From Paenibacillus sp. FSL W8-0426 (GTDB lineage: Bacteria > Bacillota > Bacilli > Paenibacillales > Paenibacillaceae): DNA of 64,000 nt. Shown piece by piece: positions 1-64,000 of the stretch (the stretch's first letter is position 1; each line of letters opens with the position of its first letter). The position numbers were made by a program, and so were the translations under genes. The notes under the pieces were generated by a model, which ran no database searches, had not been told where the DNA came from, and worked only from the letters and a program-made list of their open reading frames with translations. The DNA lies in NCBI RefSeq assembly GCF_037969725.1, contig NZ_CP150203.1:2186001-2250000 (forward strand), in the 5' to 3' direction.

Positions 1-1150
1 CGCCCTTCGGTTTGCCCGTGGAACCGGAAGTATAGATGATATAAGCGAGGTCGTCGGGATGGACGTCGACGTTCGGGTTGCTGGCTGCAAATCCGGCGAG
101 ACGCCCGTCAACGGCAACAATTTGCCGCACGGTCGAGATGCCGGAGAATAATCGGGTTGCTTCAGCGAACGATGATTCCGTGGTCAGAACGAATGAAGAC
201 GAAGTGTCCTCGACGATGTAGCTGTTACGCTCCTCGGGATGCTCGGGATCGATCGGAACGTAGGCACCTCCCGCTTTGAGAATGCCAAGCAGGGAAATGA
301 TCGTTTCCAGGCTTCGCTCCATAAAAATGCTGACGAACTCGCCTTTTTTCAGTCCATTGGACAGCAGGACGCGTGCCACTTGGTTGGCCCGTTCGTTAAG
401 CTCGCGATACGTATACCGGCCGGATCTGGACGTGATCGCAGGCGAATCCGGGAATTCGGCGGCAGTGGCTTCAAACCAGCCATGGATCGTTTGGTGTTCC
501 GGCTCGAGCACGGCGGTGTCGTTCATTTCGCGGTACACGAGCCGATCGGAAGCAGACAGAATGTCCACCGAGCCCAGTGCCCTGTCTGCAGTGCGCAGGG
601 CGGACCGCAGCAGGGTTTGGTAGTATTCCGCATAGCGGAGCACGGTGTCCTCCCGGAGAAGGGAGCGGTCATAGAATATATCCAGGGCAAATTGGCCCTG
701 AATTTCGCGCATGTTCCAGCTTAGGACTTGCGGCCTTTGAGGGAGCTGGACGCTATTTAACATAAATAATGTTTCAGGATATTCCGCAGCAGAAGGATCT
801 TGTTCGTGCTGCAGTTGCGCAGAAACCTGATCGTTTAATTCCCGGAACGCCATTTTACCATGAAGTTCCAATCTAAGCGTGGCTGTCCGCTCCGGGCATA
901 CCGCCCCCACCGCAATTTCGCGTTCTCCGGACAATCGATACAGCAATGCCGCATAAGCGGTGAGCAAGACAGGATATAAGGAATCTGCTCCAAGCTTTTG
1001 GCTCAGCTCTGGGATCAGGGAAGGATCGATCTGAACATGAGCCGATTCATAGGAAAAGGTTTGATGCCGGCGTCCAAAATCCAGTGGAATCTGGAGAACC
1101 GGAAGATGAGATTCTGCGGCATGGTTTGTCGTCGTTTGGTTATCAATCAC
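1..1150 (-). CDS. non-ribosomal peptide synthetase, N-terminal part (runs off left edge)
   Basis: Minus-strand reading frame open from a GTG at 1150 to the window edge. AAGGAGG lies about 9 nt upstream of the GTG. The first ~150 residues resemble the C-terminal half of a condensation domain (LYPVLLTAYAALLYRLSGE, then SLLREDTVLRYAEYYQTLL). No HHxxxDG catalytic motif is present because the first half of that domain is missing. From about residue 185 an adenylation domain follows (TIHGWFE, then YTYRELNERANQVA, then LKAGGAYVPIDPEHPEER). It ends at the window edge in the A3 core motif (LAYIIYTSGSTGKPKG), which binds the ATP phosphates. Adenylation domains activate one amino acid as its AMP ester for loading onto a carrier domain. 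Carrier and later modules, if any, are outside the window, so the product is unknown. A synthetase that begins with a half condensation domain suggests an initiation module or a decayed start. Confidence 0.93.
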   Translation of the reverse strand, partial: MIDNQTTTNHAAESHLPVLQIPLDFGRRHQTFSYESAHVQIDPSLIPELSQKLGADSLYPVLLTAYAALLYRLSGEREIAVGAVCPERTATLRLELHGKMAFRELNDQVSAQLQHEQDPSAAEYPETLFMLNSVQLPQRPQVLSWNMREIQGQFALDIFYDRSLLREDTVLRYAEYYQTLLRSALRTADRALGSVDILSASDRLVYREMNDTAVLEPEHQTIHGWFEATAAEFPDSPAITSRSGRYTYRELNERANQVARVLLSNGLKKGEFVSIFMERSLETIISLLGILKAGGAYVPIDPEHPEERNSYIVEDTSSSFVLTTESSFAEATRLFSGISTVRQIVAVDGRLAGFAASNPNVDVHPDDLAYIIYTSGSTGKPKG

Positions 1151-1197
1151 TTATGGGATCCTCCTTGTTTCCATAGTATGCATGTTGGATTTCAGGT

Positions 1198-2961
1198 TTA
1201 TTTTTTGACGTTGAATTGTGAAACGAGCTCCTGCAGCTCTTCGGACATGCTGGTCAGGCGGTTCGAAGAATCGACGAGCGTGCTAAGGGAAGACTTCTGC
1301 TCATTCACGGATTCCGAAATTCGCACGCTGCTCTCGGCTGTTTTGCTTACGCTGGCGGACAAGTCGTCGGCGGTTGCCGTCATCTCTTCGGTCCCGGCGG
1401 AGATTTCCTGGGTTGCGCTGGAAACTTCCTGGATTTGCGAAGACACTTTTCTCGCTGCAGCCAAAATATCGTGGAACAGCTGTCCGGTCTCGGCGGCCAC
1501 GGCCAGTCCCGTATCCACTTCGGAAGTACCTTGCTCCATGGCGCGTACAGCCTGTTTGATCTCTCTTTGGATTTCTTCGATGAGCACGGCAATTTGACTC
1601 GTTGCTTGTTCGGACTGTTCGGCCAGCTTGCGAACCTCGCCTGCCACGACGGCAAAACCTCGCCCTTCTTCACCAACGCGGGCAGCTTCGATGGAAGCAT
1701 TCAGGGCAAGCAGGTTGGTTTGGCTTGATATCCCCGAAATGATATTAAGAATATCGCCAATCTCTTGCGAGCGGCTCTCCAGCACTTGGATGGCAGATGC
1801 CGTGTTTTTAACCGACTCGGTAATCAGCGTCATTTGCTCGGAAACCTGATTAACGACGGCATTCCCTTGCTCGGAGCGGCGTTCCATCTCATAGGCTTCG
1901 TCGGCGACATTGGACGAACTGCTGGCAATGGTCTGAATGACGGTAGCCATTTCGTTCATGGCGCGGGCGCTGTCGATGCTGGCCTGCTCTTGGGCGCGAA
2001 TGTTGGATGTAATATGATTGACGCTGGTGTTGATGATTTCTGCGTTATCGCTATTTCTTTCCGATACATCGTACAATTCTCTTGCAGAAGCATTGACTTC
2101 ATGGGAAGTGGATTGCACTTTGACGATCGTATCGTTGATTTTGCCGACCATGACATTGAATTTTTCGTTGACAATGCCCAAATCGTCTTTTCCAGTTGGA
2201 AGCTGGACATCCAAATTGCCCCGGCTCACATCATCGATACCTTTAATCAGGTGACGGATCGGGGAGAGCGTATTTTTCACGACAAGATATTGGATGATCA
2301 AGAACAACAACAGGAAGGCAACCAGAATGATGATGCTGTTTCTAAGCATGGATGCCAGTCCTTCCGGCACGGCCGAAGCATCCGCATCCACGGCAAAATA
2401 CGAGAAGATTTTCCCGTTGCTGTCCTTGATCGGATAAGCGATGGTGGTCCAGGTTCCGAAATCGTCGTCATAAAACGTGGTGAACGTTGGACGGTCGGTA
2501 CTCAACATTTCTTTCAAGGCATTGGCCACGGTCACCGGCTGCTCGTACATGTCGCCGATATTGACGCCATCGCTTTGGAAAGCTTCGCGCAAATTGGTCG
2601 GCATGGCAATCAATGAAGTTTCCCGTTGGGTGTTCCCGCCGAGTTCTGTTCCAAATATGTAAGCCTGCGCCACGTTAGGATAATACTCATGCATCTCGTC
2701 CAGGAAAGCCCGAAGCTTGGTCTGTACAGGCCCGTCGTAACTGCCTTCCGTGATGGCTGCCTGCACTTCGGACGGTTGGATTTCTTCCGACCATTTTTTC
2801 GTGATGAGCTCGACCTGATCATGCAACTGCTCAATCAGCACGACTCTTTGGAAATAATAACTGCTTGCGATCAGTGCCACGCCAATGATGACAATGTTGG
2901 TGAATGAAAGCAAAAGATTTTTCGAAAAGAAAGACATGTTTTTCCAGCTGAATGATTTCAC
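1198..2961 (-). CDS. methyl-accepting chemotaxis protein
   Basis: Transmembrane chemoreceptor of 587 residues. It senses ligands outside the cell and controls the CheA/CheW kinase at the membrane. A membrane segment at about 11-36 ([19 protein letters not shown]) is followed by an extracellular sensor region of roughly 180 residues that looks Cache-like. A second membrane segment lies near 217-240 ([20 protein letters not shown]), then a HAMP linker, then the cytoplasmic coiled coil with the conserved tip [20 protein letters not shown]. The GTG start at 2961 is chosen because CAGGAG sits about 9 nt upstream. The frame stays open to an ATG at 3120, but that extension carries no recognisable signal and includes a second AAGGAGG. 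The gene stands alone, 48 bp upstream of the synthetase start on the same strand, so the two could be co-transcribed. The ligand cannot be read from the sequence. Confidence 0.95.
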
Positions 2962-3461
2962 TAAATTCCACTCCTGATTCTCTTGGTATTGACGCTTTGA
3001 ATGGCTTGCATGAATGCAGCTAATCAGGTCATGTATATATCCTCCTTCATAGATTAGGTCTGCGACCATGGTCTTGGTTCGTGGTCGTAAATATGAAGAT
3101 TTATCCCACTTATTAACCATGGGTGTCTAATAATTAAAACACATCCACTTTTAATATGTCGTATAAAATGTCCCCAAACTGAATAGTTTGATTAAAACTT
3201 TTTTAATATTCTGCATAAATGCGGATAGATGACCACCACCAATAGGTATATAGCACTATGGATTTGGAGGGTTACCATTTTTTGGCGTTTCATTTGTATT
3301 TTATCGCATAGGATCCGATCATGCATCGTTGTTTCCGAGCTGCATTCCGTTCTGCATGACGGCGGCGGGCAGACAGATTGAGCTGTCATGATATACATCG
3401 GAAGCGGTTTTATCTATAATAAATACAGTATGTATTTTAAATTCATAAGCAGCGGGGGTCT
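2962..3461. other. divergent intergenic region, chemoreceptor / rpiA
   Basis: About 500 bp with no convincing gene. On the minus strand an AAGGAGG at about 3041 is followed by ATG-ACC-TGA, a two-codon reading frame, and by a small inverted repeat CGACCA...TGGTCG near 3064-3090. On the plus strand TATAAT lies at 3415-3420, about 40 bp before rpiA, but no good -35 element stands at the right distance. The remainder is AT-rich. Confidence 0.4.
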
Positions 3462-4139
3462 ATGGAGATGAATCTGAAACAGATTGCAGCAGAACGGGCG
3501 GCTGAATACATTCAGGATGGCATGAAGGTGGGACTTGGAACCGGATCGACGGCATACTACGCTATTTGCAGGCTTGGAGAGCGCGTGCGCGACGGTTTGC
3601 GTATTCAGGCTGTTGCCACATCGGAAGCCTCGGACAAGCTGGCACGGGAGTGGGGAATCCCCATCGTCCCGTTTGACCAGATCGGCCGGCTTGATATTAC
3701 GATTGATGGCGCGGATGAAGTGGACCCGGATTTTAATCTGATCAAAGGCGGCGGCGGCGCATTATTGCGTGAAAAGATCGTAGCTGCCAACAGCGACAAA
3801 CTCATCATTGTAGCAGATGGAAGCAAGGCGGTTAAACGGCTCGGCCGGTTCCCGCTTCCGGTGGAAGTGGTGCCTTTTGCCTCCGAGTGGACGTTCAGCG
3901 CGCTGGAGAAGCTGGGTTGCCGTCCGGCCTGGAGAATGAATGGAGAGGAACGTTATCTGACGGATAACGGAAACTTGATCGCTGACTGCCATATGGAGGC
4001 CATTGAACATGCGGCTGAACTGAACGTTCGCTTGAACATGCTGCCTGGCGTCGTGGATAATGGATTGTTCGTGGATATGGCAGATACCGTCATTTTGGCA
4101 AAGGAAGACGGAAGCATCGATGAACTGCACCGTCCCTAG
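3462..4139 (+). CDS. rpiA: ribose-5-phosphate isomerase A
   Basis: Interconverts ribose 5-phosphate and ribulose 5-phosphate in the non-oxidative pentose phosphate pathway, in the cytosol. The 225-residue protein has the usual family length. It carries the phosphate loop VGLGTGSTA near residue 25, the catalytic region DGADEVDPDFNLIKGGGGAL near 85-105 (family catalytic Asp and Glu, then the Lys of IKGGGGA), and LREKIVA. The ATG at 3462 is preceded by GCGGGGGT. It is a single gene with its own upstream region; the MarR gene downstream starts 130 bp later. The frame is intact and nothing is unusual. Confidence 0.97.
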   Translation: MEMNLKQIAAERAAEYIQDGMKVGLGTGSTAYYAICRLGERVRDGLRIQAVATSEASDKLAREWGIPIVPFDQIGRLDITIDGADEVDPDFNLIKGGGGALLREKIVAANSDKLIIVADGSKAVKRLGRFPLPVEVVPFASEWTFSALEKLGCRPAWRMNGEERYLTDNGNLIADCHMEAIEHAAELNVRLNMLPGVVDNGLFVDMADTVILAKEDGSIDELHRP

Positions 4140-4269
4140 CCTGAAAAGCGAGGCGTGATTCGAGATATGACTGACATCCCTCTTGTGAATCATGAGGCAT
4201 GCTGCGGGCAGAGTGGCAGACCGCAAAAGATAGCATTACAATGTAAATCAGTGATGGAGGATTAGGGAA

Positions 4270-4731
4270 ATGCCGAATACGGAGGACAATCGGGAACTGT
4301 CTTTGCAATTATTTGTGGTTCTTGTCCGAGCATATAATTCAGTGACTTCAAGGTCCAACCGGGACATTCAAAGCCATGGACTGAATTCAACGGAATTCGG
4401 GGTGCTTGACTTGTTGTATCACAGGGGGCCGCAGGCCCTCCAGAAAATCGGCGAAAAGGTGTTGATGTCGAGCGGCAACATTACGTATGTCGTGGACAAG
4501 CTGCAAAATAAAAAGCTGATTACAAGACGTGCCTCCAAGGAGGATCGGCGCGTTATTTTTGCCGAATTGACTGAGACGGGGAAGGCCTTCTTTGAAGAGG
4601 TTTTCCCGCAGCATCATCAAGTCATCATCGATGCCCTGGAGGGGCTTTCGCCGTCCGAGAAGACAGAGGCGATCCGGTTGTTGAAAAAACTTGGCCTGGC
4701 TGCTGCAGGAAAAACCGACGTGCGTTCGTAA
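4270..4731 (+). CDS. MarR family transcriptional regulator
   Basis: Winged helix-turn-helix regulator of 153 residues, a normal MarR length. The recognition region is GLNSTEFGVLDLLYHRGPQ followed by KIGEKVLMSSGNITYVVDKL. The wing has the family signature RRASKEDRRVIFAELTETG near residue 90-108. The C-terminal helix (LKKLGLAAAG) is a dimerisation helix. The start is chosen at 4270 after GATGGAGGA. No partner gene lies immediately next to it in a shared operon, so the target is unknown; the zinc-ribbon membrane protein begins 230 bp downstream behind a terminator. The 3' end of the gene forms part of that terminator. Confidence 0.92.
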   Translation: MPNTEDNRELSLQLFVVLVRAYNSVTSRSNRDIQSHGLNSTEFGVLDLLYHRGPQALQKIGEKVLMSSGNITYVVDKLQNKKLITRRASKEDRRVIFAELTETGKAFFEEVFPQHHQVIIDALEGLSPSEKTEAIRLLKKLGLAAAGKTDVRS

Positions 4732-4747
4732 CGCGTCGGTTTTTTTG
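4714..4747 (+). terminator. Rho-independent terminator of the MarR gene
   Basis: ACCGAC pairs with GTCGGT and GCGTT pairs with AACGC inside it, with a 2-nt bulge between the stems, followed by a run of seven T. The stem overlaps the last codons of the gene. Confidence 0.85.
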
Positions 4748-4963
4748 TTTTTGCTCGGATTGGGAGGACGGCTTTCGAGCCGGCTAAGCTCGGTCAAAGC
4801 AGATTGACATCCAATCCCTGAAATCGGAGAATGGGTATATATGGGTTCATTGAAATGAAATGCCTGAACGAACCATTCTGCCCATTAGGGATTCATTGGG
4901 ATCGGAAGCAGGCTGGCTGCAGAGTGCAATACATGAGTAAGGCTTATGAAAAGGAGGGATTTT

Positions 4964-5311
4964 ATGCCTCGACCAGCAAGGGTGTGTTCGTATTGTCAGC
5001 AAGAAATGGCAGAGGACGAATTCAAATGCAAAGCATGCGGCAATCTCGTAGAAACAAAGACGGCGCCGCCTGAACGTGTGTACATGCAGGAAGAGGGAAA
5101 GCCACTGGATCGCTATTCCATTGTGCTGCTGGTCATCATGACGCTGTTATTCGCGCCAATCGCGATGACGATCGGGGGAGTGCTGCTGTTTCACGATGAT
5201 CCCTATCGGAGGGATACGGGCAAATTGATCGTGACCGGTTCGATGGTGGTCATGGCGATCCTATGTTTGGTTTTTGTTGCCGGATCAGGAACGCTAACGG
5301 TCCGCTTCTGA
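4964..5311 (+). CDS. zinc-ribbon membrane protein
   Basis: Small protein of 115 residues of unknown function. It starts with a zinc ribbon (CSYCQQEMAEDEFKCKACG, about residues 8-26), which should bind one zinc ion through two CxxC pairs. Two hydrophobic segments follow: IVLLVIMTLLFAPIAMTIGG near 52-71 and VTGSMVVMAILCLVFVAGSG near 90-109. It therefore looks like a small two-pass membrane protein with a cytoplasmic zinc knuckle. The ATG at 4964 is preceded by AAGGAGG at 7 nt; an in-frame ATG six codons earlier lacks a site. The methyltransferase gene begins 14 bp downstream, so both are probably co-transcribed. Confidence 0.85.
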   Translation: MPRPARVCSYCQQEMAEDEFKCKACGNLVETKTAPPERVYMQEEGKPLDRYSIVLLVIMTLLFAPIAMTIGGVLLFHDDPYRRDTGKLIVTGSMVVMAILCLVFVAGSGTLTVRF

Positions 5312-5325
5312 AAGGGGAGTGTCTA

Positions 5326-6039
5326 ATGAATCGGGAGCGCTTTAATGCTGCACGCAGGGCGGAGGCCGATTATCATGACAGGTTCTATCGTAATCATGAA
5401 CTGTTCGCGGAAGGTACCTGGATGGCGAAACCGATGCCCGTCGTGATGGAAATGCTGGAACGACTATTGACCCGTCATTCCAGGTTGAATGTGCTTGATC
5501 TCGGATGCGGCGTCGGACGTCATGCCATTGCGATTGCGCAGCGTCTGAAACAGACGGAAAGCAGGATCATCGGTGTTGACCTGATTGATGCGGCCGTAGA
5601 TGGTCTGTGCACCTATGCGCAGCAATACGGGGTTGATCACTTGATTAAGGTCGAAAAGGCAGACGCAGAGCATTATCCGATACCAAAAGCGCATTTTGAT
5701 TATATCGTTGCCTGTTCTTGCCTGGAGCACATGTCAAGTAAGGAAGCGTTCCTTGGAACCATTGAACGGATGCAGCAGGGCACGCGGACAGGCGGAATTC
5801 ATTGCATTGCCATGAGCACAAACGTGAAGGAACAAGAGATACGCACCGGACGGCCGCTTTTGCCTCTGATTGAATTGAACCTGTCCACCGAGGAAGCCAT
5901 GGATCTGTTATGGAAGAGCTATGCCGGATGGGAGATTCTCCACCAGAAGACGACCGAACACAAAATAACAGAGATGAAGTATGATGAAGAATCGCAGTTT
6001 AGTTCTGTTTTTGTCCGTTTTGCGGTGCAGAAGAAATAA
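5326..6039 (+). CDS. class I SAM-dependent methyltransferase
   Basis: Cytosolic methyltransferase of 237 residues with a Rossmann-like fold. Motif I (LNVLDLGCGVGRHAIAIAQ, about residues 54-72) binds S-adenosylmethionine. The acidic residue after strand 2 lies in IIGVDLIDAAV, and the motif IV region is FDYIVACSCLEHM. The substrate cannot be deduced. The start at 5326 follows AAAGGGGAG at 5-6 nt. It is coupled to the zinc-ribbon membrane protein just upstream. Downstream lies a partial copy of the dispersed intergenic repeat. Confidence 0.9.
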   Translation: MNRERFNAARRAEADYHDRFYRNHELFAEGTWMAKPMPVVMEMLERLLTRHSRLNVLDLGCGVGRHAIAIAQRLKQTESRIIGVDLIDAAVDGLCTYAQQYGVDHLIKVEKADAEHYPIPKAHFDYIVACSCLEHMSSKEAFLGTIERMQQGTRTGGIHCIAMSTNVKEQEIRTGRPLLPLIELNLSTEEAMDLLWKSYAGWEILHQKTTEHKITEMKYDEESQFSSVFVRFAVQKK

Positions 6040-6049
6040 ACGAATGCCT

Positions 6050-6150
6050 AAGCAGACCGACCCATTTTCCCGGGGAATGACCCGACGGAAAGAGGGAGAG
6101 CTAGATAACAGGCGATGGGAAGATGGTACTGCACTCGCAGTGACCTAGTG
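6050..6150 (+). repeat. dispersed structured repeat, copy C (partial)
   Basis: Shares the core GATAACA, then GGGAAGATGGTACTGC, with the longer copies at 30340-30471 and 59838-59968. The core ends in a hairpin in which ACTGC (6128-6132) pairs with GCAGT around an ACTC loop. The 5' half matches the other copies only weakly. It sits about 50 bp upstream of the start codon of the BadF-type kinase gene, in the leader position. Confidence 0.6.
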
Positions 6151-6200
6151 TGATTGATTAGTGCGGTTCATATAGACAATGTTGGAGGAGGAAATGAGCA

Positions 6201-7187
6201 ATGGATACATATGTCATCGGGATCGATGGTGGAGGAAGTCATACACGGGTAGCGATCGCAGATCATCAAGGGCATGTCCACTCTTACGTGCAAAAAGGAG
6301 GCTGCAATCGTTATCACGATGACCGTGCCGAACAGAATGTGCTCGAAGGGATCGCCGAAGCCATTCAGAAGGCAGGGTTGCAGGTACAGCAGATTGCCTC
6401 CTTGACGGCGGGGATGGCCGGACTGGATCAGGACGAACACTATGCATGGGCAGAACAATTATTGCGCAGAACGGGGATCCAAGGCAGCATCCATGCTGTA
6501 AACGATACGCGCATCGCCCACACGGCGGCTTTCCATGGCGATCCTGGAATTGTTGCCATCGGAGGTACGGGTTCCTTAATCCTTGCCAAGACCGAGAAAG
6601 GGCAGTGGATTCGCAATGACCAGTTCGGACATTATGCTCCGGTGGCGGCGCGTTTCCTGTCTTACGACACCGTGCACTCCATTTTGGCAGGTCGTTATGG
6701 TCAGGCGGACATGGCATGGATTGAACTCGTTTTGAATTATTGGAACGTAAACACGATACAGGAACTGGCACGACTCGGCTCAACGGGATTCGGAGGAAAC
6801 AAGCAGGAAACCAATCGGCGGTTTGGGCAGATGGCTCCATTGGTTACCGAAGCTGCAGGCAAAGGAGTACCGCTTGCTGTAGATGTATGTGATCGAGCGG
6901 CCGATACGGCAGTGGTAGGGATCGCGATGCTTGCAGCCTGCTTTCAATCCGATTCGGTTGCCGTCAGTCTGACGGGCAGCTGCCTGGAAACGCCGTATAT
7001 GCGCGAAGCGATCCGCAATGGGCTTGCTTCCGCAGGCGAGGCAGGAGGCAGGAGCTTCCGGCTTGCAGCTGGCGATCTGACTGCAGTCGGCGGCGCTTTG
7101 CTCGAGGCATGGGATACGGCAGGCATTCCGGTGAGTGAAAACATGCTCGCCACGCTTCGATCAGAACTTGCCACAATCCGACCATAA
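6201..7187 (+). CDS. BadF/BadG/BcrA/BcrD ATPase family protein, probable N-acetylglucosamine kinase
   Basis: Protein of 328 residues of the ASKHA (actin/hexokinase/Hsp70) fold. The phosphate-1 loop is VIGIDGGGSHTRVAIAD at residues 5-21. A phosphate-2 region IVAIGGTGSLILA lies near 116-128, with the adenosine region toward the C-terminus (VAVSLTGSC). Family members phosphorylate N-acetylglucosamine or related sugars in cell-wall recycling, but substrate assignment within this family is loose. The start is the ATG at 6201, preceded by GGAGGAGG. Copy C of the structured repeat lies in its leader, and a GNAT gene follows after 79 bp. Confidence 0.85.
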   Translation: MDTYVIGIDGGGSHTRVAIADHQGHVHSYVQKGGCNRYHDDRAEQNVLEGIAEAIQKAGLQVQQIASLTAGMAGLDQDEHYAWAEQLLRRTGIQGSIHAVNDTRIAHTAAFHGDPGIVAIGGTGSLILAKTEKGQWIRNDQFGHYAPVAARFLSYDTVHSILAGRYGQADMAWIELVLNYWNVNTIQELARLGSTGFGGNKQETNRRFGQMAPLVTEAAGKGVPLAVDVCDRAADTAVVGIAMLAACFQSDSVAVSLTGSCLETPYMREAIRNGLASAGEAGGRSFRLAAGDLTAVGGALLEAWDTAGIPVSENMLATLRSELATIRP

Positions 7188-7266
7188 GGAATGCAGCTTG
7201 AACTTTGGCGTACGAACGACTACAATACGATGGCGGAAGATAGCAAGCAGTAGGAGGAATGACAAA

Positions 7267-7701
7267 ATGTTGATTGATTTGAAAACGCGCATACAGGAGC
7301 CGGTTGTGCAGGAACTGTTATCCTATTCGGTATTTCCGGATCCGGACCGGTTGGACCACGCGCTGCAACAATATATTCTGAGTGATGATTTGCATCTGGA
7401 AGGGTATGAAGACGAGCAGCAATTGGTAGGTCTGATCGGTTATGAAAAAACGGGAGACAGCGAGATCACCATTCGGCATATCGCGGTGCTGCCGGAAAAT
7501 CGGTTCAAAAATTATGGCCGGGGCATGATTGCCCAGGTGCTTGAGAAGCACAATCCGGACTTGCTGGTTGCGGAAACGGATCAGGAAGCGGTCGACTTTT
7601 ACCGGAATTCCGGATTCGTCGTTTATAGTTTAGGGGAGCCTTATCCTGGCGTGGAACGATTCCGCTGTGTGCTGGAAAAGGATGAGGAAGAAGAGGCGTA
7701 A
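7267..7701 (+). CDS. GNAT family N-acetyltransferase
   Basis: Protein of 144 residues. The acetyl-CoA-binding region is IRHIAVLPENRFKNYGRGMI (about residues 76-95), the GNAT motif A with its Gly-rich turn, and DQEAVDFYRNSGFVVYSLGE is motif B. The substrate is unknown. The ATG at 7267 has TAGGAGG nine nt upstream. An upstream in-frame ATG at 7135 would overlap the kinase gene and has no binding site. It ends in a strong terminator, so the kinase and this gene may form one transcription unit. Confidence 0.9.
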   Translation: MLIDLKTRIQEPVVQELLSYSVFPDPDRLDHALQQYILSDDLHLEGYEDEQQLVGLIGYEKTGDSEITIRHIAVLPENRFKNYGRGMIAQVLEKHNPDLLVAETDQEAVDFYRNSGFVVYSLGEPYPGVERFRCVLEKDEEEEA

Positions 7702-7740
7702 TTGCGATATCGGTTGCAATGAAATGAAGATGGACTAGGG

Positions 7741-7789
7741 CAGGACGTGGGATCGGGTGAATGACCCGAGTAAGGCGTCCTGTTTTTTT
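7741..7789 (+). terminator. Rho-independent terminator after GNAT gene
   Basis: CAGGACG pairs with CGTCCTG, enclosing CGGGT-GAATG-ACCCG, followed by seven T. Confidence 0.9.
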
Positions 7790-7823
7790 GCTTTTTAGGG
7801 ACGGAAGATGCAGGAAAAAAGTA

Positions 7824-7886
7824 TTGCTTTGGAATAAAGTTTCATTATAGAATAGTTTCGTTATGAAATAGTTCGTTTAGTGAACT
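7824..7886 (+). promoter_or_regulatory. promoter and likely MarR operator for the marR-MMPL operon
   Basis: TTGCTT at 7824-7829 and TATAGA at 7846-7851 with a 16-bp spacer form a sigma-A-like promoter. TTTCAT (7840-7845) and ATGAAA (7863-7868) form one inverted repeat. AGTTC-N7-GAACT (7870-7886) forms another just downstream of the -10. The arrangement suits autorepression by the MarR protein encoded 24 bp further on. Confidence 0.6.
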
Positions 7887-7909
7887 TTATGAGAAAGGAG
7901 AATTGAACC

Positions 7910-8368
7910 ATGCAGAAACCGGATGCCAAGCACTTGGTCAATCGATATTTGGATGCCTCGTTTTTAGTCACCAAGCAGTTTGAAATTCGTATTCGGGAAC
8001 AGGTCGGGCAGACGATGTCGACAGATCAATTTTGCGCCCTGCGCCTGATTGATGAAAAACCGGATTGCACGCCCTCGGATTTGGCGGATCTTCTCTGCGT
8101 CGGCAAGAGCAGCATTACGGCATTGGTCAACAAGCTGGTGAGCCGAAATCTGGTTCATCGCTCGGGGGATGAACGTGACCGCAGAGTGGTGTATTTGTCT
8201 TTGACAGACACGGGGCGCAAAATTTATCAGGAAACGGAGCAGGAGATTCACAAGCTGCTTGAGCCTTACCTGGTGCATTTCAAGCCGGAAGAGATACGAA
8301 ATTTCATTGAATCTTTCGAAAAATTGGCGCTGCTGCTATCCGATGAAGGAGGACAGGACGAAGCATGA
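7910..8368 (+). CDS. MarR family regulator of the MMPL exporter
   Basis: Winged helix repressor of 152 residues. The helix-turn-helix region is CTPSDLADLLCVGKSSITAL (about residues 50-70). The wing signature is HRSGDERDRRVVYLSLTDTG (about 83-102). The start follows GAAAGGAG. Its stop overlaps the MMPL start by 4 bp (ATGA), so expression is translationally coupled. The same pairing is known for B. subtilis ydgJ-ydgH, in which the MarR protein sits with an MMPL exporter. Likely role: repress the operon until an amphiphilic or toxic compound binds. The inverted repeats upstream are candidate operators. Confidence 0.93.
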   Translation: MQKPDAKHLVNRYLDASFLVTKQFEIRIREQVGQTMSTDQFCALRLIDEKPDCTPSDLADLLCVGKSSITALVNKLVSRNLVHRSGDERDRRVVYLSLTDTGRKIYQETEQEIHKLLEPYLVHFKPEEIRNFIESFEKLALLLSDEGGQDEA

Positions 8369-11300
8369 GAACGATTTTGAAAGCAAGATGGTGGCTGATG
8401 GGGCTATGGATTGCCGTAGCTGCCGTACTGATGTTCACGGCTCCAGGCATGAGCGACCTGATCCGGGAAAAAGGCCAATTTTCCGTGCCTGACGGGTATT
8501 CTTCGACCCAGGCTGCGGCTATTCTGGACGAAGCCGCCGCACAGAAGGGGGAACAGCCGGGGACACAGCTGGCGCTTGTATTCCATAACCCTGACGGACT
8601 GGGCACCGCAGGAAAGCAAGAAGCAGAAAATGCGATCAAACAGTTGGAATCCAACAAGGATAAGCTGGGTATTTTGTCCATACTCGATCCGTTTTCCCAG
8701 CCCGAGCTCGCCGAGAAAATGATTTCGGCCGACGGGAAGACGATCCTGACGTCCCTTTCCGTGGATCAGGGCAAACGTACCGTCAAAGAGATGAGATCCG
8801 ACCTGAACGGGGCGCTCCAATCCGTTTCCGTCGAGCATTACATTACGGGCAAAGGACTGATCGATGAAGATACGATCGAGAGCTCCCAGGAGGGGCTCAA
8901 AAAGTCGGAATACATCACGGTCGCCTTTATTTTGATCATTTTGTTCCTTGTCTTCCGTTCGTTCGTAGCCCCATTCGTTCCATTGCTTACGGTGGGCATC
9001 AGTTACCTGGTGGCACAGCAGATCGTAGCCTTTCTGGTCGATGGGGTCGACTTCCCGATATCGACGTTTACGCAAATTTTCATGGTTGCGGTCATGTTCG
9101 GGATCGGAACGGATTATTGCATCCTGCTGATCAGCCGTTTTAAAGAAGAACTGGCCCATCATGAAAACACGTGGGAAGCGATCATTGCGACCTACCGCAC
9201 CGCCGGAAAAACGGTGTTTTTCTCCGCACTCGCGGTACTCGTCGGTTTCATAGCGATCGGTTTTGCGCAGTTTATGTTGTACCGGTCCGCCGTTGCGGTT
9301 GCCGTCGGCATTGCGGTTATGATGGTTGCGCTCGTCACGATCGTGCCTTTCTTTATGGCGGTATTGGGCAAAAAACTGTTTTGGCCTTCGAAGGGTTCGC
9401 TGGAGCATGCAGAGAGCCGCATTTACGGTGCTGCCGGCCGCTTCTCTCTCAAACGCCCATGGGCGGCGCTGCTGATTATCGCTGCCATTTGTGTACCGCT
9501 TCTTTCCACGTATGACGGCAAGCTGTCGTTTAACAGTCTGGATGAGATCGGCGACAAATACGACTCCGTCAAAGCGTTTAACATCATTTCGGACAGTTTC
9601 GGTCCAGGTGAATCATTGCCGGGGCAAATCGTCATTCAAAATGACGAACCGATGGATAACGCAAAAACGATGGCGATCGCCGAAAAAATCAGCCGCGAAG
9701 TGGAAAAGGTGGCTGGCGTATCCGGTGTTCGGAGCATGACCCGGCCCACCGGCGACGAGATTAAGGATTTTGAAGTGACCCAGCAAGTCGGAACGCTGTC
9801 TGATGGTTTGGGCGAAGGTAAAACGGGTCTGGATAAAATTCGCGACGGTCTGAGCGAGGCCAGCACCCAGTTGAGCAAAAACCAACCACAGCTCAAAGAA
9901 GCTGCGGATGGAGCAGGGGAGCTGACCAAAGGAACGGCACAGCTGCAATCCGGGATCACTCAGCTGTCCGATGGGCTTGCACGAATCGAAAAAGGCATCC
10001 GTGATGGCTCTTCCGGCGCAGGCGAGCTGAAGGCCGGGCTTCAACAGGCCAAAACGAGCGCCGACCAACTAGCGAAAGCCAGCAATCAGCTTCTTCAGGC
10101 CTATCGCCAGGCAGGCAAAGGTGTTGCGGCGATCGGAGACGGGGTTGGCAGCTTGCAAAAGCAGCTCGCCGGAGTGTCTGCGGCCCTTACAAGCTTGAGC
10201 GAATCCTTTACGGCGCTTGAGGCGCGTTATCCGGAATTGGCGCAGGATCCGGATTATCAGCGCATCAAGGGAACGATCGGGGAAACCGGCACGGGAACAG
10301 CGCAGCTGTCGCAAGGACTGGGACAAATCCAATCCAGCTTGGGCGAAGCGGCTGCAGGAATCAGCCAGGCCAACGAAGGTTTCGCTTCCGCGACTGCAGG
10401 CCAGAAAGCTCTCGCGGACGGTTTGGACCAAATCGTCGCAGGCATCGGCCAGCTTGAAACAGGCTTGAAGCAGGCGGCTGATGGCCAAGGGCAAGTGATT
10501 CGCGAAATTCCTTCCATTCAGGACGGACTTGGCCAGCTTCAGGGAGGCCAGGAAAAAATAAAACAAGGCTTCACCGATCTGAGTGGGCAATTGACTCAAT
10601 TGACCGACGGTTTGAACCAGAGCGTGGACGGGATCAGCCAAGTGTCCGGCGGACTTGAATCCGCCCAGGACTATCTGACCCAGCTTCAGCAGTCTCCGGA
10701 TTCCGATTTGGCCGGATGGCATGTGCCTGAGGAAGCTCTGAACAGCAAAGATTTTGAACAGGTATTCGATACGTATCTGTCCAAAGATCGCAAAACGATG
10801 ACCATTGATGTCATTTTTGCCGAAAATCCGTATGGGACCGAGGCTATTGATCGCGTACCCGATATCGAGGCTGCCGTGCAGCGCGCCGTTCAGGGAAGCG
10901 CGCTCGAAAAAGCCGATATAGCCATTGGCGGAGTAACCAGCACATTCGCGGATTTGCAGGAGATTTCCAACAATGACTACACGCGTACCGTCATGTTGAT
11001 GCTGGCAGGCACGCTGATCATTTTGATCATTCTGTTACGCTCGGTCATCATGCCGATCTACCTGATTCTCTCTTTGCTGCTGGCCTATTTCTCTTCCATG
11101 GCTATCACGGAAGTCATTTTCGTCAACATGCTCGGGTTTTCGGGAATCAGCTGGGTAACGCCGTTCTTTGGATTCGTCATGCTGATCGCTTTGGGCGTCG
11201 ATTACAGCATCTTCCTGATGGACCGTTTCAATGAAAACAAAGGTATGCGAGTACAAGAAGCGATGCTTTACGCAATGAAAAACATGGGCACGGTCATTCT

Positions 11301-11532
11301 GTCCGCTGCCGTGATCTTGAGCGGGACGTTTGCTGCAATGTACCCGTCTGGCGTTCTGTCCATGATGCAGATTGCCACGGTCGTGCTCAGCGGATTGATT
11401 CTGTATTCCTTGTTGTTCCTGCCATTGTTCGTGCCTGTGATGGTGAAGATGTTCGGGCGCGCCAACTGGTGGCCATTCCCGAGCAAAGAACAGCAGGACG
11501 CTGCTTCTTCCGATCGCTCGATTGGCATGTAG
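8365..11532 (+). CDS. MMPL/RND family exporter with large extracytoplasmic domain
   Basis: Membrane exporter of 1055 residues. An N-terminal membrane helix (WWLMGLWIAVAAVLMFTAPG) is followed by an outer domain and a first helix bundle near 180-360 (YITVAFILIILFLVFRSFVA; FMVAVMFGIGTDYCILLISR, with the MMPL GxxxDY proton-relay region). Residues about 470-790 are a long Gln/Gly/Ala-rich region with repeated hydrophobic heptads (LSDGLGEG, LSKNQPQL, LKAGLQQAK), as in YhgE-type outer stalks. A second bundle near 870-1035 repeats the pattern (LIALGVDYSIFLMDRF). The transported compound is unknown; lipids, peptides or drugs are typical of the family. Translation is coupled to the MarR gene. Confidence 0.94.
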   Translation: MRTILKARWWLMGLWIAVAAVLMFTAPGMSDLIREKGQFSVPDGYSSTQAAAILDEAAAQKGEQPGTQLALVFHNPDGLGTAGKQEAENAIKQLESNKDKLGILSILDPFSQPELAEKMISADGKTILTSLSVDQGKRTVKEMRSDLNGALQSVSVEHYITGKGLIDEDTIESSQEGLKKSEYITVAFILIILFLVFRSFVAPFVPLLTVGISYLVAQQIVAFLVDGVDFPISTFTQIFMVAVMFGIGTDYCILLISRFKEELAHHENTWEAIIATYRTAGKTVFFSALAVLVGFIAIGFAQFMLYRSAVAVAVGIAVMMVALVTIVPFFMAVLGKKLFWPSKGSLEHAESRIYGAAGRFSLKRPWAALLIIAAICVPLLSTYDGKLSFNSLDEIGDKYDSVKAFNIISDSFGPGESLPGQIVIQNDEPMDNAKTMAIAEKISREVEKVAGVSGVRSMTRPTGDEIKDFEVTQQVGTLSDGLGEGKTGLDKIRDGLSEASTQLSKNQPQLKEAADGAGELTKGTAQLQSGITQLSDGLARIEKGIRDGSSGAGELKAGLQQAKTSADQLAKASNQLLQAYRQAGKGVAAIGDGVGSLQKQLAGVSAALTSLSESFTALEARYPELAQDPDYQRIKGTIGETGTGTAQLSQGLGQIQSSLGEAAAGISQANEGFASATAGQKALADGLDQIVAGIGQLETGLKQAADGQGQVIREIPSIQDGLGQLQGGQEKIKQGFTDLSGQLTQLTDGLNQSVDGISQVSGGLESAQDYLTQLQQSPDSDLAGWHVPEEALNSKDFEQVFDTYLSKDRKTMTIDVIFAENPYGTEAIDRVPDIEAAVQRAVQGSALEKADIAIGGVTSTFADLQEISNNDYTRTVMLMLAGTLIILIILLRSVIMPIYLILSLLLAYFSSMAITEVIFVNMLGFSGISWVTPFFGFVMLIALGVDYSIFLMDRFNENKGMRVQEAMLYAMKNMGTVILSAAVILSGTFAAMYPSGVLSMMQIATVVLSGLILYSLLFLPLFVPVMVKMFGRANWWPFPSKEQQDAASSDRSIGM

Positions 11533-11580
11533 CATGCTGCACCAATAAGGACTTGTAACCATCCAATCGCTTTTATGAGG

Positions 11581-11606
11581 CCCTGTCGGCTTGCCGACAG
11601 GGTTTT
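11581..11606 (+). terminator. Rho-independent terminator after MMPL gene
   Basis: CCCTGTCGGC and GCCGACAGGG form a perfect 10-bp stem with a TT loop, followed by TTTTGTCTCGTTTTT. Confidence 0.92.
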
Positions 11607-11772
11607 GTCTCGTTTTTCGTGAGTTCCCGGACTATGGTGCCCGTTGCAGGGCATGTGACATCACCTGCAAAATTAAGGTGGCTGCCTAGGGACAACGTCC
11701 CGCGCTTTGATTTCCCATTGTACATATCATGGAACATAATCAGTCAGAGATGGGCGGAAGGGGGCTACAGCG

Positions 11773-12399
11773 ATGGTTTATCGATATGCAGCTATTGGGG
11801 ACTCGCTTACGGTAGGAACGGGAGCGCTGCTGGGTACCGGCTTTGTTCTACTGTATCGGCGAATGATCGAAATGAACGTGCGCACCTTTGTTTCGGTTGA
11901 CAATATGGGGGTGAACGGCTTGACTTCCGAAGAATTGCTGCATATGGTATCCAACTATGCAAGGGTAAGGCAAGCCGTGCGAGAGGCGGACGTCATCACC
12001 ATAACCATCGGGGGGAACGACTTGATTCGCACGTTCAAAGCGAGCGGAGGAATGCCCGGAGCCGAGCGCATGACGCAAGTGCTTGGGGAAACGCGAAACA
12101 ATGTCACCCAAATCATGAAGCATATTCGCCAACTGAAACGAGGCCATAGATATATGATACGAACGGTCGGATTGTATAATCCGTATCCCCGTTCGGCGGA
12201 GGCTGCTTATTGGGTCAAGCAGTACAATTCTTTCCTGAATGGCGCCGGCTCGGGGTATTACGGCTGTGCGCAGGTGTACGACCAATTCGAAGGGCGTGAG
12301 CGCGACCTGCTATTTTGGGACAGGATGCATCCCAATTCGAGAGGGTACCGTGTGATCGCCGACCAACTGGGCCGAATGGGATACAGACCTTTTGCCTGA
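11773..12399 (+). CDS. SGNH/GDSL-type hydrolase
   Basis: Esterase/lipase-like protein of 208 residues without a signal peptide. Block I is AAIGDSLTVGTGA (Ser at about residue 10). Block III is ITITIGGNDLIRTF (Gly/Asn oxyanion residues). Block V is FWDRMHPNSRGY with the catalytic Asp and His. All four SGNH positions are present, so it should be active on an ester. The substrate is unknown. The start at 11773 follows GGAAGGGGG. It is a single gene between a terminator and the phosphotransferase. Confidence 0.92.
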   Translation: MVYRYAAIGDSLTVGTGALLGTGFVLLYRRMIEMNVRTFVSVDNMGVNGLTSEELLHMVSNYARVRQAVREADVITITIGGNDLIRTFKASGGMPGAERMTQVLGETRNNVTQIMKHIRQLKRGHRYMIRTVGLYNPYPRSAEAAYWVKQYNSFLNGAGSGYYGCAQVYDQFEGRERDLLFWDRMHPNSRGYRVIADQLGRMGYRPFA

Positions 12400-12566
12400 A
12401 AGCGATGAACGGAGCGCGAAATGCTGAATAGGAGGAGCGGACTGGACCGCTGGATACGCTTCCGTTAAGATAAACGAATAGCGAACGCGTTTCGAATCTA
12501 TGAATCATTCGTAAGGACATCCAGGATAATGCAGCAGAAGATACATTAATAAAGGAGATCGATTTA

Positions 12567-13619
12567 ATGCAGCACATTCATTTGCGATCCGAGAAGGATT
12601 TGGAATACCAACGGGTACGGCAAGTGCTGTCGGTATACGCCCCCGGCTCCGAGTGGGAGGCGATTCGGGGAAGCGGAGGCATGAACAACTCGACGTATTT
12701 GCTGCGGATTGACGGTAATCGCTTTGTGTTGCGGCAGTACGAAACCCATAACGACGTCGCCAAAATTGCTTTTGAGCATGAAATCCTAGATGCGTTGGCC
12801 CGTTCCGGTTTTTCGCTTCGCCTGCCTTCGCCTGTGAAGGCGCCGGGGAACGGGCAAACCTTTTATACCCTCGTTAACGAAGCCAACGGGCAGAAGAAAG
12901 TCGTCGCCTTGTTTCGTTATCTTGAAGGCCGCAACCCGGTCTGGGGCGACCCGGAGCAGCTCCGCGAATTGGGGATGGCTGCAGGAAAGCTGTCGCAGGC
13001 ATTAGCGGGCTTGAAAGTGTCGCTTGATCCGGTTTATCCGCCGTATTATCAAATTCAAGACGCTTATCCGCTCTGTACGCCAGACAAGCTGCTGCGGATA
13101 TGCATTTCCCCGCCGGTCCAGCTGCACGCCGTACGGAACGATATGAACGAGCTGGCACATACGCTGCCTGCGCTTTTTGACGCGTTGGAGGGCATGGAGC
13201 ATTTACCGCATCAACTGGTGCATGGGGATGTGAATGCGTCCAATGTGCTCGCAGATGAAGAGGGGCGCGTGTGCGCCGTGTTGGATTTTGAATTCGCAAC
13301 GTGGGACTTGCGCGTTATGGAGCTGGCCGTTCCGCTGTCGGATTTGCTTACCATAGATCGCGGCGAGGTTTGGTTATGGAGAGCACTGGAGAGCTTGATC
13401 CGTGGATTTCGTGCACATGCCGTCCTGGAGCCCTCGGAACTGGCGGCTCTTCCTCAGCTTGTGCTGCTGCGAAGCCTGGACGTGGTCATGCATTTTATCA
13501 GCCGGATGTTCGAGGAGACGGATCCGCCAGAGGTAGCGGCCGTTCAGATTCGAAAGCTGAGGGAACGCATGGACTGGATGAAGAACAATGAAGCGCGGCT
13601 GCGGACGTTGCTGTCCTGA
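12567..13619 (+). CDS. aminoglycoside phosphotransferase-like (APH) family protein
   Basis: Protein-kinase-like small-molecule phosphotransferase of 350 residues. The nucleotide-binding N-lobe includes GSGGMNNSTYLLRIDGNRFV and the lysine-equivalent region VLRQYE. The catalytic loop is LVHGDVNASNVLADEEGR (about residues 216-233), and CAVLDFEFATWD carries the metal-binding Asp. This family (PF01636) includes antibiotic, homoserine, choline and methylthioribose kinases. The sequence alone does not decide between them; homoserine-kinase-II-like annotation is common. AAAGGAG precedes the start at 12567. It ends at a convergent terminator. Confidence 0.88.
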   Translation: MQHIHLRSEKDLEYQRVRQVLSVYAPGSEWEAIRGSGGMNNSTYLLRIDGNRFVLRQYETHNDVAKIAFEHEILDALARSGFSLRLPSPVKAPGNGQTFYTLVNEANGQKKVVALFRYLEGRNPVWGDPEQLRELGMAAGKLSQALAGLKVSLDPVYPPYYQIQDAYPLCTPDKLLRICISPPVQLHAVRNDMNELAHTLPALFDALEGMEHLPHQLVHGDVNASNVLADEEGRVCAVLDFEFATWDLRVMELAVPLSDLLTIDRGEVWLWRALESLIRGFRAHAVLEPSELAALPQLVLLRSLDVVMHFISRMFEETDPPEVAAVQIRKLRERMDWMKNNEARLRTLLS

Positions 13620-13624
13620 AATGA

Positions 13625-13669
13625 AAAGGAGTGCCGAATTCAGCCAGATGGCGAGCTCGGCACTCCTTT
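13625..13669. terminator. bidirectional terminator between convergent genes
   Basis: AAAGGAGTGCCGA pairs perfectly with TCGGCACTCCTTT around a 19-nt loop. Short T-rich tracts follow in both directions. Confidence 0.82.
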
Positions 13670-13708
13670 GATTATTTCGGAATGATGCCAGGCCAACGCA
13701 GGCTAACA

Positions 13709-14386
13709 TTACGATCCGTTTTTGCGGAACCAACTGCGAACCGCCCAGCCGCGTTCCTGGCGTTTCTTGTATTTGGGCAGGGAACGATACACGTTCAGCG
13801 ACTGCTCGTAAGCCTGTTTGGCTTCAGCCGTGCGGCCGAGCGAGCGATAAACCGAACCGAGCAGGTAATATGCTTCACTTGAGGATGAATGCACATTCTG
13901 GAAACGGTTTACATAGTTCAGCGCTTTGTCTTGGTCGATGTCCTTGAAAACATTGGCGAGCTTAAGCAAAGGTCGGCCGTATTTCACTCGCGGATTAAGC
14001 TCCAGCGCATGCAGGATATGGCGCTCTCCCTCCTGCACTTTGCCAAGATGCAGCTCGGATGTGCCAAGCTCTTCCCAATACTCGGCGGATAGCTCATAGG
14101 GCCGCTCAAGCTCCAACAGCAACGCGTAGGCTTCACTGTATTTTTTTCGCTCGTTCAGCAAACGGGCCAGGTCAAGTTTGGCGGATACCTCGTTCGGATT
14201 CAGGGCGATTTGCTGCCTGAGCCTGGTGATGCTGCGCATACGCCCAAGCGGCTTCAGGAAGTTGGGAAACAACCCGACGTAACGTCGATCAGCCACATAC
14301 AGGATGACCAGCAAAATAAGGACGGCTACGAGCGGATTGCCAACAATCTGCCACAGCAAGCCAAAGATGAGAAACTTGGTCAACAC
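13709..14386 (-). CDS. membrane-anchored TPR-repeat protein
   Basis: Protein of 225 residues. Hydrophobic N-terminus (FLIFGLLWQIVGNPLVAVLI then LLVILYVADRR, residues 5-35), then a soluble region with at least three tetratricopeptide-like units. Examples are SAKLDLARLLNERKKYSEAY, EYWEELGTSELHLGKVQEGE and AYYLLGSVYRSLGRTAEAKQ with the usual small/aromatic spacing. Such proteins act as membrane-attached scaffolds; the partner is unknown. The start is a GTG at 14386 with GGAG about 11 nt upstream. The AraC regulator gene ends 79 bp upstream on the same strand, so read-through is possible. Confidence 0.87.
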   Translation of the reverse strand: MLTKFLIFGLLWQIVGNPLVAVLILLVILYVADRRYVGLFPNFLKPLGRMRSITRLRQQIALNPNEVSAKLDLARLLNERKKYSEAYALLLELERPYELSAEYWEELGTSELHLGKVQEGERHILHALELNPRVKYGRPLLKLANVFKDIDQDKALNYVNRFQNVHSSSSEAYYLLGSVYRSLGRTAEAKQAYEQSLNVYRSLPKYKKRQERGWAVRSWFRKNGS

Positions 14387-14465
14387 GTTCGGGTCAACTC
14401 CATTATGATGAAATAAGTATTGCCACGGGCAATGCAGACCTATATTTTATCACATATCAGGAGGA

Positions 14466-15350
14466 TTATGGAAGAGTTGGTCGCGCTCTCGCCATTTTGC
14501 GATAAGCCGCAGGCGTGGAGCCGGTCATTTTTTTGAATTGGCGGTAAAAATGGGGCAAGCTCTCGAAGCCGCAGGCTTCGGCAATGGCCGCCATCGTGTC
14601 GTCCGTTTGCAGCAGGCATTCTTTGGCCATGATGACCTTCCGGGCCAGCGCATAATCCGTCAGCGTCATGCCCGTATGTTTCTTGAAGGCACGGCTGAAG
14701 TGGGCGGGGGAAACGGCAGCTCGCTTAGCCAGTTCATGCAGGGACATCCCTTTTCGCAGCTTGTCGTCGATATTTTCCAGAATGCCGGACAGCCATCCCG
14801 GTCCTGAAATGGACCGGACGGGAGGCGAAGCGTCCGACGGCTGCAGGCGTTCCAAATGGATCAGCAGCAGCTGAAGCTGGAGCAGGGCGGCATGCGCGCT
14901 CAGGGAATGGTTCAACCTGAATTCGTCCCGGATGGCGTCGATGAGTGCGATTACTTTGGTTCGTTCGTGCATGGCCAGATGGCGCTTGTAGGTTCTGGTT
15001 CTCCGGCAATGCTCGAACACGGATAACAAGGCAGCCGCGCTGCCTCCCGCTGCCGACGCCAACAATCCCGGACTGAAGAAGAGCGCGGATGACGTAACCG
15101 GGTTGCGTTCATCCGGCAGCGCCCGGTGCACGGTGCTGCCCGGGATAATAAACAGATCCCCCTCTTCCATGTCCTCCAGTCCGGTATCGATGAAAATGCT
15201 CCCCTGTCCTCTATACACGTAGATCATCTCGTGCCAATCATGCAAATGATCAGGCAATTCATTTTGAGGGGCCTTGGTATCGGCATAGACCAGACGGAAA
15301 GGGATGCCTGAATCGGCGAGAATGGTTGTGCGAACGGGCGAACGTTCCAT
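14466..15350 (-). CDS. AraC family regulator with cupin domain, divergent from uxaB-uxaA
   Basis: Protein of 294 residues. The N-terminal cupin region (NELPDHLHDWHEMIYVYRGQ, residues ~28-47, then GDLFIIPGSTVHRAL) is a sugar-sensing fold. The C-terminal pair of helix-turn-helix motifs is MSLHELAKRAAVSPAHFSRA and MAAIAEACGFESLPHFYRQF, ending in TPAAYRK. The ATG at 15350 follows AGAAAGGAGC; the frame extends 18 codons upstream without a site. It is divergently placed 180 bp from uxaB, so it is probably the activator of the hexuronate genes, with galacturonate or a breakdown product as inducer (inference from position). Confidence 0.92.
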   Translation of the reverse strand: MERSPVRTTILADSGIPFRLVYADTKAPQNELPDHLHDWHEMIYVYRGQGSIFIDTGLEDMEEGDLFIIPGSTVHRALPDERNPVTSSALFFSPGLLASAAGGSAAALLSVFEHCRRTRTYKRHLAMHERTKVIALIDAIRDEFRLNHSLSAHAALLQLQLLLIHLERLQPSDASPPVRSISGPGWLSGILENIDDKLRKGMSLHELAKRAAVSPAHFSRAFKKHTGMTLTDYALARKVIMAKECLLQTDDTMAAIAEACGFESLPHFYRQFKKMTGSTPAAYRKMARARPTLP

Positions 15351-15474
15351 GAAAGCTCCTTTCTGCTTGCTTGGTTGCAAATGAATGGATTCGAAAACGC
15401 ACAATAGATCATGAAACAGTATATTTATCGCAATATAAGCAATTTAAATTCCTTTTAATGATGATACAATGAAT

Positions 15475-15488
15475 TTAAAGCGTTTACA
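15475..15488 (+). promoter_or_regulatory. candidate catabolite-response element before uxaB
   Basis: The reverse complement of this site, TGTAAACGCTTTAA, fits the CcpA consensus TGWAANCGNTNWCA except at the penultimate C. It lies 42 bp before the uxaB start in the AraC/uxaB gap. Confidence 0.5.
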
Positions 15489-15529
15489 ACGCGTTGTTGT
15501 AAGACCATTAATCAATGAGGTGAGTGTTC

Positions 15530-17050
15530 ATGTCGGCGAGCACCAAACGACCCAAGCTGAAGCTGAATCTGTTGGGCAATGATGGACAACGCAAGTGTAA
15601 GGAAATGATGGAGCGTCCCGTTAAGGTATTGCAAATCGGGGAGGGCAATTTTTTGCGCGGATTCGCGGATTGGATGCTGCATGAGAGCGCAAGGCAGGGT
15701 AAATTCCACGGAAGCGTGGTCGTTACCCAGCCGCGTCCGGGCGGCAAAGCCAAGCTGGAGCAAATCCGTGAACAGGATGGGTTGTACACGATGATCACAC
15801 GGGGGTTATCCCAGGGCGAACCCGTGGAGCGCGCGGAGATGATTTCAATCTTTGCCCGCTGCCTGAACCCTTATGAAGAATGGCAGGAGTTTCTGGAGCT
15901 TGCGGAACTGCCGTCTCTGGAGTTCGTCATTTCGAACACAACCGAATCGGGATTGAAATACGTGCCATCCGAGTACACGCCCGGGGAACCCGTGCTTTCT
16001 TATCCGGGCAAACTGACGGTCTTTCTCCATCGCCGCTATGAACGATTCGCGGGCGACCCTTCCCGGGGGCTGATTCATCTGCCGTGCGAACTGCTCGAAG
16101 GCAACGGGGACGTGCTGCGGGATTGCGTGCTCCGGCACAGCGAGGATTTCGGATTTTCCGAGGATTTCCGTACATGGGTCAAGGAGTGCAACCGATTTTT
16201 GAACAATCTTGTGGACCGGATCGTGACCGGGGCTCCCTCCAGGGAAGAGGCGGACTTGTTAACGGATCGCTGGGGTTACGAAGATCAGTTGATCAACACG
16301 GCCGAACCGTATCATTTATGGGCCATTCAAGGGGAAGAAGCCTTGGACAAACGGCTTCCATTAAAACAGGCGGGGCTGAACGTTCATTGGGTCAAGGATC
16401 TGAAACCGTTCCAGCTGCGCAAAGTTCGCATTCTGAACGGTGCGCACACGTTGATGTCGTCCCTTGGCATCCTGCATGGCGTAGAGCACGTCAGGGAAGC
16501 GATGGAGGACCCGCGGATCGGACCGTGGATCAAGGAAACGGTGCATCAGGACATCGTGCCGGCATTGAACATGCCGGAGCAGAATCTGGACGAATATGCC
16601 GAAGAGGTGTTCGAACGGTTTCTCAATCCATATATCCATCATAAACTGCAGGATATTGCGTTAAATATGGTGGGCAAGTTCAAGGTGCGCGTTTTGCCTA
16701 CCTTGTTGTCTTACGAAAAGAATCAGGGAGTCTGGCCCGCCCGGTTGATCCGCGGGTTTGCGGCGATGCTGCTTTTATATCGGGCGGTGCCTACACCGGA
16801 TGGATATCAAGGACAGCGTCTGAACGGCGAACCTGTCGCATTGAGGGATGATCCAGGTGCATTGGCCTCGTTCGCGTCACATTGGGAAGGGTACGATGCT
16901 TTGGGGAGTGATCGAAAGCAGCAGTTGAACTTGCGGGTAGGAGCCCTCCTGTCCGACCCGGAACTATGGGGCGAGAATTTGAATGAACGCGATGGCTTGC
17001 GCGAGGCGATCGTTGAAGAAATGTTACTGTTGGAAGGGGTTAAGGCATGA
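15530..17050 (+). CDS. uxaB: tagaturonate reductase
   Basis: Reduces D-tagaturonate to D-altronate with NADH in galacturonate catabolism (cytosol). The protein has 506 residues, close to the family length. The N-terminal dinucleotide-binding region is KVLQIGEGNFLRGFADWMLH. Conserved blocks EFVISNTTESGLKY and VRILNGAHTLMSSLGILHGV are typical of the mannitol dehydrogenase/UxaB superfamily; in the related family the Lys/Asn/His triad lies in the second block. The ATG at 15530 follows GAGGTGAG; a GTG six nt earlier is less well placed. It overlaps uxaA by 4 bp (ATGA), so the two enzymes are made together. Confidence 0.95.
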   Translation: MSASTKRPKLKLNLLGNDGQRKCKEMMERPVKVLQIGEGNFLRGFADWMLHESARQGKFHGSVVVTQPRPGGKAKLEQIREQDGLYTMITRGLSQGEPVERAEMISIFARCLNPYEEWQEFLELAELPSLEFVISNTTESGLKYVPSEYTPGEPVLSYPGKLTVFLHRRYERFAGDPSRGLIHLPCELLEGNGDVLRDCVLRHSEDFGFSEDFRTWVKECNRFLNNLVDRIVTGAPSREEADLLTDRWGYEDQLINTAEPYHLWAIQGEEALDKRLPLKQAGLNVHWVKDLKPFQLRKVRILNGAHTLMSSLGILHGVEHVREAMEDPRIGPWIKETVHQDIVPALNMPEQNLDEYAEEVFERFLNPYIHHKLQDIALNMVGKFKVRVLPTLLSYEKNQGVWPARLIRGFAAMLLLYRAVPTPDGYQGQRLNGEPVALRDDPGALASFASHWEGYDALGSDRKQQLNLRVGALLSDPELWGENLNERDGLREAIVEEMLLLEGVKA

Positions 17051-18561
17051 ATACGACGAGCACGACCAAGGAATGGATTGCCATTCAGCCGCAGGATGAC
17101 GTCATTATCGCGCTGCGCGATTTTGCCAAAGGAGAAAAGGTTGAACTCGCTGAAGGCGTTTCGCTGGAACTGCTTGACGAGGTGCCCAAGGGGCATAAAA
17201 TTGCCGTTCGCGAAATTTCTCCGGGGGAGGACGTATTCAAGTACGGTTTTTCCATCGGGGTAGCCAAAGAGCGCATCGAGCCGGGAAGCTGGATTCACAC
17301 CCATAATCTGAAGACAGGGCTGCACGGTTTGCTGGAATACGAATACCGGCCCGGACAGGCTGCCCAACTGGAAATGCCTCCCGAACGCTTGCTTACCTTT
17401 GACGGATATTTGCGCCCCAACGGGGAAGCGGGCATACGGAACGAAATTTGGATCATCAATACGGTGGGCTGCATCAATAAAGTGTGCGAAGCATTGTCTC
17501 GCATGGGCCAGGCACAGTTCGGGAGCCGCGTGGACGGAGTCTATCATTTTCCGCATCCTTTCGGCTGCTCGCAGCTGGGCGATGACCTGAAATACACGCA
17601 GCAGTTGCTCGCCTCCCTGGTAGAGCATCCCAATGCAGGAGGCGTGCTCGTGATCGGGCTGGGCTGCGAGAACAACCAGGTTGATGAATTTCGCGAATGC
17701 ATCGCCCCCGAATATCGGGAAAAGGTTCGTTTCCTGAAGGCGCAGGAAGCCGATGACGAACTGGACGAAGGTTTGCGTTTAATGGAGGAACTGGTTGAAA
17801 TGGCCGAGCAGGCCAAGCGTCAGCCCTTGCCGCTGAGCAAGCTCAAGATCGGGCTCAAATGCGGCGGGTCTGACGGCTTGTCGGGCATTACGGCGAATCC
17901 GCTCGTCGGGGCAGTGGCCGATCTGCTCGTCGCTGCCGGCGGAACCGCGATTTTGACAGAGGTGCCGGAAATGTTCGGGGCCGAGACGATCCTCATGAAC
18001 CGGGCTTCGAATGAAGGGGTCTTTCATGATCTGGTGGACCTGGTCAACGGCTTCAAGCAGTATTTCGTCAATCACGGCCAGAACATTTACGAAAATCCTT
18101 CACCGGGAAACAAAGCCGGAGGCATTACGACCCTTGAAGAGAAATCGCTCGGCTGTACCCAAAAGGGAGGACTTTCCTCCGTCGTGGATGTGCTGCGATA
18201 CGGCAAACGTGTGACCCGCCCCGGCCTCAACATCGTGGAGGCTCCAGGAAACGATCTGGTGTCGGTTACCGCATTATCCGCTGCCGGCGCCCATATCGTG
18301 CTGTTTACGACAGGACGCGGAACGCCGTTCGGAGGACCGGTGCCGACCGTCAAAATCGCGACCCAGTCCGACCTGGCGAACCGCAAAAAGCATTGGATCG
18401 ACTTCAATGCAGGCCAACTGCTGGAAGGAGGAACGATGGAGGACGTAAAAGTGCAGCTGTTCAGCCAACTGATCGACATCGCCTCAGGCAGAAGGCAAAC
18501 GCTGAGCGAGCAGCATGGATTTCGCGAAATTGCCATCTTTAAGGACGGCGTCATACTCTAA
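17047..18561 (+). CDS. uxaA: altronate dehydratase
   Basis: Dehydrates D-altronate to 2-keto-3-deoxygluconate, the step after UxaB. The 504-residue protein combines the small N-terminal SAF domain (IQPQDDVIIALRDFAKGEKV) with the large galactarate/altronate dehydratase domain. Conserved parts include HPFGCSQLGDDLKYTQQLL, LVIGLGCENNQVDEF, LKCGGSDGLSGITANP and the iron-site region NPSPGNKAGGITTLEEKSLG. Translation is coupled to uxaB. No kdgK/kdgA or isomerase gene is adjacent, so the rest of the pathway must be elsewhere. Confidence 0.96.
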   Translation: MNTTSTTKEWIAIQPQDDVIIALRDFAKGEKVELAEGVSLELLDEVPKGHKIAVREISPGEDVFKYGFSIGVAKERIEPGSWIHTHNLKTGLHGLLEYEYRPGQAAQLEMPPERLLTFDGYLRPNGEAGIRNEIWIINTVGCINKVCEALSRMGQAQFGSRVDGVYHFPHPFGCSQLGDDLKYTQQLLASLVEHPNAGGVLVIGLGCENNQVDEFRECIAPEYREKVRFLKAQEADDELDEGLRLMEELVEMAEQAKRQPLPLSKLKIGLKCGGSDGLSGITANPLVGAVADLLVAAGGTAILTEVPEMFGAETILMNRASNEGVFHDLVDLVNGFKQYFVNHGQNIYENPSPGNKAGGITTLEEKSLGCTQKGGLSSVVDVLRYGKRVTRPGLNIVEAPGNDLVSVTALSAAGAHIVLFTTGRGTPFGGPVPTVKIATQSDLANRKKHWIDFNAGQLLEGGTMEDVKVQLFSQLIDIASGRRQTLSEQHGFREIAIFKDGVIL

Positions 18562-18564
18562 ATC

Positions 18565-18606
18565 AAAAAATCCCGGGACAGGCTGAGGCTGCTCCCGGGA
18601 TTTCGT
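18565..18606. terminator. convergent terminator uxaA / AlkZ-related gene
   Basis: AAATCCCGGGA pairs with TCCCGGGATTT around a 14-nt loop. The minus-strand side is followed by six T, the plus side only by TTTCG, so it is stronger for the minus-strand gene. Confidence 0.85.
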
Positions 18607-18611
18607 CTGCA

Positions 18612-19295
18612 TTAAACGACGTCGATCAAGGCTTTTTTCATTTTTGAGAGGGCCGCCGGTGAAGTATGGGCTTCAAGCTTGCAGAGCAGCAGGGAACGTG
18701 CTTCATCTATACTGCCTTCGAAAGGCTTGATCCCCTGACGCTCCATCCAGTGCCGGGTTGTTTCGTAAGCCGAGCTGTTCCAGGCAGCTTTGCCTTCGGC
18801 AAGCCCTTCCTTTTCCTTGGTGCCGCTGATGACGATGGCTGTTTTGCTTTGAAGGTCAAGCAGCCCTTGATCGAACGCTTTTTTGTCTTCTTTGGCCCGC
18901 AAGTTTGCTTGCGACCTCAATGTCCTGCCATCGATCCCCTCTTTGTTTTCGATCAATTCGTAGAGCCTCAGCGCTTCGCGGGATAACTTACCGGCATCAT
19001 ACTGCTCTGTGACGGAATCGGTGCCGGCCAGTATGCGATGAAACCAGGGAAAACATTCACGGGAGACCAGTACGGCTTTCTTTTTCACGAATTTTCCGTA
19101 AGCCGCAATGCCTTCCTCCGCCAGTCTGGAGCGCCATAACCAGGGGTCGAGCTCTGTGTCCCGGTGCCAGTTTTCCTTGGGCGTCAACGAGGATAGGGAC
19201 GGGTATTCGGGAAAAAGCGGAGCCAGCGGCAATATGCCGGCCTGTGCGATTCGTAAAACAGCTTCCTCAAACGTTACCAATGGTTCATTGATCAT
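18612..19295 (-). CDS. AlkZ-related hypothetical protein
   Basis: Protein of 227 residues. It resembles the short proteins annotated as AlkZ-related in Paenibacillus and Bacillus; this is my recollection and was not searched. Visible features: MINEPLVTFEEAVLRIAQAG at the start, the Trp-rich block DTELDPWLWRSRLAEEGIAAYGKFVKKKAVLVSRE near residues 45-80, and a winged-helix-like segment IDGRTLRSQANLRAKEDKKAFDQGL. DNA glycosylase AlkZ/YcaQ proteins are longer and carry a QxQ or QxD catalytic motif, which is not visible here. The ATG at 19295 lies 20 bp after the WYL regulator's stop, so the pair is an operon. Enzymatic activity is unproven. Confidence 0.75.
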   Translation of the reverse strand: MINEPLVTFEEAVLRIAQAGILPLAPLFPEYPSLSSLTPKENWHRDTELDPWLWRSRLAEEGIAAYGKFVKKKAVLVSRECFPWFHRILAGTDSVTEQYDAGKLSREALRLYELIENKEGIDGRTLRSQANLRAKEDKKAFDQGLLDLQSKTAIVISGTKEKEGLAEGKAAWNSSAYETTRHWMERQGIKPFEGSIDEARSLLLCKLEAHTSPAALSKMKKALIDVV

Positions 19296-19314
19296 GATTT
19301 CGTCATTCTCCTCA

Positions 19315-20286
19315 TTAAGGGGATGTACATCCACTCGGGCTGGAAGATTGGTACATGCAGCAAACCTCCTCGGCCTGACGCTTGATCTCCTCCCGAAGTT
19401 TTTCCGGCTCCAGCACTTCGGCTTCCATGCCCAGGCGGTAAAAGAAACGAACGGCCCAGTCCCATTCCGAGGGAGGGCAGTGAAACGCGAGTTCCCATAG
19501 ATCCGGAGCGATCTCCGTCATGCGTTCGCCGATATGTTCGTCCTGCTCGGCTTCAATCATGGCTCTATAGCTCAAGTGGGCCCGAATCGGAATGTCCAGT
19601 CCTTCTGGCGGACGCGCCAGGGCCAGGTGTTCGCGAACCGATTCGTTCAATTGCGGCCATTTGCTCTTTTCGATGCTGCGGGCTTCCATGATGCGGTCGA
19701 CCCGGAACAGACGCACTTCTCCATGTTCCTCGGAATAGGCATCGCAGTACCAAAAGCCGGCAGAAGCATATAAACGTTTCGGATGGATCTGCAGCCAGCG
19801 CTGGCGTGAGGCAGAGCGATAAAGAATGGATAGCCAGCCTTGCTCGGGGATGCAGGCAAGAAGGGGCTCCAGATGCTGAAGGCTGTACTGGCGTTGCGGT
19901 ACATGATGCTGCAGTTGTTTGAGCATCGGATGGATCCGATTCATGACCTCGTCCGGGATAATGCTCTTGATTTTATCAATCAGCGTCCAGCGTTTCTCCT
20001 GAAAAGGAGTGTCCGCATAATGACTTAGTCCTTCAAGCGCAAATAGGAGCGTAGCGGCTTCGTCCGGGTCCAATTGCAATGGGGGAAGCACATAACCGTC
20101 CATAAGCCTGAAGCCGCCCCCCGGGCCGGAAATGGCGATAATGGGCACATTCATTTCTGACAGGGACTGAATATCACGCAAAATGGTACGGCGGGACACT
20201 TCAAATTTTTCTGCCAATGAATGCGCCGTTTCATGACCTTGCTGCAATGCCATCACAATGGCAGCCAGCCGGTTTATCTTGTTCAT
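19315..20286 (-). CDS. HTH/WYL-domain transcriptional regulator (YafY type)
   Basis: Protein of 323 residues. The N-terminal winged helix is NRLAAIVMALQQGHETAHSL then KFEVSRRTILRDIQSL (residues 4-45), followed by ISGPGGGFRLMDGYVLPPLQ, typical of DeoR-like WYL proteins. The central WYL region is RQRWLQIHPKRLYASAGFWY (Tyr/Trp replacing part of the WYL triad), with a WCX-type extension at the end. WYL domains sense nucleic acids or nucleotides. The ATG at 20286 follows CGGAG. The AlkZ-related gene is translated from the same message, hinting at a DNA-damage-linked pair. Confidence 0.9.
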   Translation of the reverse strand: MNKINRLAAIVMALQQGHETAHSLAEKFEVSRRTILRDIQSLSEMNVPIIAISGPGGGFRLMDGYVLPPLQLDPDEAATLLFALEGLSHYADTPFQEKRWTLIDKIKSIIPDEVMNRIHPMLKQLQHHVPQRQYSLQHLEPLLACIPEQGWLSILYRSASRQRWLQIHPKRLYASAGFWYCDAYSEEHGEVRLFRVDRIMEARSIEKSKWPQLNESVREHLALARPPEGLDIPIRAHLSYRAMIEAEQDEHIGERMTEIAPDLWELAFHCPPSEWDWAVRFFYRLGMEAEVLEPEKLREEIKRQAEEVCCMYQSSSPSGCTSP

Positions 20287-20690
20287 GTCAGCCACTCCGT
20301 TTCGAGGGTTGCGCCGCCGCCGGAAAGGATGATGGTGCAAAGCCATTGTAACAGCAGAACAGTGACAGCTTGCATGTCACTAATGGGACAAGGCTTTTGT
20401 TTAAAAATGCAATGATTCTTGGAATCGTCAGGTATTTAAACGCTTTCCGGCAGGTGGCGATAAGTGTTGTCTCGTCCAATTCGCTTCGGGAGAACTTTTT
20501 TCCTTCTGACTTGCCGGTCGGCTTTGCTGGTAAAAAAAACCGTATCCGTCTAAACGGATACGGAAAGTAGCGGATTGCAGATATAAATCCCCTTTCTTAT
20601 GAAACAGGAGGAGCGAAAACCAGATTAGTTGGCAGGATTACTCGGATCCAAAGGGCCGGATTGTAACAGTTTGTATCTTATCCACCGGGT
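20287..20690. other. intergenic region, WYL regulator / GH42 gene
   Basis: About 400 bp. It holds the GH42 terminator (20531-20563). Beyond that I see only an AT-rich stretch before the WYL gene containing TGACAGCTTGCATGTCA (20361-20377), an imperfect inverted repeat that could be an operator. No gene is supported. Confidence 0.4.
20531..20563 (-). terminator. Rho-independent terminator of the GH42 gene
   Basis: CCGTATCCGT and ACGGATACGG form a perfect 10-bp stem with a 4-nt loop. On the minus strand eight T follow. Confidence 0.93.
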
Positions 20691-22718
20691 CTATCCCCTT
20701 TGCAGCAAATGTACGTCACGACCGGCAATTTCGACCTTGCCGGAAAGCTTGCGTTTCGTCAGCAGCTCATAAGCCGTTTCTTCGCCGAGATCGTAGGTCT
20801 GCAGGGAAGCATTATGATTCATGACAAACAAGAACGATTTGCCGTCTTTAGTACGGGCACTAACCTCAACGCCGTCCGGTGTCTCCAACAAGGATTCGAC
20901 GTTGTTGTCTGCGGCTATTTTGCCCAGCAATACATCCAGGAAACGTTCCTCCGGATCCGTAGCTACGTACCATGCTTTTCCTTTGCCAAAGGTGTTGCGG
21001 GTAACGGCAGGCATGCCTGCATAGAAATCGTCGCCGTACCTTGCGATGATGTCGGCACCTTCGCTGTGCAGCAAATCGCACAGCATGCCGCATTCATATT
21101 CCTCTTGCAGCAGGCCGGAAGCGGCCTCGACGACAATGCGGTTTTTCTGCTCAGGCAGCAGTGCGTCGATTTCTTCGACCCAGATGCCAAGCAGCTTGCG
21201 CAGCTCGCCCGGGTAACCTCCGGTGGTTACGAGATCGTGCTCGTTCACGATGCCGCTGAAGAACGTGGTCAGGAATGTGCCACCGGCAGCCACGAACCGT
21301 TCCAGCTTTTCGGCAAAACCCGGCTTGACCATATAGAGCACCGGGGCAAGCACGATGTTGTATTTGCCGAGGTCAGCGTCGACGCTGACGATGTCCACCT
21401 GGATGTTGCGGCGGAAGAAGGCCGCATAGTATTTGTGGATCTGGTCGACGTATTTTAGCGCAACGGTAGGTCCGCTTGATTTTTCGATAGCCCACCAGTT
21501 GTCCCAGTCGAATACGATGGCCACTTTGGACTCGACGGTGGCATCCAAAGTGGTGTCGCCCAGCATCTGCAGTTCCTGCCCCAGCTGGGAAACCTCGCGG
21601 AATACGCGCGTGTTCTCGTGACCGACGTGTTCAATGACTGCGCCGTGATATTTCTCGCAGGCTCCAATCGAACGGCGAAGCTGGAAGAACATGATCGTAT
21701 CCGCGCCGTGGGCTACCGTCTGATAACTCCACAGGCGCATGACGCCGGGGCGTTTCAGGGAGTTGTACGGCTGCCAGTTCTGCTGGCTTGGCGTCTGCTC
21801 CATCAGCATGAACGGCTGGCCGTCCTTCAGGCCGCGCATCAGGTCATGGGCCATGGCCGTGAAGCTGACCGGCGTGGCCAGGCCGGGATAGCTGTCCCAG
21901 GATACGATATCCATGTATTTTGCCCACTTGAAATAATCGAGCTGTTTGAAAAAGCCCATCAGATTGGTCGTAACGACGGAATCCGGTACATGTTTCTTGA
22001 TGGCGTCGTATTCCAGGCGATAACAGTCAAGCATGCTGTCGGAGTTAAAACGCGAATAATCCAGCGAGATGCCCTGGAACGTGGAGTTATTCTCGCCCCA
22101 ATGCTCGCTCAGATTGCTTGGCAGCACGATTTCGTCCCAATCATAGAACGTATGGCCCCAGAAGTTGGTGTTCCAGGCTTTGTTCAAATGATCCAGGGTG
22201 GAATAACGCTGCTTCAGCCATACGCGGAACGCCTTCTCGCAGTTGTCGCAGTAGCAGTCGCCGCCGTATTCGTTGGAGACATGCCATACGAGCACGGCGG
22301 GATGATCCTTGTAACGCTCGGCCAGTTTGTCCGCGATTTTCTCGGAATATTTGCGGTACGTGGGGCTGTTCGGGCAGGAGTTGTGTCGTCCGCCGAATTT
22401 GCGCTTGCGTCCATCCGCATCCACGCGCAGCACGTCGGGGTAACGTTTGGCCATCCATGCCGGGTGTGCCGCAGTGCTTGTAGCCAGGCAAATATATATG
22501 CCTTTTTCATACAGGCTGTTAATGATCCGGTCAAGGCCCTCGAAATCGTAGGTCACCTCGTCAGGCTGAATCAATGCCCAGGAAAATACGTTGACCGTGG
22601 CGATGTCGATGCCGGCCAGATTGAACATGCGCAGGTCTTCCAAATGTGTCTCGTGGTCCCACTGTTCGGGATTGTAGTCACCGCCATAGAAAATTTTAGG
22701 CAGTTTGCCGCTGATCAT
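20691..22718 (-). CDS. GH42 beta-galactosidase
   Basis: Intracellular beta-galactosidase of 675 residues without a signal peptide, acting on galactosides released from plant glycans. It begins with the (beta/alpha)8 barrel signature IFYGGDYNPEQW. The acid/base Glu lies in WHVSNEYGGDCYC (about residue 150), and the nucleophile Glu in FMLMEQTPSQQNW (about 310). The zinc-cluster cysteines are seen in NSCPNSP and CYCDNCEKAF. The trimerisation domain and small C-terminal beta domain follow. The ATG at 22718 follows AAGGGGT; a GTG three codons upstream is an alternative. An AraC regulator is divergently encoded 132 bp away and probably controls it. Confidence 0.95.
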   Translation of the reverse strand: MISGKLPKIFYGGDYNPEQWDHETHLEDLRMFNLAGIDIATVNVFSWALIQPDEVTYDFEGLDRIINSLYEKGIYICLATSTAAHPAWMAKRYPDVLRVDADGRKRKFGGRHNSCPNSPTYRKYSEKIADKLAERYKDHPAVLVWHVSNEYGGDCYCDNCEKAFRVWLKQRYSTLDHLNKAWNTNFWGHTFYDWDEIVLPSNLSEHWGENNSTFQGISLDYSRFNSDSMLDCYRLEYDAIKKHVPDSVVTTNLMGFFKQLDYFKWAKYMDIVSWDSYPGLATPVSFTAMAHDLMRGLKDGQPFMLMEQTPSQQNWQPYNSLKRPGVMRLWSYQTVAHGADTIMFFQLRRSIGACEKYHGAVIEHVGHENTRVFREVSQLGQELQMLGDTTLDATVESKVAIVFDWDNWWAIEKSSGPTVALKYVDQIHKYYAAFFRRNIQVDIVSVDADLGKYNIVLAPVLYMVKPGFAEKLERFVAAGGTFLTTFFSGIVNEHDLVTTGGYPGELRKLLGIWVEEIDALLPEQKNRIVVEAASGLLQEEYECGMLCDLLHSEGADIIARYGDDFYAGMPAVTRNTFGKGKAWYVATDPEERFLDVLLGKIAADNNVESLLETPDGVEVSARTKDGKSFLFVMNHNASLQTYDLGEETAYELLTKRKLSGKVEIAGRDVHLLQRG

Positions 22719-22849
22719 GATGCCCACCCCTTGTATAAGAATAATTCTATATTATTTGAATCCTAAAACTATTAAAATATAAGAAAAGTATTGAAGGATA
22801 TAAGAATATGGAAATACAATTCCGAGGGCGAACCGAGAGGAGGCACCAT

Positions 22850-23683
22850 ATGTTGATTTCACCGCAGCATCAGCGGTATTTCATGACGTCAAGGGACCAG
22901 CCCTTGCCCTTATACATTGAGAGCATCGGTTACAATGGCAACCAGGAAAATGTGACAAGGCCTGCCGGATATCCTTGCTACCATTGGCTTCAGACGGTGA
23001 AAGGGGCAGGCAAATTCAAGTTTGCGGGTTCTACGGTCGTTCTGGCGGAAGGTTCGGGCATTCTTCTCCCGCCCAACGTTCCTCATGAATACGTGCGGTC
23101 TCAGGGACGATGGGAGACGCTGTACATCACGTTCAGCGGCTCCCAGTGCCCTGCGATCACGGAGGCGCTGGGCCTGGGCGAACCGGCGCTGCATCAGTGG
23201 GAGCTGAACAGCCCGCTGGAGCACTACGGACGGGAGGTGCTGGCGTCCATCGGCAGCGACCAGGATTTGTCCGGGCTGGAGGCGTCGGCGGACATGTACC
23301 GATTTTTGATTTTGCTCAAAAAACACGGCATGACCGGCAGCCGCTCATCGATCTCGCATGCGGTGGAACGGCTGGCCCCGCTGATCGCATTCATGGAGCA
23401 GCACTATGCCGATCCCGACATCGGGCTGGAACAGATGGCGGCGATTCCGGGCATTTCGCCAAGGCATCTGAATACGCTGTTCAAACAATCCTTCGGCATG
23501 ACCGCGTACAGCTATTTCATCCTGCTCCGCATCCGCAAATCGAAAGAATGGTTGACGGGTGATACCAAGCTGACCATCAAGGAAACGGCGGCGAAAGTGG
23601 GGTTTCGGGATGTCAGCCATTTCGTGGCAACGTTCCGGCGCATCGAAGGAGTAACCCCGGAGCAGTTTCGAACGTTGTACTGA
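22850..23683 (+). CDS. AraC family transcriptional regulator
   Basis: Protein of 277 residues. It has an N-terminal cupin ligand-binding domain (VTRPAGYPCYHWLQTVKGAG, then LAEGSGILLPPNVPHEYV) and a C-terminal HTH pair (IGLEQMAAIPGISPRHLNTL and TIKETAAKVGFRDVSHFVAT, ending in VTPEQFRTLY). The ATG at 22850 follows GAGAGGAGG; the longer frame from 22808 lacks a site. It is divergent from the GH42 gene, so it is likely its activator with a galactoside as inducer. The esterase operon 190 bp downstream is a second possible target. Confidence 0.93.
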   Translation: MLISPQHQRYFMTSRDQPLPLYIESIGYNGNQENVTRPAGYPCYHWLQTVKGAGKFKFAGSTVVLAEGSGILLPPNVPHEYVRSQGRWETLYITFSGSQCPAITEALGLGEPALHQWELNSPLEHYGREVLASIGSDQDLSGLEASADMYRFLILLKKHGMTGSRSSISHAVERLAPLIAFMEQHYADPDIGLEQMAAIPGISPRHLNTLFKQSFGMTAYSYFILLRIRKSKEWLTGDTKLTIKETAAKVGFRDVSHFVATFRRIEGVTPEQFRTLY

Positions 23684-23843
23684 TATGCTACGGGTATGGG
23701 TGTGAGAAGGGGGATTGTCGAGAGGGCCGATTTTCCTGTAAGCTGTTACAAAGTGAACAACACTCATGCCAGTCTGATATTGCTACACGGCTGTCATTGC
23801 CGTTATGATGATATCGATTCTTTGGAAATGGGAGAAGCGCAGG

Positions 23844-23860
23844 CGGACGCTTAGCGTCCG
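23844..23860 (+). promoter_or_regulatory. stable hairpin in the esterase leader
   Basis: CGGACGC-TTA-GCGTCCG, a perfect 7-bp stem with a 3-nt loop, ending about 10 nt before the GAGAGG ribosome binding site. There is no T run, so it is not a terminator; it may modulate translation or mRNA stability. Confidence 0.45.
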
Positions 23861-23875
23861 TTAGCAGAAGAGAGG

Positions 23876-24673
23876 ATGATTGATTTGACACAGACGATAC
23901 CATTGTGGGATGGCGCTGCGCCGCATGCGGCCCAGGGTCGCGAAGAGGAAATGCCGCATTTGATTCCGTTTATCCAGCCTGGGTCCGATAGCGCTGTCAT
24001 CGTGTGCCCCGGAGGAGGTTACGGCTTTCTGGCCGACCATGAAGGCGCACCGATCGCCGAACTTCTGAATCGTGCAGGAATCAGCGCATTTGTACTGAAA
24101 TACCGCGTTGCTCCGCATCAGCAGCCGGCACCGCTGAGCGATGGACAACGCGCGATTCGCCATGTCCGCGCACATGCGGATCAGTACGGCATCGATCCTT
24201 CCAAAATTGCCGTGCTCGGCTTCTCGGCCGGAGGACATTTGACGGCCATGCTTGGAACGGCTTACGATCCGGGGCAACCGGACCATGAAGATCCGGTGGA
24301 GCGTGCGAGCTCCCGTCCGGACCGCATCATTCTTTGCTATCCGGTCATCACCATGGGCCATTACGGCCACGCCGGATCGCGGGAAAACCTTCTTGGAGCG
24401 GATGCATCCGAAGCATTGATTACGGCGTACAGCGCGGAAAAACAGGTTAAGGCCGATGCTCCGCCAGCTTTCCTGTGGCATACCAGCGAAGATGGGCTTG
24501 TTCCGGCAGAGAACAGTTTGCGTTTCGCACTGGCTCTTGCGGAGCACGGGATTCCGTATGAACTGCATGTCTTTGAAAAAGGCTCTCACGGCCTGGGGCT
24601 TGCCGATGACATGCCTGCTGTCCGCGTATGGGCGGACCTGTGCTTGACTTGGCTTAAAAACCAAGGCTGGTAA
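23876..24673 (+). CDS. alpha/beta hydrolase, acetyl-esterase type
   Basis: Cytosolic esterase of 265 residues. It has the oxyanion region VIVCPGGGYGFLADHEGAPI, the nucleophile elbow VLGFSAGGHLTAM (Ser at about residue 119), a late Asp (HTSEDGLVPAEN) and His (EKGSHGLGL). This is the arrangement of BD-FAE/Aes-type carbohydrate acetyl esterases. The sequence AGAGAGG is too close to the ATG at 23876, so the real start may be the TTG at 23885. The SGNH hydrolase gene begins 58 bp downstream. Context suggests removal of acetyl groups from imported xylo- or pectic oligosaccharides (inference). Confidence 0.9.
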   Translation: MIDLTQTIPLWDGAAPHAAQGREEEMPHLIPFIQPGSDSAVIVCPGGGYGFLADHEGAPIAELLNRAGISAFVLKYRVAPHQQPAPLSDGQRAIRHVRAHADQYGIDPSKIAVLGFSAGGHLTAMLGTAYDPGQPDHEDPVERASSRPDRIILCYPVITMGHYGHAGSRENLLGADASEALITAYSAEKQVKADAPPAFLWHTSEDGLVPAENSLRFALALAEHGIPYELHVFEKGSHGLGLADDMPAVRVWADLCLTWLKNQGW

Positions 24674-24731
24674 TGCTGCCGGACAGGCTTGCACCTTTAT
24701 AATGCCAATGGGCGCGAAGGAGATATCGAAA

Positions 24732-25394
24732 ATGAAACTGCAAAAAAACGATACATTGCTTTTTATCGGCGATTCCATCACGGATTGTGGCCGCCAGCAT
24801 CCGGTAGGAGAGGGCAGCCATGGACTCGGTCACGGTTATGTGGCCCAGGTTTACGCACTGCTGCGCTCCATCTATCCGGAACTGATGCTGCGTGTTCGGA
24901 ACGTGGGAACGAGCGGAAATACGGTTCGCGACTTGAAGCACCGTTGGGATCGCGACGTCCTGGACCTGAAGCCGGATTGGTTGTCCATCATGATCGGCAT
25001 CAACGACGTTTGGCGCCAGTTCGACCATCCGATATCCGGTGAACCGCATGTCTTCCTGGAGGAGTACGAAAACACGCTGCGCGAGCTTGTTGCATCCGTA
25101 CGTCCGTCTTTGAAGGGGCTTGTGCTCATGACACCGTATTACCTGGAAGCCAATCCGGAAGATCCGATGCGGGCAACGATGGATCTTTACGGAGAGGCCG
25201 TTCGCCGGATCGCGAGCGAATACGACGCCGTATTCGTGGATACGCAGGCTGCGTTTGCGCCGTTCTGGGACCATTTCTACACGTCGGTGCTCACGCATGA
25301 CCGGGTTCATCCGGATGCGACGGGACACATGATTTTGTCCAAGGCTTTTTTGGATGGGATCGGTTTCGAATGGTCGGGCGCGCCGAAAGCGTAA
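24732..25394 (+). CDS. SGNH hydrolase (carbohydrate esterase-like)
   Basis: Protein of 220 residues without a signal peptide. Block I is LLFIGDSITDCGRQHPVGEG. The Gly block is VGTSGNTVRDLKHRW, block III is LSIMIGINDVWRQF, and block V is HDRVHPDATGHMI with catalytic Asp and His. The layout is that of rhamnogalacturonan/xylan acetyl-esterase-like intracellular proteins. The ATG at 24732 follows AAGGAG at 9 nt; an earlier in-frame ATG at 24702 lacks a site. It sits between an alpha/beta esterase and an SMP-30 lactonase in one probable operon (23876-26414). Confidence 0.92.
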   Translation: MKLQKNDTLLFIGDSITDCGRQHPVGEGSHGLGHGYVAQVYALLRSIYPELMLRVRNVGTSGNTVRDLKHRWDRDVLDLKPDWLSIMIGINDVWRQFDHPISGEPHVFLEEYENTLRELVASVRPSLKGLVLMTPYYLEANPEDPMRATMDLYGEAVRRIASEYDAVFVDTQAAFAPFWDHFYTSVLTHDRVHPDATGHMILSKAFLDGIGFEWSGAPKA

Positions 25395-25526
25395 CAACAA
25401 TGAACGAAGCGAGGCGTTGTCGGGCAGCCGGCGATTTGCCGCGGCAATGTTTGCTCGCCATGCTGCGCTGGTTTCATCCCCAAGCATATCTGGCAAATTC
25501 AACAATATCCAAAAGGACGTGATTGC

Positions 25527-26414
25527 ATGAGTAACGTGAACGTTGCAATACGAGTACCGGCCTTGTTGGGCGAAGGTCCGAGCTGGGACGCGGAGAACGG
25601 CCGTTTGTTATGGGTGGATATCGAAGGCTTCAAGGTGCATGCGTATGACCCGGCTACAGGACTGGACGAGGCATTCGACGTAGGACAGCATGTTGGCGCG
25701 GTGGTTCCTTATCAAGGCGACGAGGTTATGGTGGCGCTGCGCAGCGGGTTCCATGCGTTTCATTTGCGCACAGGCCGATTGCAGCTCATTGAAGATCCCG
25801 AGCAGGGATTGGATGGAAACCGCTTCAATGATGGCAAATGCGATGCTCACGGCCGCTTCTGGGCAGGCACGATGAGCATGCGAAACGAAAGCGGAACAGG
25901 TGCATTGTATTGTCTGGAAGAAGGCCAGCCTGTACGCACATGGGTGAAGGGAGTCTCGACTTCCAATGGGCTCGGTTGGAGCCCGGATCGGACGGCGATG
26001 TATTATATCGATACGCCGACGCGTTGCATCGATCGTTTTGATTTCGACCTGACGAGCGGGACGTTAAGCAACCGGACAACCCTCATCAAGGTGCCGGAAG
26101 CATTGGGGTTCCCGGATGGCATGACCGTGGACGCCGAAGGCATGTTATGGGTAGCCCATTGGGGCGGAGGCTGCGTGACCCGCTGGAATCCGGACACGGG
26201 AGAACTTTTGCAGCGAATCGATGTGCCAGCGGACCAAGTGACCTCCTGCTGTTTCGGCGGAGAAAACCTCGAAGACCTGTACATAACGACTGCCCGAACC
26301 GGAATTCGTGAGGAACGGCTGCAAGAAACGCCGGATGCAGGCTCCGTCTTTGTTGTTCGGCCAGGCGTTAAGGGGCAGGAAACACATGCATACGACAAAC
26401 GGAATAAGGGGTAA
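25527..26414 (+). CDS. SMP-30/gluconolactonase/LRE family protein
   Basis: Six-bladed propeller hydrolase of 295 residues. The conserved start ALLGEGPSWDAENGRLLWVDI holds the metal-binding Glu. DGNRFNDGKCDAHGRFWAGT holds Asn/Asp ligands, and STSNGLGWSPDRTAMYYIDT and ALGFPDGMTVDAEGMLWVAH hold the remaining ones. Members open sugar lactones such as gluconolactone, L-arabinonolactone or L-fuconolactone; which one is not decidable here. AAAAGGACG precedes the ATG at 25527. A terminator lies about 120 bp downstream. Confidence 0.92.
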   Translation: MSNVNVAIRVPALLGEGPSWDAENGRLLWVDIEGFKVHAYDPATGLDEAFDVGQHVGAVVPYQGDEVMVALRSGFHAFHLRTGRLQLIEDPEQGLDGNRFNDGKCDAHGRFWAGTMSMRNESGTGALYCLEEGQPVRTWVKGVSTSNGLGWSPDRTAMYYIDTPTRCIDRFDFDLTSGTLSNRTTLIKVPEALGFPDGMTVDAEGMLWVAHWGGGCVTRWNPDTGELLQRIDVPADQVTSCCFGGENLEDLYITTARTGIREERLQETPDAGSVFVVRPGVKGQETHAYDKRNKG

Positions 26415-26537
26415 ATGGGATTGTCCCTGATGGAATGGCTTGTATCGGTACTGCGGAGCGACAGGATGATCACCGCGTAATGCGGGATGGAAGCAGACCG
26501 GGTTTAGCATGGCGACAACCATGATGTCCTGGAGCTG

Positions 26538-26577
26538 AATAGGCTGACCAGCATTTGCTGTTCAGTCTATTTTTTTT
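26538..26577 (+). terminator. terminator after SMP-30 gene
   Basis: AATAGGCTGA pairs with TCAGTCTATT and CAGC with GCTG inside it, followed by eight to nine T. Confidence 0.85.
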
Positions 26578-26966
26578 GGTTTGGCGTGAGAAGAGCATCG
26601 CCTTTAGTTCCATGCGTATGAGTTGTGCGATTGCAGCCAATCGACGGAAAAAGCTGCGCGGACCATCAGTCAATGGCGGGTGGCCAAAAAAATGTTGAAT
26701 TACGGCAATAAGGCAGAAGGTAAAAGGAGATTTCTATCGAATGTTATTTATTGAGAAAAATATCCATATTCAGTCATCGAACACAAGGTTATGAAAGCGC
26801 TTAACGATCGAGAATCCATTGGAATGGAGGTGAGGACTGACAGTTACGGAACATTGCCATATCCGTTTCAGAGCGTGCATGAATCTTCCTGGTTCGGTAG
26901 GTTGGGAGAGATTGGATTGCCAATGAACGATCGGCTTGGAATATAACGTAGAGGAGGCTGAATGTA
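26578..26966 (+). promoter_or_regulatory. leader region of the GH74 gene with candidate cre
   Basis: A candidate catabolite-response element TGAAAGCGCTTAAC is at 26792-26805, one base off consensus in the core. Two short open frames precede the enzyme: 17 codons at 26741-26794 with TAAAAGGAG upstream, overlapping (ATGA) a 51-codon frame at 26791-26946. Neither peptide resembles anything I know. GAGGAGG before the GH74 ATG is the only other clear signal. Confidence 0.45.
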
Positions 26967-29900
26967 ATGAAAACGTTTTTAGGAAAAAAACTGCGGATGG
27001 CAGGTTTGGCGGTAGCCTTGGCTGCCGGCTCCTTTGCTGCATTGCCTGAAATGACATCTGCTGCCCCGAGTGAGCCGTATACGTGGAAAAGCGTAGTGAC
27101 CGGTGCGGGCGGCGGATTTGTGCCTGGCATCATTTTCAATGAATCCGAGAAGGACCTCATCTATGCACGGACGGATATCGGGGGCGCTTACCGTTGGAAT
27201 CCCGAAAATGAGAGCTGGATTCCCCTAACCGATTTCGTTGGTTGGGACGACTGGAACAAAAACGGTGTGGATGCGCTGGCTACCGATCCCGTCGATCCGG
27301 ATCGCGTGTATTTGGCAGTGGGTACGTACACGAACTCCTGGGACAAAAACAACGGGTCGATTTTACGCTCGACGGATCGGGGCAATACGTGGCAGACCAC
27401 AACCTTGCCGTTTAAGGTGGGCGGCAACATGCCGGGCCGATCCATGGGAGAACGTTTGGTCGTTGATCCGAACGACAATCGCATCCTTTATTTCGGCGCT
27501 CGCAGCGGCAACGGGTTATGGAAAAGCTCGGATTATGGGGCAACCTGGAGCAAAGTAACGAGCTTTCCCAATCCGGGTACTTATGTTCAGGATCCTGCGA
27601 ACGAATATCAAAGCGACATCGTCGGCCTCGCGTGGATTACGTTCGACAAGTCATCCGGCCATGCCGGTCAAGCAACCCAAACGATCTATGTCGGTGTTGC
27701 AGATACGGCACAGAGCATCTATCGCAGCACGGACGGCGGGGCGACTTGGACGGCGGTGCCAGGACAGCCGACGGGGTACTTGCCGCATCATGGCGTGCTT
27801 GATGCGGATGGAAGCCTGTATATCACCTACAGCAACGGCGTTGGCCCGTATGACGGAACCAAGGGAGATGTATGGAAACTGAACACATCCACGGGAGCCT
27901 GGACCAACATCAGTCCCATACCGAGCAGCAGCGCGGACAATTATTTCGGGTACGGCGGGCTGGCCGTGGATGCCCAAGAGCCGGGCACGCTGATGGTTGC
28001 GACGCTGAATTCATGGTGGCCGGACGCCATTTTGTTCCGCAGCAAGGACGGCGGAACGACATGGACCCGCATCTGGGAATTCGACGGTTATCCGAACCGC
28101 AAGTTCCGTTATGCCCAGAATATATCTGCAGCACCTTGGCTGACGTTCGGCACGACCCCGGCACCGCCGGAAGTATCGCCGAAGCTGGGGTGGATGATCG
28201 GCGATCTGGAGATTGACCCCTTTGATTCAGACCGCATGATGTACGGCACGGGAGCCACGATCTACGGTACGAACAATTTGACGAACTGGGACAATAATGA
28301 AAAGATCGACATTTCGGTCATGGCCAAGGGAGTAGAAGAAATGGCCGTCCTTGACCTGGTCAGCCCGCCGAGCGGGGCCCATCTCGTGAGCGGCTTAGGC
28401 GACGTTAACGGCTTCCGTCACGATGATCTGGACCAGCCGCCGGCGAAGATGTTCTCCAGCCCCAACTATGCTTCGACCGAAAGCCTGGATTTTGCCGAGC
28501 TGAATCCAAGCACCATGGTTCGGGTAGGGAAAGCGGATTATGCGGCAGACCCGAATGCCAAATCCATCGGCTTGTCCTCCGACGGAGGAACGAATTGGTA
28601 CAAAGCGAACGCCGAACCGGCCGGCACGGCAGGCGGCGGCACCGTGGCCATTTCGGCCGACGGCAGCAAGCTGGTATGGAGCACGTCCGACAAGGGAGTC
28701 CATTATTCGTCAACGGGCGGGAATTCATGGACGGCGAGCACAGGTATTCCCGCACAGGCCAAAGTGATTTCCGATCGGGTGAACCCGAACAAGTTTTACG
28801 GCTTCGCTGCCGGAAAAATCTATGTCAGCGTAAACGGTGGAGCCGCGTTCAGCCAAACGGCGGCAGCGGGCTTGCCGGTGGATGGCAATGCCGATCTGGA
28901 TGCCGTTCCCGGGGTGGAAGGCGAGCTCTGGTTTGCCGGAGGTAACGAAGACGGTGGTCCGCATGGGCTATGGCATTCGACCGACTCGGGAGCGAGCTTC
29001 GTGAAGCTATCCAACGTTGAGGAAGCCGACAGCATCGGGTTCGGCAAAGCCGCGCCTGGCCGGAATTCCGTTGCGCTGTATGCCGTTGCCCAGATTGACG
29101 GAACGCGCGGGTTTTTCAGGTCGGACGACGGCGGAGTAAGCTGGGTGCGCATCAATGACGACGCGCATCAGTACGCCCGGGTAACCACGATTACGGGTGA
29201 TCCGCGAATTTATGGCAGAGTGTATCTGGGCACCAACGGCCGGGGCATTTTGTATGCCGATCCTGTTGGCGGAAACAACGGCGGAGGAACGCCGCCGGTG
29301 TCCCATTCCGGCATATCGCCCCAAACCGCCGAATTTGACCTTAACGCAGACAAGCAGGCCGACATTCCCGTAGCGCTTACCTTGAATGGAAATACGCTGG
29401 CTTCGATCCGAAACGGCAATCATGTGTTAGTGCAAGGATCGGATTATACGTTGTCCGGAAACCAGGTGGTGTTGAGCAAAACGTATCTTGCGACGCTGTC
29501 TAAAGGCGTGCAATCGCTCGTTTTCCAGTTTAGCGCAGGCAACGACGCCACGCTGAGTGTAACCGTCAAGGATACTACCCAGGTTCCTCTGCCTGAAGGA
29601 AGCATTCGAATCGAAATGTACAATGGAACAACGGCCGCCACCGCCAATTCGGTCAACCCGAAGTTTAAACTGACCAACACCGGAACGGGCCCGCTCCAGC
29701 TGGCGGACGTAAACATCCGTTATTATTACACCATCGATGGCGAAAAGCCGCTGAACTTCTTCTGTGATTGGGCCACGGCGGGAAGCGCAAATGTGACGGG
29801 CACGTTCAGTGCACTGCCTGCGGCTGTGAACGGTGCGGATCATGTCCTGGAAATCGGCTTCGCCCCTTCGGCAGGCACATTGGCCGCAGGACAAAGCACC

Positions 29901-30050
29901 GAAATTCAGGTCCGGTTCTCCAAAACCGATTGGACGAACTTTACGCAGACGGACGATTATTCGTTTGCCGCAGGGAGGACCGCCTATGAAAACTGGTCCA
30001 AAGTAACGGGATATGTGTCCGGCACGCTGCAGTGGGGGATTGAGCCCTAA
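26967..30050 (+). CDS. secreted GH74 xyloglucanase with CBM-X2 and CBM3 modules
   Basis: Extracellular endo-xyloglucanase of 1027 residues. The signal peptide is residues 1-32 (KKLRMAGLAVALAAGSFAAL, cleavage probably near TSAAP). The catalytic twin seven-bladed propeller spans about 35-770. It carries the first catalytic Asp in IYARTDIGGAYRWNPE and the likely second in VSGLGDVNGFRHDD, plus repeated propeller motifs SxDxGxTW (for example STDRGNTWQ, SSDYGATWS, SKDGGTTWT). A short GGTPP linker leads to a CBM-X2 module (about 780-870, starting GISPQTAEFDL), then a CBM3 cellulose-binding module (about 880-1027, IRIEMYNGTTAATANSVNPK). The start follows GAGGAGG. It likely supplies oligosaccharides to the neighbouring importer. 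Confidence 0.96.
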   Translation: MKTFLGKKLRMAGLAVALAAGSFAALPEMTSAAPSEPYTWKSVVTGAGGGFVPGIIFNESEKDLIYARTDIGGAYRWNPENESWIPLTDFVGWDDWNKNGVDALATDPVDPDRVYLAVGTYTNSWDKNNGSILRSTDRGNTWQTTTLPFKVGGNMPGRSMGERLVVDPNDNRILYFGARSGNGLWKSSDYGATWSKVTSFPNPGTYVQDPANEYQSDIVGLAWITFDKSSGHAGQATQTIYVGVADTAQSIYRSTDGGATWTAVPGQPTGYLPHHGVLDADGSLYITYSNGVGPYDGTKGDVWKLNTSTGAWTNISPIPSSSADNYFGYGGLAVDAQEPGTLMVATLNSWWPDAILFRSKDGGTTWTRIWEFDGYPNRKFRYAQNISAAPWLTFGTTPAPPEVSPKLGWMIGDLEIDPFDSDRMMYGTGATIYGTNNLTNWDNNEKIDISVMAKGVEEMAVLDLVSPPSGAHLVSGLGDVNGFRHDDLDQPPAKMFSSPNYASTESLDFAELNPSTMVRVGKADYAADPNAKSIGLSSDGGTNWYKANAEPAGTAGGGTVAISADGSKLVWSTSDKGVHYSSTGGNSWTASTGIPAQAKVISDRVNPNKFYGFAAGKIYVSVNGGAAFSQTAAAGLPVDGNADLDAVPGVEGELWFAGGNEDGGPHGLWHSTDSGASFVKLSNVEEADSIGFGKAAPGRNSVALYAVAQIDGTRGFFRSDDGGVSWVRINDDAHQYARVTTITGDPRIYGRVYLGTNGRGILYADPVGGNNGGGTPPVSHSGISPQTAEFDLNADKQADIPVALTLNGNTLASIRNGNHVLVQGSDYTLSGNQVVLSKTYLATLSKGVQSLVFQFSAGNDATLSVTVKDTTQVPLPEGSIRIEMYNGTTAATANSVNPKFKLTNTGTGPLQLADVNIRYYYTIDGEKPLNFFCDWATAGSANVTGTFSALPAAVNGADHVLEIGFAPSAGTLAAGQSTEIQVRFSKTDWTNFTQTDDYSFAAGRTAYENWSKVTGYVSGTLQWGIEP

Positions 30051-30089
30051 CCGTCATCCGTAGGAGAAGGTTGGAAGAAGTCATGAAAC

Positions 30090-30127
30090 GCCTGATGTTC
30101 CGGGCGGAACATGGCTTCTTTTTTTGG
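30090..30127 (+). terminator. terminator after GH74 gene
   Basis: ATGTTCC-GGGC-GGAACAT extended by GCC/GGC, then TTCTTTTTTT. Confidence 0.85.
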
Positions 30128-30553
30128 GACAACTTGTTGTAAAATAAGCAAAGGGGAGCATGCAGATTGCCGTGTTCCAGAGTCTTCCGGACGGCTCGAT
30201 CCAATCTTAATCCCATTGCTTAAACGAATATTTTGGGATATAACAAGATGTACCGACTTGGTATCGGATTTTGAACATATTGTAACCGCTAACAGAAACG
30301 GAGGCAGCACCAATCTGGGGAATTGAAGTGATCTCCTGAAAGCGTTCTGCAAGAAAGCTGCATCAGAAGCAGAGACCGATCACGGATTGCCCTCCCTGAA
30401 AAAAGGGATTCGATAAAATTCGGAGATAACATCGACCGGGAAGATGGTACTGCTCTCGCTGTGGCCCGGTGGGGTTTATCTGTGGTTTTCTATAGCGTAG
30501 AAACGAGTATCGCAGAGACATAGAGGAAACACTAGAATAAGGGGGTTGCGATC
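30128..30553 (+). other. intergenic region between GH74 and yesN-type gene
   Basis: About 425 bp. The main content is structured-repeat copy A (30340-30471), listed separately. Otherwise I see a 16-codon open frame behind AAGGGGAG at 30160-30210 with no recognisable product. I found no clear promoter for the response regulator. Confidence 0.4.
30340..30471 (+). repeat. dispersed structured repeat, copy A
   Basis: 132 bp, about 75% identical by eye to 59838-59968. Shared blocks are AAGAAAGCTGC, GAAGCA, AAAGGGATTC, GATAACA and GGAAGATGGT. It can fold into CTGC/GCAG, then an outer CGGATT/AATTCG stem enclosing a CCCT/AGGG hairpin, then CCGGG/CCCGG closing an ACTGC/GCTGT hairpin. It lies 80 bp before the response-regulator gene in sense orientation. 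There is no open reading frame and no terminator T-run. Confidence 0.7.
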
Positions 30554-32107
30554 ATGAACCGTTTGTGCAAGGTACTGATTGTGGACGATGAATTTCTCGT
30601 AAGGCAGGGCATCAAGCATCACATGAATTGGGAGGCCGAAGGGTTTCAGATCGTGGGTGAGGCTTCCAACGGCGAAGAGGCGCTTGAACAGGTCCGCAGG
30701 TTGATGCCGGACATCGTTATTACGGATATTGTCATGCCGGTTATGGACGGCGAGGCATTCGTGCGTACGCTGAAAGCCAATCATCCGCAGATCGAAGTGA
30801 TCGTACTCAGCAGCTTCAGCGAATTCGAATATGTTCGTTCAACGCTTCAGCACGGGGCCGCAGATTATATTTTGAAACCAAAGCTGGACACGAACGAGTT
30901 GTTGGAGGTGCTGCAGCGGACTGCGGGCAAAATTCCGGAATTGCAATTCGAGCCCGCCGAGGAAGGGTGGAGAATCGGCCATTTGATGGAGAAAATGCTG
31001 TCCGGGTTCACGCTGGAGGAAGATGCGGAACTGGATGTGGTCAACGAAGCGTTTCCGCATGGGTCTTTTCGCTTGCTTGCGTGTCCGTGGCCCGAAGAAT
31101 CGCTTCGGCAGGCCGGTGCCTTGACGGGCCGGGAATATGCAGAATCCGGACTGCGGAAATCTTTGCCGGATGCGGTGATTTCCCTCCTCCCCGCAGAAGG
31201 GGAAATGCCTGTCTTCATTTTGAATACGGAAGCGTCCCTCGACGAAAGCCTGGTGAAACAGATCAGGCAATTGGCATTGGGTTCGGGGGCTGGTGTGAAC
31301 GCTCCTGCTTGGGTGCTGACCGACCGTTTTCCGTCCATTCAGCATATGGGAGCCGTTTACCGGGATCGTCTGCTGAAGCTGCTGGAATACCGCTTTTATT
31401 ATGAGCATCAGGCCATATTGGTAGAAACCGATCTGCCAGCGCTGCATCCTGCCGGTTACCAGTTTAACGTAAACATGTTTGTCCAGCACGTCAGACGGAA
31501 CCGCACGGAAGCGGCTAGAGAGTATTTAAAGCAATATGCGCAGTCGCTCGGACGCGATTACATCGCGGACGTATTCGAGATCAAGTCCTTTTTGGGCAAC
31601 CTGATCTTTAACGTAACCATCGCACTGGCGGATCTGGACGTACAGTCCGGTTCGCTTGACGAGAGCAAGTATGCCTACTTCAAAAATGTGGACGGAGCCT
31701 CCAGTTTGAACGAGGCGTTGGACGTGCTCGAAAAGTTCATGCTGGAAGTGGAAGAATGCCTGCAAGGCGGCGGGAGAAAACGCAGCGATCCCAATATGAG
31801 CATGCTGCTGGAGTATATGCATCAGCATTATGACCAGCCGCTCGGCCTTGCCGACGTCGCCAAGCATTTCCATTTTAATCCATCCTATCTGTCGAGTTAT
31901 TTTTCTTCCCACCAAAAAGAGGGGTTCAACGAATATTTGAACAAAATCCGGATCGAAAAGGCGGAAGAGCTTCTTCGCAACGGGGATGTCACTATTTCCG
32001 AAATCAGCAGCATGGTGGGATATTCGGACCATAGTTATTTTTGCAAAGTATTCAAGAAATTCACAGGACAATCGCCAAGCCGATACCGTCGCAAATTTTG
32101 GGCATAA
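30554..32107 (+). CDS. YesN-type response regulator with AraC output domain
   Basis: Protein of 517 residues. The N-terminal receiver has the acidic pair near VLIVDDEFLVRQGIKHHMNW, the phospho-acceptor Asp in PDIVITDIVMPVMDGE (about residue 57) and the conserved Lys in DYILKPKLDTNELL. A long middle region of about 270 residues is typical of YesN proteins. The C-terminal AraC HTH pair is LGLADVAKHFHFNPSYLSSY and VTISEISSMVGYSDHSYFCK. It is partnered with the sensor kinase 18 bp downstream and probably activates the sugar importer and glycosidase genes that follow. Copy A of the structured repeat lies in its upstream region. Confidence 0.96.
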   Translation: MNRLCKVLIVDDEFLVRQGIKHHMNWEAEGFQIVGEASNGEEALEQVRRLMPDIVITDIVMPVMDGEAFVRTLKANHPQIEVIVLSSFSEFEYVRSTLQHGAADYILKPKLDTNELLEVLQRTAGKIPELQFEPAEEGWRIGHLMEKMLSGFTLEEDAELDVVNEAFPHGSFRLLACPWPEESLRQAGALTGREYAESGLRKSLPDAVISLLPAEGEMPVFILNTEASLDESLVKQIRQLALGSGAGVNAPAWVLTDRFPSIQHMGAVYRDRLLKLLEYRFYYEHQAILVETDLPALHPAGYQFNVNMFVQHVRRNRTEAAREYLKQYAQSLGRDYIADVFEIKSFLGNLIFNVTIALADLDVQSGSLDESKYAYFKNVDGASSLNEALDVLEKFMLEVEECLQGGGRKRSDPNMSMLLEYMHQHYDQPLGLADVAKHFHFNPSYLSSYFSSHQKEGFNEYLNKIRIEKAEELLRNGDVTISEISSMVGYSDHSYFCKVFKKFTGQSPSRYRRKFWA

Positions 32108-32125
32108 CGTCAGAAGGAATGGACT

Positions 32126-33898
32126 ATGAAGAAATGGATGAACGGTTTTTCCCGCCTTGGCCTGTTTCCGAAGCTGATCCTGGTCATGGTCGTCAGCATC
32201 GTCCTCGTATCCGTCCTGATCCTGTGGACGACCATTCACATGTCTACCAAACTGTTTACCGAAACGTTCAGCATTACGAATTCGAAGGTGCTCAGCCAAA
32301 TCAAGGCCAATTTCGAATCATTCAATGATGCGATCGCGGCAGTGTCCAACAACGTCAGCCAAAGCGGGGCGATCCGCGCTTATTTGACCGAAGGGGACGG
32401 GGATTCGCTGTCCATGGCCAAATCCTACTACAACATGAGAGAGACGATGGATCGGGTGCAGTCCATCACCGGGAGTTACGAGGTGGGTATTACCATTGGC
32501 GGCATCAATGGGCGGACATATTCGACGGACCAATTACAATATACGATGTTCAAGGACGTATTGAAGGACCACCCGATTACGCGTGAGGCGGCAAACACAC
32601 CGAACCGCATCATTTTTGACGATTTTACGAGAGAGAGCAATTCCGGGACAGAGCAGATGATTTCAGCGACCAAAGCGCTTGCGGACCGTTCTCAGGGCCG
32701 CATTTACGGCACGCTCTACGTCACGATGCGCGAGAGCGTGTTTCGCCAGTTCTACAGCAGTTTTACGAGCAGGGGCAATGACGTCGTCATCCTGAACGAA
32801 AAAGGCGAGATCGTTTCATCCAACCGTGAAGAATGGATTGGCACGAGGGAGCTGGACTTGCTGAGCCATGCCCGGAGAATATACAATGAAGGCTTGAGCA
32901 GCGGCATCAACGCACGGGTGATGGATCAGGACAGCATCGTGTTGTCCGAGTACCTGCCTTTTTACCGATTCTATATCGTCAACGTGGTGGATAAGGAAGA
33001 GTCGATGGGTCAGTTGTTGAACATGAAGGCGATTGCCCTGATTTGCGCCGCCATCGTTGCGGTTGCCCTTATCCTTGTATTTCTGATTACCAATCAGATG
33101 ACCAAGTCGCTCCGCAGGCTGGTCAAACAGATGTCAAACATCACGAAAAGCGATCTGGATAATTACATTCCGGTAAGCGGCAGTTATGAGAGCCGGCAGC
33201 TTAGCCATGCTTACAATTACATGCTTGACGAGCTGCATGATTATGTGGACCAGCTGGTCCAGACCCAGCGCGAACAGCGCAATGCCGAGCTGGCCGCATT
33301 GCAGAGCCAAATCAATCCGCATTTTCTATACAATACGTTGGCCTCGGTGAAGGTGCTGGTCCAGCAGGGGAACAAGGACCGGGCGGCAGAGACGATCCAT
33401 GCGCTCATTTCCCTGCTGCAGAGCACGATCAGCGATGCGAGCGAGACCGTGACGGTGGAACAAGAAGTCGAAACGTTGAAAAACTACGTCTTCATCAATC
33501 ATGTGCGATACGGCGGACGGATCAAGGCAGCCTTCTACATCGCTCCGGATTGCACGCAATACCATGTGCCGAAGCTGGTTATCCAGCCCTTTATCGAAAA
33601 TGCCTTTTTCCATGCCTTCATCCGTAAAGAAACCGGAACCATTCACGTGATGGTATCGAAGGATGGGGAATCGCTGATCTGCGAGATTATGGACAACGGG
33701 GACGGCATTGAAGGATTGACGATGGGCGAATCATTGCCCAATCCCAAAAACAACCGGCAGCTGTTCAGCGGAATCGGCATACGTAACGTGCATGACCGCA
33801 TCGAGCTGATGTATGGACCCCCATACGGCGTGACCATCATGAGCAAACCGGGAGAAGGAACAAGAGTGACCGTGACACTTCCGCTCATTGGCGGCTAA
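32126..33898 (+). CDS. YesM-type sensor histidine kinase
   Basis: Membrane kinase of 590 residues. TM1 is near 12-35 (FPKLILVMVVSIVLVSVLIL) and an extracellular dCache-like sensor spans about 40-290. TM2 is near 300-322 (AIALICAAIVAVALILVFLI), then HAMP. The His_kinase domain (PF06580) has the phospho-acceptor His in SQINPHFLYNTLASVK (about residue 399), and the ATPase domain has IQPFIENAFFHAF and GIGIRNVHDRIELM. It phosphorylates the co-encoded YesN-type regulator. By analogy with yesLMN-like systems the signal is an extracellular oligosaccharide, possibly presented by the nearby binding protein (inference). Confidence 0.96.
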   Translation: MKKWMNGFSRLGLFPKLILVMVVSIVLVSVLILWTTIHMSTKLFTETFSITNSKVLSQIKANFESFNDAIAAVSNNVSQSGAIRAYLTEGDGDSLSMAKSYYNMRETMDRVQSITGSYEVGITIGGINGRTYSTDQLQYTMFKDVLKDHPITREAANTPNRIIFDDFTRESNSGTEQMISATKALADRSQGRIYGTLYVTMRESVFRQFYSSFTSRGNDVVILNEKGEIVSSNREEWIGTRELDLLSHARRIYNEGLSSGINARVMDQDSIVLSEYLPFYRFYIVNVVDKEESMGQLLNMKAIALICAAIVAVALILVFLITNQMTKSLRRLVKQMSNITKSDLDNYIPVSGSYESRQLSHAYNYMLDELHDYVDQLVQTQREQRNAELAALQSQINPHFLYNTLASVKVLVQQGNKDRAAETIHALISLLQSTISDASETVTVEQEVETLKNYVFINHVRYGGRIKAAFYIAPDCTQYHVPKLVIQPFIENAFFHAFIRKETGTIHVMVSKDGESLICEIMDNGDGIEGLTMGESLPNPKNNRQLFSGIGIRNVHDRIELMYGPPYGVTIMSKPGEGTRVTVTLPLIGG

Positions 33899-33930
33899 AC
33901 CAAACGTATTTATTGCTATAAGGAAGCCGG

Positions 33931-33966
33931 AAGCCCATTTGCAGAACATGCAGATGGGCTTTTTCT
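33931..33966 (+). terminator. terminator after the sensor kinase
   Basis: AGCCCATTTGC and GCAGATGGGCT pair around a 7-nt loop, followed by TTTTTC. Confidence 0.88.
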
Positions 33967-34102
33967 ATGGCTTTTATAACAGGGTTTGGTCTTTGGAAGT
34001 TTGCGGGTGCATGGTGGAGAACGGATTCGGCAGCCCTTTTTTGCACTATTTTCAGGTGTACAAATTCCAATATCAAAAGAAATTACAAAAAAACAAATTT
34101 AA

Positions 34103-34116
34103 TGCAAGCGTTTTCT
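34103..34116 (+). promoter_or_regulatory. candidate catabolite-response element 1 of the sugar transporter
   Basis: TGCAAGCGTTTTCT closely follows the CcpA consensus (TGWAANCGNTNWCA), deviating at positions 3 and 14. It lies 160 bp before the binding-protein start. Confidence 0.6.
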
Positions 34117-34210
34117 GGAAGTGCTTTCATTGAGGCGATAGGATGACAAATCCGCACAAAATTATTACTAACGAATAGCGAAAAGGGAATGATAAGATAA
34201 ATGCATAGAA

Positions 34211-34224
34211 AGCAAACGCTTTCA
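34211..34224 (+). promoter_or_regulatory. candidate catabolite-response element 2 of the sugar transporter
   Basis: AGCAAACGCTTTCA contains the full cre core and ends in the conserved CA. It lies 52 bp before the binding-protein start and 108 bp after the first site, so cooperative CcpA repression is plausible. The remainder of 33967-34275 is AT-rich and holds no gene. Confidence 0.6.
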
Positions 34225-34275
34225 AATAACACAAAAATCACTACACATAATGAGGTTAAAGGGGAGTTGAACGGT

Positions 34276-35574
34276 TTGAAAAAAATGTGGGTATTGATGC
34301 TGGTTACCGTGCTGCTGCTGTCCGCATGTTCGTCTGGCGGTGGAGGAGGCAACGCTTCAGGCGGCGAAGGCGGAAAGAGCGCGAGCGAAATCACGATCTG
34401 GGCTTGGGATAAAGCTTTCAACGTTGCAGCGTTGAACGAAGCCAAGGCAGCTTACGAGAAACAGAATCCTGATCTGAAAATCAACATTATCGAATATGCG
34501 CAAGCAGATATTATCCAAAAGCTGAACACCGGCTTGAACTCCGGAACGAGCAACGGACTTCCGAACATCGTGCTGATCGAGGATTACCGGGCTCACAGCT
34601 TCCTGAACGCTTATCCGGACGCATTCAAGGAAATCGGCTCGGCAATCAACGTATCCGATTTTGCAGACTATAAGCTCGGACCAACTTCGGCGGACGGCAA
34701 ACAATACGGCGTACCGTTCGATTCCGGCGTAGCGGGTCTGTTCTACAGAACCGATTTGCTGGAGCAAGCGGGCTACAAAGCCGAAGATTTGCAAAACATC
34801 ACTTGGGACGACTACATCAAAATCGGTGAAGACGTCAAAGCCAAAACAGGCAAACAAATGCTGTCCCTGGACCCGAACGATCTGGGTATCCTTCGTATGA
34901 TGATTCAGTCCGCCGGTTCCTGGTACTCCAAAGAAGATGGCAAAACGCCGGATCTGGCTGGCAACGCCGCTCTGAAAGAAGCATTCGAAACGTACAAAAA
35001 AATGATGGATGCCAACATTGTGCGCCTGCACTCCGACTGGAGCCAATTCGTAGCTGGCTTTAACAGCGGCGATGTGGCTACCGTACCGACAGGCAACTGG
35101 ATTACGCCTTCCATCAAACAAGAGGCTTCCCAATCCGGCAAATGGGCTGTTGCTCCGATGCCGAAAATGGCTGGCCAAGCCAATTCGGTTCATGCCTCCA
35201 ACTTGGGCGGCAGTTCCTGGTATGTGATGAACAACGTGCCTGGCGCAGATCAAGCCGTTGATTTCCTGAGCAAAACATTCGGTTCCGACAAAGACCTGTA
35301 TCAAACGCTGCTTAACAACATCGGCGCCATCGGCACGTACAAACCGGCTGCCGAAGGCGAAGCGTTCAACAAAGCCGACGAATACTTCGGCGGCCAAAAA
35401 ATCTTTGCGGACTTCGCAAAATGGACGACAGAAATTCCTAACGTAAACTACGGCATTAACACTTACGGCATCGAGGACATTCTGGTTGTCGAAATGCAAA
35501 ACTACCTGAACGGAAAAAGCATCGACGACGTTCTGGCAGACGCGCAGAAACAAGCAGAAGCACAATTCAATTAA
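34276..35574 (+). CDS. extracellular sugar-binding lipoprotein of an ABC importer
   Basis: Lipid-anchored binding protein of 432 residues. The lipoprotein signal is MWVLMLVTVLLLSACSSGGG, with the lipobox Cys at about residue 17, followed by a Gly/Ser-rich tether. The mature part is a family 1 solute-binding protein (ITIWAWDKAFNVAALNEAKA; YGVPFDSGVAGLFYRTDLLE). The TTG start at 34276 is favoured by AAAGGGGAG eight nt upstream and gives a normal-length signal; the frame extends 25 codons further but would spoil it. Two candidate cre sites lie before it. A long hairpin separates it from the permease genes, so it can be made in excess. Confidence 0.95.
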   Translation: MKKMWVLMLVTVLLLSACSSGGGGGNASGGEGGKSASEITIWAWDKAFNVAALNEAKAAYEKQNPDLKINIIEYAQADIIQKLNTGLNSGTSNGLPNIVLIEDYRAHSFLNAYPDAFKEIGSAINVSDFADYKLGPTSADGKQYGVPFDSGVAGLFYRTDLLEQAGYKAEDLQNITWDDYIKIGEDVKAKTGKQMLSLDPNDLGILRMMIQSAGSWYSKEDGKTPDLAGNAALKEAFETYKKMMDANIVRLHSDWSQFVAGFNSGDVATVPTGNWITPSIKQEASQSGKWAVAPMPKMAGQANSVHASNLGGSSWYVMNNVPGADQAVDFLSKTFGSDKDLYQTLLNNIGAIGTYKPAAEGEAFNKADEYFGGQKIFADFAKWTTEIPNVNYGINTYGIEDILVVEMQNYLNGKSIDDVLADAQKQAEAQFN

Positions 35575-35591
35575 GATGATCCACGGTAACT

Positions 35592-35680
35592 CATAAAACC
35601 CAAGGAAGCATCGGAGCCGTTCCACCGTCTGGCAAGCTTACCGCCGACCGGACCTCGGTGGAGGCTCCATGGGTTTTATG
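35592..35680 (+). promoter_or_regulatory. long intercistronic hairpin (processing or stability element)
   Basis: CATAAAACCCA (35592-35602) pairs with TGGGTTTTATG (35670-35680). GGAGCC (35613-35618) pairs with GGCTCC (35663-35668), and CCACCG (35622-35627) with CGGTGG (35656-35661). There is no T run after the stem. Such stems protect the 3' end of the upstream message and leave binding protein in excess over permease. Confidence 0.75.
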
Positions 35681-35710
35681 CATGTTGCATGGAGAGAGAG
35701 GAGCCATACT

Positions 35711-36607
35711 GTGAAAGCCATGAATACAGGAGACAGTCTCCATAAAAAAAGCAATTTGACTGGATGGGCTTTTATCGCGCTTGCTGCCATTGGGATCCTC
35801 GTGTTTTATTTCTATCCGATGATTCAGGCACTGCTCTTATCTTTTAAGTCGGGTGCGGGTGCCAACCTCGAATTTTCGGGCTTGAGCAACTACAAACGGT
35901 TGTTCATCGACACCACGTTCCGGACAGCGCTATCCAACACGTTTATTTATCTGATTATTCAAGTACCGATCATGATCATTCTCGGTTTGTTCATTTCCGT
36001 TCTGTTGAACGACAGCACACTCAAATTTCGCAGCTTTTTCCGCGTCGCCATCTTCTTGCCTTGCGTTACATCGCTGGTAGCTTACTCTGTGGTATTCAAA
36101 TATTTGTTCGCACCGGACGGCATGGTGAACCAGTTCCTGATGGGATTGCACATCATCGGCGAACCGATTCAATGGATTACCGATCCGTTCTGGGCCAAAA
36201 TCACGATCATTATCGCCATCACATGGCGTTGGACCGGATATAACATGATTTTCTATCTGTCGTCGCTGCAAAACATCGACCAATCCATCTATGAGGCTGC
36301 CCGGATCGACGGCGCGAATGCCTTCACGCAATTTTTCAAAATTACCGTTCCACTGCTTAAACCGATCATTCTGTTCACTTCGATTACGTCGACAATCGGT
36401 ACGCTGCAGCTCTTCGACGAAATCATGAATATTACGAAGGGTGGTCCGGGTAACGCCACCATGTCGATCTCCCAGTACATTTACAACCTTTCGTTCAAAT
36501 ATTCGCCGGACTTCGGGTATGCGGCAACCGTATCGTATTCCATCGTTCTGATCATCATTGTGTTGTCCTTTATCCAGTTCAAAGTGGCAGGTGACCGAAA
36601 TGGCTAA
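35711..36607 (+). CDS. sugar ABC transporter permease (MalF/UgpA type)
   Basis: Inner-membrane permease of 298 residues with six predicted helices, for example AFIALAAIGILVFYFYPMIQ near the start and TFIYLIIQVPIMIILGLFIS. The EAA loop YEAARIDGANAFTQFFKITV (about residues 196-215) docks the ATPase. The GTG at 35711 is preceded by AGAGAGGAG; an internal ATG three codons later is an alternative. It overlaps the next permease by 8 bp. It imports the sugar bound by the lipoprotein. No ATPase gene is nearby, so a shared MsmX/UgpC-type ATPase encoded elsewhere is expected. Confidence 0.95.
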   Translation: MKAMNTGDSLHKKSNLTGWAFIALAAIGILVFYFYPMIQALLLSFKSGAGANLEFSGLSNYKRLFIDTTFRTALSNTFIYLIIQVPIMIILGLFISVLLNDSTLKFRSFFRVAIFLPCVTSLVAYSVVFKYLFAPDGMVNQFLMGLHIIGEPIQWITDPFWAKITIIIAITWRWTGYNMIFYLSSLQNIDQSIYEAARIDGANAFTQFFKITVPLLKPIILFTSITSTIGTLQLFDEIMNITKGGPGNATMSISQYIYNLSFKYSPDFGYAATVSYSIVLIIIVLSFIQFKVAGDRNG

Positions 36608-37430
36608 ATTGAAAGTGAAACGTTTCTTTATCTATCTGTTCCTGACGATTGCGGCATTTGTGTCGATCTTCCCGTTCTTCTGGATGGTTGTCAGCTCCAC
36701 CAATGCCTCGGTCGACGTTACGAAGGGAAAATTGCTGCCGGGTTCCTTCTTTATCGAGAACTTGAACAAACTTATGGATGAAACAAACCTGCTTCAGGCG
36801 CTCGGCAACTCGGCCATTATCGCCATTGTTACGACGGTGCTGGCTTTGCTGATCGGTTCCTTGGCCGGATACGGATTTGAAATCTTCCGTTCCAAGTCGC
36901 GGGATATCGTGTTCAACATCCTGCTGCTGTCCATGATGCTTCCGTTTGCTGCAATCATGGTACCGCTGTACCGCATGTTTGCCAGCATTTCCGGCATTGC
37001 GCCGGGAATCGGCATCAACACGATGGCGGCCGTCATTTTGCCGACCATCACAACGGCATTCCTGATCTTTTTCTTCCGTCAAAACACCAAGATGTTTCCG
37101 AAAGAAATGCTGGAAGCCGGACGCATCGACGGTTTGACCGAACTCGGCATTTTCCTGAAAATTTATTTGCCAACGATGAAAACAAGTTATGCCGCTGCGG
37201 CGATCATCACGTTCATGAGCAGCTGGAACAACTATTTATGGCCGCTCATCGTGCTGCAAACGCCGGATCAGCAAACGATCCCGCTCCTGATCTCCAATCT
37301 GGGTTCAAGCTACGCGCCGGATTACGGGGTCATCATGACAGCGATCGTTATTGCGACATTGCCGACGGCCATCGTATTCTTCCTGATGCAAAAACATTTT
37401 GTGGCGGGCATGGTCGGGTCTGTGAAATAA
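36600..37430 (+). CDS. sugar ABC transporter permease (MalG/UgpE type)
   Basis: Second permease half, 276 residues with six helices, for example FFIYLFLTIAAFVSIFPFFW at the start and SAIIAIVTTVLALLIGSLAG. The EAA loop is LEAGRIDGLTELGIFLKIYL. It pairs with the preceding permease to form the channel. The ATG at 36600 overlaps the upstream gene, with AGGTGA as binding site, so the two are translated together. A hairpin of modest terminator quality follows, then the GH2 gene. Confidence 0.95.
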   Translation: MAKLKVKRFFIYLFLTIAAFVSIFPFFWMVVSSTNASVDVTKGKLLPGSFFIENLNKLMDETNLLQALGNSAIIAIVTTVLALLIGSLAGYGFEIFRSKSRDIVFNILLLSMMLPFAAIMVPLYRMFASISGIAPGIGINTMAAVILPTITTAFLIFFFRQNTKMFPKEMLEAGRIDGLTELGIFLKIYLPTMKTSYAAAAIITFMSSWNNYLWPLIVLQTPDQQTIPLLISNLGSSYAPDYGVIMTAIVIATLPTAIVFFLMQKHFVAGMVGSVK

Positions 37431-37472
37431 TGGTATCGTGGCAGCAACCGCTTCCAAGACTGCAGAGAGAGG

Positions 37473-37500
37473 GGAGAACGCCACTTGTGGCGTTTCTCTG
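37473..37500 (+). terminator. possible weak terminator after the permeases
   Basis: GAGAACGCCAC pairs with GTGGCGTTTCTC around TT, with outer CAGAGA/TCTCTG. Only CCTTTCTGTTT follows, so read-through into the GH2 gene is likely. Confidence 0.5.
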
Positions 37501-37572
37501 CCTTTCTGTTTGCATGTAAAGATTATCGTTCAAACATGTAATAACTTCAAAAGACGGAGAGGGAGAGAGTCG

Positions 37573-40500
37573 ATGAAAGCAGCACAGGCAGATTTGAAAT
37601 GGCTCGGCGATGTAAGCGTATTCGAGGTAAACCGTTTGAAGGCTTATTCGGACCATCGATATTATCGAACAATGGAAGAGGCATTGAAGTCGGACGGGAT
37701 GGACATGCGCTACAGCCTGAACGGCATGTGGAAGTTCAACTACGCGGTTCGTCCGGATTGCCGTCCGGAGCATTTCTATGCAGCCGATTTCTCCAGCGAT
37801 GGATGGGATGACATTGAAGTACCCGGACATATCCAGTTGCAAGGATACGGCCAAATTCAATACGTGAACACCCAATACCCATGGGACGGCTTGAATGAAT
37901 TGCGTCCACCGGCTCTACCGGAAGACAACAATGCGGTGGGCAGCTACATCCGAACGTTTCACCTGCCGGCAGGTTGGGGAAACAGCCCTGTATATATTTC
38001 GTTCCAAGGTGTAGAGTCGGCCTTTTATGTTTGGTTAAATGGTCACTTCGTCGGTTACGGCGAAGATAGTTTTACGCCATCCGATTTTGACCTGACGCCA
38101 TTCCTCCAAGAGGGCGAGAACAAACTGGCCGTCGAAGTGTACCAACGGAGTACGGGAAGCTGGCTGGAAGATCAGGATTTCTGGCGTTTCTCGGGCATTT
38201 TCCGCGAAGTGTACCTGTACACTGTTCCAGCAGCACATATCCGGGATGTTCGCGTGCGCACAGACCTCGATGCATCCTATTCGCAAGGTACACTGCAGCT
38301 GGACCTGAAGCTTGAGGGAGCAGCGGCTGCAGGGGCTCGCGTGGAGGCTGAATTGCGCGACGCACAGGGCAATGTGGTTCAAACGTTTGGTGTGAATGTA
38401 CAAGATGGCCAAGCTTCCGTACGCAAAGAAATCGGTGAGGTAAATCTGTGGAGCGCGGAAATTCCTTATTTGTATCGTTTATACCTGCGTGTATACGACT
38501 CGGCCGGGGAACTCGTTGAAGTGGTGCCTCAAGCCGTCGGTTTCCGCGTATTCGAAATGATCGACAAGGTAATGCACATTAACGGCAAACGAATCGTCTT
38601 CAAAGGCGTGAACCGTCATGAGTTCAACCCGCATCGCGGCCGGGCCATCACCAAGGAAGACATGCTGTGGGACATTCGGACCATCAAGCAAAACAACATG
38701 AATGCGGTGCGTACTTCCCACTACCCGAACCAAAGTTTGTGGTACGAGCTGTGTGATGAATACGGCGTGTATGTGATCGACGAAATGAATCTTGAAACGC
38801 ATGGGTCCTGGCAAAAGCTCGGTGCCGTTGAGCCATCATGGGTTATTCCCGGCGACCGGCCGGAATGGTTGGATATCGTGATGGATCGTGCCGTATCCAT
38901 GGTAGAGCGGGACAAAAACCATCCATCCATTCTGATCTGGTCTTGCGGCAACGAATCCCATGGCGGCGAAGTGATCTTCAAGGTTTCGGAGTACTTCAGA
39001 ACGTATGATCCGACCCGGCTGGTCCATTACGAAGGCGTTTTCCATGACCGCCGCTTCAATGACACGAGCGACATGGAATCGCGCATGTATGCCAAACCTG
39101 CGGATATCGAAGCCTATTTGAACGACAATCCGGAGAAGCCTTATATCAGCTGCGAATACATGCATGCAATGGGCAACTCGATCGGCGGCATGCACAAATA
39201 CACGGAACTGGAAGACAAGTACCCGATGTATCAAGGCGGATTCATCTGGGATTACATCGATCAGGCCATTTACAAAAAGGATCGTTACGGCAAGCCGTTT
39301 CTGGCCTATGGCGGCGATTTCGGCGACCGCCCGTCGGACTATTCGTTCTGCGGGGACGGCATCGTGTATGCGAACCGTCAAGTCACCGCAAAAATGCAAG
39401 AAGTCAAGTTCCTGTACCAGAACATCAAATTGTTCCCGGACCGCGGCGGCGTGCGCATCGTCAATGGCAATCTGTTCGCGAATACATCGCAATATGCGCT
39501 AACGTATAGCCTGGAGCGCGAAGGCGTAACCGTATTAAGCGGAACATTGGAAGCAGCCGTTGCTCCGGGCGAGGAAGCGTTCGTGGAGCTTCCGCTCGCT
39601 ACCGAGCAGCTTGCACCGGGCGAATATGCCGTCAATACGGCGTTCGTGCTTCGTGAATCCACGCTGTGGGCGGAAAAAGGGGACGAAGTGGCATTTGGTC
39701 AATTCGTGTTTACGCAGGAAGCCGCTGAAGGGGCGTCGGTAACCACTGATCTGAATCAAGTGAACGCTATTCAAGTGGTTGAAGGCGACGTCAACATCGG
39801 GGTTCGTGCAGGAAGCACCCATGTGTTGTTCTCCAAAGCGTTCGGAACGCTGGTGTCGCTGAAGTTCTCCGGTCAGGAGACGATTGCCCAAATGCCTGCA
39901 CCGCTCTTCTGGCGTGCAACGACGGATAACGATAAAGGAACGTCCATGGGCTTTGAGCTTGGGGCATGGTATGCGGCAAGCCTGCTGCCGAAATGCATCG
40001 AATGGAAAGCCGAGCAACAGCAGGGTGAGTACCGGATCGAATTTACGTATAAGCTGAATATTTCCACTGAAGTTAAAGCAAAGGTTGCTTATACGGTTCG
40101 CGCGGATGGCAGCGTTCTTGTACAGAACACCTATCAAGGAACAGCGGGATTGCCGGATCTTCCGATCCACGCTCTGTCATTCAAAACATCGCCTGAGTTC
40201 GACCGTGTACAGTGGCTGGCATTGGGGCCTGAGGAAAACTATGCGGACCGTGCTTTCGGTGCCCGTCTAGGCATCCACGAAAGCTCTGTCGCCGACACGG
40301 TAGCGCCTTACCTTGTGCCTCAAGAGTCCGGCAACCGTACCGGCGTACGTTGGGCGAAGCTGACGGATGCGGCCGGACGCGGTTTCCGCATCGAGGCGGC
40401 TTCGGCTCCAATCGAGCTGAACGTGTCGCCGTATACGGCTTTTGAGCTGGAGAACGCGCAGCATGCCTATGAACTGCCGCCAGTCCACTACACGGTTGTA

Positions 40501-40623
40501 ACGGTGGCGGGCAAACAAATGGGCGTCGGCGGCGATGACAGCTGGGGCGCTCCGGTGCATCCGGAATACCGCATCCCGTCGGACGGCGAGCTTCAATTCG
40601 AATTTGTCATTCGGGCATTGTAA
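37573..40623 (+). CDS. GH2 beta-galactosidase (LacZ type)
   Basis: Intracellular beta-galactosidase of 1016 residues without a signal peptide, matching the length of E. coli LacZ (about 1023). It shows the sugar-binding domain (VPGHIQLQGYGQIQYVNTQY), the immunoglobulin-like domain, and the barrel with VNRHEFNPHRGRAI and MNAVRTSHYPNQSLWYELCD. The acid/base Glu lies in WSCGNESHGG (about 455) and the nucleophile in ISCEYMHAMGNSIGG (about 525). The C-terminal Bgal small-chain domain holds FWRATTDNDKG and ending WGAPVHPEYRI. The ATG at 37573 follows GGAGAGGGAGAG. Position after the importer suggests it removes galactosyl units from imported oligosaccharides. Confidence 0.96.
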   Translation: MKAAQADLKWLGDVSVFEVNRLKAYSDHRYYRTMEEALKSDGMDMRYSLNGMWKFNYAVRPDCRPEHFYAADFSSDGWDDIEVPGHIQLQGYGQIQYVNTQYPWDGLNELRPPALPEDNNAVGSYIRTFHLPAGWGNSPVYISFQGVESAFYVWLNGHFVGYGEDSFTPSDFDLTPFLQEGENKLAVEVYQRSTGSWLEDQDFWRFSGIFREVYLYTVPAAHIRDVRVRTDLDASYSQGTLQLDLKLEGAAAAGARVEAELRDAQGNVVQTFGVNVQDGQASVRKEIGEVNLWSAEIPYLYRLYLRVYDSAGELVEVVPQAVGFRVFEMIDKVMHINGKRIVFKGVNRHEFNPHRGRAITKEDMLWDIRTIKQNNMNAVRTSHYPNQSLWYELCDEYGVYVIDEMNLETHGSWQKLGAVEPSWVIPGDRPEWLDIVMDRAVSMVERDKNHPSILIWSCGNESHGGEVIFKVSEYFRTYDPTRLVHYEGVFHDRRFNDTSDMESRMYAKPADIEAYLNDNPEKPYISCEYMHAMGNSIGGMHKYTELEDKYPMYQGGFIWDYIDQAIYKKDRYGKPFLAYGGDFGDRPSDYSFCGDGIVYANRQVTAKMQEVKFLYQNIKLFPDRGGVRIVNGNLFANTSQYALTYSLEREGVTVLSGTLEAAVAPGEEAFVELPLATEQLAPGEYAVNTAFVLRESTLWAEKGDEVAFGQFVFTQEAAEGASVTTDLNQVNAIQVVEGDVNIGVRAGSTHVLFSKAFGTLVSLKFSGQETIAQMPAPLFWRATTDNDKGTSMGFELGAWYAASLLPKCIEWKAEQQQGEYRIEFTYKLNISTEVKAKVAYTVRADGSVLVQNTYQGTAGLPDLPIHALSFKTSPEFDRVQWLALGPEENYADRAFGARLGIHESSVADTVAPYLVPQESGNRTGVRWAKLTDAAGRGFRIEAASAPIELNVSPYTAFELENAQHAYELPPVHYTVVTVAGKQMGVGGDDSWGAPVHPEYRIPSDGELQFEFVIRAL

Positions 40624-40663
40624 TTCGGTTTTGGGAAGTCGGCAATGAATAGAGTTTTGACTG

Positions 40664-40696
40664 AGAGGTCTCCGTTACGGAGGCCTCTGTTTTTGT
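40664..40696 (+). terminator. terminator after GH2 gene
   Basis: AGAGGTCTCCG pairs with CGGAGGCCTCT (one G-T pair) around TTA, followed by GTTTTTG. Confidence 0.9.
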
Positions 40697-40889
40697 TCTA
40701 AACCATGAAGCTCCATTATTCATAACTTCGCATGGGCACAAGCGACTTTAGTCGTGTGAGGAACTGCGCTCGGCATAAGGGCTACCATCGGAAGCTCGAA
40801 AACCGAATGTCCATGCTTTCTTCATTTGTCATGGAAAATTAACCGTTGTTCACTGGATACCATGTTATACTTATTCCAATAAAAGACAG

Positions 40890-42011
40890 GTGAATCCGAT
40901 ACCGACCCTTACAGCAAAAATCCAAATCTATGTCCCATCTGAACATACAGACATACTCAGCAAGACCATCCATACCTACTGTGAAGCATGTAATTATCTT
41001 TCTGCAATTGTATTTCAAACCAAAGAATTAAGTCAGCGCACACTCAATGACTTGTATTATCGAGAGCTGCGAAGTCGTTTTCGTTTAAAAAGTCAGATGG
41101 CGCAATCGGTGATCAAAACCGTCATCGCCCGATATACATCTACTCGATCCAACGGGCACGATTGGAACTTGGTCAAATTCAAACGACCTGAATATGATCT
41201 GGTATGGAATCGAGATTATTCTTTGAACCATGATCGGTTTAGCGTAAACACACTAAACGGACGAGTGAAGCTCCGCTACAAAAAACAAGGAATGCAGCAC
41301 TTCTTTGACGGCACGTGGAAGTGGGGTACGGCCAAATTCGTGTATAAACACAGGAAATGGTTCCTACATATTCCCATGACCAAAGAGTTTGAATTAGGTT
41401 TTACGAATGTCAACCACATTGTAGGCATTGACCTCGGAATCAATTTTCTGGCCACAACCTACGACAGTCAAAGCCGGACCACGTTTTATCCTGGACGAAC
41501 GGTGAAACACAAACGTGGCCAGTATAAGGCCTTACGCAAACAACTCCAGATGAGGCAAACCCCATCGGCTCGAAAACGACTCAAACAAATCGGTTCAAGA
41601 GAAAACCGTTATGTTACGGATGTCAACCATCAAGTAACCAAGGCACTCGTTGAAACGTATCCGAAGGGGACCCTTTTTGTGATCGAAAATTTAAAGCATG
41701 TTCGTTCCGCTACTGAAAAAGTATGTGTTCGCCATCGGTATGTGTCGGTATCCTGGGCATTTCACCAATTCCGTGAAATGTTGGAGTATAAAGCTCAACT
41801 GAACGGGCAGCGCGTCATCGCAGTAAACCCTAAATATACTTCTCAAGCCTGCCCAAAATGTGGACATATTGAACGAGCCAATCGAAACAAAAAGACACAT
41901 ACCTTTGAATGCCGAACCTGCCACTATCGTTCGAACGATGACCGAATCGGTGCCATGAATCTGTACCGCAAAGGAATCGAGTACATCGGTACAGTTACAG
42001 CAGGAGTATAA
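40890..42011 (+). CDS. tnpB: TnpB RNA-guided nuclease of an IS200/IS605 element
   Basis: Protein of 373 residues. The N-terminal wedge region is LTAKIQIYVPSEHTDILSKT. The split RuvC active site appears complete: Asp in HIVGIDLGINFLATTYD (about 185), Glu in TLFVIENLKHV (about 268), and the last Asp in YRSNDDRIGAMNLYRKG (about 353). A treble-clef zinc finger (CPKCG about 318, CRTC about 337) lies between them. TnpB uses an RNA from the element's right end to cut DNA and helps the element persist. The GTG at 40890 is chosen by length; its binding site is weak, so the start is uncertain. No frameshift is seen, so it may be functional. Confidence 0.95.
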   Translation: MNPIPTLTAKIQIYVPSEHTDILSKTIHTYCEACNYLSAIVFQTKELSQRTLNDLYYRELRSRFRLKSQMAQSVIKTVIARYTSTRSNGHDWNLVKFKRPEYDLVWNRDYSLNHDRFSVNTLNGRVKLRYKKQGMQHFFDGTWKWGTAKFVYKHRKWFLHIPMTKEFELGFTNVNHIVGIDLGINFLATTYDSQSRTTFYPGRTVKHKRGQYKALRKQLQMRQTPSARKRLKQIGSRENRYVTDVNHQVTKALVETYPKGTLFVIENLKHVRSATEKVCVRHRYVSVSWAFHQFREMLEYKAQLNGQRVIAVNPKYTSQACPKCGHIERANRNKKTHTFECRTCHYRSNDDRIGAMNLYRKGIEYIGTVTAGV

Positions 42012-42169
42012 CTCTTGGCGAGGTCAACCGTCCTGATGTTCCAACACACTAAGGTAGGAGCACTGTGTGCGTTTGCACTACCGGTTAGGAATAAGTCTAA
42101 AAGGCTTGTGCAAAACGCAAGCACTGTCTACGAAGTAGGCAGAGACAAGCTCGTGACTTTAGTCATGAG
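42012..42169 (+). ncRNA. probable 3' part of the TnpB omega RNA
   Basis: By position: in IS200/IS605 elements the guide RNA scaffold covers the 3' end of tnpB and the right end, and the guide is the host DNA just beyond. Between the stop codon and the right hairpin lies 158 bp with small inverted repeats, for example TGCTTG...CAAGCA-like pairs around 42100-42125. The guide would start just after 42169 with host sequence beginning TTGTTGCC. Boundaries are approximate. Confidence 0.45.
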
Positions 42170-42222
42170 TTGTTGCCATGTTATTATCAAGAGGTGGAAA
42201 TATACTGGGAGGAGGATGGAAG

Positions 42223-42516
42223 ATGGACATGATGACGATTTTGGCGTTTGCTGGCATTTTCGTGATGTTTGGGTTCTATGCTCTCGCTGGTTATTTTCTA
42301 ATTCCATTCATTTCAAAAAAAGCGTTCAAACGTCCGTTGGATTTTTATCAGATTTTGCAAATCATTATACTTATAGCCATCATCGTTCAGGTTGTGCAAG
42401 CGATCTTGTATGGGGGATGGAGAAATTTGGTCACCTCTACAGGAGTATTATTGCCGTTAATGAGTCTGATCCTGGCCCTTCGCATGAGGAAGCGAAACGG
42501 AGTGCCAAAGGGCTGA
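42223..42516 (+). CDS. small membrane protein of unknown function
   Basis: Protein of 97 residues with three hydrophobic segments: ILAFAGIFVMFGFYALAGYF (5-24), LQIIILIAIIVQVVQAILYG (45-64) and STGVLLPLMSLILALRMRKR (73-92). It ends in a basic tail. I do not recognise a family. The ATG at 42223 has GGGAGGAGG upstream, a strong site. It lies immediately downstream of the IS right end, so its original upstream region may have been separated from it by the insertion. Confidence 0.7.
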   Translation: MDMMTILAFAGIFVMFGFYALAGYFLIPFISKKAFKRPLDFYQILQIIILIAIIVQVVQAILYGGWRNLVTSTGVLLPLMSLILALRMRKRNGVPKG

Positions 42517-42615
42517 GGTGCTGGCATGCCAAAAACAAACCGCGATATCATTATTGCAACTTAGATCAGGAAACTCGCTAAACCCGTTGATATAATGAGT
42601 TGGGGAGTGAGGGAA

Positions 42616-42951
42616 ATGTCAATTCAAACGATGGAATCGATGGTTAAATGGGTCGACGATAACGTCATGCAGAACCCGTCATTGGAGAACATGTCCTCAT
42701 ATGTAGGCTATTCTCCGTACTACTGTTCCTCCAAATTTCGCGAATTTACTGGAATCACTTATAAACAGTACTTGGCTAAACGAAAGCTGCTTTGCGCGGA
42801 ACAACTGCTCATTTCGACCGAGGATAAAATATTGGATGTGGCACTAAGGTGCAATTACTCATCACCAGAAGCTCTGGCAAGAGCCTTCATTAAAGTATAC
42901 AAATGCACGCCGACGCAATACCGGGAACGCTATAAACAGAATAAATGTTAA
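42616..42951 (+). CDS. stand-alone AraC-type DNA-binding protein
   Basis: Protein of 111 residues consisting only of the two helix-turn-helix units of an AraC protein (SLENMSSYVGYSPYYCSSKF and ILDVALRCNYSSPEALARAF, ending in CTPTQYRERY). There is no ligand-binding domain, as in MarA/SoxS-size regulators. Such proteins act by abundance rather than ligand binding. The ATG at 42616 follows GGAGTGAGG; the frame reaches 7 codons further upstream. Codon use here is more AT-rich than in the carbohydrate genes. Confidence 0.88.
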   Translation: MSIQTMESMVKWVDDNVMQNPSLENMSSYVGYSPYYCSSKFREFTGITYKQYLAKRKLLCAEQLLISTEDKILDVALRCNYSSPEALARAFIKVYKCTPTQYRERYKQNKC

Positions 42952-42997
42952 ACCAGTAATTCACTCACTCCTAAATTACAGATCAGGGAGTTTAAGA

Positions 42998-43873
42998 ATG
43001 ATGGATGAAATCGGCAGAAATAATCCGTGCTGGTGCGGAAGTGGACTGAAATACAAGAAATGCCATGCCCAGATTGAAGATCGGATGACTAGTTATGCTC
43101 TAAAAGGATACAAAGTTCCCGCTCGCCATTTACTGAAATCCGTATCCCAAATCCATGGCATTCGGGAAAGTGGCAAGATCAATACGGCTATTCTGGATTA
43201 TATCGGCGATTTTGTGAAGAGCGGCATCCATACCGAAGAAATCAATCGACTGATTCACGAAAAAACGATCGAACTGGGCGGCACGCCGGCACAATTAAAT
43301 TTCAACGGATATCCCAAGAGCGTTTGCGTATCGGTCAATGACGTTGTATGCCATGGCATTCCTTCAGATAAAATGGTGTTAAAGGATGGGGATATCGTAA
43401 ATATTGATGTATCTACCTTATATCATGGCTTTTATTCCGATTCCTCTCGCATGTTTTGTGTCGGTGCCGTATCCCCCGAGAAACAGAGGCTTGTGCAAAC
43501 CACGAAAGAGTGTATGGAATTGGGAATACAGGCCGTGAAGCCATGGGGATTTCTTGGTGATATCGGGCATGTCATCAACGAACATGCAAAACATCAAGGC
43601 TATTCCGTGGTGAGGGAACTCGGAGGGCATGGCATCGGCTTGCAGCTGCATGAGGAGCCATGGGTGGGACATGTTGGCAGAGCTAATACAGGCATGTTAT
43701 TAGTACCAGGTCTTATTTTTACGATAGAACCGGCCCTGAATGTAGGAAGCGCCAAAGTATATACGAGCGAGCAGGACGGATGGACGATGTATACGGCAGA
43801 CCAAAAACCCTCCGCACAGTGTGAAAGCATGGTCTTGGTTACTCCTGATGGCTGTGAAGTGTTGGCTTGGTAA
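42998..43873 (+). CDS. map: type I methionine aminopeptidase with N-terminal SEC-C zinc motif
   Basis: Removes initiator methionine from new proteins. The protein has 291 residues. An N-terminal SEC-C motif (NPCWCGSGLKYKKCH, residues 9-23) is a zinc-binding element like that of SecA C-termini, thought to help ribosome docking. The pita-bread catalytic domain carries VCHGIPSDKMVLKDGDIVNI, YHGFYSDSSRMFCVG (metal Asp), VVRELGGHGIGLQLHEEPWV (His) and IFTIEPALNVGS (Glu), so the metal ligands appear complete. The usual map gene lies in the ribosomal protein operon; a copy here is probably an extra paralogue. GGGAG precedes the ATG at 42998. Confidence 0.93.
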   Translation: MMDEIGRNNPCWCGSGLKYKKCHAQIEDRMTSYALKGYKVPARHLLKSVSQIHGIRESGKINTAILDYIGDFVKSGIHTEEINRLIHEKTIELGGTPAQLNFNGYPKSVCVSVNDVVCHGIPSDKMVLKDGDIVNIDVSTLYHGFYSDSSRMFCVGAVSPEKQRLVQTTKECMELGIQAVKPWGFLGDIGHVINEHAKHQGYSVVRELGGHGIGLQLHEEPWVGHVGRANTGMLLVPGLIFTIEPALNVGSAKVYTSEQDGWTMYTADQKPSAQCESMVLVTPDGCEVLAW

Positions 43874-43927
43874 TCCACAAATAGAAGCACGTCGAAACTT
43901 GAGAATCCCCCTTAGAATAGACATTGG

Positions 43928-43967
43928 ACCCCCTGGGTTAACCGATGAAATTTCAGGGGGTATTTTT
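43928..43967 (+). terminator. terminator after map paralogue
   Basis: ACCCCCTG pairs with CAGGGGGT around an 18-nt loop, then ATTTTTGG. Confidence 0.8.
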
Positions 43968-44128
43968 GGGCAGAAGTATAGATGTATTCCATCGCATTGA
44001 AAAGGGAAGCCATTCGTCTTTTGTCATGACATATTTGCTGTTGGATTCTCTAATAGAAACTGACAAAAAAGGATTTCGACAGTATAATTGTTTTGAATAT
44101 CCTATACGGCACTGACCTGGAGGACGGC

Positions 44129-45064
44129 ATGCAATTTCAACCAATCTATGATGATGGGAAAGTACTTTTACCGAAGATCGAATTAAATATGGCATCGGAC
44201 CAAGCGATTGGCATCATAACGGACTTGAAGCGAAAGCAGCTTTTCATCAATCAACTCGTGGACCATTCCCAATATTACATATTTCGAGCCGGGCAAAATG
44301 AATACATACGTTTAACGGTGGAAGAACTGATCCATTTTTTAATCCAAGTATCGGAGAGCAGCGAGCGTGTTGCTTTGTTACTGGATTATTTTACTTTAAA
44401 AGAAGAACGAAAAGTAAAAATCAAAGATTTAAGCTCATCTAAAAGGATGTATGTGACCTTGCTGCGCGTCTTTTTTGCGCATCAGCCTACACTTGTCCTG
44501 GAGGAACCTTATTTTTACTTGGAGGAAGAAGACCGTCGTCATTTTAAACGGATTTTGGATGACCTTTCGAAACAAAAGCAGATTTTAATGTTAACTTCGA
44601 ACTTAGAGGATGCCATGATTTCCTGTGACGCCATTTATCGATGGAACGAGCTCGGTTTTCATCCATTGGATATACGGGACTCGGAAGAGGATAAGCAGGA
44701 AGCACAGGAACAAGATCGAGCCAATATCACTTTGCAAAAGATTTATACGAAAAGAAATGACAAAGTGATTTTATTTGATCCGCCTGAAGTCGATTACATC
44801 GAAAGTATGGATGGTTCGATTGTTGTACATGTAGATGGAGAAAGTTATATTTGTGCTTTGACGCTAACCGAGCTTGAGCAGAGATTGAACCATTTCGGAT
44901 TTTTTAGGTGTCATCGATCCTACATCGTTAACTTGCAAAAAGTGAGAGAGATTATTACATGGACGAAAAATAGCTACAGCTTGCGCTTAAACACAGGTAA
45001 AGATGCGGTGGTTCCGTTATCCCGTTCCAAATTGCAGGAATTAAAAGCGCTGCTTAACATTTGA
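44129..45064 (+). CDS. LytTR regulator fused to a degenerate ABC-ATPase-like domain
   Basis: Protein of 311 residues. The first ~190 residues look like an ABC ATPase without a nucleotide site. A signature-like SSSKRMYVTLLRVFFAHQPT is followed by a Walker-B-like LVLEEPYFYLEEED, but there is no Walker A GxxGxGKS. Residues about 205-311 form a LytTR DNA-binding domain (VDYIESMDGSIVVHVDGESY, FFRCHRSYIVNLQKVREI). It sits directly before an ABC exporter pair, so it probably regulates it, perhaps using the dead ATPase fold to sense the transporter (inference). The ATG at 44129 follows CTGGAGG; a TTG 12 codons upstream lacks a site. Confidence 0.85.
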   Translation: MQFQPIYDDGKVLLPKIELNMASDQAIGIITDLKRKQLFINQLVDHSQYYIFRAGQNEYIRLTVEELIHFLIQVSESSERVALLLDYFTLKEERKVKIKDLSSSKRMYVTLLRVFFAHQPTLVLEEPYFYLEEEDRRHFKRILDDLSKQKQILMLTSNLEDAMISCDAIYRWNELGFHPLDIRDSEEDKQEAQEQDRANITLQKIYTKRNDKVILFDPPEVDYIESMDGSIVVHVDGESYICALTLTELEQRLNHFGFFRCHRSYIVNLQKVREIITWTKNSYSLRLNTGKDAVVPLSRSKLQELKALLNI

Positions 45065-45243
45065 AATGTTTGCGAAGCAAACATCACTTCGTATGCCTAT
45101 ATCATTTCCGGGGCAATAATCGAACCGATCAAGCATTCCGGGGTACCATTCAGGCGATAAAAGCTACATTTCGGCGGGTTTTGATGGCTGACGGCATGCC
45201 ATCTTTATATGCTTAAGGCATCAACGCTAAGGAAGTGGTGTTC

Positions 45244-46089
45244 ATGGACGTGATTCAAGTGGAACATATTCGAAAGAGATTTGGAAATAAGGATGCGTTA
45301 TCAGACGTGTCCTTTTCCATTCCGAAAGGAGAAATTTTCGGTTTCCTCGGTCCGAGCGGTTCGGGAAAAACGACATTAATCAAGATTTTGACGGCGCAAT
45401 TACATCCGACAAGCGGACGGGCAAGTGTGTTTAACGAGCCAGCGGAGATGATGCAGCAGTCTGCACAGAAGATGCGCTTTGGCATATTAACGGATAACAG
45501 CGGACTGTATGAGAGATTAACGATTGAGGAAAATCTGGAGCTGTATCGTAAGTTATACGATCTTCCTAAATCCTCGGTCGATAAGGTTCTGCAGTTTGTA
45601 AACTTAAGCGGAGAGCGCAAGAAGAAAGTCAATCGCTTATCGAAAGGGATGCGCCAACGTGTCATGTTGGCATGCGCGGTGATCCATGAGCCGGAATTGT
45701 TATTTTTGGATGAGCCTACTTCGGCTTTGGATCCGGTAAACTCGGCACATATTTATAAAGGCTTACGCAGCTTAAATGAGAAAGGCACAACGATTTTTTT
45801 AACCACGCATGATATGGCTGAGGCAGAATGGCTATGCAACCGTGTAGCGATTTTGCATCAAGGACGAATCCAAACCATCGGCTCGCCTAAGGAGCTTAAA
45901 AAACAGCATCGGGAAAACGTACTTTGTGTGGACTTAATCAATGGAGAAGCTTACGAGCTCCCGATCAATGAGGGAACGGCTGATCTAATCGCAGACTGGA
46001 TGAAACAAGGGTTCATAGATCGTTTGGAAACGAAAGAGCCGAATCTGGGTGAGATCTTTATTAAAATGACAGGAAGTGAGCTGCTGTGA
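45244..46089 (+). CDS. ABC transporter ATP-binding protein (exporter)
   Basis: ATPase of 281 residues. Walker A is GFLGPSGSGKTTLIKIL (about 36-52), the signature is NRLSKGMRQRVMLACA, Walker B is LLFLDEPTSALDP, and the H-loop is TTHDMAEAE. All catalytic elements are intact. It pairs with the membrane protein gene that overlaps its end (GTGA). AAGGAAG precedes the ATG at 45244. The type is the ABC-2 drug/antibiotic exporter class (YtrB/YhcH-like); the substrate is unknown. A stem ATGTTTGC/GCAAACAT (45066-45085) lies in the gap behind the LytTR gene. Confidence 0.94.
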   Translation: MDVIQVEHIRKRFGNKDALSDVSFSIPKGEIFGFLGPSGSGKTTLIKILTAQLHPTSGRASVFNEPAEMMQQSAQKMRFGILTDNSGLYERLTIEENLELYRKLYDLPKSSVDKVLQFVNLSGERKKKVNRLSKGMRQRVMLACAVIHEPELLFLDEPTSALDPVNSAHIYKGLRSLNEKGTTIFLTTHDMAEAEWLCNRVAILHQGRIQTIGSPKELKKQHRENVLCVDLINGEAYELPINEGTADLIADWMKQGFIDRLETKEPNLGEIFIKMTGSELL

Positions 46090-46811
46090 GTATCTCATTA
46101 AAACGTGCGCGAGCGATATTTGTGAAGGATTACAAAGAGTTTTCACGCAATTATGCGCTCTCCATTATGTTGATTTTCCCTATTATTCTCGCGCTTCTTA
46201 TCCGTGGTGTAGACTCGTCTTTGCCTTTAGCTTCCGTGGCTGGAACTTTCGCTACCGTTCTTAATCTTTCGTTTGTGTTGCTGACCTGTTTCGCCCAAGC
46301 ATGCTTGATTGCGGAAGAAAAGGAGCGTAACACTTTACGATCATTAATGATGACTCCAGCCACGGCCCTGGACGTTTTAGTCGGTAAAAGCAGTCTGGTC
46401 TTTATCATGTCTGCTGTCGTTCTGGCTGTTTCTACGTATATATTCGGCTTTGTGCCAGCTAGTATATGGGCTTTTGCAGCGGCCGTTATTCTTTCGATGA
46501 TTCTATACATCGCGGCCGGAACGATCTGCGGCTTATTTTCCAAGACACTGCTGGATGCATCGTTATCCATCCTTCCTGTGGCGTTCATATTCACCGGGGC
46601 ACCATGGGGTGTATTTTTGGCGGATGATTATCCGATCTTCAACGTACTGGAATATGTTCCAAGCAGTCAGCTGGTGCATTTGCTGGGTATAAGCGATACA
46701 GGCTTTGCGACGGGAGATGTATTAAAACCCCTCCTTATTATTTTGATATGGACAGTTGCATTAACGATTGTGTCTGTCGTTTTGTATCAACGAAGATTAA
46801 AGGATGAGTAG
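46086..46811 (+). CDS. ABC-2 type transporter permease
   Basis: Membrane subunit of 241 residues with six hydrophobic segments, for example ALSIMLIFPIILALLIRGVD near 24-43 and VLNLSFVLLTCFAQACLIAE near 58-77. EEKERNTLRSLMMTPATALD is the cytoplasmic loop typical of ABC-2 permeases. It starts with a GTG that overlaps the ATPase stop codon, so the pair is translationally coupled. SecA2 begins 41 bp downstream. Confidence 0.92.
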   Translation: MSISLKRARAIFVKDYKEFSRNYALSIMLIFPIILALLIRGVDSSLPLASVAGTFATVLNLSFVLLTCFAQACLIAEEKERNTLRSLMMTPATALDVLVGKSSLVFIMSAVVLAVSTYIFGFVPASIWAFAAAVILSMILYIAAGTICGLFSKTLLDASLSILPVAFIFTGAPWGVFLADDYPIFNVLEYVPSSQLVHLLGISDTGFATGDVLKPLLIILIWTVALTIVSVVLYQRRLKDE

Positions 46812-46852
46812 AGTAAATTCGCGTATTTCTACGAAGGAGGGATCCATTTCCG

Positions 46853-49141
46853 ATGAATGCAGCCGTCAAGTTGATGCAAAAGCTCAAAGACCGCGTTACC
46901 CGGAACAAGTTGAAGTTCTACCGGGATCAAGTGGAGCTTATCAGGAACCGGAATTTACGTGCATGGGACGATGGGCAGCTTCAAGCGGAGTCCCTCCGGC
47001 TGCGGAAAGAAGCACAATCGGGCACGCCTTTAGATGAGCTGCTTGTCGATGCTTATGCGTTAGTGTGCGAGGTGGCGCAGAGAAAGCTCGGATTACAGCC
47101 TTACGATGTGCAGATCATGGCTGCCATCGCTCTGCACGACAGATTTTTGATCGAGCAGCATACCGGTGAAGGGAAAACGCTCTCTGCGGTTATGCCTGCT
47201 TATCTAAACGCGTTGACCGGCAAAGGCGTTCATGTGCTGACGTTTAACGATTACTTGGCAAAACGGGATGCGGAGTGGATGGGCCCGATCTATCGTTTCC
47301 TCGGGTTAACGGTCAATTCGGTCCAAGCAGGCATGAGCCTGTTCGAGAAACGGGAAGCCTACGCCAAGGATATCACCTATGTTACGGCTAAAGAGGCGGG
47401 ATTCGATTATTTGCGGGACACGATCGCGCTGAGCGAAGCCGATACCGTACATCGTCCTTTCCACTACGTCATCGTCGATGAGGCGGACTCCCTGCTTCTT
47501 GATGAAGCGCGGGTGCCGCTAGTCATTAGCGGCGATTTGGAGGTTTCCGAAAGTGAGGGCATTCTTTTCGCAGAAGTGGCCCGGCAGCTGCAGCCTGCAG
47601 AGCATTACGACTTCGACGAGTTTCGGCGGAACGTGTACTTGAATGATGCGGGTGCTGCGAAAGCGGAGATGCTGCTGGGATGCGGTAATTTATACGACAG
47701 CCGTAACAGCCATTTGTTGACGTCATTGAATTGCGCGCTGCATGTGGAGTCGTTACTAAAAAAAGACGTCGATTACATCGTTCGGGACGGTGAAATCGAG
47801 CTCATCGAAGAATATACCGGCCGTGTGGCCGAGAACAGGTATTTGCCGGACGGGCTGCACGCCGCGCTTGCCGCCAAAGAAGGGCTGGAGTGGAAAGCCG
47901 GCGGGAAAGTTCTCGGGACGATTACCATTCAACACTTCATTAGCCTGTATCCGGGCATTTGCAGCATGACGGCTACAGCGTACGCTTCCGCAATGGAGTT
48001 CAAAGATATTTATGCGCTGCGGGTCGTGCAAATTCCGCCGCATCGACCCAACATCCGGATTGACCACCCGCACCGGATTTATACCCATAAAGAAGCCAAA
48101 TATAAGGCGCTTGTACAAGACATCGCGTCTGTCCATAGGGTGGGACGCCCTATTCTTGTGGGTACATCAAGCGTCGAGGAGTCTGACATGCTGGCCGAGG
48201 CGCTGGCGGTTGCCGGCGTGCCATGCCATGTTCTGAATGCGAAAAACGATGCGAAAGAAGCCGAAATCATCGCCAAAGCGGGAGAAATCGGCGCCGTAAC
48301 GGTGTCTACGAATATGGCGGGACGCGGCGTCGACATTCGGCTCGGCGGCGGCGATCCTGCACAGGCCGAAGTGGTCGCCAAGCTGGGCGGGTTGTATGTG
48401 ATGGGTACGCATGTGAACGAAAGCGTGCGAATTGACGACCAGCTGCGCGGACGTTCCGGCCGCCAGGGCGACCCGGGAGCTTCCGTATTTTATATAAGCC
48501 TGGAAGACGAGTTATTGCTTCGCTTCGGCACCCATAAAGCAGTTCGCGTTCCCAGGCAGGATGAGGCCCTTGAAGATCCGGCGCTCCGCAGCCAAATTAC
48601 CCATATTCAGCGCGTGATTATGGGCCAGAACTTCGATATCCAGCAGGAACTGAACGCTTATTCGGATATGGTGGAGGATCAGAGGCGAATGTTATACGCG
48701 GAGCGGCTCCGCATTTTGAAAGGTGAGCTGCCGATGAGCCCTTCGGAGCAGCGGGTACGGCTTTTTTATATCGACGAGTTCTGGGCCGAGCATCTGGCAT
48801 TCGTTTCTTACCTTCGCGAAAGCATCCACTTGGAGAGCCTTGCCAGCCGCAATCCAATCGACGAATTTCATGCACAAATCACTCAGGCTTACGAGCAAAT
48901 TCCGGCTAAAATCAATCAGGAGTCTGCGAATATGCTTCGCAGGCTCGCAGGTTCAAATGATCCGGCGGAATGGGAAAAGCTCGGTCTGAAAAGCCCTGCC
49001 TCTACCCGAACCTATATGATCAACGATCAATACATCCAGAATAAGCGCAGCTCATGGACCGGAACGACCGTATTCGCGTATTTGGGCCGCAAGATTTTGA
49101 GGCTGGTGCTGTGGCCGGTATACAGGCTGTCGAAATATTGA
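46853..49141 (+). CDS. secA2: SecA2-like preprotein translocase ATPase
   Basis: ATPase of 762 residues, about 80 shorter than housekeeping SecA. Walker A is EQHTGEGKTLSAVMPAYLNA (about 102-121). DEAD motif: YVIVDEADSLLLDEARVPLV. The preprotein-binding region is near 220-370. Helicase motif VI is HVNESVRIDDQLRGRSGRQG (about 520), followed by scaffold and wing domains. The C-terminal zinc-binding tail of SecA1 is absent. Such paralogues export a small subset of proteins. No secY2 or accessory Asp proteins are nearby, so it must use the general SecY channel or an unlinked partner. The ATG at 46853 has AAGGAGGG 12 nt upstream. Confidence 0.9.
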   Translation: MNAAVKLMQKLKDRVTRNKLKFYRDQVELIRNRNLRAWDDGQLQAESLRLRKEAQSGTPLDELLVDAYALVCEVAQRKLGLQPYDVQIMAAIALHDRFLIEQHTGEGKTLSAVMPAYLNALTGKGVHVLTFNDYLAKRDAEWMGPIYRFLGLTVNSVQAGMSLFEKREAYAKDITYVTAKEAGFDYLRDTIALSEADTVHRPFHYVIVDEADSLLLDEARVPLVISGDLEVSESEGILFAEVARQLQPAEHYDFDEFRRNVYLNDAGAAKAEMLLGCGNLYDSRNSHLLTSLNCALHVESLLKKDVDYIVRDGEIELIEEYTGRVAENRYLPDGLHAALAAKEGLEWKAGGKVLGTITIQHFISLYPGICSMTATAYASAMEFKDIYALRVVQIPPHRPNIRIDHPHRIYTHKEAKYKALVQDIASVHRVGRPILVGTSSVEESDMLAEALAVAGVPCHVLNAKNDAKEAEIIAKAGEIGAVTVSTNMAGRGVDIRLGGGDPAQAEVVAKLGGLYVMGTHVNESVRIDDQLRGRSGRQGDPGASVFYISLEDELLLRFGTHKAVRVPRQDEALEDPALRSQITHIQRVIMGQNFDIQQELNAYSDMVEDQRRMLYAERLRILKGELPMSPSEQRVRLFYIDEFWAEHLAFVSYLRESIHLESLASRNPIDEFHAQITQAYEQIPAKINQESANMLRRLAGSNDPAEWEKLGLKSPASTRTYMINDQYIQNKRSSWTGTTVFAYLGRKILRLVLWPVYRLSKY

Positions 49142-49466
49142 TGGACGGTAAAAATCAAAAAAAAGCCGATTTTACGTTTTCGTCAACAGCATTCCGATTG
49201 ATAGCTCGAAGCGATTCAAACGTTGTATGAAAAGACAGGACGCATGATCGGAGCCAGCGGAGGGGATTCTCCGATTGAAATAATTATGTAGAGTTGTAGG
49301 GGGACGGAAGGATTATCCGGACGGAACAGCCGTGGAGTTTATGTTTGAGTGAAGGGGTACATATTTACCCGGATACAAGCCATGGTCAGAATGCGGAACT
49401 GGACAAAGTCGGGGTTATTACACATCCCAGTTTTCGAGCATTTATATCGTCTCAAAGGAGGCTTCT
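49142..49466 (+). other. intergenic, no gene supported
   Basis: About 325 bp after secA2. GTAAAA...TTTTAC near 49147-49170 is a weak stem with an internal A-run. No open frame or known motif is found. It may contain decayed sequence, since the next recognisable item is a pseudogene. Confidence 0.35.
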
Positions 49467-49760
49467 ATGTGCGGTAGATTTACGATAACTGATCCGATAC
49501 ATGGCGGCCGTGGCTGATAGCTTTGAATATAAGCAGAATTACAATGCGGCACCCATGCAGTATGTTCCGACAATCATAAGGGTAGCAACGGAAATCGGCT
49601 GGGGTTACGATGGGGCTTAGTACCTTCCTGGGCAAATGACGACAAGATTGGAAACAAGATGGTCAACGCTCGAGCTAAGACACTTGCAGAAAAGCCGGCT
49701 TTCAAACTTCCGGTCGGTAACAGGCGTTGCATTGTATTATGCTCGGGATTTTTTTATTAA
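49467..49760 (+). pseudogene. SRAP (YedK/HMCES-type) protein, decayed
   Basis: Begins with a good AAAGGAGG site and ATG at 49467. The conserved start MCGRFTITDP carries the catalytic Cys2 of SRAP proteins, which cross-link to abasic DNA. It stops after 16 codons. Continuing pieces in other frames are recognisable: YNAAPMQYVPTIIR, then GNRLGLRWGLVPSWANDDKI and NKMVNARAKTLAEKPAFKL, then NRRCIVLCSGF. At least two frameshifts or small deletions are needed, and the C-terminal half including the second catalytic motif is missing. Confidence 0.9.
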
Positions 49761-49844
49761 ATGTCAACAAAATCTGTTTTAAAGTATTTGTGATGTACTA
49801 TCAGATAAAATGTATAACATTTGAAAACGACTTTTCTTCAAATT

Positions 49845-49872
49845 GAAAAAACCCCTAGATTACCTAAGGGCT
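49845..49872 (-). terminator. terminator of the arsM-arsN1 operon
   Basis: On the minus strand CCCTTAG pairs with CTAGGGG (one G-T pair) around GTAAT, followed by six T. It lies 24 bp after the arsN1 stop. Confidence 0.82.
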
Positions 49873-49895
49873 TTTCCTCATACCTCGAACCAAAT

Positions 49896-50390
49896 CTATA
49901 AGAGTTTCTCCATAATCATAACGTCAACAAACTGACCATCTACTTTCCCTTGCTTCTCCAGTACACCAACATTCCGATACCCGTTCTTGCGGTACAACCC
50001 TTGACCATTTGCGTTAGAGGGGAAAGTGAACAAAACGATTTTATAAAAGTTATTTTGTCGAGCTACTTTTTCTAAATGAGGCAAGAGAACACTTCCCACA
50101 CCCTGACCTCTATAGTCCCGGGCTATATAGATCGACAGATCAGCAACCCCGGCATAGGCACACCGGTGAGAATAGGGATTGAGTGCGGCCCATCCAACAA
50201 CTTTACTTTCTTTCTCTGCAACCAAAACAGCATATCTCCGTGTATGCTCTTCAAACCATTTTTCCATATATGCTATATCTTTTGGTTCCATCTCTAAAGT
50301 TGCAATACGGTCCTCAATCCCCTCATTGTATATACGGAGGATGTCTTCAATATCATCGGATACTGCTTCCCGAATGGTTGTTGCACTCAT
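49896..50390 (-). CDS. arsN1: ArsN1-like N-acetyltransferase (arsinothricin/phosphinothricin type)
   Basis: Acetyltransferase of 164 residues in the arsenic island. Typical blocks: EAVSDDIEDILRIYNEGIED, LVAEKESKVVGWAALNPYSH, RCAYAGVADLSIYIARDYRG (acetyl-CoA site with RGQGVGSVLL), and FYKIVLFTFPSNANGQGLYR. Proteins of this type acetylate the amino group of glutamate analogues such as phosphinothricin or the arsenical antibiotic arsinothricin. Its place after arsM supports the arsenical substrate, but phosphinothricin-type activity cannot be excluded. The ATG at 50390 has GGAGG nine nt upstream. Last gene of the minus-strand operon. Confidence 0.85.
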   Translation of the reverse strand: MSATTIREAVSDDIEDILRIYNEGIEDRIATLEMEPKDIAYMEKWFEEHTRRYAVLVAEKESKVVGWAALNPYSHRCAYAGVADLSIYIARDYRGQGVGSVLLPHLEKVARQNNFYKIVLFTFPSNANGQGLYRKNGYRNVGVLEKQGKVDGQFVDVMIMEKLL

Positions 50391-50410
50391 CACATTCAAC
50401 CTCCAGATGT

Positions 50411-51211
50411 CTATGGTTTAATGGCTTTAATCACTGCTGATACGATGTACTGATCTATGTTTGCCCCTGGAACCCAGTCTTTGATAAATGATTTCGATTC
50501 GTCTTTAGGTTCAATCGAGATGTCAGTAAAACCACTTTGTTCGAGTAGTTTTTCTATTTCCGTGATCGATGAAGCGCCAGAAATACAACCCGAATACAAC
50601 TCGTTAATGTCATTTTTTATTTCAGGTGGAAGTTCCGCTGTAGTGACGATATCCGAGATAGCTAGACGACCTCCGGATTGAAGCACTCGAAATGCTTCAT
50701 TGAATACCTGTTGTTTATCTGGCGAAAGATTGATGACACAGTTAGAGATAATAACATGAACAGAGTGATCTGCAACAGGAAGGTGCTCAATTTCACCTAG
50801 CCGGAAATCGGTATTTGTAAAATTACCTTTAATGGCATTATTACGTGCCCGGCTAACCATATCCGGTGTCATATCTACTCCAATGACTTGACCGTTTTCT
50901 CCGACTTGACGAGAAGCTAAAAAGCAATCGAATCCGCCACCGCTACCTAGGTCCAATACGGTTTCTCCAGGCTTCAGAGCTGCAATAGCTTGGGGATTTC
51001 CACATCCTAACCCCAAATTGGCTCCTTCAGGAACAGCAGTAAGTTCTTCATTTGAATAACCTAGCTTTGAAGAGATCGTATCAGAATCGGATGGTGTCTC
51101 ACAGCAGCTTTCTGGCTGACAGCAAGAACTCGAACCCACTTCTTTCACAGCAATTTGTTGATATCGGTTGCGGACATTTTGACGAATTTCATCATTGGTA
51201 GGTTTTTGCAT
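50411..51211 (-). CDS. arsM: arsenite S-adenosylmethionine methyltransferase
   Basis: Methylates trivalent arsenic. The protein has 266 residues. The SAM site is ETVLDLGSGGGFDCFLASRQ (about 78-97) with the family's SGGG and VIGVDMTPDMVSRAR. The Cys ligands of ArsM are present: an N-terminal SSCCQPESCC pair set (about 29-38), Cys in IISNCVINLSPDKQQVF and Cys in ELYSGCISGA. The ATG at 51211 follows AAAGGAG; the longer frame to 51259 lacks a site. It is followed 20 bp later by arsN1 and preceded by the Cys-tailed small protein. The usual outcome is methylated, partly volatile arsenicals. Confidence 0.95.
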   Translation of the reverse strand: MQKPTNDEIRQNVRNRYQQIAVKEVGSSSCCQPESCCETPSDSDTISSKLGYSNEELTAVPEGANLGLGCGNPQAIAALKPGETVLDLGSGGGFDCFLASRQVGENGQVIGVDMTPDMVSRARNNAIKGNFTNTDFRLGEIEHLPVADHSVHVIISNCVINLSPDKQQVFNEAFRVLQSGGRLAISDIVTTAELPPEIKNDINELYSGCISGASSITEIEKLLEQSGFTDISIEPKDESKSFIKDWVPGANIDQYIVSAVIKAIKP

Positions 51212-51259
51212 GATCAAACACTCCTTTAGATTTAAAGTTTGTATGCCTATGTAATCCAA

Positions 51260-51448
51260 TTAGCAACAAGGTACAGGTTCGCAGCAGACTGTGGAATGTA
51301 GCTCCTGACGAATAGACAACCTTGGGAATCGCATCGATGTATTTCTGGATGGCATTGCTGACCATTTCCATGCATTACGAGCTTTCTTCTCTAAACCCGT
51401 TTGGTGTGCTTTCATCATGTACTCTGCAACATAAATGTTCTCATGCAT
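51260..51448 (-). CDS. small Cys-tailed protein at the head of the arsM operon
   Basis: Open frame of 62 codons with a strong site (AGGAGG, 8 nt before the ATG at 51448), 48 bp upstream of arsM. The first half is a predicted helix (NIYVAEYMMKAHQTGLEKKA) and the protein ends in VCCEPVPCC. Two vicinal Cys pairs are suited to binding trivalent arsenic. The middle is less convincing: another frame from about codon 29 (EMVSNAIQKYIDAIPKVV) is also open, so a frameshift within the gene is possible. No family is recognised. A role as metallochaperone feeding ArsM is inference. Confidence 0.6.
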   Translation of the reverse strand: MHENIYVAEYMMKAHQTGLEKKARNAWKWSAMPSRNTSMRFPRLSIRQELHSTVCCEPVPCC

Positions 51449-51567
51449 TGTTTTTTCCTCCTAAGAATTTGTTTATGTTAAACGACGATGCTATAAGTAC
51501 CCGCCTAGTCTTTTGACAACGAATATGGCATCTGCCCTTACACGCGAATATTTTGCTCCCTCATTAT

Positions 51568-51580
51568 TTGCATTTTGCAA
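51568..51580 (-). promoter_or_regulatory. operator TTGCA-N3-TGCAA before the arsM operon
   Basis: TTGCATTTTGCAA, a perfect inverted repeat with 3-bp centre. It matches 52087-52099 in both half sites. It lies 120 bp before the start of the Cys-tailed gene, between it and the MarR gene. Confidence 0.7.
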
Positions 51581-51600
51581 GTAAAAATGTTTAAAATTTT

Positions 51601-52050
51601 TTACCCTGTTATAGGGTTACAACATTTATCGGACTTGGCCATGGCCTCATTCATCAGTTTGATGGAGCGTATGACCATATCTCTTTCAAACTCGCTCATA
51701 AAGGAAAAAACCTCTTCTAAATAAGCATTCATTTGCTGGTCTATCGTCGTTGCTACAAACTTTCCTTCAACCGTCAACGAGAGGGTATAGACTCTGCGAT
51801 CAGAAGGATCGGGTGTCTTTTGGAGTAAATTCATTTTGATTAAAGACTGTACTTGTCTGCTGAACGTTGTAATATCCGTACCTAGTGTTTCAGCAATTTG
51901 TTGCATCGATGGATTATGTTGACGATCCACTTCATAAAGGATATGACTTTGTACAGGTGAAATATCATTACCACCAATGCTGCAGCAATATTTGTTGAGT
52001 AACCCGAATCGTCGAGTCATCATTTGAAATAGTTCTCTAGTGTTTTCCAT
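51601..52050 (-). CDS. MarR family regulator with two vicinal Cys pairs
   Basis: Winged-helix protein of 149 residues. The HTH is NPSMQQIAETLGTDITTFSR and the wing is KTPDPSDRRVYTLSLTVEG. Two Cys-Cys pairs are unusual: NKYCCSIGG (about 20-28) in the dimerisation helix and SDKCCNPITG at the C-terminus (about 140-149). In the folded dimer the N- and C-terminal helices lie close together, so a trivalent arsenic site is conceivable. The ATG at 52050 has AGAGGTG at 7 nt. Matching operators lie on both sides: over its own promoter and before the arsM operon. It is likely a repressor of itself and of the arsM arm (inference). Confidence 0.88.
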   Translation of the reverse strand: MENTRELFQMMTRRFGLLNKYCCSIGGNDISPVQSHILYEVDRQHNPSMQQIAETLGTDITTFSRQVQSLIKMNLLQKTPDPSDRRVYTLSLTVEGKFVATTIDQQMNAYLEEVFSFMSEFERDMVIRSIKLMNEAMAKSDKCCNPITG

Positions 52051-52070
52051 GTCCATTCACCTCTGGTTTA

Positions 52071-52099
52071 GTTATATAATAATTAATTGCAATTTGCAA
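52071..52099 (-). promoter_or_regulatory. promoter and operator of the Cys-pair MarR gene
   Basis: Minus strand: TTGCAA (52094-52099) and TATAAC (52071-52076) with a 17-bp spacer. The -35 is one half of the inverted repeat TTGCA-ATT-TGCAA at 52087-52099, so binding there would block the promoter. Confidence 0.7.
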
Positions 52100-52123
52100 A
52101 TTTTTTTTTATTCACCAAAAGTA

Positions 52124-52170
52124 TTGCTTTTATTTTTATGCTTCACTACTATATAAGCATATGCTTATAT
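52124..52170 (+). promoter_or_regulatory. arsR promoter with perfect 20-bp palindromic operator
   Basis: TTGCTT (52124-52129) and TACTAT (52147-52152) with a 17-bp spacer. ATATAAGCATATGCTTATAT (52151-52170) is a perfect palindrome overlapping the -10 and start site, the usual place and type of ArsR/SmtB operator. Confidence 0.8.
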
Positions 52171-52187
52171 GCAGGGAGTGATCTTTG

Positions 52188-52514
52188 ATGGAATCCATTC
52201 ATGACGCTGCTGAAAGGCTGAAACTCTTAGGAGATAAAACTCGTTTGACGATGTTATCTCTCATGAAGGAGCGAGAGTGGTGTGTTTGTGAATTTGTTGA
52301 TATCTTGGAGATTTCCCAACCAGGGATTAGTCAACATCTACGCAAGCTTAAAGCTCAAGGCATTGTGAAAGAAAGCAAACGAGGACAGTGGGTATACTAC
52401 TCCTTAAATGTCGAAGACAAACCTTATATACAAGATGTGCTCAAGCACATGCCTGACAGCAAAACTATACTTTCCGATTTAAATAAAGAAGGGGTTGTAT
52501 CCGTTTGTCGGTAA
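52188..52514 (+). CDS. arsR: ArsR family arsenic-responsive repressor
   Basis: Small winged-helix repressor of 108 residues. The metal-binding site of ArsR proteins (ELCVCDL) appears as EWCVCEFVDILEISQPGISQ near residues 31-50, at the start of the recognition helix, so As(III) binding should release DNA. The wing is IVKESKRGQWVYYSLN. A further Cys near the C-terminus (VVSVCR) could be a third ligand. The ATG at 52188 follows CAGGGAGTG. It should repress its own promoter through the palindrome at 52151-52170, and perhaps arsB through the second site at 52535-52554. Confidence 0.94.
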   Translation: MESIHDAAERLKLLGDKTRLTMLSLMKEREWCVCEFVDILEISQPGISQHLRKLKAQGIVKESKRGQWVYYSLNVEDKPYIQDVLKHMPDSKTILSDLNKEGVVSVCR

Positions 52515-52534
52515 ACGGTACTCCCTTGGCCTTT

Positions 52535-52554
52535 ATATAAGCATATAATTATAT
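52535..52554 (+). promoter_or_regulatory. second ArsR-like operator between arsR and arsB
   Basis: ATATAAGCATATAATTATAT repeats the left half of the 52151 palindrome exactly (ATATAAGCATAT) and has a degenerate right half. It lies 44 bp before the arsB start. Confidence 0.55.
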
Positions 52555-52597
52555 ATGTATTTCAAGTGTTGAACGATGCAATTAGGAGGTAAATGTA

Positions 52598-53893
52598 GTG
52601 GTTTCTGTGATCCTGGCATGTATCATCTTTTTGATCACATTAGTTCTTGTGATCTGGCAGCCGAAAAATCTGTCCATCGGATGGTCAGCCTGCGGGGGTG
52701 CTGTACTGGCACTTTTGGTCGGGGTTGTAGACCTTCACGATGTCATGGATGTTACCCATATTGTCTGGAATGCAACCCTGGCCTTCATTGCCATTATACT
52801 CATTTCATTGATACTAGATAAAATTGGTTTCTTTGAATGGGCTGCGTTGCATATGGCTCGGGCAGCTCATGGTAATGGGCGGCGAATGTTTGTTTATGTC
52901 ACCCTTTTAGGTGCACTGGTAGCGGCATTTTTTGCAAATGACGGGGCAGCACTAATCTTGACTCCGATCGTCCTGGCGATGGTACGAGCACTTCAATTTG
53001 ATGAGAAAAAGGTATTTCCTTTTATTATCGCGAGTGGATTCATTGCTGATACCACATCGTTACCTCTCGTTGTCAGCAATTTGGTGAATATTGTGTCGGC
53101 GGACTTCTTTGGCATCACCTTTTCGGAATATGCCAGCAGGATGATCGTACCGAATGTATTCTCTCTCCTAGCCAGTATCTTGGTCCTGTATTTCTTCTTC
53201 CGTAGAAGTATACCTAAACAGTTTGAGTCTTCTCAGCTAAAACCGCCGGTGGATGCGATTAAAGATATGAAGATGTTTCGCTTATCATGGATCGTCCTGG
53301 CGCTGCTGCTGATCGGATATTTTATCAGTGAATTCTTAGCTATTCCAGTATCCATCGTAGCAGGTGTTATTGCTATCTTCTTCTTACTGATGGCTAAAAA
53401 AAGCTCTGTCGTACCGACAGGAGAAGTGGTCAAGGGCGCTCCATGGGCTATTGTTTTCTTTTCCATTGGAATGTATGTCGTTGTCTATGGTCTTCGTAAT
53501 GCAGGGCTTACCGATTTGCTTGCTACAGTAATCCAATCTGTTGCTGACCAAGGTTTGTTTGTAGCCACGATGGGAATGGGCTTCATTGCCGCGATTATCT
53601 CATCCGTGATGAATAACATGCCTACTGTCATGATTGACGCGTTGGCCATTGATGCCACTTCGGCTACAGGAAAGATTAGAGAAGCATTAATTTACGCCAA
53701 TGTGATTGGTTCTGATCTTGGTCCTAAAATTACACCGATTGGATCACTGGCCACGTTGCTATGGCTACATGTGCTTACTTCAAAAGGAGTTAAAATCTCC
53801 TGGGGAACGTACTTCAAAACGGGGATTGTACTCACCATTCCAACTCTATTAATCACATTGTTTGGCTTGTATTTGTGGTTGTTCATCATTTGA
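52598..53893 (+). CDS. arsB: arsenite efflux pump ArsB
   Basis: Membrane arsenite/proton antiporter of 431 residues with about 11-12 helices. Typical blocks: [60 protein letters not shown] (conserved helix-break with NDGA), [20 protein letters not shown], and the second half-site [16 protein letters not shown]. It is the Bacillus-type ArsB rather than ACR3, judged by the NDGA and SNLVNI motifs. The GTG start has TAGGAGG eight nt upstream. It expels As(III), including that made by ArsC encoded 26 bp downstream. Confidence 0.96.
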
Positions 53894-53919
53894 TTTGAAT
53901 ATAAAGGAGATTATCGATT

Positions 53920-54336
53920 ATGAAAAAAACAATTTACTTCTTGTGCACAGGGAACTCTTGTCGTAGTCAAATGGCTGAAGGATGGGCAAAAAAGCATTTG
54001 GGAGATGACTGGAATGTGTATAGTGCCGGCATTGAAGCCCATGGGCTCAATCCGAACGCGGTTAAAGCCATGAATGAAGTGGACATAGATATTTCTAACC
54101 AAACATCAGATATTATTAATCCTAACCTGCTGAACAGCGCTGATCTGGTCGTTACCTTGTGTGGAGATGCTGCAGATAAATGCCCCGTTACTCCACCCCA
54201 TGTAAGACGTGAGCACTGGGGATTTGATGACCCGGCAAAGGCAAAAGGAACGGATGAAGAAAAATGGGCTGTTTTCCAACGAGTACGTGACCAGGTAGGC
54301 GAGCGTATTAAGAGATTTGCAGATACTGGGGAATAA
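53920..54336 (+). CDS. arsC: arsenate reductase, thioredoxin-linked
   Basis: Reduces arsenate to arsenite with thioredoxin, so that ArsB can export it. The 138-residue protein is of the low-molecular-weight phosphatase type. P-loop [15 protein letters not shown] has the nucleophile Cys9 and conserved Cys14. The redox pair follows in [15 protein letters not shown] (about 81 and 88), and [18 protein letters not shown] carries the general acid Asp. All three redox Cys are in place. It follows arsB at 26 bp with AAAGGAG, completing arsRBC. Confidence 0.97.
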
Positions 54337-54365
54337 TTAAATCAAAAAACAAGCCGGGCAAATGA

Positions 54366-54677
54366 AGTGACCCCCAAAAAAACTTATGGGAGTTTACTCA
54401 AGATTGGGTACACAAATTTTTTGATAATGAACAATTATGGCCCGCAACCCATAGAAGAAAGAGCAATGAGGCGTGGAGGACGTATAAGTATGACTACAAG
54501 CAAAAAAGTAATCTTTTCAATCTAAATGATTTGTATAGACGATTGTCTAAAAAGCCATTCATAAAAGGAAAGAAACAAGAATTAGAAATAATGATGATGT
54601 ATGATTGGCTTCATGAGATTGAAGGTGACGAAGAGTATTGGGAGGAGTATAAAGCGAAAGTGATCGAGAATTATTAA
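54366..54677 (+). pseudogene. truncated unknown gene at the right end of the arsenic island
   Basis: Frame open for 103 codons but with no usable start (it begins directly after a TGA). It encodes a charged, aromatic-rich stretch (LWEFTQDWVHKFFDNEQLWP, then HRRKSNEAWRTYKYDYKQKS, ending DEEYWEEYKAKVIENY) that looks like real protein. I do not recognise it. The likeliest explanation is the 3' end of a gene whose start was lost when the island inserted or was rearranged. Confidence 0.5.
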
Positions 54678-55469
54678 GTTCATTTTCATTAAGATGTGGT
54701 AAGGATGAAAGTTAGTCGAGAGTTAATAATGTAGCTGAACGAATTATTGGACACCACACACTGGAAGTGAAAAGTGAAGGATAAAAGTCGTCCACTGAGA
54801 AAACGTAACTACTTTAAGCTAATTAATTCGTACGCTGGTGTAATGAGGATTTTGTTCCTGGGGCAAAGTTAAAAGAAATTGAGGAAATCTGCTGAAATGG
54901 AAGACCGAAGCCGCTTGATTATTGATTATTAGGGGCATTATCTGAGCCAGCTTTAGTATTAACGAAGTGTAAAGACCAGTTGTTGGCTGATGTATCAGGC
55001 CATCTATAAGATAGTACATGATCACAGTGTCCAGAAGCTAAGGGGTTTGATTGATCGGGTGTTCGATATGATCGAGATGCTTCGCAGAGAAATTGGCTTC
55101 GAAAGATAATGAGAAAAATGGTGCCCACTTGGTGCCCATATAGACTTCGGAAAAAAGTAAAAACCCATCAGAAACCTTATCTGACGGGCTTTTATTCGGG
55201 GCCCTCTTTCGAGAGCCCCTTTCATGGGAGAGGAGAAACCGGACGAAGAGCTTATGGGGAAACGTAAGTCTTCTCCGCGGTTGTCTACGACACTTTTGAT
55301 GTCGATAATTATAGAATGGCCGGAACAGGGACACTTTATACATGCATTGCCAAAAAGAGTTTCACTTTTTTGCCTGTCAGGAAGACAGGCCTTTTATTTT
55401 TCAAACCGTTCCCGAGTGTGGTACGATAGCTTTATCATTAAACTTACATAGAGAAAAGGTGACTCGTCA
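54678..55469. other. insertion debris between the arsenic island and rsmD
   Basis: About 790 bp without an intact gene. A plus-strand frame at about 54981-55107 ends in LIDRVFDMIEMLRREIGFER then stop and looks like the tail of a lost gene. A direct repeat GGTGCCCA-CTT-GGTGCCCA follows at about 55121-55139. A bidirectional terminator lies at 55160-55195. This resembles the sequence beside integrated elements, but no integrase remains. Confidence 0.4.
55160..55195. terminator. bidirectional terminator
   Basis: CCCATCAGA pairs with TCTGACGGG (A-C mismatch) around a 7-nt loop. TTTTATT follows on the plus strand; TTTTT then TTTTTT lies on the minus strand. Confidence 0.75.
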
Positions 55470-56066
55470 GTGAGAGTGGTATCGGGAAGTGCCAAAGGAA
55501 GGCCGTTGAAGGCTGTTCCCGGCACGGGAACGCGACCGACGACCGACAAGGTGAAGGAAGCGTTGTTTAGCATGATTGGACCTTATTTTGATGGAGGTAC
55601 AGCGTTGGATCTGTTTGCGGGCAGTGGGGGTCTCGGCATCGAGGCGCTTAGCCGCGGCGTGGACAAGGCTGTTTTTGTTGATTTGGAACCGAAGAGCATT
55701 GAAACGATTCGCGCGAATCTAAAGGCAACCAAACTGGAGGATCAAGCCGCCGTATACCGTAATGATGCGGGGCGTGCACTCAAAGCACTGGCAAAGCGCG
55801 GCACGCGGTTTGATCTCGTATTCCTGGATCCGCCTTACCGCATGAAAAACGGGGACGAGCTGATGCAGACGATGCATGATCTGGAGCTGCTGGAGCCGGA
55901 AGCGACGATTGTGCTCGAATACGAATCCAAGTATGAATATCCGGAGCAGTTCGGCCCGTTTGAACAGACGCGCAAATCGGTTTACGGCGAAACGGCGGTT
56001 TCCATCTACCGTTATGAGCCGGAAACGAAAGAGGACATCACAGAGGAGGCACAACCTCATGACTAA
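55470..56066 (+). CDS. rsmD: 16S rRNA (guanine966-N2)-methyltransferase
   Basis: Methylates G966 of 16S rRNA. The protein has 198 residues. The start [18 protein letters not shown] and the block [15 protein letters not shown] are diagnostic. The SAM site is [19 protein letters not shown] and the catalytic motif is [11 protein letters not shown]. The GTG at 55470 follows AAAAGGTGA. It overlaps coaD by 8 bp. Orthologue of B. subtilis ylbH; start of the conserved ylb block. Confidence 0.96.
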
Positions 56067-56574
56067 CGCGAAAACGAATGGCGAACGGATTGCGGTATAT
56101 CCCGGGAGCTTCGATCCCGTGACGATGGGACATCTCGATATTATCGAGCGGGCTTCCAAGCAGTTTGATCGCGTCATTGTGGCCGTTCTGAACAATATGA
56201 GCAAAAATCCGCTTTTCACCGTCGAAGAGCGCACGGATCTGATCGCGGAAGTTACGGCTCATTTACCCAATGTGGAAGTGGATACGTTCCGTGACCTGAC
56301 GGCGAATTATGTGCGGGAAAAGAATGCCCAGGCCATCGTTCGTGGCGTGCGCTCGGTGACCGATTTCGAATACGAACTGCAGATCGCTTCCACGAACCGC
56401 AAATTGAACCCGGACGCGGAAACGATTTTTATGATGACGAATCCCAAATATTCGTATTTAAGCTCCAGTATCGTCAAGGAAATCGCCCATTACGAAGGGG
56501 ATGTGACCGACCTTGTGTCGCCGGAAGTGGAGATCGCGCTGCGACGCAAAATCAGGGAGAAACGCGGCGATTGA
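56059..56574 (+). CDS. coaD: phosphopantetheine adenylyltransferase
   Basis: Converts 4'-phosphopantetheine and ATP to dephospho-CoA, the penultimate step of coenzyme A synthesis. The protein has 171 residues. The nucleotidyltransferase motif is [20 protein letters not shown] (TxGH), then [20 protein letters not shown], and the second signature [15 protein letters not shown] (SSxxxKE). GAGGAGG precedes the ATG at 56059 inside the end of rsmD. Its last 23 bp overlap the convergent ylbJ gene. Confidence 0.97.
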
Positions 56575-57874
56575 TCCACAGGAGCAGTCCTGACAGGACG
56601 GCCATAGCGAACAGTAAAACGGACCAAATGACAAGTGCCGCCGGAACAGCATGCCACAAGGTGTAAGGTCCGTCGGCGTAATGCCGGAACAGGGAATATC
56701 CTTGGGACCAGTCCACACCATCGGCATTTGCATGAGGATGGAAGGTTGCTTGCGCTCCCGGGAGGTATCGGGCAAACGGCGTCCAGAGCAGCACGGCAGC
56801 TCCAAAAGCAATGAGCCCATGAAGGACGCGGGCTGCCGCAAAACGGAACAGGTGGCCTTTCGTCATGGAAATGGATTTCAAGGCTGCAAACACCTGCAGG
56901 TGAGAACAAAGCCCTCCCCAGCCGAGAACGGCAGCGGTCAAGGCAATGAGCACGACTTGATCCAGATGGGATTTGCTTAAATGGTATGCGCCCAGGTGCA
57001 TCTCAAGAAAAGCGGGCCACATCGCGACCGGGGAGCCGGGCGTCAGGAACAAGCCGAGCAGGCGGATCAGAACAGCAAAAACAATGATGTAACCTCCCGT
57101 CATCATCAAGGTTTGCACTGCCTGAGATACGGTATCGCCAAGCAGTTTGCCGAATGAACGGCCGTCGAGAAGGTGCGCCTCCCGGGCTGCATTCAGCATT
57201 CGGCGAAGGAGGTTTCTTGGTGGATGGAGGGAGCTTGGGGCAGTCTGAGAGGCTGTCCTGTTTTTGGACCCGATCGCTCCTTTATGGCTGTGCTGCGGCG
57301 GCGTTGTCTGTGGAGACGATGCTTCCTGACTGGTCGCCATCGGAGTTAATCGGCTTAAGAGGATGGCCGTGATCCAGGCGCTAAACCAGTGGACGAGCAG
57401 CAGAAAATATCCGGCAGCCGGCTGCTGAAGAAATACGGCTCCGATCACCAATACAATGACCATCGGATTGGCGAAATGGGCGAATGACGCAAGCGCTGCG
57501 GCCTGCCTGTCGGTTAATTTTCCCTCTTCCGCAAGCCTTGCCGTCATATCTGCGCCTGCCGGGAATCCGCCGATCATGCCAAAGGCAAAGACAAGGCCGG
57601 CCTGACCGGGGAGACGAAAGCATGTTTTCATCAACGGCTCGAACAGTACGGCGAGGGCAGCGGTAAAACCGAAGGCATGCAGCATTTGAGATAACATCAG
57701 GAACGGCAGCATGGAGGGGAAAATCAGTTTCCACCAAATGTCCAGTCCCTGAATGGAAGCGTCGAAGGCTTGTTTGGGCGAGAGGACAACGGCGACAACC
57801 AGCAATAAAGCACCTGTGCTCATAAGTATGGTACGTAATGGGCCGGATCGGGCGGCCTGGGTCTGCATTATCAT
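56552..57874 (-). CDS. ylbJ: sporulation integral membrane protein YlbJ
   Basis: Polytopic membrane protein of 440 residues needed for spore development in B. subtilis (mother-cell expressed; nucleoside-transporter-like Gate domain). Segments include [57 protein letters not shown] and [21 protein letters not shown] poorly conserved hydrophilic insert lies near residues 180-225. The ATG at 57874 follows GAGGTGA. It converges on coaD and overlaps it by 23 bp. Its presence supports a spore-forming host. Confidence 0.93.
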
Positions 57875-58082
57875 CGGTTCACCTCAATATGATAATAGGC
57901 GTTCGCTTTCAAACGCGTTTGCTTCCGGGGTGGACGGCCGAATAGCGTCCGCAGACGATTCGGCCTTGACCGGACAGGCGGCAAAGCAAGGGCGGCCTAC
58001 CCGGCCTGTACCATTGTATGCCCGAGCATGAGGGTGTTAGACTAATAAATATCGTAGGAAACGTTAAGAACGGGGGTGTGCA

Positions 58083-59123
58083 ATGAATCGGATTCGGAAA
58101 TCGGGCGGTTTCAGAGTTTCGATCTTCGTGATCGTGGTTGCTCTGATCGTTTACGTAACGGTGTACATGCCGACGCCGTACATCATTTACATGCCCGGCA
58201 GCGCGGATGAGGTCAAACCCATGGTCACCGTGAAGGACGGGGACAGCGAAGAACGCGGGACATTTATGATGACGACGGTATCGGCAACGTATGCCAACGT
58301 GTTTTTGCTTGGCGCCTCGTTGTTTAACAAAAATGCCGAGATCGATAAGAAAGAGGATCGGTTGCGGGGCAAAACGGAGGCCGAATATTCGGCGGAGCAA
58401 GTATGGTTCATGAGCGATTCGCAGTCTTCTGCCATGGAAGCCGCGTACGAGAAGGCAGGAATCAAATATGCCATCGTACCGGAGCATATATTTGTGTTCG
58501 GTTTATCGGAAGATCCAAAACCGCAGGGGGACATCGCGCCGGGAGACATCATCTTGGGTGTAAACGGAACGGCGACCCCGGACAACACGGTGCTCTCGGC
58601 TCAACTCAAAAACCTGAAGGTCGGTGACACGGTTGAAATGCAGTTGGAACGGGGCGGCGAGACGATTAGCCGGGACGTGGAGCTGGTGGAAGTAAAGGAC
58701 AGCAAAACCGGGAAAACCCGGCCAGGACTCGGCGTGATGATCGGCACCGTGCAAAAGGTCAAACCGGAAGATTCCAGCAAACAAATCACGTTTACGGATA
58801 CCCGGGTGGGCGGTCCATCCGCTGGTTTGATGTTTACGCTGGAAATTTATAACCAGTTGACCCAAGGAGACCTCACCCATGGACACCGGATTGCCGGGAC
58901 GGGTACGATCACGAAGGATGGCGTTGTTGGCCCGATCGGCGGGGTCGTGCACAAAATCGTGGCCGCCGACCGGAAAAATGCGGAGGTTTTCTTTGTCCCG
59001 CAGGACAATTATAAGGATGCTGCGGCCAAAGCCGAGCAGATCGGCAGCAAAATGAAAATCGTTCCCGTAAGCACGGTAGACGATGCACTGGCTTATTTAA
59101 AGACGTTGACCGTAAAATCGTAA
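58083..59123 (+). CDS. ylbL: YlbL/SepM-type membrane serine protease (PDZ + Lon domain)
   Basis: Membrane-anchored protease of 346 residues. One N-terminal helix (SIFVIVVALIVYVTVYMPTP, 13-32), a PDZ domain at about 120-205 (FGLSEDPKPQGDIAPGDIIL), and a C-terminal Lon S16 domain. The catalytic Ser lies in VGGPSAGLMFTLEIYNQL (about 243) and the Lys in GGVVHKIVAADRKNAEVFFV (about 288). Relatives trim signal peptides or membrane proteins outside the cell. Orthologue of B. subtilis ylbL, in its usual place between ylbJ and ylbM. It is followed by a terminator. Confidence 0.94.
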   Translation: MNRIRKSGGFRVSIFVIVVALIVYVTVYMPTPYIIYMPGSADEVKPMVTVKDGDSEERGTFMMTTVSATYANVFLLGASLFNKNAEIDKKEDRLRGKTEAEYSAEQVWFMSDSQSSAMEAAYEKAGIKYAIVPEHIFVFGLSEDPKPQGDIAPGDIILGVNGTATPDNTVLSAQLKNLKVGDTVEMQLERGGETISRDVELVEVKDSKTGKTRPGLGVMIGTVQKVKPEDSSKQITFTDTRVGGPSAGLMFTLEIYNQLTQGDLTHGHRIAGTGTITKDGVVGPIGGVVHKIVAADRKNAEVFFVPQDNYKDAAAKAEQIGSKMKIVPVSTVDDALAYLKTLTVKS

Positions 59124-59216
59124 GATCATGTTCCGCAGATGGACAGTGCCGGAATATAACCTGATTGGGTAAATGTCGCTTCGATAGATCATTTGGGTGT
59201 ATTCCCGTTTCAGCAA

Positions 59217-59262
59217 AAAGAGCGATCAAGGAGCAGGCTGCTGCCTGACCTGGTCGCTCTTT
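59217..59262 (+). terminator. terminator after ylbL
   Basis: AAAGAGCGA pairs with TCGCTCTTT and encloses CAGGC/GCCTG; only TTTATGGTTTT follows. Confidence 0.7.
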
Positions 59263-59546
59263 ATGGTTTTCCAAGGTGCAAGAGGACGCGAAACTGGAGT
59301 AAAAGAGGGGGATATGCCGGGCTGAGATCGGAGAATTGCCTGGGACGATTTGCGGCACAGAGGCAAGTTACACAAGTGTCTGAACGCAGCGGAATGGTTC
59401 ATGCATTACGGCAGCCTTTACTGTGCGCAGGTAGGACGAAATATCCCCTCCTCAGAGACCTTATCTGCCTCGTTTGGCATATTGTGCGCCGATTTTTGCC
59501 CTGGAATTTAGTATGATGCGCTGGAGGTCGATGGCGTTATTCATTT

Positions 59547-59730
59547 CTGACGAACCCTAGGCACGTTATCGGGAGCTGATCGTGGGTTGCAATCTGTAAC
59601 GAACTTCAGGCACGCTAAACGTGACGAAATGAGCTGGAATGCTGCTAAAATGCGGAAATAAGGTGCGTCAGGTTCGTAAGCCAAAGAATTACGCGAAATA
59701 TGACGAAATAAGGTGTGTTTGGTTCGTAAG
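59547..59730. repeat. four 24-bp repeats, two in each orientation, about 50 bp apart
   Basis: Consensus RATAASGTGYST..GGTTCGT.AG. Plus-strand copies at 59657-59680 (AATAAGGTGCGTCAGGTTCG..) and 59707-59730 (AATAAGGTGTGTTTGGTTCG..). Minus-strand copies at 59547-59570 and 59596-59620 (as GATAACGTGCCTAGGGTTCG and GTTTAGCGTGCCTGAAGTTC). The spacing within each same-orientation pair is 49-50 bp. The two pairs face each other as a larger inverted arrangement. No open frame lies here. Confidence 0.7.
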
Positions 59731-59837
59731 AGCTCGGGATGACTGATAACGAATAACGAATGACTATATAGATTGAACCGGAAATTTACACGATAACGAA
59801 GAGGGCAGAAAGAATCTGGAGAAGCGAAGCGGTCTAA

Positions 59838-59968
59838 AAGCTTCTTGAAAGAAAGCTGCTTCGGAAGCATAGGCTTATCACCAGATTTTCCCCTTAACTA
59901 AAGGGATTCAAAAAAATCTGGGGATAACAGCGATCGGAAGATGGTTCTGACCGCGTAGTGTCTCTGTG
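59838..59968 (+). repeat. dispersed structured repeat, copy B
   Basis: 131 bp, the counterpart of 30340-30471. Hairpins: TGCTT-CGG-AAGCA near 59859-59871, and an outer stem CCAGATTTT/AAAAATCTGG (59881-59889/59911-59920) enclosing CCCTT/AAGGG. The shared core GGGGATAACAGCGATCGGAA then AGATGGTTCTG follows. No gene follows on the same strand within 3 kb apart from the ylbN operon. It lies in the 1.1-kb ylbL-ylbM gap. Confidence 0.7.
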
Positions 59969-60025
59969 TAAAAATCTTTGGTTCAACCTATATAATAACC
60001 AATGACTAGTGTCCAAAACTGAAAA

Positions 60026-60087
60026 TGATCAAATGGCTGATGGGGTAGTAAGCAAGTGATCAAATGGCTAATAGACCACGAAGTAAG
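60026..60087 (+). repeat. 31-bp tandem duplication
   Basis: TGATCAAATGGCT at 60026 and again at 60057. Each 31-bp unit ends in GTAAGCAAG or AAGTAAG-like sequence. The second unit has diverged in its middle. Non-coding. Confidence 0.65.
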
Positions 60088-60131
60088 TAAGTGAACCATG
60101 ACCAAGCAGCAATGGTGTCAATGAACCAATG

Positions 60132-60168
60132 AAGGCCCGCAATCATACGAATGACCGCGAGCCTTTTT
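60132..60168 (+). terminator. plus-strand terminator with no known gene upstream
   Basis: AAGGCCCGC pairs with GCGAGCCTT (one mismatch) followed by five T. On the minus strand no T run follows, so it does not serve ylbM. It would end a transcript crossing repeats at 59547-60087. Confidence 0.65.
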
Positions 60169-60216
60169 GTCATTGCAGCTCAATAGAAGCATATATGTTT
60201 CGGATTTCATGATGGA

Positions 60217-61449
60217 TTACAGCCTTACCGGAGGCTCGAAAAAATCGCTGAACATCATGCGCGAGCTTGTCTGTTCATATGCAAGGGCATATGCTGCCTG
60301 TGCTTGGATATCCATTTCCAGGTGAGGGTGCGTGAAGCCGGAAGGTTTCATGACCACAGGCAAGGAGGCCGTTTTTTTCATTTGTTTTAATAACGTTTGG
60401 CCAGTGGCATTGAAACCGAGCACGCGCAGATAACCCGGACCTTCGGATAACGACATGGGCGACAACTCTTCCTTGCTATGATTGAGAAGCACATGGGTTA
60501 GCATGCGCTGCAGCTTGGTGCGCGTATAACGTTTGGTTTTGAGCGCGGCCAGCAGCGCTTCGACGCTGGGCTCCGGCAGTTGGGCCAGGGCACGGCCCAA
60601 CCGGTGTTCGAGGCCTTCCGTGACCTCGGCGATGCGCGCCAGCTCGGAGGCACGGCGCGTGGCCGCGATGTGCAGCAGCGGCCGCGCCAGGCGCTCCCAA
60701 TGCACGGGAGCGCGCCCTTCCTGCCATTCGCGCCGCAGAATGGCAAGCGAAGCCGCCGGCACGTACGGCGCGGCGGCTTCGGGCCCGTCCGCCAGCAGCA
60801 GGCGGCGGACGGCCGTGGCACTGGCGATCGCCCCCGGCCCGGGCGTCGCCTCGTGGTAGGCGGCACCGGTACGCGCCGCCGTCAAAGGCGTGATCGCGCT
60901 GCCCAGCCGCTGCAGCGCGATCAGGTAGTGCAGCCCAAGCGAATTGTTGGGCTGCCCGAGCAGTGCGGCGGCGGCATCCGCCTCGACGCCGCCGGGCGCC
61001 AGCGCTGCCGCCGCGCCGGCGTACGCGGCGGGGTAGCTGGCGCCTTCCCGCAGGCGGCGCGCGATGTCCTCGCGCAGCCCTGCGGGCTCCACAGCCAGCA
61101 CGCGCGCGATGCGCTGCAGGCTGTCCAGGTCGCCGGACTCGCTGCCAAAGCAGAGCGAGTCCACCACCCCGGTGCGGTCCAGCAGGGACACCGCACCGAA
61201 GGCAAACCATTCCGCCGGCTGCACCGCATACGCCACCGGCAATTCAAACACCAGATCGGCGCCTGCGTGCAGCGCCATCTCGGTGCGCGCCCTTTTGCCC
61301 ACGATCGCGGGTTCCCCGCGTTGAAGGAAAGGGCCGCTCATGACGGCCACCACGGCGTCCGCTCCGCTCAGCCGCCGGGCCTCTTCAAGATGATAAACAT
61401 GCCCGTTATGCAGCGGGTTGTATTCCACAATGACGCCAACAACCTTCAT
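60217..61449 (-). CDS. tmcAL: tRNA(Met) cytidine acetate ligase TmcAL (YlbM)
   Basis: Forms N4-acetylcytidine at the wobble position of elongator tRNA-Met from acetate and ATP. The protein has 410 residues. The nucleotidyltransferase motif is VGVIVEYNPLHNGHVYHLEE (residues 3-22, HxGH), and then VVAVMSGPFLQRGEPAIVGK. QPNNSLGLHYLIALQRL is the second signature, and the C-terminal domain holds KTKRYTRTKLQRMLTHVLLN. The ATG at 61449 follows AAAGGAGC; the frame extends 24 codons upstream without support. The middle (about 130-330) is extremely rich in Ala, Gly and GC-ending codons, unlike the rest of the window. Its place after ylbL is as in B. subtilis. Confidence 0.95.
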   Translation of the reverse strand: MKVVGVIVEYNPLHNGHVYHLEEARRLSGADAVVAVMSGPFLQRGEPAIVGKRARTEMALHAGADLVFELPVAYAVQPAEWFAFGAVSLLDRTGVVDSLCFGSESGDLDSLQRIARVLAVEPAGLREDIARRLREGASYPAAYAGAAAALAPGGVEADAAAALLGQPNNSLGLHYLIALQRLGSAITPLTAARTGAAYHEATPGPGAIASATAVRRLLLADGPEAAAPYVPAASLAILRREWQEGRAPVHWERLARPLLHIAATRRASELARIAEVTEGLEHRLGRALAQLPEPSVEALLAALKTKRYTRTKLQRMLTHVLLNHSKEELSPMSLSEGPGYLRVLGFNATGQTLLKQMKKTASLPVVMKPSGFTHPHLEMDIQAQAAYALAYEQTSSRMMFSDFFEPPVRL

Positions 61450-61552
61450 AGGTTCCCGTGCTCCTTTCTCTGTTTCGGTTGGCTGAACACATATCTTGTT
61501 CAATAATAGGGCAATGCCCATGCATGTTCAAATCGGAAGATGCGCAAATGGC

Positions 61553-61598
61553 AAAAAAGACACGCTCCCGACATCGTTTTCGATGCAGGGCGTGTCTT
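61553..61598 (-). terminator. terminator of hmp
   Basis: On the minus strand AAGACACGC pairs with GCGTGTCTT and encloses CATCG/CGATG; six T follow. It separates hmp from tmcAL. Confidence 0.9.
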
Positions 61599-61616
61599 GT
61601 CAGACGTGGCTGAGGG

Positions 61617-62855
61617 TTATCTGCTCTCTGCTGCAGCTGAGACCAGACTTGCCTTTGGTCCAAAGAATTCGTAATGAATGAGGTCTTCCGCAACTCCTAA
61701 TTCCCGTAGTGCCTGATACGTATCGCGCATGAACGAAACAGGTCCGCACATGTAAAACGAAGCATCCGATTCAGGAAGGATCGATTTCAGCCAAGCAGCG
61801 TCCAGATGACCTTCCTTTTGGAAACGAAGCTGTTCCTTGTCCGTGGACGATGGCTGTGTATAACAGTAGTGTGCTTGAACGTTGGCGTGGGTATCGGCTA
61901 AGGTGTCCACATGTTCCCGAAAAGCGTGCAGCTGGCCATGGCGGGCCGCGTGTACAAAAGTAACGGATGCATTGCCGTCCGCTTGCACCAGTGCATTCAA
62001 CATGCTGACCATCGGCGTAAGTCCGACACCGGCGCTGAGCAGCACGACAGGCCGCGGGTCTGCCAGGTCGAGCGTGAAGTCCCCGGCTGGCGCAGAAACT
62101 TCGACGAGACTGCCCTCGTCAAGCTCATCGTGCAGATGGTTCGAGATAACGCCGTCAGGCCGTTCCGAAGTACCTTGCTCCCGTTTGACGGAAATGCGGT
62201 AATACGGTTTGCCTGGTGCATCCGAAAGGCTGTATTGGCGAATATGCGTATTGGATTGCCCCGGCGGGGTCAGTTTTACGCTGATATACTGTCCGGGAAC
62301 AAATGCAGCGATGGCAGATCCATCCTCCGGAACGAGATAAAATGAAGTGATCAGGTCGCTCTCCGGCACCTTTTTCGCGACGCGGAACGAGCGGAATCCT
62401 TGCCATCCGCCAGGCTGGCTTGCAGCTTCGGCATACATCTCCCGTTCAATGCCGATGAATGCATCGGCAATGACGCCGTAGGCATCCGCCCAAGCGGAGA
62501 CAATTTCATCCGTCGCGGCATCGCCGAGCACGTCTTTAATCGCCTGCAGCAGGAATTTGCCCACAATGGCGTATTGTTCCGGCGTGATGCCCAGACTGCG
62601 GTGTTTGTGCGCGACTTGGCGAACGGCCGGCAGGATCGAGGGCAGGTTATCGATATGTTTGGCGGCGGCGTAGACCATGTTGGCAAGCGCGGCTTGCTGA
62701 CGCCCCTGCTTCTGGTTGGCATGGTTGAATACGTTCAGCAGCTCGGGATGGGCGGCGAACATCGTTTGATAGAAATGGCGCGTAATGGCTTCGCCGTGGA
62801 CTTCGAGCACGGGAACCGTGGATTTGATGACGTTGATCGTATGATTGCTTAACAT
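61617..62855 (-). CDS. hmp: flavohemoprotein (nitric oxide dioxygenase)
   Basis: Detoxifies NO to nitrate with O2 and NAD(P)H in the cytosol. The protein has 412 residues. The globin domain (1-140) has the proximal His in RQVAHKHRSLGITPEQYAIV (about 85) and the distal Tyr/Gln region near 29-53. The FAD domain has HIRQYSLSDAPGKPYYRISV (RxYS). The NAD domain has VLLSAGVGLTPMVSMLNAL and FYMCGPVSFMRDTY. The ATG at 62855 follows AGGAGG. A perfect TGTGA-N6-TCACA site lies 104 bp upstream. In B. subtilis hmp lies elsewhere; here it interrupts the ylbM-ylbN pair. Confidence 0.96.
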   Translation of the reverse strand: MLSNHTINVIKSTVPVLEVHGEAITRHFYQTMFAAHPELLNVFNHANQKQGRQQAALANMVYAAAKHIDNLPSILPAVRQVAHKHRSLGITPEQYAIVGKFLLQAIKDVLGDAATDEIVSAWADAYGVIADAFIGIEREMYAEAASQPGGWQGFRSFRVAKKVPESDLITSFYLVPEDGSAIAAFVPGQYISVKLTPPGQSNTHIRQYSLSDAPGKPYYRISVKREQGTSERPDGVISNHLHDELDEGSLVEVSAPAGDFTLDLADPRPVVLLSAGVGLTPMVSMLNALVQADGNASVTFVHAARHGQLHAFREHVDTLADTHANVQAHYCYTQPSSTDKEQLRFQKEGHLDAAWLKSILPESDASFYMCGPVSFMRDTYQALRELGVAEDLIHYEFFGPKASLVSAAAESR

Positions 62856-62958
62856 GGGCAATACCTCCTGGCAAAGGGTTGAATATCACTACATCTTTTG
62901 GCGGTACGCATCAGTGCCGCTGGTGTAACGCAAGTATAGTTTTCAAATAAAGGCGTCT

Positions 62959-62976
62959 GTGTGATCTAAATCACAC
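62959..62976 (-). promoter_or_regulatory. FNR/CRP-type site upstream of hmp
   Basis: GTGTGAT-CTAA-ATCACAC has two perfect 7-bp arms; its core TGTGA-N6-TCACA is the Bacillus Fnr box. It lies 104 bp upstream of the hmp start. The rest of 62856-63206 shows no supportable gene. Confidence 0.7.
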
Positions 62977-63206
62977 TTATCATTAACGATCTGTGACCAA
63001 ATGGATATTCCTATAGAAGAAACAGATGTGTTCGGCATATTCGATACCGTTTGCAACCTAAGCCCAAAACGATATAATAGATCAGGCGTGACGGACATCA
63101 TCGCGAAAATGTTTCGTGACGTTTGTCTGCAAGGATGTCTTTGGGCGGCATTGGAGGACATCGTCGGGGAAAGCCTGTTTTCAAGAAGGGTGTAAAGTTA
63201 AAAGTG

Positions 63207-63236
63207 TTGACAAACGTCTCGGGAAATCGGTATAAT
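63207..63236 (+). promoter_or_regulatory. sigma-A promoter of ylbN-rpmF
   Basis: TTGACA (63207-63212) and TATAAT (63231-63236), both perfect, with an 18-bp spacer. It lies about 160 bp before the ylbN start. Confidence 0.9.
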
Positions 63237-63254
63237 GATTTTTGTTTGTTAAGT

Positions 63255-63377
63255 CCATTTCATTATGGTTTTCCGGACACATGGTCAGAATACATACAGT
63301 AGGGACCGGGAGCGCATGGTGCGCGGGTCCATTCTGTAAATTTGGCAGCTAGTGACTTAGGTTCATAATGAAATTGG
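63255..63377 (+). promoter_or_regulatory. structured 5' leader of ylbN-rpmF
   Basis: Nested stems: CCATTTCATTATG (63255-63267) with CATAATGAAATTGG (63364-63377), one bulged A. CAGAAT (63286-63291) pairs with ATTCTG (63331-63336), GGACC (63303-63307) with GGTCC (63326-63330), and GCGC (63312-63315) with GCGC (63321-63324). The outer stem ends six bases before the CTGGAG ribosome binding site. This is a candidate cis-acting RNA; no known riboswitch consensus was recognised. Confidence 0.6.
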
Positions 63378-63395
63378 TCGTCTGGAGTGATGGTA

Positions 63396-63902
63396 ATGTT
63401 AGTGTCGTTTCGCAAAGCGGCAACCAGCGGCAGACCTTTAAGCTTTAATGAGCAGTGGGATGTCACACAACTGGTTTCTGACCGAAAAGATATCACAGCC
63501 GTTACCCCGCTGACTGCGGATTTGTCCGTTCAGCCAGAATCGGGGGGCGTGGTGGATGTTCAAGGCACGTTGACGGCAGGAGTGGACATGTTGTGCTCCC
63601 GTTGTCTCAAGCCGGTTAACGAACATCTTCATATTGATTTTCATGAGCAATTCAAGCAGGGAGACCAGCCGGAGGACATGGAGGAAGACGATGATATCAT
63701 CTATGTGGATGAGGATCAATTCGACCTGAAACTGTACGCCGAAGAGGCTTTTCTGCTGAACCTGCCGTTTATACCGCTATGCAGCGATACATGCAAAGGG
63801 CTCTGCCCAACGTGTGGCCATGAGCTGAACGAAGGGGATTGCGGCTGCGATAACGAAGTTATCGACCCGCGACTTGCAGGGCTCAAAGATTTTTTCAAAT
63901 GA
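63396..63902 (+). CDS. ylbN: YceD/DUF177 family protein (23S rRNA accumulation protein, YlbN)
   Basis: Protein of 168 residues linked to rRNA and ribosome assembly in the YceD family. The N-terminal block is VSFRKAATSGRPLSFNEQWD. First CxxC is in LCSRCLKPVNEHLHIDFHEQ (about 66-69). An acidic stretch PEDMEEDDDIIYVDEDQFDL follows, then DTCKGLCPTCGHELNEGDCG with the second Cys set and the final DPRLAGLKDF motif. The ATG at 63396 has CTGGAG at 8 nt; two upstream in-frame starts are too close to that site. It is co-transcribed with rpmF, as in most bacteria, from the strong promoter at 63207. Confidence 0.95.
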   Translation: MLVSFRKAATSGRPLSFNEQWDVTQLVSDRKDITAVTPLTADLSVQPESGGVVDVQGTLTAGVDMLCSRCLKPVNEHLHIDFHEQFKQGDQPEDMEEDDDIIYVDEDQFDLKLYAEEAFLLNLPFIPLCSDTCKGLCPTCGHELNEGDCGCDNEVIDPRLAGLKDFFK

Positions 63903-63968
63903 GCATCAATGAAAATCGAAAAGTTTGAACTGCCTGTAAAGGTTGATTTTGATAAGGAGGTGGGAATA

Positions 63969-64000
63969 ATGGCAGTACCTCAACGGAGAACGTCCAAGAC
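63969..64000 (+). CDS. rpmF: 50S ribosomal protein L32 (start only, runs off right edge)
   Basis: The first 10 codons (MAVPQRRTSK) are the canonical L32 N-terminus. The ATG at 63969 has AAGGAGGTGGG upstream. It follows ylbN by 66 bp, the universal ylbN/yceD-rpmF arrangement. Confidence 0.95.
   Translation, partial: MAVPQRRTSK

Follow-up and report, generated by a model that had tools for sequence, protein, structure and literature searches.

The window analysed here, a 64,000-nt stretch (positions 2186001-2250000) of the one 6.91-Mb contig that forms the genome of Paenibacillus sp. FSL W8-0426 (G000, here the own genome), holds three copies, A, B and C, of an intergenic repeat with terminal inverted repeats and a folded core. 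The neighbour genes, whose identities we give for these three copies, encode a protein carrying BNR-like and carbohydrate-binding domains and a YesN-type response regulator at copy A, a methyltransferase and a BadF/ROK-type protein at copy C and, on either side of copy B, the convergently oriented PDZ/Lon_C protein (58083-59123, + strand) and HIGH_NTase1 protein (60217-61521, - strand). The core was located with R1, a covariance model built from 41 sequences, whose E-values, obtained with a short calibration, are rough; copy A (L001) is among the 41 training rows and copy B is not. The features in the window are:

59765..59994, + strand: copy B, full-length with type II ends, between convergent genes (ends exact, core by R1)
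59765..59778, + strand: left terminal inverted repeat of copy B, TATATAGATTGAAC, 0 mismatches
59803..59952, + strand: folded core of copy B, P1-P2-P3-P4-P5 (R1, 139.5 bits, E 4.5e-35)
59981..59994, + strand: right terminal inverted repeat of copy B, GTTCAACCTATATA, 0 mismatches
~30260..30495, + strand: copy A, with decayed ends, upstream of the gene for the YesN-type response regulator (approximate bounds from alignment with other copies)
30302..30455, + strand: folded core of copy A (R1, 97.6 bits, E 5.9e-24)
about 6104..6175, + strand: copy C, 3' half only, from GATAACAGGCGATGGGAAGATGGTACTGC to the right end (read by eye in the sequence)

Copy C gave no R1 match in the window search; its right end, GCGGTTCATATA, which reaches to 6174, is the terminal repeat with one mismatch. 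The ordered sequence blocks that a sequence-only reading of this DNA had picked out were found in the window where that reading placed them, and the 131 bp that it assigned to the element turned out to be only the inner part of a larger unit. When 30 copies were aligned in one orientation, conservation extended past the 131 bp as far as inverted repeats at the two ends, CTATATAAACCGC...GCGGTTTATATAG, lying ~230 bp apart, and the ~230-bp unit thus comprises these repeats and a core of ~150 nt. Terminal repeats in the own genome are of two types, TATATAAACCGCA or TATATARRTTGAAC, and shortened copies of 50 to 193 bp occur that keep both ends and lack inner parts. The intergenic stretch with copy B measures about 1.1 kb here, whereas three sister species have stretches of 301, 186 and 170 bp; the element would not fit into the latter two, and the 301-bp stretch was without it among the matches listed. 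Other short repeats accompany copy B in its intergenic stretch, at 59600-59760 (GACGAAATAAGGTG..GGTTCGTAAG) and 60018-60070 (GATCAAATGGCTGATGG..). Elsewhere in the window, positions 55154-55280 match the ylbH leader RNA (RF00516, 71.4 bits), ~1470 bp at about 40710-42180, holding a 373-aa ORF (40890-42011), are absent from a second genome of the same species (G142) and look like a strain-specific insertion, and near 44026 about 1.27 kb are extra in G142.

The element is highly repeated. Copy A returned at least 40 BLAST matches from its own genome, all with E<=3e-17; a 31-nt core pattern, with 3 mismatches allowed, gave 57 + 43 matches versus 0 for the reversed control, and the end sequence, at <=2 mismatches, 93 + 94 versus 36 + 23. 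Where three copies had been proposed, the genome scan with a covariance model, suggested at that time as a check and run with R1, yielded at least 147 matches at E<=1, at least 140 of them at E<1e-3, counts that are lower bounds because 150 candidates were scored. G142 yielded at least 143 matches at E<=1e-3, likewise from 150 scored candidates. BLAST with the core across the family found matches in 237 of 394 genomes and 10 of 19 genera; across the order, with ten candidates per genome being scored, R1 had matches at E<=1e-3 in 257 of 296 genomes and 35 of 48 genera, and those outside the own family include many weak ones (E 1e-4 to 1e-6) alongside strong ones (to 1e-32). At class level (E<=1e-4), 27 of 299 genomes had matches, all 27 belonging to the own family, and among the 272 that had none, the 20 listed are all of other families. 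The exact core pattern occurs in at least 120 stretches of named genomes, and the 80 matches listed are all from Paenibacillus. Against Rfam 15, no family reached its gathering score for the element in the window search, and copies A and L007, searched at E<=10, returned nothing convincing, the best sub-threshold match having E 0.71. More than 100 intergenic sites of this genome that lack an Rfam entry are now annotated. At one locus, L158 (4569328-4569881 of the own genome), three matches adjoin or overlap, and the stretch of G142 that aligns with it (L220, C8:27491-28204) has four.

Five helices make up the core fold: P1 closes it, P2 is a small hairpin, P3 and P4 are two further hairpins and P5 is a long one. 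The segment directly after P5, AACAGCGATCG, is near-constant and among the most constant parts. Compared with shuffled sequences, copy B folds better (z -3.45) and copy A does not (z -0.67). Among 31 own-genome copies little covariation was apparent, with two-sided change in 5 of 38 predicted pairs and a covariation term of 0.51; it became strong once more diverse copies were aligned. In an alignment of 41 sequences from 4 genera (A4), which omitted loci without P3-P4 as well as L078, L088 and others, 22 of 41 pairs show two-sided change, as against a mean of 11.9 in shuffled alignments (0/500 as high) and 7-11 in slid versions, so that the paired substitutions claimed by the sequence-only reading do exceed chance. 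The same alignment has 100 two-sided cells versus 30.0 after shuffling, and 90.7% of its cells are paired, a figure that is favoured by the structure having been drawn from one A4 sequence. With 127 own-genome matches, aligned by fitting to the model and hence leaning towards it, 28 pairs are two-sided versus 11.8, but in the middle of P1 no more than 40.5% of cells are paired. A wider fitted alignment (A6), comprising 66 rows from 12 genera after removal of 7 of 73 rows (matches that were partial, doubtful or on the opposite strand), shows several kinds of standard pair at nearly every pair of P1 and P5 (at column pair 4/247, for example, CG 42, GC 7, UA 7 and AU 7); P3 is nearly invariant, and the middle of P1 is paired in 66-86% of the 66 rows. 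Two compensated rows suggest a further helix, TCGC/GCGA, which would enclose P5 and is otherwise nearly invariant. The strand that folds may be RNA or single-stranded DNA. Since the inner part folds alike in related genera, the fold appears to matter for the spread of the element.

P3-P4 constitutes an optional double-hairpin module of 39 bp, whose state differs at 6 of the 56 loci common to the own genome and G142; the element thus has a BOX-like modularity, with an inner module that can be absent inside fixed ends. Other loci differ between these two genomes by partial deletions and by a hybrid of two element types. Isolated P3-P4 modules gave 27 matches outside called cores in the own genome, and the 15 listed belong to elements that are incomplete or have decayed. 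At L378 (genome G021) and L385 (genome G203), about three P3-P4-like hairpin modules stand in an array from which the remainder of the core is missing, and at L365, in a low-copy genome (G405), P3-P4 was seen by eye inside the P2 loop instead of behind P2, giving the impression that the module had moved alone. At L104 (about 817882-818122 of the own genome), a type I core lies within the arms of a different, GGACGGAATTG-type element, and at this place G142 has a short version only.

Comparison of the own genome with G142 revealed that the copies are mobile. From the 30 best copies of G142, 26 are common to the own genome, three occupy sites that are empty here and one (L205) was not placed; the three insertions absent here amount to 230, 233 and 225 bp net. 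At two of them, L192 and L195, the empty site is CTAG and the filled one CTATATAAA...TTTATATAG. Specifically, L195 is ...GACGAT CTAG ACGAAA... when empty and GACGAT CTATATAAAC...GTTTATATAG ACGAAA when filled, and L192 has CTATATAAAC...GTTTATATAG in place of CTAG, with further small differences beside the insertion. Both can be read as C-TA-[element]-TA-G, that is, as insertion at the TA of CTAG with duplication of TA. The empty site at the third, L197 (6230941 of the own genome), is AATTAAATG and has no CTAG, for which an excision scar, mutation or another target are possible explanations. Target duplication, named beforehand as a mark of a mobile repeat, was therefore found as TA at CTAG in two of the three filled/empty pairs, from one species, and not at L197; duplication of TA is a trait of IS630/Tc1-mariner elements. 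A preference for CTAG is also seen among 68 own-genome copies, whose TA ends are preceded by C in 40, followed by G in 42 and flanked by both in 21, whereas a count over 0.72 Mb of the own genome puts the share of CTAG among TA sites at 1.03%. No excess of target duplication was detected outside the TATATA ends of these 68 copies for k of 2-9 at nine offsets, a test to which a TA inside the ends is invisible. A bacterial IS630-family element is described as inserting almost only into TA and duplicating it (PMC2170065); the reference list of that paper includes Tenzen and Ohtsubo (1991), by whose title an IS630-associated transposon prefers the TA in CTAG.

Both ends, with at most 2 mismatches each, are kept in 68 of 137 mapped own-genome copies, and in 66 of these 68 the two ends are, by eye, of matching type. 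Other species have different ends around the same core. The 45-nt flanks of the core pair better with their own partner than with a swapped one in 95 of 121 own-genome copies (p 9e-11), and in copies from other genera and distant species they do so in 43 of 49 (p 1.3e-9), at a mean of -22.6 versus -15.6 kcal/mol for swapped flanks. That the flanks in other genera are complementary copy by copy, with differing sequences, counts against one transposase. Stems in the low-copy genome G405 vary between copies and yet pair, better than swapped stems in 10 of 13 copies (p 0.017), the outer arms alone doing so in 9 of 13, which is not significant (p 0.08); these 13 are the loci parsed out of 23, with 10 unparsed and a few parses doubtful.

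We then compared how the copies have diverged at the 69 loci common to the own genome and G142. Differences were found at 99 of 9120 core positions (1.09%), 77 of 5780 positions of the terminal arms (1.33%), 233 of 19014 of the intergenic flank (1.23%) and 230 of 28939 of the coding flank (0.79%). The core has thus changed at about the pace of the intergenic flank (p 0.32) and faster than the coding flank (p 0.011), the two flanks differing from each other at p 3e-6. In columns with >=95% conservation across the copies, 20 of 2273 positions differ (0.88%; p 0.18 versus the flank), and in variable columns 22 of 1311, a contrast (p 0.037) that is helped by how the classes were made. Among 53 pairs changed between the two genomes, pairing is gained or lost in 38, retained in 10 and absent from both genomes in 5. 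Thus, after insertion the copies in this species evolve nearly neutrally, although weak selection may remain, and a core that evolves about like its intergenic flank argues against a site-by-site role in the host. Taken together with covariation across genera, near-neutrality of single copies suggests that the fold is selected in lineages that keep transposing.

To place the copies relative to genes we used calls by a codon-score caller made for this analysis. The 137 mapped copies are those left from 147 R1 matches after the 7 weaker ones had been dropped and 3 of the 140 at E<1e-3 had remained unmapped; 136 of them lie outside called genes. Neighbours were counted for 133 (4 copies, inside a gene call or without both neighbours, were dropped), with 94 in tandem arrangement (78 sense, 16 antisense), 23 convergent and 16 divergent. 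With position 1 assumed to be the origin and the midpoint the terminus, 106 of 137 copies and 473 of 603 genes are on the leading strand, and in tandem pairs on the lagging strand so assumed the element runs in gene direction in 6 of 7. Leader positions had earlier been taken as a hint of regulation: copies A and C do lie upstream of co-directional genes, the term leader fails for copy B, which is between convergent genes, and regulation is not supported by the broad arrangement of the 133 copies.

A partner transposase was sought in several ways. No autonomous element with the same ends was present among the end pairs formed from the 100 listed of 187 end matches. These gave five long terminal-repeat pairs, three of which (L130, L144 and L148) are two neighbouring elements each, the others being L031 and L179. 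At L031 (1737061-1738508 of the own genome), a gene named by eye as a LacI-type regulator lies between partial element ends 1.45 kb apart. A search of 2.44 Mb for an ORF-bearing version, with 200-4000 bp between core halves, found none and left 32 lone 5' and 97 lone 3' core halves. The IS630 signature motif, P.YSP.LNPIE, was absent from 2.84 Mb of fetched sequence, covering about a tenth of the own genome.

We consider it probable (roughly 0.68) that the copies represent a non-autonomous, MITE-like mobile element of IS630/Tc1-mariner type, modular in the manner of BOX and having a folded core that is conserved. Movement would depend on an IS630-type transposase acting in trans, and insertion at the TA of CTAG, as shown at two sites, duplicates TA; the fold would be selected in lineages that keep transposing and not at each site afterwards, and, as RNA or single-stranded DNA, might for instance aid mobilisation or limit harm to host transcripts. 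The alternative posed at the outset, a structured RNA or a mobile repeat, is in this way answered on both sides, insertion polymorphisms, differing ends and near-neutral evolution bearing out mobility and the covariation a conserved fold, with only the regulatory hint left unsupported. A host regulatory RNA, whose copies would act in leaders or tails of neighbouring transcripts and be kept for that, could account for the strong covariation in both the 4-genus and the 12-genus alignments, the location of 136 of 137 copies outside genes, the sense orientation of 78 of 94 tandem copies and of 6 of 7 on the lagging strand, the copy-specific stems of G405 that still pair and the lesser change of conserved than of variable columns. 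We nevertheless judge it improbable, given that presence of the element varies within the species, that its arrangement relative to genes is broad, that the core diverges like the intergenic flank and faster than the coding one, that even conserved columns do not differ significantly from the flank and that 38 of 53 changed pairs gain or lose pairing. If ends alone mattered, as in a plain MITE whose core is carried along inertly and owes its structure to the inverted repeats, then TA duplication at CTAG, matched end types, the P3-P4 differences at 6 of 56 loci and the several internally deleted copies would all be expected. A passenger core should, however, decay first, and here the core stays while ends differ between species, its stems undergo compensatory change in both multi-genus alignments and model matches reach 35 genera, which makes that explanation unlikely too.

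A Y1 (HUH) transposase that spreads the element as a folded single strand, in the manner of REP/RAYT or IS200/IS605, would suit palindromic, intergenic copies with conserved hairpins, 106 of 137 of them on the assumed leading strand, and Y1_Tnp matches are present in G142, the genome with three extra insertions. Against it, Y1_Tnp (PF01797, E<=1e-5) had no match in four of the 10 genomes selected by their >=10 element matches, the own genome being one of the four, the leading-strand share equals that of genes, and TA duplication, not expected for Y1 (HUH) transposition, was observed, so that we regard this route as extremely unlikely. Copying through RNA, by reverse transcription in trans through an enzyme like that of group II introns, with the fold as the RNA substrate, might leave the excess of GU over AC pairs seen on this strand (63 versus 28 in the 41 sequences, 166 versus 70 in own-genome copies). 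Much of this excess comes from one pair (76 of 166), without which the counts are 90 versus 68, or 19 versus 15 pair by pair; the GU-over-AC comparison was accordingly dropped as a strand test for RNA, and a DDE transposase would better account for TA duplication at a palindrome, making RNA copying very unlikely. Returning to the mobile element with a folded core, a wider version of that reading can be offered tentatively, in which the unit under selection in a DNA transposon lineage spanning the order is a folded RNA or single strand; the core would serve in transposition or its control, and the terminal repeats would be exchangeable closing stems. Some elements of low-copy genomes might then be domesticated structured RNAs, as copies there have their own, still pairing, stems.

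Small non-autonomous structured repeats are a known kind of element. Like REP/REPIN sequences with their RAYT, the copies are many-copy intergenic palindromes, but no Y1 transposase match exists in the own genome and the unit is far longer than REPs, which measure 20-40 bp. BOX of Streptococcus pneumoniae, going by the portions of PMC3049150 that describe it, is similarly dispersed, with terminal inverted repeats, a predicted RNA fold and an inner module that can be absent (boxB there, P3-P4 here), and its strand bias, with 60.8% on the leading strand, mirrors the coding bias, as does that of the present copies (106 of 137 versus 473 of 603 genes). BOX differs, on the same description, in being over-represented between convergent genes, where we find 23 convergent and 16 divergent of 133, and the present core, compared with BOX by description only, is matched in 35 genera of one order. 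RUP of S. pneumoniae, in the same portions of that paper, is also small, non-autonomous and tied to an IS630-type element, its ends resembling those of IS630-Spn1; here, no partner IS was found in the sequence searched, and a multi-branched core of ~150 nt is conserved beyond the genus. The MRSC-65-2 mobile/repeat motif, as outlined in part of PMC11109978, often has dozens of copies per genome and strong covariation and is thought to be selfish, but consists of a single long stem with a UYCCGG repeat and occurs in diverse phyla, unlike the five-helix multi-branched fold described here, matched in 27 of 299 genomes of the class, all of the own family. Another repeated, structured element of Bacilli, bcr1, is of about 150 bp, and we set it apart by its description in part of PMC2267715, a title cited there calling it specific to the Bacillus cereus group. 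The combination of IS630-type insertion with a covarying core that is conserved across an order was not described in the top-ranked results of Paenibacillus-directed literature searches. MITEs are usually defined by their ends, and their inside drifts. In the element described here, by contrast, ends change between species, the core fold covaries across 12 genera and single copies drift almost freely, which points to selection during spread and offers a DNA element in which dependence of propagation on a folded strand can be put to the test.
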